Assembly: GCA_938045315.1 (NCBI GenBank)
Contig: CALINM010000125.1
Coordinates: forward strand, 1 to 9,820
Source of the DNA: an uncultured bacterium
GTDB lineage: Bacteria > CALINM01
Reading direction: 5' to 3'
DNA length: 9,820 bases
Shown here: positions 1-9,820 of the stretch, piece after piece
Position numbering within the stretch: the first letter of the stretch is position 1
How the letters are laid out: the number at the start of each line of letters is the position of its first letter
Program-made: the position numbers and the translations under genes
The notes under the pieces: generated by a model
Databases searched by the model: none
What the model was told of the DNA's origin: nothing
The model's input: only the letters and a program-made list of their open reading frames with translations

Positions 1-743
1 TACCTATTTTAGGCAGGCTTTTTAGTAGTTATGAGGATAAAGTAGATCAATCGGATATTTTTATATCAATTACCCCCCATATTTCAAGGGGTATTGTTCA
101 GCCACCTTTAAGTGCTACTAAGATATGGTCTGGTACAGAAGATAGAATGTCAGCGCGTCCTGCATTAAAATCTGTTACGGAACCATCAAAGGATAGAAAA
201 GGTAAAATTTCTTCAGAAATAAAAAGAATTTTTGAAAATACAAAGGATCAGGATGAGGGCTCTAATAGAGAAATTAAAGGGGTTAAAGATATAAAAGAAG
301 AAATAATAGGCGTTAAATCAGGAGATCTTTTTATAGATGAAATTGTTTTTATTGCTCCTATCGTACCTGAGATACTTGCTATTGGAGAAGAGATAGAAGT
401 TGAGATTGCTTTTTCAGAAATACCACCTGTAGTTGAATTTGAAGTTTCTGGACAGGTGAATCCACTTTTTCTTGAACCAGTTCGTTTTAAGGAAGCAAGA
501 CCTCCTATGAAAGAAGGGGATGTGTATCAATGGAGTTTTGATGAAAAAACCGGTAACTTTAGTATTTATGCCAAAGTTAGTGAGGAAATTTCAGGAACTT
601 TTACTGTGGGAGTAATTGATATTAAGGGTAGAAAAAAAGCGCCTGGAATGGAAATGATTTTATTAAAAGGGTGTAGAGTTAAGACTAAAGATGGTAAACA
701 GTATACAATAAGAACTATTAATGGATTTATGGAAGTACAATAG
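1..743 (+). CDS. Secretin (GspD/PilQ-type), 3' part, with C-terminal cohesin-like domain
   Basis: The 5' end lies outside the window. The frame is open from position 3 to the TAG at 741-743, giving 246 visible residues; the ATG at 147 is internal (residue 49) and not the start. Residues 1-7 (PILGRLF) and 19-27 (IFISITPHI) match the last beta-strands of the secretin pore, which forms the outer-membrane channel of type II secretion and type IV pilus systems. An SGTED segment (43-47) follows, then a charged Lys/Glu-rich linker (about 50-104), then a beta-rich domain (about 105-246). In that domain a GDLF entry, a WSFDEKTGNFSI segment, an EISGTFTVGVIDIKG segment and an INGFMEV end resemble cohesin-type domains carried by some secretins. 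The secretin call is firm; the cohesin call is by pattern only. The next gene starts 4 bp after the stop. Confidence 0.85.
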   Translation, partial: PILGRLFSSYEDKVDQSDIFISITPHISRGIVQPPLSATKIWSGTEDRMSARPALKSVTEPSKDRKGKISSEIKRIFENTKDQDEGSNREIKGVKDIKEEIIGVKSGDLFIDEIVFIAPIVPEILAIGEEIEVEIAFSEIPPVVEFEVSGQVNPLFLEPVRFKEARPPMKEGDVYQWSFDEKTGNFSIYAKVSEEISGTFTVGVIDIKGRKKAPGMEMILLKGCRVKTKDGKQYTIRTINGFMEVQ

Positions 744-747
744 CTAT

Positions 748-1230
748 ATGAAAGTTAAAGGAGTAACTTTAATTGAGCTTGTTGTCGCTGTAGCAATTTT
801 GGCAGTTTTGGCTACCGCCGTTTTTCCTGTAGCGAGAATGTCAGTTAAGAGGGTAAAGGAGATGGAACTAAAATATAATTTAAGGATGATTCGAAAGGCC
901 ATTGACGATTACTATGAAAAATATGGTAAAGTTGCTAAAAATTTACCAGTAAAACCTGGTACTGCTACGGATAGTGGTTATCCCCCTAATTTAAATATTT
1001 TAGTTGAAGGGGTGGATGACCCAAAAGGCACAGGGAAAAAATTATATTTTTTAAGAAGAATACCCAGGGATCCTTTTAACAATGACCCTAATTTAAGACC
1101 CGAAGATACATGGGGCAAAAGAAGCTATACAAGTGATCCCGATAGTCCCCAGGAGGGTGAAGATGTCTATGATGTGTATTCTTTGAGCGAGGAGAGGGCT
1201 TTAGATGGTACTTACTATAAAGATTGGTGA
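748..1230 (+). CDS. Type II secretion/type IV pilus pseudopilin, GspG-like (first copy)
   Basis: This is a 160-residue prepilin with a short leader (MKVKG) cleaved by prepilin peptidase before VTLIELVVAVAILAVLATAV. Mature Glu+5 is present and about 20 hydrophobic residues form the N-terminal helix, anchored in the inner membrane before assembly into a pseudopilus. The following YNLRMIRKAIDDYYEKYGK segment and the IPRDPFNNDP region are typical of the GspG major-pseudopilin family. It ends in GTYYKDW. The start at 748 was preferred over the upstream in-frame ATG at 721 because 721 lies inside the secretin gene and would lengthen the leader by nine residues; a GGAAG at 731-735 could serve as ribosome site. 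Its stop overlaps the next pseudopilin start by 26 bp. It probably works with the secretin and the two pilin-like proteins beside it; the exact substrate is unknown. Confidence 0.88.
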   Translation: MKVKGVTLIELVVAVAILAVLATAVFPVARMSVKRVKEMELKYNLRMIRKAIDDYYEKYGKVAKNLPVKPGTATDSGYPPNLNILVEGVDDPKGTGKKLYFLRRIPRDPFNNDPNLRPEDTWGKRSYTSDPDSPQEGEDVYDVYSLSEERALDGTYYKDW

Positions 1231-1594
1231 AAAGGGTTTTACAATAATAGAATTATTGATAGTAATAACAATAATTGGAATACTTCTTACCATTGCTCAG
1301 CCCACCTATAAATCATCCGTTAAAAGGGCAAAAGAGACGGTATTAAAGGAAAATTTATTTGCCATGAGAAGTGCTATAGATCAGTATTATGCTGATAATG
1401 GTTCATATCCGATGACGCTGGATGATCTTGTTCAAAAGGGATATCTAAGATCAATACCTAAAGATCCAATAACAAATTCTAATACAACTTGGATTATTGT
1501 CCCTCCTCCTGATCCTGAAGAGTCAGGTGTATACGATATAAAGAGCGGTAGTAATGAAATTAGTTTATCAGGTACACCTTATAGTGATTGGTGA
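1205..1594 (+). CDS. Type II secretion pseudopilin, GspG-like (second copy)
   Basis: This is a 129-residue prepilin. Leader MVLTIKIGEKG is followed by FTIIELLIVITIIGILLTIA, with the G/F cleavage site and Glu+5 intact. KENLFAMRSAIDQYYADNGSYP, LVQKGYLRSIPKDPIT and YDIKSG are classic GspG segments, and the protein ends in LSGTPYSDW, closely paralleling the C-terminus of its upstream neighbour. It is the most canonical of the three pilins and the best candidate for the major pseudopilin that builds the periplasmic piston. The ATG at 1205 has AGGAG at 1190-1194, ten bases upstream, and lies within the end of the preceding gene, which implies translational coupling. The two adjacent copies probably arose by duplication followed by divergence. 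Confidence 0.9.
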   Translation: MVLTIKIGEKGFTIIELLIVITIIGILLTIAQPTYKSSVKRAKETVLKENLFAMRSAIDQYYADNGSYPMTLDDLVQKGYLRSIPKDPITNSNTTWIIVPPPDPEESGVYDIKSGSNEISLSGTPYSDW

Positions 1595-1601
1595 TGTAAC
1601 A

Positions 1602-2135
1602 ATGAGTAAAAATGGTTTTGCTCTCTCATTTGTTGTGATAACCTTACTGTTTGTTGGTATTGGTATGGCATCTGTTGGCAAGATATGGAGCAAAATTATA
1701 CAAAGGGAGAAGGAAGAGGAGTTACTTTTCCGGGGTGATCAGATTAGAAAAGCAATTGAGAGTTATTATTATGACTCTAAAAATTGTAGACATCCTAATA
1801 TGTATCCTTCAAGTTTAGAGGATCTTTTGAAAGACAAAAGGTGCCTTTCCGTTCAAAGGCATTTAAGAAAATTATATAAAGATCCTATGACAATAGATGG
1901 GGAATGGGAACTAATTCCTGTTACACCTGAGGGAAAAGTAAAAGGTTCACCATTTTTTGGTTTAGAGAAGGGCACAGGTATTAGAATCAAGGGAGTAAGA
2001 AGTAAAAGTGAAAAAGAACCCTTGAAAAAGACAGGGTTTCCAGATGTTTACAAAAATTTTGAAGGGAAAATGAGATATAAAGACTGGGAGTTTATATTTA
2101 CACCTGAACAAAAAAGAGAGGGAGTGAAAAAATGA
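1602..2135 (+). CDS. Pilin-like type II secretion protein without Glu+5
   Basis: This 177-residue protein has leader MSKNG, then FALSFVVITLLFVGIGMASV, a hydrophobic helix as in pilins, but mature position 5 is Phe instead of Glu. It continues with a KIIQREKEEELLFRGDQIRKAIESYYYD helix, a YPSSLEDLLKD segment, HLRKLYKDPMT, a GEWELI strand, IKGVRSKS, and MRYKDWEFIF near the end. From memory this order matches a family annotated simply as type II secretion system protein in beta- and deltaproteobacteria, usually beside GspG-like genes. Loss of Glu+5 is also known in the minor pseudopilin GspK, so a tip or initiation role is possible but unproven. The start at 1602, 7 bp after the upstream stop, was chosen over 1554 because it places the leader directly before the cleavage Gly. 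It overlaps the next gene by 4 bp (ATGA). Confidence 0.78.
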   Translation: MSKNGFALSFVVITLLFVGIGMASVGKIWSKIIQREKEEELLFRGDQIRKAIESYYYDSKNCRHPNMYPSSLEDLLKDKRCLSVQRHLRKLYKDPMTIDGEWELIPVTPEGKVKGSPFFGLEKGTGIRIKGVRSKSEKEPLKKTGFPDVYKNFEGKMRYKDWEFIFTPEQKREGVKK

Positions 2136-3502
2136 ATAAGATTTTGATTGTTGATGATGAAAAAATAATATGTGATATGCTAAAAACTGAGCTTGAAAAG
2201 AATGATTATGATGTAACTGTTGTAAACAATTCTAAAGATGCAATAAAGGCCATTGAGTTCACTCATTTTGATATAATTCTGCTTGATCTCATGCTCCCTA
2301 AAATTACGGGGCTTGATCTTTTGTCCCTTATAAAAGAAAAATCTCCGGATACTGTTGTAATAATGATAACCGCTTACGGAAGTGTAGAGAGTGCTGTAAA
2401 GGCTATGAAGTTGGGAGCTTTTGATTATATTTCAAAACCTTTCTCTATGGATGAGATGCTGGTAGTGATAAAAAAGGCCGAGGAGTATGCAAAAAAAATA
2501 AAAGAAGTAAATTATTATAAGAAAGAAAGGGAGCAAAAATATGATTTAGATGCTATAGTAGGTTCAAGTAAAGTTATGCGAGATATAAAGGATCTAATAA
2601 CAAGAGTAGCAGAAGCGGATGTAAAAGTTGTATTAATAGAAGGTGAAAGCGGGGTTGGAAAAGAATTAATTGCTAAAGCTATTTATAGCTCTGGGAAAAG
2701 GGCTGAAGGACCATTTATAGCCATCAATTGTGCTTCAGTCCCGGAGACCCTTCTTGAAAGTGAGCTTTTTGGATATGAAAAAGGAGCTTTCACTGATGCT
2801 AAGGCTACAAAGCAAGGGCTAATAGAACTTGCCGATGGTGGTACTCTTTTTCTTGATGAGGTCGGGGATATGCCCATGACTATCCAGGCAAAAATGTTAA
2901 GATTTTTAGAAGAGCGAAAGGTTAGAAGGGTAGGTGGTCTTACTGATATTTCTGTGGATGTACAAATCATTGCAGCAACAAATAAGATATTGAAAAAATT
3001 AGTACAAGAAGGAAAGTTCAGAGAAGATCTTTATTATAGAATAAAAGTTGTACCTATTTTTGTACCACCACTTAGAGAACGAAAGGAAGATATAATAGAA
3101 CTTGCTAATTTTTTTATAAAAAAGTTTAACACTGAATTTAAAAAGAAGGTTAAAGGTTTTTCACCAATAGCTATGAAGATGATTATGCAATATGATTGGC
3201 CAGGTAATATTAGAGAACTAAGGAATGTTATTGAAAGAGCTATGATTTTTGAAGACCAGGATATGATAATGGTTGAAAGGTTACCTGCTGAGATTATTGC
3301 ATCTTCGAATCGACAGAGTTCCACGGAAAGTTTTGAATTTAAAATTCCACCCGATGGGATAGATATTGAAGAAGTAGAAAAAGAGCTTATAAGACAGGCT
3401 TTAGCAATGTCAAAGGGTAATCAGTCCAAAGCAGCAAGACTTTTAAATATTGGGGTTGATGCTATGAGATATAGGATGAAAAAGTTTGGATTTTTGAAAT
3501 AA
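2132..3502 (+). CDS. Sigma-54-dependent NtrC-family response regulator
   Basis: This 456-residue regulator has three domains. The receiver (about 1-120) has the acidic pair D8/D9, phospho-acceptor D52, T80 and K102. The AAA+ sigma-54 activator domain (about 140-380) has Walker A GESGVGKE (171-178), L1 loop GAFTDA (218-223), Walker B TLFLDE (238-243), an LRER segment and WPGNIREL. The Fis-type helix-turn-helix lies at the C-terminus (KGNQSKAARLLNI). Phosphorylation should trigger oligomerisation and ATP-driven opening of sigma-54 promoters. The L1 loop reads Asp where the classical motif has the second Gly. A strong ribosome site (GAGAGGGAG, 2116-2124) precedes the ATG, which overlaps the pilin stop, so it is co-transcribed with the secretion genes. 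PilR-like control of pilus genes is a reasonable guess. No partner histidine kinase is in the window. Confidence 0.95.
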   Translation: MNKILIVDDEKIICDMLKTELEKNDYDVTVVNNSKDAIKAIEFTHFDIILLDLMLPKITGLDLLSLIKEKSPDTVVIMITAYGSVESAVKAMKLGAFDYISKPFSMDEMLVVIKKAEEYAKKIKEVNYYKKEREQKYDLDAIVGSSKVMRDIKDLITRVAEADVKVVLIEGESGVGKELIAKAIYSSGKRAEGPFIAINCASVPETLLESELFGYEKGAFTDAKATKQGLIELADGGTLFLDEVGDMPMTIQAKMLRFLEERKVRRVGGLTDISVDVQIIAATNKILKKLVQEGKFREDLYYRIKVVPIFVPPLRERKEDIIELANFFIKKFNTEFKKKVKGFSPIAMKMIMQYDWPGNIRELRNVIERAMIFEDQDMIMVERLPAEIIASSNRQSSTESFEFKIPPDGIDIEEVEKELIRQALAMSKGNQSKAARLLNIGVDAMRYRMKKFGFLK

Positions 3503-3505
3503 AGA

Positions 3506-4588
3506 TTAAACCATTGTTATTGTGTGAATTGACATTGCTTTAAAACCTGCATAAACTGTGTCATTCAATTTCAACGATAAATCTATAAGTGAGGCTTTAG
3601 TTATATAGGATATTAGATCAAATCCGCAGTCTATTGTTACCCTATAGAAATGTCCAAAATCTAAAATTTCTACTATTTTTCCCCTAAAAATATTTCTTGT
3701 ACTTGTTTGAGATTCTATTAAATGCTTTGATATAAAAACATTTTCTGGTCTTATACATAACAAAACCTTATTTCCAATATCATAATCACCAACTCCTTCT
3801 ATATAGTTATTTTTAACCTGTGCGATGAAACTGCCGGATTTTTTTTGTATGATTATTCCTTCAATGATGTTTTCTACTCCTACAAAGGATGCTACAAAAC
3901 TATTAGCAGGATACTTTATAATATCTTCTTTGATACCTTTCTGAATAATCTTCCCTTTCTCTAAAACAATAATTGAATGGGAAAGACGTAAAGCTTCATA
4001 TTTGTCATGAGTACTCATGACAACTGTAATATTCTTTTCTTTCAAAACTTTTATCATATCAGTGATTATATCTTCCTTTGATAGAGAGTCTAATGAAGAA
4101 AAGGGCTCATCGAGGAAAAGTATCTTAGGTTCTATTACGAGTGCTCTTGCTATACTAACCCTCTTTGCTTCTCCACCAGATAATGTGTTTGCCTTTTGAT
4201 ATTTTAGATGTTTTATTTTAAACCTGCTAAGTATATCATCTACTTTTTTTTCTATTTTTGAGTGAGGAAGATTACGAAATTTAAGTCCCAGGGCAACGTT
4301 ATTATATACATTGTCATTTATTAATAAGTTTTCTTGAAAAACTATAGATATATGTTTTCTATACTCTGATAGGGGCATATCTTTAATCGATTTATCTTTA
4401 AAAAAAATAGTTCCATAGGAAGGCTTTAAAAGACCCGCCAAAGTTAATATGAAGGTTGTTTTTCCCGCTCCGTTTTCACCAATTATTGATGTAATACTAC
4501 CTTCAGATATTGTGAAGTTATCAATATTAATTATTTCTTTATTTGATTTTTTGATGGATAGATTTTTGACACTAAGAATATTACTCAT
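3506..4588 (-). CDS. tupC: Tungstate ABC transporter ATP-binding protein
   Basis: This 360-residue cytoplasmic ATPase powers oxyanion import through TupB. It has Walker A GENGAGKTT (37-45), Q-loop Gln85, signature LSGGE (136-140), Walker B ILFLDEP with D160/E161, and H-loop His194. A C-terminal region (about 235-360) looks like the TOBE-type regulatory domain of the ModC/TupC/CysA group, including CIRPENVFIS. The specificity call rests on the neighbouring tupA rather than on the ATPase itself, so molybdate or another oxyanion cannot be excluded from this gene alone. It starts inside the tupB stop (8 bp overlap), showing translational coupling. Its stop lies only 3 bp from the end of the convergent response-regulator gene, leaving no room for a terminator between them. 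Confidence 0.88.
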   Translation of the reverse strand: MSNILSVKNLSIKKSNKEIINIDNFTISEGSITSIIGENGAGKTTFILTLAGLLKPSYGTIFFKDKSIKDMPLSEYRKHISIVFQENLLINDNVYNNVALGLKFRNLPHSKIEKKVDDILSRFKIKHLKYQKANTLSGGEAKRVSIARALVIEPKILFLDEPFSSLDSLSKEDIITDMIKVLKEKNITVVMSTHDKYEALRLSHSIIVLEKGKIIQKGIKEDIIKYPANSFVASFVGVENIIEGIIIQKKSGSFIAQVKNNYIEGVGDYDIGNKVLLCIRPENVFISKHLIESQTSTRNIFRGKIVEILDFGHFYRVTIDCGFDLISYITKASLIDLSLKLNDTVYAGFKAMSIHTITMV

Positions 4589-5285
4589 ATCTCTTTACAG
4601 AAGATTGTTGGATTTTTGTTAAAATAAAGTTTATTGTTAAAGTTATAAATAGAAGTATTATCCCATAAGCAATTGCAAGATCGAAGTTGCCTCTGGAACT
4701 TTCAGTTACTGTTGCTGTAGTTAATACCCTTGTGTATCCTTTTATATTACCACCTACCATCATAGAAGCACCAACTTCAGATATGACAGCACCAAATCCC
4801 GCCATTATTGCTGATAAGATTGGTAATTTACACTCTCTTAGCATAATTAATAATAATTGAAATCTATTAGCCCCTAAACCAATTAGCTGTAGTATAAATT
4901 TATCAGGGAAGTTCTGGAATGCAGAAACACTAATGCCTAAAATTATAGGTGTTGCAAGTAGGGTTTGAGCAATTATTATTGCTGTGGGTGTGTACAAAAG
5001 GTTCCATGAACCAAGGATACCATTTCTCCAGAGAAGTATTGTAATTAAAAGACCTGCAATTACAGGTGGCATAGCCATTCCTGTGTTTATAAATGTTAAA
5101 ATAAATTTTTTCAGAGGAAACTCTTTTATGGAGATGACAAAGGCCAGAAATATCCCAATTATACCACTTATTAAAGATGAAAAAATCGATACCTTTAAAG
5201 AAAGAAAAATAATATCATATGTATCTTTATCAAAACAAACTAATAACTTTATTGCACTTTTTAAGGATTGAATTAAAATATCCAT
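4581..5285 (-). CDS. tupB: Tungstate ABC transporter permease
   Basis: This 234-residue integral membrane protein has roughly five or six hydrophobic segments (for example near residues 25-50, 60-85, 100-125, 155-175 and 205-225). The cytoplasmic coupling loop GLGANRFQLLLIMLREC and the following segments EVGASMMVGGNIKGYTR and ATVTESSRGNFDLAIAYG are characteristic of TupB-type permeases, which form the inner-membrane channel receiving tungstate from TupA. Length is normal for the family. The ATG at 5285 has AAAGG just upstream and sits 12 bp after the tupA stop; its own stop overlaps tupC. Operon order regulator-A-B-C with minimal gaps supports assembly of one transporter. Confidence 0.9.
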   Translation of the reverse strand: MDILIQSLKSAIKLLVCFDKDTYDIIFLSLKVSIFSSLISGIIGIFLAFVISIKEFPLKKFILTFINTGMAMPPVIAGLLITILLWRNGILGSWNLLYTPTAIIIAQTLLATPIILGISVSAFQNFPDKFILQLIGLGANRFQLLLIMLRECKLPILSAIMAGFGAVISEVGASMMVGGNIKGYTRVLTTATVTESSRGNFDLAIAYGIILLFITLTINFILTKIQQSSVKRYE

Positions 5286-5297
5286 ATAAAGCCTTTA

Positions 5298-6122
5298 TCA
5301 TTTGTCGACAAGATAAAATAGAGGTTCACCATATTCTTTTTTGCCGTAATATTTAATTATTTCTCTAACTTCTATGGAGTTAATAAAATCAATGAAAAGT
5401 TTTGCCCCTCTATTATTAACTTTGAGAAATTTTTCGGGATTTATTTCTACAATTGAGTAATAGTTCTTCAAAAAAGGGTCGTGTTCAATAAGAGGGTTTA
5501 GGTTGATAAGTGTTTTTTTCAAAGCAATGTACGTGCTCTTGTCAGAAAGGGTATATCCATCTTTTTCATTAGCAATTAGTAAAGTTTGTCCCATACCAGT
5601 TCCTGTTTCCTGATACCATTTTTCTCCAGAGGGATTTATTCCTATTTTATTCCATATAGATAATTCCTTTAAATGAGTTCCCGAGTTATCCCCCCTCGAT
5701 ATAAAAAGTGATCTATTTTTTGCAATTTTTTTAAAGGCTTCAACGATGTCCATATCTTTTTTAATTTTCGCTGGATTTGACTTAGGACCTAATAGTATAA
5801 AAGTATTGTACATAAAGGTTTTTCTATTCAAACCATAGCCTTCTTTTACAAGTTTTAGTTCTTCTTCTGGAGCATGAATTAATAAAATATCAACTTCACC
5901 TTTTTTACCTAATGCGATAGCCTGTCCTGTGCCAACAGCGATTGTTTTTACGAAATACCCAGTTTTTTTTTCAAAAACTGGTATAATTTTGTCAAGAAAA
6001 CCTGTATCCTGAACACTCGTAGTTGTTCCAAGTATTAATGTTTTATTGCTACTATAAGAAATTTTTGAGAAAAGAAAAGTTAAAAATAAAAAGATCAGGG
6101 ACATCAAAAATATTTTTTTCAC
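5298..6122 (-). CDS. tupA: Tungstate-binding periplasmic protein
   Basis: This 274-residue protein begins with a signal peptide (MKK, then a hydrophobic core to about residue 25), so it should act in the periplasm or be membrane-tethered; there is no clear lipobox Cys. GTTTSVQDTG (32-41) is the hallmark of TupA/WtpA-related oxyanion-binding proteins. VGTGQAIALGKKGEVDILL (63-81), SRGDNSGTH (142-150) and the TGMGQTL...DGYTLSD region also match TupA. The Thr/Ser-rich loops are expected to bind tungstate with high selectivity over molybdate in characterised members; here that is inferred from homology. The start codon is GTG, overlapping the modE stop as GTGA, so translation is coupled to the regulator. 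Tungstate uptake usually serves tungsto-enzymes such as aldehyde:ferredoxin oxidoreductase or formate dehydrogenase, none of which is encoded here. Confidence 0.9.
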   Translation of the reverse strand: MKKIFLMSLIFLFLTFLFSKISYSSNKTLILGTTTSVQDTGFLDKIIPVFEKKTGYFVKTIAVGTGQAIALGKKGEVDILLIHAPEEELKLVKEGYGLNRKTFMYNTFILLGPKSNPAKIKKDMDIVEAFKKIAKNRSLFISRGDNSGTHLKELSIWNKIGINPSGEKWYQETGTGMGQTLLIANEKDGYTLSDKSTYIALKKTLINLNPLIEHDPFLKNYYSIVEINPEKFLKVNNRGAKLFIDFINSIEVREIIKYYGKKEYGEPLFYLVDK

Positions 6123-6907
6123 GAAATTACCCCTAAAATTACATTAGATGCATTAAAAAGAGCGAAAACTTCATCATATTTCTTAAGTCCTATCGCTTTT
6201 ACACTGGTCTTTGAAATTATTGAAGTTATTGTATCACCACCTTGTGTAAGAATTGATACTTCAGCATTAATTGAACCTTCATTTATATTGCTCACCTTAC
6301 CAGGTAATATGTTGTCTGAGCCAATCAATAGGTTATTATTTTTTTTCATAACCATAATTGAAGACGCTTTTATTATGGCAATAATTACATCATGTAATTT
6401 AATTTTTAAATTTCTAAGACTTTCTTTTGTTATAGTCGCTTTGATATTTAAATTACCCTTCAATTCAAGCAGTATTTCGCAGTTAACAGAATCCTTTTTA
6501 ATGGATATAACTTTACCAACGAGCTGATTTCTTGCACTTGTTTTTAGACCCATAATTTTTATTAAACTATTAAAATCGCTATTTTTTAAATCCCTGCCTT
6601 TTAGAAAAATTCTTAAATGTTTCTCCATATTTCTAAAAAATCTAATTAATTCTTTTCCTCTTGTTGTAATTTTAGCACCACCACCTGATTTTCCACCTAT
6701 AGCTGTGATAATAAGGGGTTCGCCAGAAATACTATTCATCTCATTTATATAATCCCATGCTGTTTTGTAACTAATTTGCATTGCTTTAGCTGCTTTTGTA
6801 ATAGAACCAAATTTTTCTATACTTTCAAGAAGTTGAATTCTTCCAGAACCTAAAAAATGTTTACTATCTTTGTCAATCCAGATTTTGCCTGATATTTTCA
6901 GTGTCAT
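6119..6907 (-). CDS. modE: ModE-family molybdate/tungstate-responsive repressor
   Basis: This 262-residue regulator has an N-terminal winged helix-turn-helix (about 20-85), with GSGRIQLLESI, GSITKAAKAMQISYKTAWDYI and a Gly-rich GGKSGGGAKIT wing as in ModE. Two tandem Mop/TOBE oxyanion-binding domains follow: about 123-187, starting TSARNQLVGKV, and about 195-262, starting LPGKVSNI. That is the full ModE architecture. The start was set at the ATG at 6907 rather than the in-frame TTG at 6922, which lies within the -10 region. There is no convincing Shine-Dalgarno before the ATG, and the predicted transcription start is only a few bases upstream, so the message may be essentially leaderless. It is the first gene of modE-tupABC. 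Binding of oxyanion should cause repression at the palindrome that overlaps its own promoter. Confidence 0.9.
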   Translation of the reverse strand: MTLKISGKIWIDKDSKHFLGSGRIQLLESIEKFGSITKAAKAMQISYKTAWDYINEMNSISGEPLIITAIGGKSGGGAKITTRGKELIRFFRNMEKHLRIFLKGRDLKNSDFNSLIKIMGLKTSARNQLVGKVISIKKDSVNCEILLELKGNLNIKATITKESLRNLKIKLHDVIIAIIKASSIMVMKKNNNLLIGSDNILPGKVSNINEGSINAEVSILTQGGDTITSIISKTSVKAIGLKKYDEVFALFNASNVILGVIS

Positions 6908-6940
6908 AACCGCTATATACAATATTATATAACGGTTATG
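6905..6940. promoter_or_regulatory. ModE-box operator palindrome
   Basis: The arms at 6905-6919 (CATAACCGCTATATA) and 6926-6940 (TATATAACGGTTATG) are inverted repeats with 14 of 15 positions matching, separated by 6 bp. The core CGCTATATA-N6-TATATAACG fits the published ModE consensus as I recall it (CGnTATATA-N6-TATATAnCG). The only mismatch falls at the variable position. The site spans the -10 element and ends on the modE start codon, so occupancy should block both polymerase binding and initiation. Confidence 0.88.
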
Positions 6941-6947
6941 AAGTCAA
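6919..6947 (-). promoter_or_regulatory. Predicted sigma-70 promoter of modE-tupABC
   Basis: On the minus strand TTGACT (6947-6942) is followed by a 17-bp spacer and TATTGT (6924-6919). An alternative perfect TATAAT hexamer lies at 6929-6924, but its spacing from TTGACT is short (12 bp). Either choice gives an untranslated leader of only about 5-10 bases before the ATG at 6907. The promoter begins 5 bp after the stop of the upstream rubrerythrin-like gene and is covered by the ModE box. Confidence 0.6.
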
Positions 6948-6951
6948 TATT

Positions 6952-7530
6952 TTATTTAACTTCTCTTATTTCATAATCACCATTGTTGATGTAAATCTCG
7001 ACGGTTGTTCCACATCTTTGACAGGATAATTTATTATATTCCACTGGATTATTGCCAAAATTGATATCCCACCCACAAACAGGACAATAGAAAGTAACAT
7101 CTATTTGTTTATTTTTGATTAGTTCTATATATTTGCGAAATATGTTTAGATGTCCCATTTCAGCTTTTACAAGAGAGTTGTATAGATCTTTTAATACCGG
7201 ATCATTTGCAGCTTTTGCAAAGCCCTGATATACTTTTATAGCCCTCTCTTCGAAATCTAAATTTATTTCCATTAAAGCAAGAAGAGTTCGAAAACCATCA
7301 GGAGCATTTGCATCAGAAAATTGTTTTATTAGATATAAAGCTTTTTGTATATGTTCTTCTTCATTTCTTTTTATCCCTTCCAGTGTTCTATTTATGTTGG
7401 GGTCCTTTATAAGGGAGATAAATAGTTCATATCTTTTTGCAGCATTTAATTCTAAACTGAGAAAATAAATTAGATTTTTCCAGTCATCTTTTGTTAAATT
7501 TTTAATTTCTTCTCCACTTGTATACTTCAT
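6952..7530 (-). CDS. Rubrerythrin-like ferritin-fold protein with C-terminal four-Cys ribbon
   Basis: This 192-residue protein appears cytoplasmic (no signal peptide). The four-helix part (about 15-140) carries di-iron type ligands: E27 in helix 1, E57 with H60 (EEEH), E94/E95, and E124 with H127 (EMGH). The C-terminal part has C149-x2-C152 and C170-x2-C173, a rubredoxin-like or zinc-ribbon module. The layout matches the rubrerythrin/ferritin-like superfamily, which usually reduces peroxide in anaerobes, but the spacing is not that of classical rubrerythrin, so the substrate is uncertain. The ATG is preceded by a good AAGGAG ribosome site (minus strand, about 7538-7543). It shares a 63-bp divergent intergenic region with the secreted-protein gene at 7594. 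Its stop is 45 bp from the modE ATG, but modE has its own promoter. Confidence 0.82.
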   Translation of the reverse strand: MKYTSGEEIKNLTKDDWKNLIYFLSLELNAAKRYELFISLIKDPNINRTLEGIKRNEEEHIQKALYLIKQFSDANAPDGFRTLLALMEINLDFEERAIKVYQGFAKAANDPVLKDLYNSLVKAEMGHLNIFRKYIELIKNKQIDVTFYCPVCGWDINFGNNPVEYNKLSCQRCGTTVEIYINNGDYEIREVK

Positions 7531-7540
7531 TTTTGACTCC

Positions 7541-7568
7541 TTTACAAATTTTTATCTTATGGTATATT
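7541..7568 (+). promoter_or_regulatory. Weak candidate promoter for the secreted-protein gene
   Basis: TTTACA (7541-7546) and TATATT (7563-7568) are separated by 16 bp and lie 26 bp before the start at 7594. The region is AT-rich, so chance matches are likely. Divergent transcription of the rubrerythrin-like gene must start in the same 63-bp gap. Confidence 0.35.
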
Positions 7569-7593
7569 TTATAGCGAGTTAAAGGAGGCTTCT

Positions 7594-8447
7594 ATGAAAA
7601 AAGTTAAGTTTTTAATTTTTGCTCTATTATTTTGTAGTACCGTATAGCTGATGAGTTTAATGATTTCTACTTAAAAGCGGAAAAGGCATCAAATGTATTC
7701 TATCCGAGATTAAAAAGCTATAAATGCGATGTTAAAACTTCTCAATTTGATATTATAATGAATAAGATGACTGCCTCGATGCCAGAAGATATACCAAGGC
7801 CTGAAAAGCCAGAAATTAAAAAAAACTGGCATTATAAAAAGGGCATGATAATAGTTCTGGAGGGCAAAAATGTGTTTCCCTATATGCAGGAATTTTCTAA
7901 AAAAATGTTTTCTCAATTTGCCTTGGAATTAAATGGTTTTTTCTTACCTTTCGATAAAAAGAGAGAAAGAGATTTAATTATAAAGGGGGCAAAAAAATAT
8001 ATAGAGAAAGGAGGGGATAATGTTTCATTAACTTTAGACTTTAACAATCCAATTTATGTGGATAGTTTATTCTATAAAACGGGGTTGCCTTTACCGGTTA
8101 AAGATGTAAAATTATTTAATATAGACAAAAATACTGGTTTAATTAAAAATATGCTTATTTCAGAGGGGAAAGATAGGGCCGTTAATTATGAGCTTAAAGT
8201 GGAATATGATAATAGGGATGGTCAATACTTGATAAGATATATGAATTTATCTACCGATGATGATTCATTAAGGGCAGAATTTAATACTGAATTTAGCAAG
8301 ATTGATGGGTACTATCTTCCTGCAAAACAAACAAGAGTAGTGGAGGGTAAAAACATTCCAGAGGAGCAGAAAAATATAACTGTTGAGTTTACTAACTATC
8401 TTTTAAACAAAAGAATACCTGAGAGAATCTATAAAAATGAGAGATGA
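7594..8447 (+). pseudogene. Putative secreted protein with apparent frameshift in the signal peptide
   Basis: A strong ribosome site AAAGGAGG (7581-7588) precedes an ATG at 7594 that encodes MKKVKFLIFALLFCSTV, a convincing signal-peptide start, and then hits TAG at 7645-7647. The neighbouring frame is open from 7638, directly after a TAG at 7635-7637. It encodes IADEFNDFYLKAEKASNVF and continues without a stop to 8447. Adding one base near 7645 would give ...FCSTVIADEF, a natural signal-peptidase junction. I therefore read one gene of about 284 codons broken by a single-base deletion, either real or a sequencing error. The first ATG in the body frame (7758) has no ribosome site. The body is rich in alternating beta-strand patterns (YELKVEYDNRDGQYLIRYMN, AEFNTEFSKIDGYYLPAKQT), somewhat like periplasmic LolA-type folds, but I do not recognise the family. 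Confidence 0.72.
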
Positions 8448-8592
8448 AAAACCAAATTTGAAGGATTTTGTTTCCAATATAAGAAAAAACGGATCCTGGT
8501 ACAGGAAAATTCATAGGATTTTAAAGAATAGCTTTATCAAACTAATTACTTTAAAAAATTGTTGTGGTCATCCAGGTGAGCCTGGTTGTTGA
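8437..8592 (+). CDS. 51-residue cationic Cys-rich miniprotein (CCGHPGEPGC end)
   Basis: The ATG at 8437 overlaps the end of the secreted-protein gene by 11 bp and the frame runs to TGA at 8590-8592. The protein is highly basic and helix-prone in the middle (RKNGSWYRKIHRILKNSFIK), then ends LITLKNCCGHPGEPGC with three Cys. I have an unverified recollection of short bacterial proteins ending in similar CCG-x-x-G-x-PGC motifs. The terminal cluster could bind metal or form disulfides; function is unknown. Evidence for a real gene: the overlapping start typical of this compact genome, the non-random C-terminal motif, and a hairpin just after the stop. The ribosome site is weak (GAGAGAA at 8421-8427). 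No signal peptide is evident. Confidence 0.6.
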   Translation: MRDEKPNLKDFVSNIRKNGSWYRKIHRILKNSFIKLITLKNCCGHPGEPGC

Positions 8593-8603
8593 CGAAAAGG
8601 ATG

Positions 8604-8621
8604 AATCACCCGTGGGTGATT
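8604..8621. terminator. Hairpin between convergent genes, possible bidirectional terminator
   Basis: AATCACCC (8604-8611) pairs perfectly with GGGTGATT (8614-8621) around GT; a four-base CGTG loop with 7 bp is physically likelier. It lies 11 bp after the miniprotein stop and 35 bp beyond the Rrf2 gene stop on the other strand. The plus-strand tail is AAAAGATTTT, so the U-run is delayed and weak. A terminator is the simplest reading; a protein-binding palindrome or repeat is possible. Confidence 0.45.
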
Positions 8622-8656
8622 AAAAGATTTTATCAAATGAGGTTTCAATAGAAGAA

Positions 8657-9115
8657 CTAAATAAAGTACATATATTTATTTTCTATGTCTCTTGGTATAT
8701 TTCTCTCTGTAGCAATGTTACAAAGATCCTCGATGGTAACACTATCAAAAATTTTTTCCACTTCTTTAGAAATCTTCTCCCATATAGGCATTGTAACACA
8801 TTCCTCTAAATGTTCGCATCTACTGCCTTCTTTACCTTTGCAGGGGACTAAATCAAAATTCTTGTCAACGGCTCTATAAATATCACCTATGGTAATTTCT
8901 TTAGGAGATCTTGTTAGTATATACCCGCCTTTTGGCCCCCTTTCACTTTTTACAAGACCAGCTTTTTTGAGCCTGTGAAATATCTGTTCTAAGTATCTCT
9001 GAGAAATATTTTGTCTTTTTGAAATATCTTTTACTTGAGCAGATGTGCCACTAGAATGATAGGCAAGGTCAAAAATAGCTCTTACACCATATCTTGTTTT
9101 AGTAGAGATTTTCAT
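8657..9115 (-). CDS. Rrf2/IscR-family transcriptional regulator
   Basis: This 152-residue protein begins MKISTKTRYGVRAIFDLAYH, the standard Rrf2 start, followed by a winged helix-turn-helix (about 25-70: VKDISKRQNISQRYLEQIFH, then GLVKSERGPKGGYILTR) and the TIGDIYRAVD dimerisation segment. C92, C100 and C106 occupy the place where IscR-like members ligate an Fe-S cluster, with spacing CX7CX5C. This suggests a sensor of Fe-S status, redox or cysteine metabolism; no isc or cys genes are nearby, so the target is unknown. The C-terminus extends about 20 residues past the core (ERNIPRDIENKYMYFI). The ATG is preceded by GGGGGTGA on the minus strand. It is divergent from nadK. Confidence 0.92.
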   Translation of the reverse strand: MKISTKTRYGVRAIFDLAYHSSGTSAQVKDISKRQNISQRYLEQIFHRLKKAGLVKSERGPKGGYILTRSPKEITIGDIYRAVDKNFDLVPCKGKEGSRCEHLEECVTMPIWEKISKEVEKIFDSVTIEDLCNIATERNIPRDIENKYMYFI

Positions 9116-9154
9116 AAAATCACCCCCAATACCATAAAAGAATTAAAAAATATT

Positions 9155-9171
9155 TTAACGTAAATAGTCAA
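9155..9171. promoter_or_regulatory. Imperfect palindrome over the Rrf2-gene -35 region
   Basis: TTAAC (9155-9159) and GTCAA (9167-9171) form an inverted repeat with one mismatch around 7 bp. On the minus strand this reads TTGAC-N7-GTTAA, and its TTGACT (9171-9166) could be the -35 of the Rrf2-type gene; no good -10 is seen at 17 bp (only TTTTAA). The position suits autoregulation and might also affect nadK. AT-rich context makes chance occurrence plausible. Confidence 0.3.
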
Positions 9172-9202
9172 GAAAAATTTTTATGGAATAAGAGGTTTAA
9201 TT

Positions 9203-9223
9203 ATGTTAAAAAAAATGATATGA
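9203..9223 (+). other. Possible leader mini-ORF coupled to nadK
   Basis: AAGAGG (9190-9195) lies 7 bp before ATG at 9203, which opens a six-codon frame (MLKKMI) ending in TGA at 9221-9223. The nadK ATG at 9220 overlaps that stop. This could hand ribosomes to nadK. Alternatively, one missing or extra A in the run at 9208-9215 would turn it into an N-terminal extension ([10 protein letters not shown]). Confidence 0.35.
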
Positions 9224-9820
9224 ATTTTGGAATTCTTGTTAAGAAAAGTAAAGAAGCTGAAAAGTTCTCAAAAAAGTTAATTAGCTGGCTTAAAAAAAGA
9301 GACATTTTTGCTGAAGTGATAGAGCCTGAAAATCGCAATATTAAGATATATGATGTAATTGTTGTGATAGGTGGAGATGGAACACTTCTATATGCATCAA
9401 GGTTACTTAGAGGTGAAAAAAAACCTATTCTTGGTATAAACATGGGGGGACTGGGTTTTCTAACTGAGATTGCACCAAATGAAGCATTTAAGGCTGTAGA
9501 ATGTTTTCTAAGAGATGGTTGTAAAATAAGTGAAAGGATGATGTGTGATGTGAAGCTATATAGAAAGGATAAGTTAATAAAGTCATCCACAGTGCTTAAT
9601 GATGCAGTTATAACGAAGGGTAATTTAGCAAGGATGATTGATCTTGAGACATATGTTAATGATTGCTTTCTTAGTAAATATCGTTCAGATGGGTTGATAG
9701 TTTCAACACCAACTGGTTCAACAGCATATGTTTTGTCTGCTGGTGGTCCCATAATTGCACCTGATGTTAATTGTATAATAATATGCCCCATATGCCCCCA
9801 TACTTTGACACATAGACCTA
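9220..9820 (+). CDS. nadK: NAD kinase, 3'-truncated by the window end
   Basis: This gene encodes the ATP- or polyphosphate-dependent kinase that makes NADP from NAD in the cytoplasm. The visible 200 residues begin MNFGILVKK, contain the catalytic GGDGT (51-55), [12 protein letters not shown], the NAD-binding LND (N127/D128), [17 protein letters not shown] (TPTGSTAY at 163-170), SAGGPII and CPHTLTHRP, all hallmarks of NadK. The reading frame is intact to the last base. The ATG at 9220 gives the expected N-terminus, but no good ribosome site lies directly before it; AAGAGG (9190-9195) instead suits an ATG at 9203. The frame from 9203 encodes only MLKKMI and stops at 9221-9223, overlapping the nadK ATG. 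Translational coupling, or a one-base change in the A8 run, could explain this. Confidence 0.93.

Follow-up and report, generated by a model that had tools for sequence, protein, structure and literature searches.

Animal thioredoxin reductase has a C-terminal GCUG sequence. Among prokaryotic selenoproteins, a 'CU' selenocysteine (Sec, U) motif is listed for SaoC (NF040734) and MbdU (NF045648), and the Sec of SaoB, SaoC and UXX-star proteins has been suggested as a possible metal ligand (PMC13188914). The locus described here lies in a window of 9,820 nucleotides, the whole stretch of DNA that was analysed, from an uncultured bacterium. Judged by comparison with related loci, the best overall explanation is that the window encodes a selenoprotein, and this is considered very likely.

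On the forward strand, 51 codons run from an ATG at position 8437 to a TGA ending at 8592 and encode MRDEKPNLKDFVSNIRKNGSWYRKIHRILKNSFIKLITLKNCCGHPGEPGC. The frame occurs as a single copy in the host genome (1.86 Mb, 244 contigs), in which a search for a 16S rRNA gene gave none, and can be read past this TGA on to position 8604. Its start overlaps the 3' end of the preceding gene, as the sequence-only reading had stated (Table 1). A second genome of the same genus encodes MSNRPNVKWFLTNLKTPMPLKEKIFKLFKNNLIKIFTLKNCCGHLGEPGC at locus L002, which is 50% identical to the window protein. The gene order there is the same as in the window, namely a secreted protein, the small gene and a convergent Rrf2 regulator, and the overlap is identical as well. 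With this homologue and the many loci that share its ending (see below), the frame can be regarded as real, as had been proposed. A tblastn-type search with the window protein detected the same-genus homologue only, weaker matches being noise. The product of the preceding gene matched no Pfam family. Compared with an intact 285-residue homologue in L002, this gene carries a frameshift close to the signal peptide (window 7594-7760), owing to an error in the assembly or to real decay.

Table 1. Features of the putative selenoprotein gene and its upstream neighbour (positions in the window).
Feature	Position	Strand	Basis
Predicted selenoprotein CDS, 55 residues: MRDEKPNLKDFVSNIRKNGSWYRKIHRILKNSFIKLITLKNCCGHPGEPGC-U-RKG, then stop	8437..8604	+	sequence and homologues
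Predicted helix 1 (residues 8-16) and helix 2 (residues 21-38; basic and amphipathic)	8458..8550	+	AlphaFold2, hydrophobic moment
Conserved motif C-C-G-[HN]-x-G-[EQD]-P-G-C	8560..8589	+	family alignment
Predicted UGA selenocysteine codon (U52)	8590..8592	+	family codon counts and host Sec machinery
Arg-Lys-Gly tail, C-terminal to Sec	8593..8601	+	sequence; family tail coding signal
TGA, probable true stop codon	8602..8604	+	sequence
Predicted bacterial SECIS hairpin AATCACC-CGTG-GGTGATT	8604..8621	+	loop begins 18 nt past UGA, MFE -8.0 kcal/mol
Preceding gene, secreted protein, function not assigned	7594..8447	+	3' end overlaps selenoprotein gene start

A degenerate scan of 84,980 species genomes for C-C-G-[HN]-x-G-x-P-G-C with TRR as the next codon revealed at least 115 loci, which belong to about ten phyla. 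They encode basic proteins of ~45-60 residues with a CCG[HN]xG[E]PGC ending and the consensus RPSxxxFFTNLxxPMPLxxKLxLLxRNNxIKIxxRQxCCGHxGEPGC. Among the matches listed, most belong to Chloroflexota (61) and Actinomycetota (21); others come from Thermodesulfobacteriota, Myxococcota, Nitrospirota, Gemmatimonadota, Armatimonadota and further phyla. CCG, G, PGC and Sec are invariant in the family. Conservation among the matches listed extends to positions outside the search pattern (N-21 88%, P-32 82%, K-28 75%, K/R-17 93%, E/Q/D-4 96%). The C-terminal Cys motif had been suspected to be selected rather than random, and the homologue search, with its shared ending and conserved flanks, bore this out.

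A family profile was built from 55 members. Carriers were found with it in 22 of 201 genomes of Chloroflexota and in 20 of 198 of Desulfobacterota (~10%), and no convincing member was found in 384 unrelated genomes. True members scored between 27 and 91 bits in the carrier and phylum searches, chance matches in the unrelated genomes between 18 and 24 bits. L150 and L155 were rejected as chance matches of the profile, L031, L122 and L135 as chance matches of the pattern. No family member was found in viral contigs, phage records gave no nucleotide match to the window, and a protein search of plasmids gave no match. Some genomes have two or three family copies, which are arranged in tandem in the Chloroflexota loci L032, L044 and L047. 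L211 and L175, in which the reading frame has one more stop or shifts through the Cys motif, are apparently decayed copies.

The motif is directly followed by TGA in 156 of the 159 members listed, by the Cys codon TGC in three, and by TAA or TAG in none; the scan pattern admitted TGA, TAA, TAG and TGG and excluded TGY, so that the count of Cys forms may be too low outside the two phyla scanned with the profile. Neighbouring ORFs at the same loci end with 195 TGA, 135 TAG and 81 TAA, and with this stop usage 156 TGA would arise by chance with a probability of about 3e-51. In the profile-found set, which is unbiased at that codon, the ratio was 39 TGA to 3 TGC. A T directly follows the TGA in 1 of 156 members compared to 39 of 195 TGA stops of neighbours. 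The family thus shows the pattern of bacterial selenoproteins, with UGA at one conserved place, no other stops there and Cys in some homologues. This had escaped the sequence-only reading, which took the TGA as the end of the protein.

Past the TGA, the frame stays open for another 13 codons (median) before final stops of all three kinds (63 TAG, 61 TGA, 30 TAA). His makes up 8.5% of the tail residues in frame, and the two other frames give 1.9% and 1.7%. A clear His enrichment marks ~30 tails, such as ...MGPDESGPDSHHHHGDEDHHH in L113. Substitutions at codon positions 1, 2 and 3 amounted to 56, 46 and 102 in 31 related tail pairs, which are not independent of each other. From the in-frame His tails and the third-position bias it follows that translation passes the UGA. 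The three-codon tail of the window is uninformative by itself; the coding continuation is seen at the family level.

According to published rules, a bacterial SECIS element (bSECIS) has a loop of 3-9 nt with G in the first two positions, a stem of 4 bp or more, a spacing of 16-37 nt and an MFE of no more than -7.5 (PMC13188914). The window hairpin agrees with every one of them, and its stem is kept in L002 (ATCACC-GGCA-GGTGAT, MFE -12.0). Across the family, hairpin apices cluster 17-24 nt past the UGA. At least one of the first two bases of the loop is G in 142 of 155 members versus 99 of 192 controls, and stems of 6 bp or more are formed by 75% of members versus 13% of dinucleotide shuffles. 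Among 133 members there are 104 different stem sequences, which points to compensatory change. The bSECIS rules combined with a minimum stem length of 6 bp are satisfied by 112 of 155 members, compared to 39 of 193 neighbouring TGA sites and 15% of shuffles. With a 4-bp stem, the numbers are 140 of 155 members and 94 of 193 controls, and 15 of the 155 member hairpins deviate from the standard SECIS model even then.

Standard gene finding yields an ordinary UGA stop with a product ending in ...PGC, and the hairpin would then be a terminator or another 3' element. The short window tail and the position of the hairpin directly before the convergent gene would fit such a reading. It is nevertheless very unlikely, given the exclusive use of TGA among stop codons, the TGC replacements, the in-frame His-rich tails with their third-position bias and the frequent loop G; moreover, no T-run follows the window hairpin.

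The host genome contains genes for tRNA-Sec with the anticodon UCA (contig C168, 70 bits), SelB (C93, 358 bits), SelA (C133, 513 bits) and SelD (C10, 316 bits), the latter with an in-frame TGA of its own. SelB and/or a convincing tRNA-Sec was present in all 55 genomes with the TGA form that were examined (counted by hand). One case among the sampled carriers, G483, has a TGC-form member and is devoid of SelA, SelB, SelD and tRNA-Sec. L183 and L186, the two other Cys forms, reside in Sec-using genomes, and these two further TGC-form genomes (G563 and G414) have SelB. The co-occurrence of TGA form and SelB is weak evidence on its own. SelB was detected in 158 of 201 Chloroflexota genomes, and since it is frequent there anyway, the G483 case outweighs the correlation.

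The same distribution bears on the idea that the protein serves as a carrier or store of selenium itself, for instance to supply SelD. Carriers are Sec users, Cys versions are few, and the sole sampled carrier lacking Sec machinery has the Cys form. Yet the family occurs in only ~10% of the sampled Chloroflexota and Desulfobacterota genomes although SelB is common, and G483 retains its Cys form without SelD. A role as selenium carrier is thus improbable.

Taken jointly, the gene-level steps, i.e. UGA read as Sec under the guidance of a SECIS element to give a 55-residue product, are almost certainly correct as far as sequence comparison can tell. SelB and tRNA-Sec(UCA) would decode the UGA as selenocysteine with the hairpin guiding them. 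With the TGA read as Sec, the window product would therefore be MRDEK...KNCCGHPGEPGC-Sec-RKG rather than the 51 residues ending at CCGHPGEPGC that had been proposed; the motif becomes C-C-G-H-P-G-E-P-G-C-U plus a short tail. The product is predicted to be a cytoplasmic protein with two short helices and a flexible C-terminus CCGHPGEPGC-Sec-RKG. No signal peptide is evident. AlphaFold2 (42 sequences) returned two helices and a loose C-terminus at low confidence (mean pLDDT 63.8), and the second helix is amphipathic with a hydrophobic moment of 0.55. The basic helical segment noticed earlier is in line with this model.

No conserved operon was observed in the family neighbourhoods. The most frequent upstream neighbour was leuD (Aconitase_C, 4 of 81) and the most frequent downstream neighbour leuB (Iso_dh, 4 of 82), and the small gene therefore appears to act stand-alone. 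No Rfam match was found near the window gene. A precursor of a modified peptide (RiPP), one of the candidates of the sequence-only reading, or a Cys-sensing leader peptide would suit a short ORF with a Cys/Gly/Pro end, and selenobacteriocins are listed among selenoproteins (PMC13188914). However, conservation covers the whole length including the helix, and neither modification or maturation genes nor any downstream gene are conserved nearby. This explanation is accordingly highly improbable, while metal binding and redox activity, the other candidates, are still the best guesses.

Further genes were recognised in the window. A minus-strand gene at 6952-7530 encodes a rubrerythrin/ferritin-like domain fused to a C-terminal zinc-ribbon-like CPVCGW...CQRCG, and it adjoins the locus in the same-genus genome too. 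At 3506-6922 on the same strand, a ModE-like regulator with TOBE domains, a periplasmic anion-binding protein, a permease and an ATPase are encoded. Together they likely take up tungstate or molybdate, as would be fitting for a lifestyle that makes use of Sec (formate dehydrogenase). The NAD kinase gene at 9720-9819 is truncated by the contig end; its last residues are unlike NAD kinase, and the contig terminus is possibly misassembled.

Cys is found at position 2 in 27 of 117 members, while others have an N-terminal His or a His after the Sec. Cys2 and a His tail never occur together (0 of 18 versus 23 of 80, P=0.006; 98 members, kinship ignored), and this exclusivity may be phylogenetic in origin. 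Judged from the sequences, Cys2, the N-terminal His and the post-Sec His look like interchangeable extra ligands of a soft metal(loid) site, and metal(loid) binding or transfer is therefore favoured. Three Cys and one Sec, in many members together with His tails or an N-terminal Cys2, would make up a soft thiolate/selenolate site for the binding and handover of a metal or metalloid ion, and the basic helix would dock the protein onto a membrane surface or a partner. This combination of a Cys3-Sec site and basic-helix docking is proposed tentatively, at not quite even chances. The gene neighbourhoods gave no support for a metal function.

The main rival is a redox selenoprotein, in which the C-terminal vicinal Cys-Sec pair would form a selenylsulfide and relay electrons, in the manner of the GCU tail in thioredoxin reductase of animals. 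The Sec forms have an invariant Gly-Cys-Sec close to the C-terminus, selenoproteins are mostly redox enzymes (PMC13188914), and pyridine nucleotide-disulphide oxidoreductases occur as upstream neighbours (3 of 81). Such reductase neighbours are rare, though, and a redox relay does not require His tails or an N-terminal Cys2. Furthermore, no thioredoxin-like fold (UxxC or CxxU) or known redox domain was detected: there is no Pfam or PDB relative, two helices are predicted with low confidence, and the motif is CU. A redox function is thus rather unlikely. Returning to metal(loid) transfer, hardly any Cys versions exist, which suggests a need for selenium chemistry. The family might then represent a selenolate-based small metallochaperone, i.e. 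a near-obligatory-selenium, uncatalogued family with a minimal Cys3-Sec (plus Cys2 or His) metal/metalloid site on a helical scaffold of ~50 residues, a possibility put forward with caution.

None of the 55 members matched a model of NCBIfam 20.0 (June 2026), which includes SaoC, MbdU, KCU-star and CC/Se, at E 0.01. One of the 55 reached PF02754 (CCG Cys-rich domain) in Pfam at a marginal E of 0.0094; no model was convincing. The motif is in none of the 119 prokaryotic selenoprotein families and subfamilies of a 2026 review (PMC13188914), and literature searches with motif strings gave no relevant match. On this evidence, judged against the NCBIfam models and the review table, this is a new selenoprotein family within a class that is itself known. 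The scarcity of Cys homologues seems to be the reason why it was overlooked; this blind spot is stated for deep-Sep (PMC12013277) and implied for searches with Cys/Sec pairs (PMC13188914). A widespread selenoprotein family is thereby added that standard annotation misses or truncates exactly at the key residue; the gene had rightly been called easily missed. Being small and synthesizable, the protein offers a test case for what selenium does and sulphur cannot.

The window family shares the CU Sec motif with the Cys-Cys-COOH selenoprotein SaoC and the metal-binding double selenoprotein MbdU. It differs from both in its CCGxxGxPGCU sequence and its basic helical N-terminus; no sao-type neighbourhood was seen and no HMM match was obtained. 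A CU motif is also listed for the KCU-star family selenoprotein (NF033934, DUF466; PMC13188914), which has no sequence match to the window family. The hypothetical CC/Se motif family selenoprotein (NF041239), named for its Cys-Cys/Sec motif, is alike in this respect, but its motif is listed as CxxU (PMC13188914) and its HMM did not match. With ~55 residues and without a flavoprotein domain, the window family protein is unlike animal thioredoxin reductase, with which it nonetheless has the Gly-Cys-Sec at a flexible C-terminus in common.
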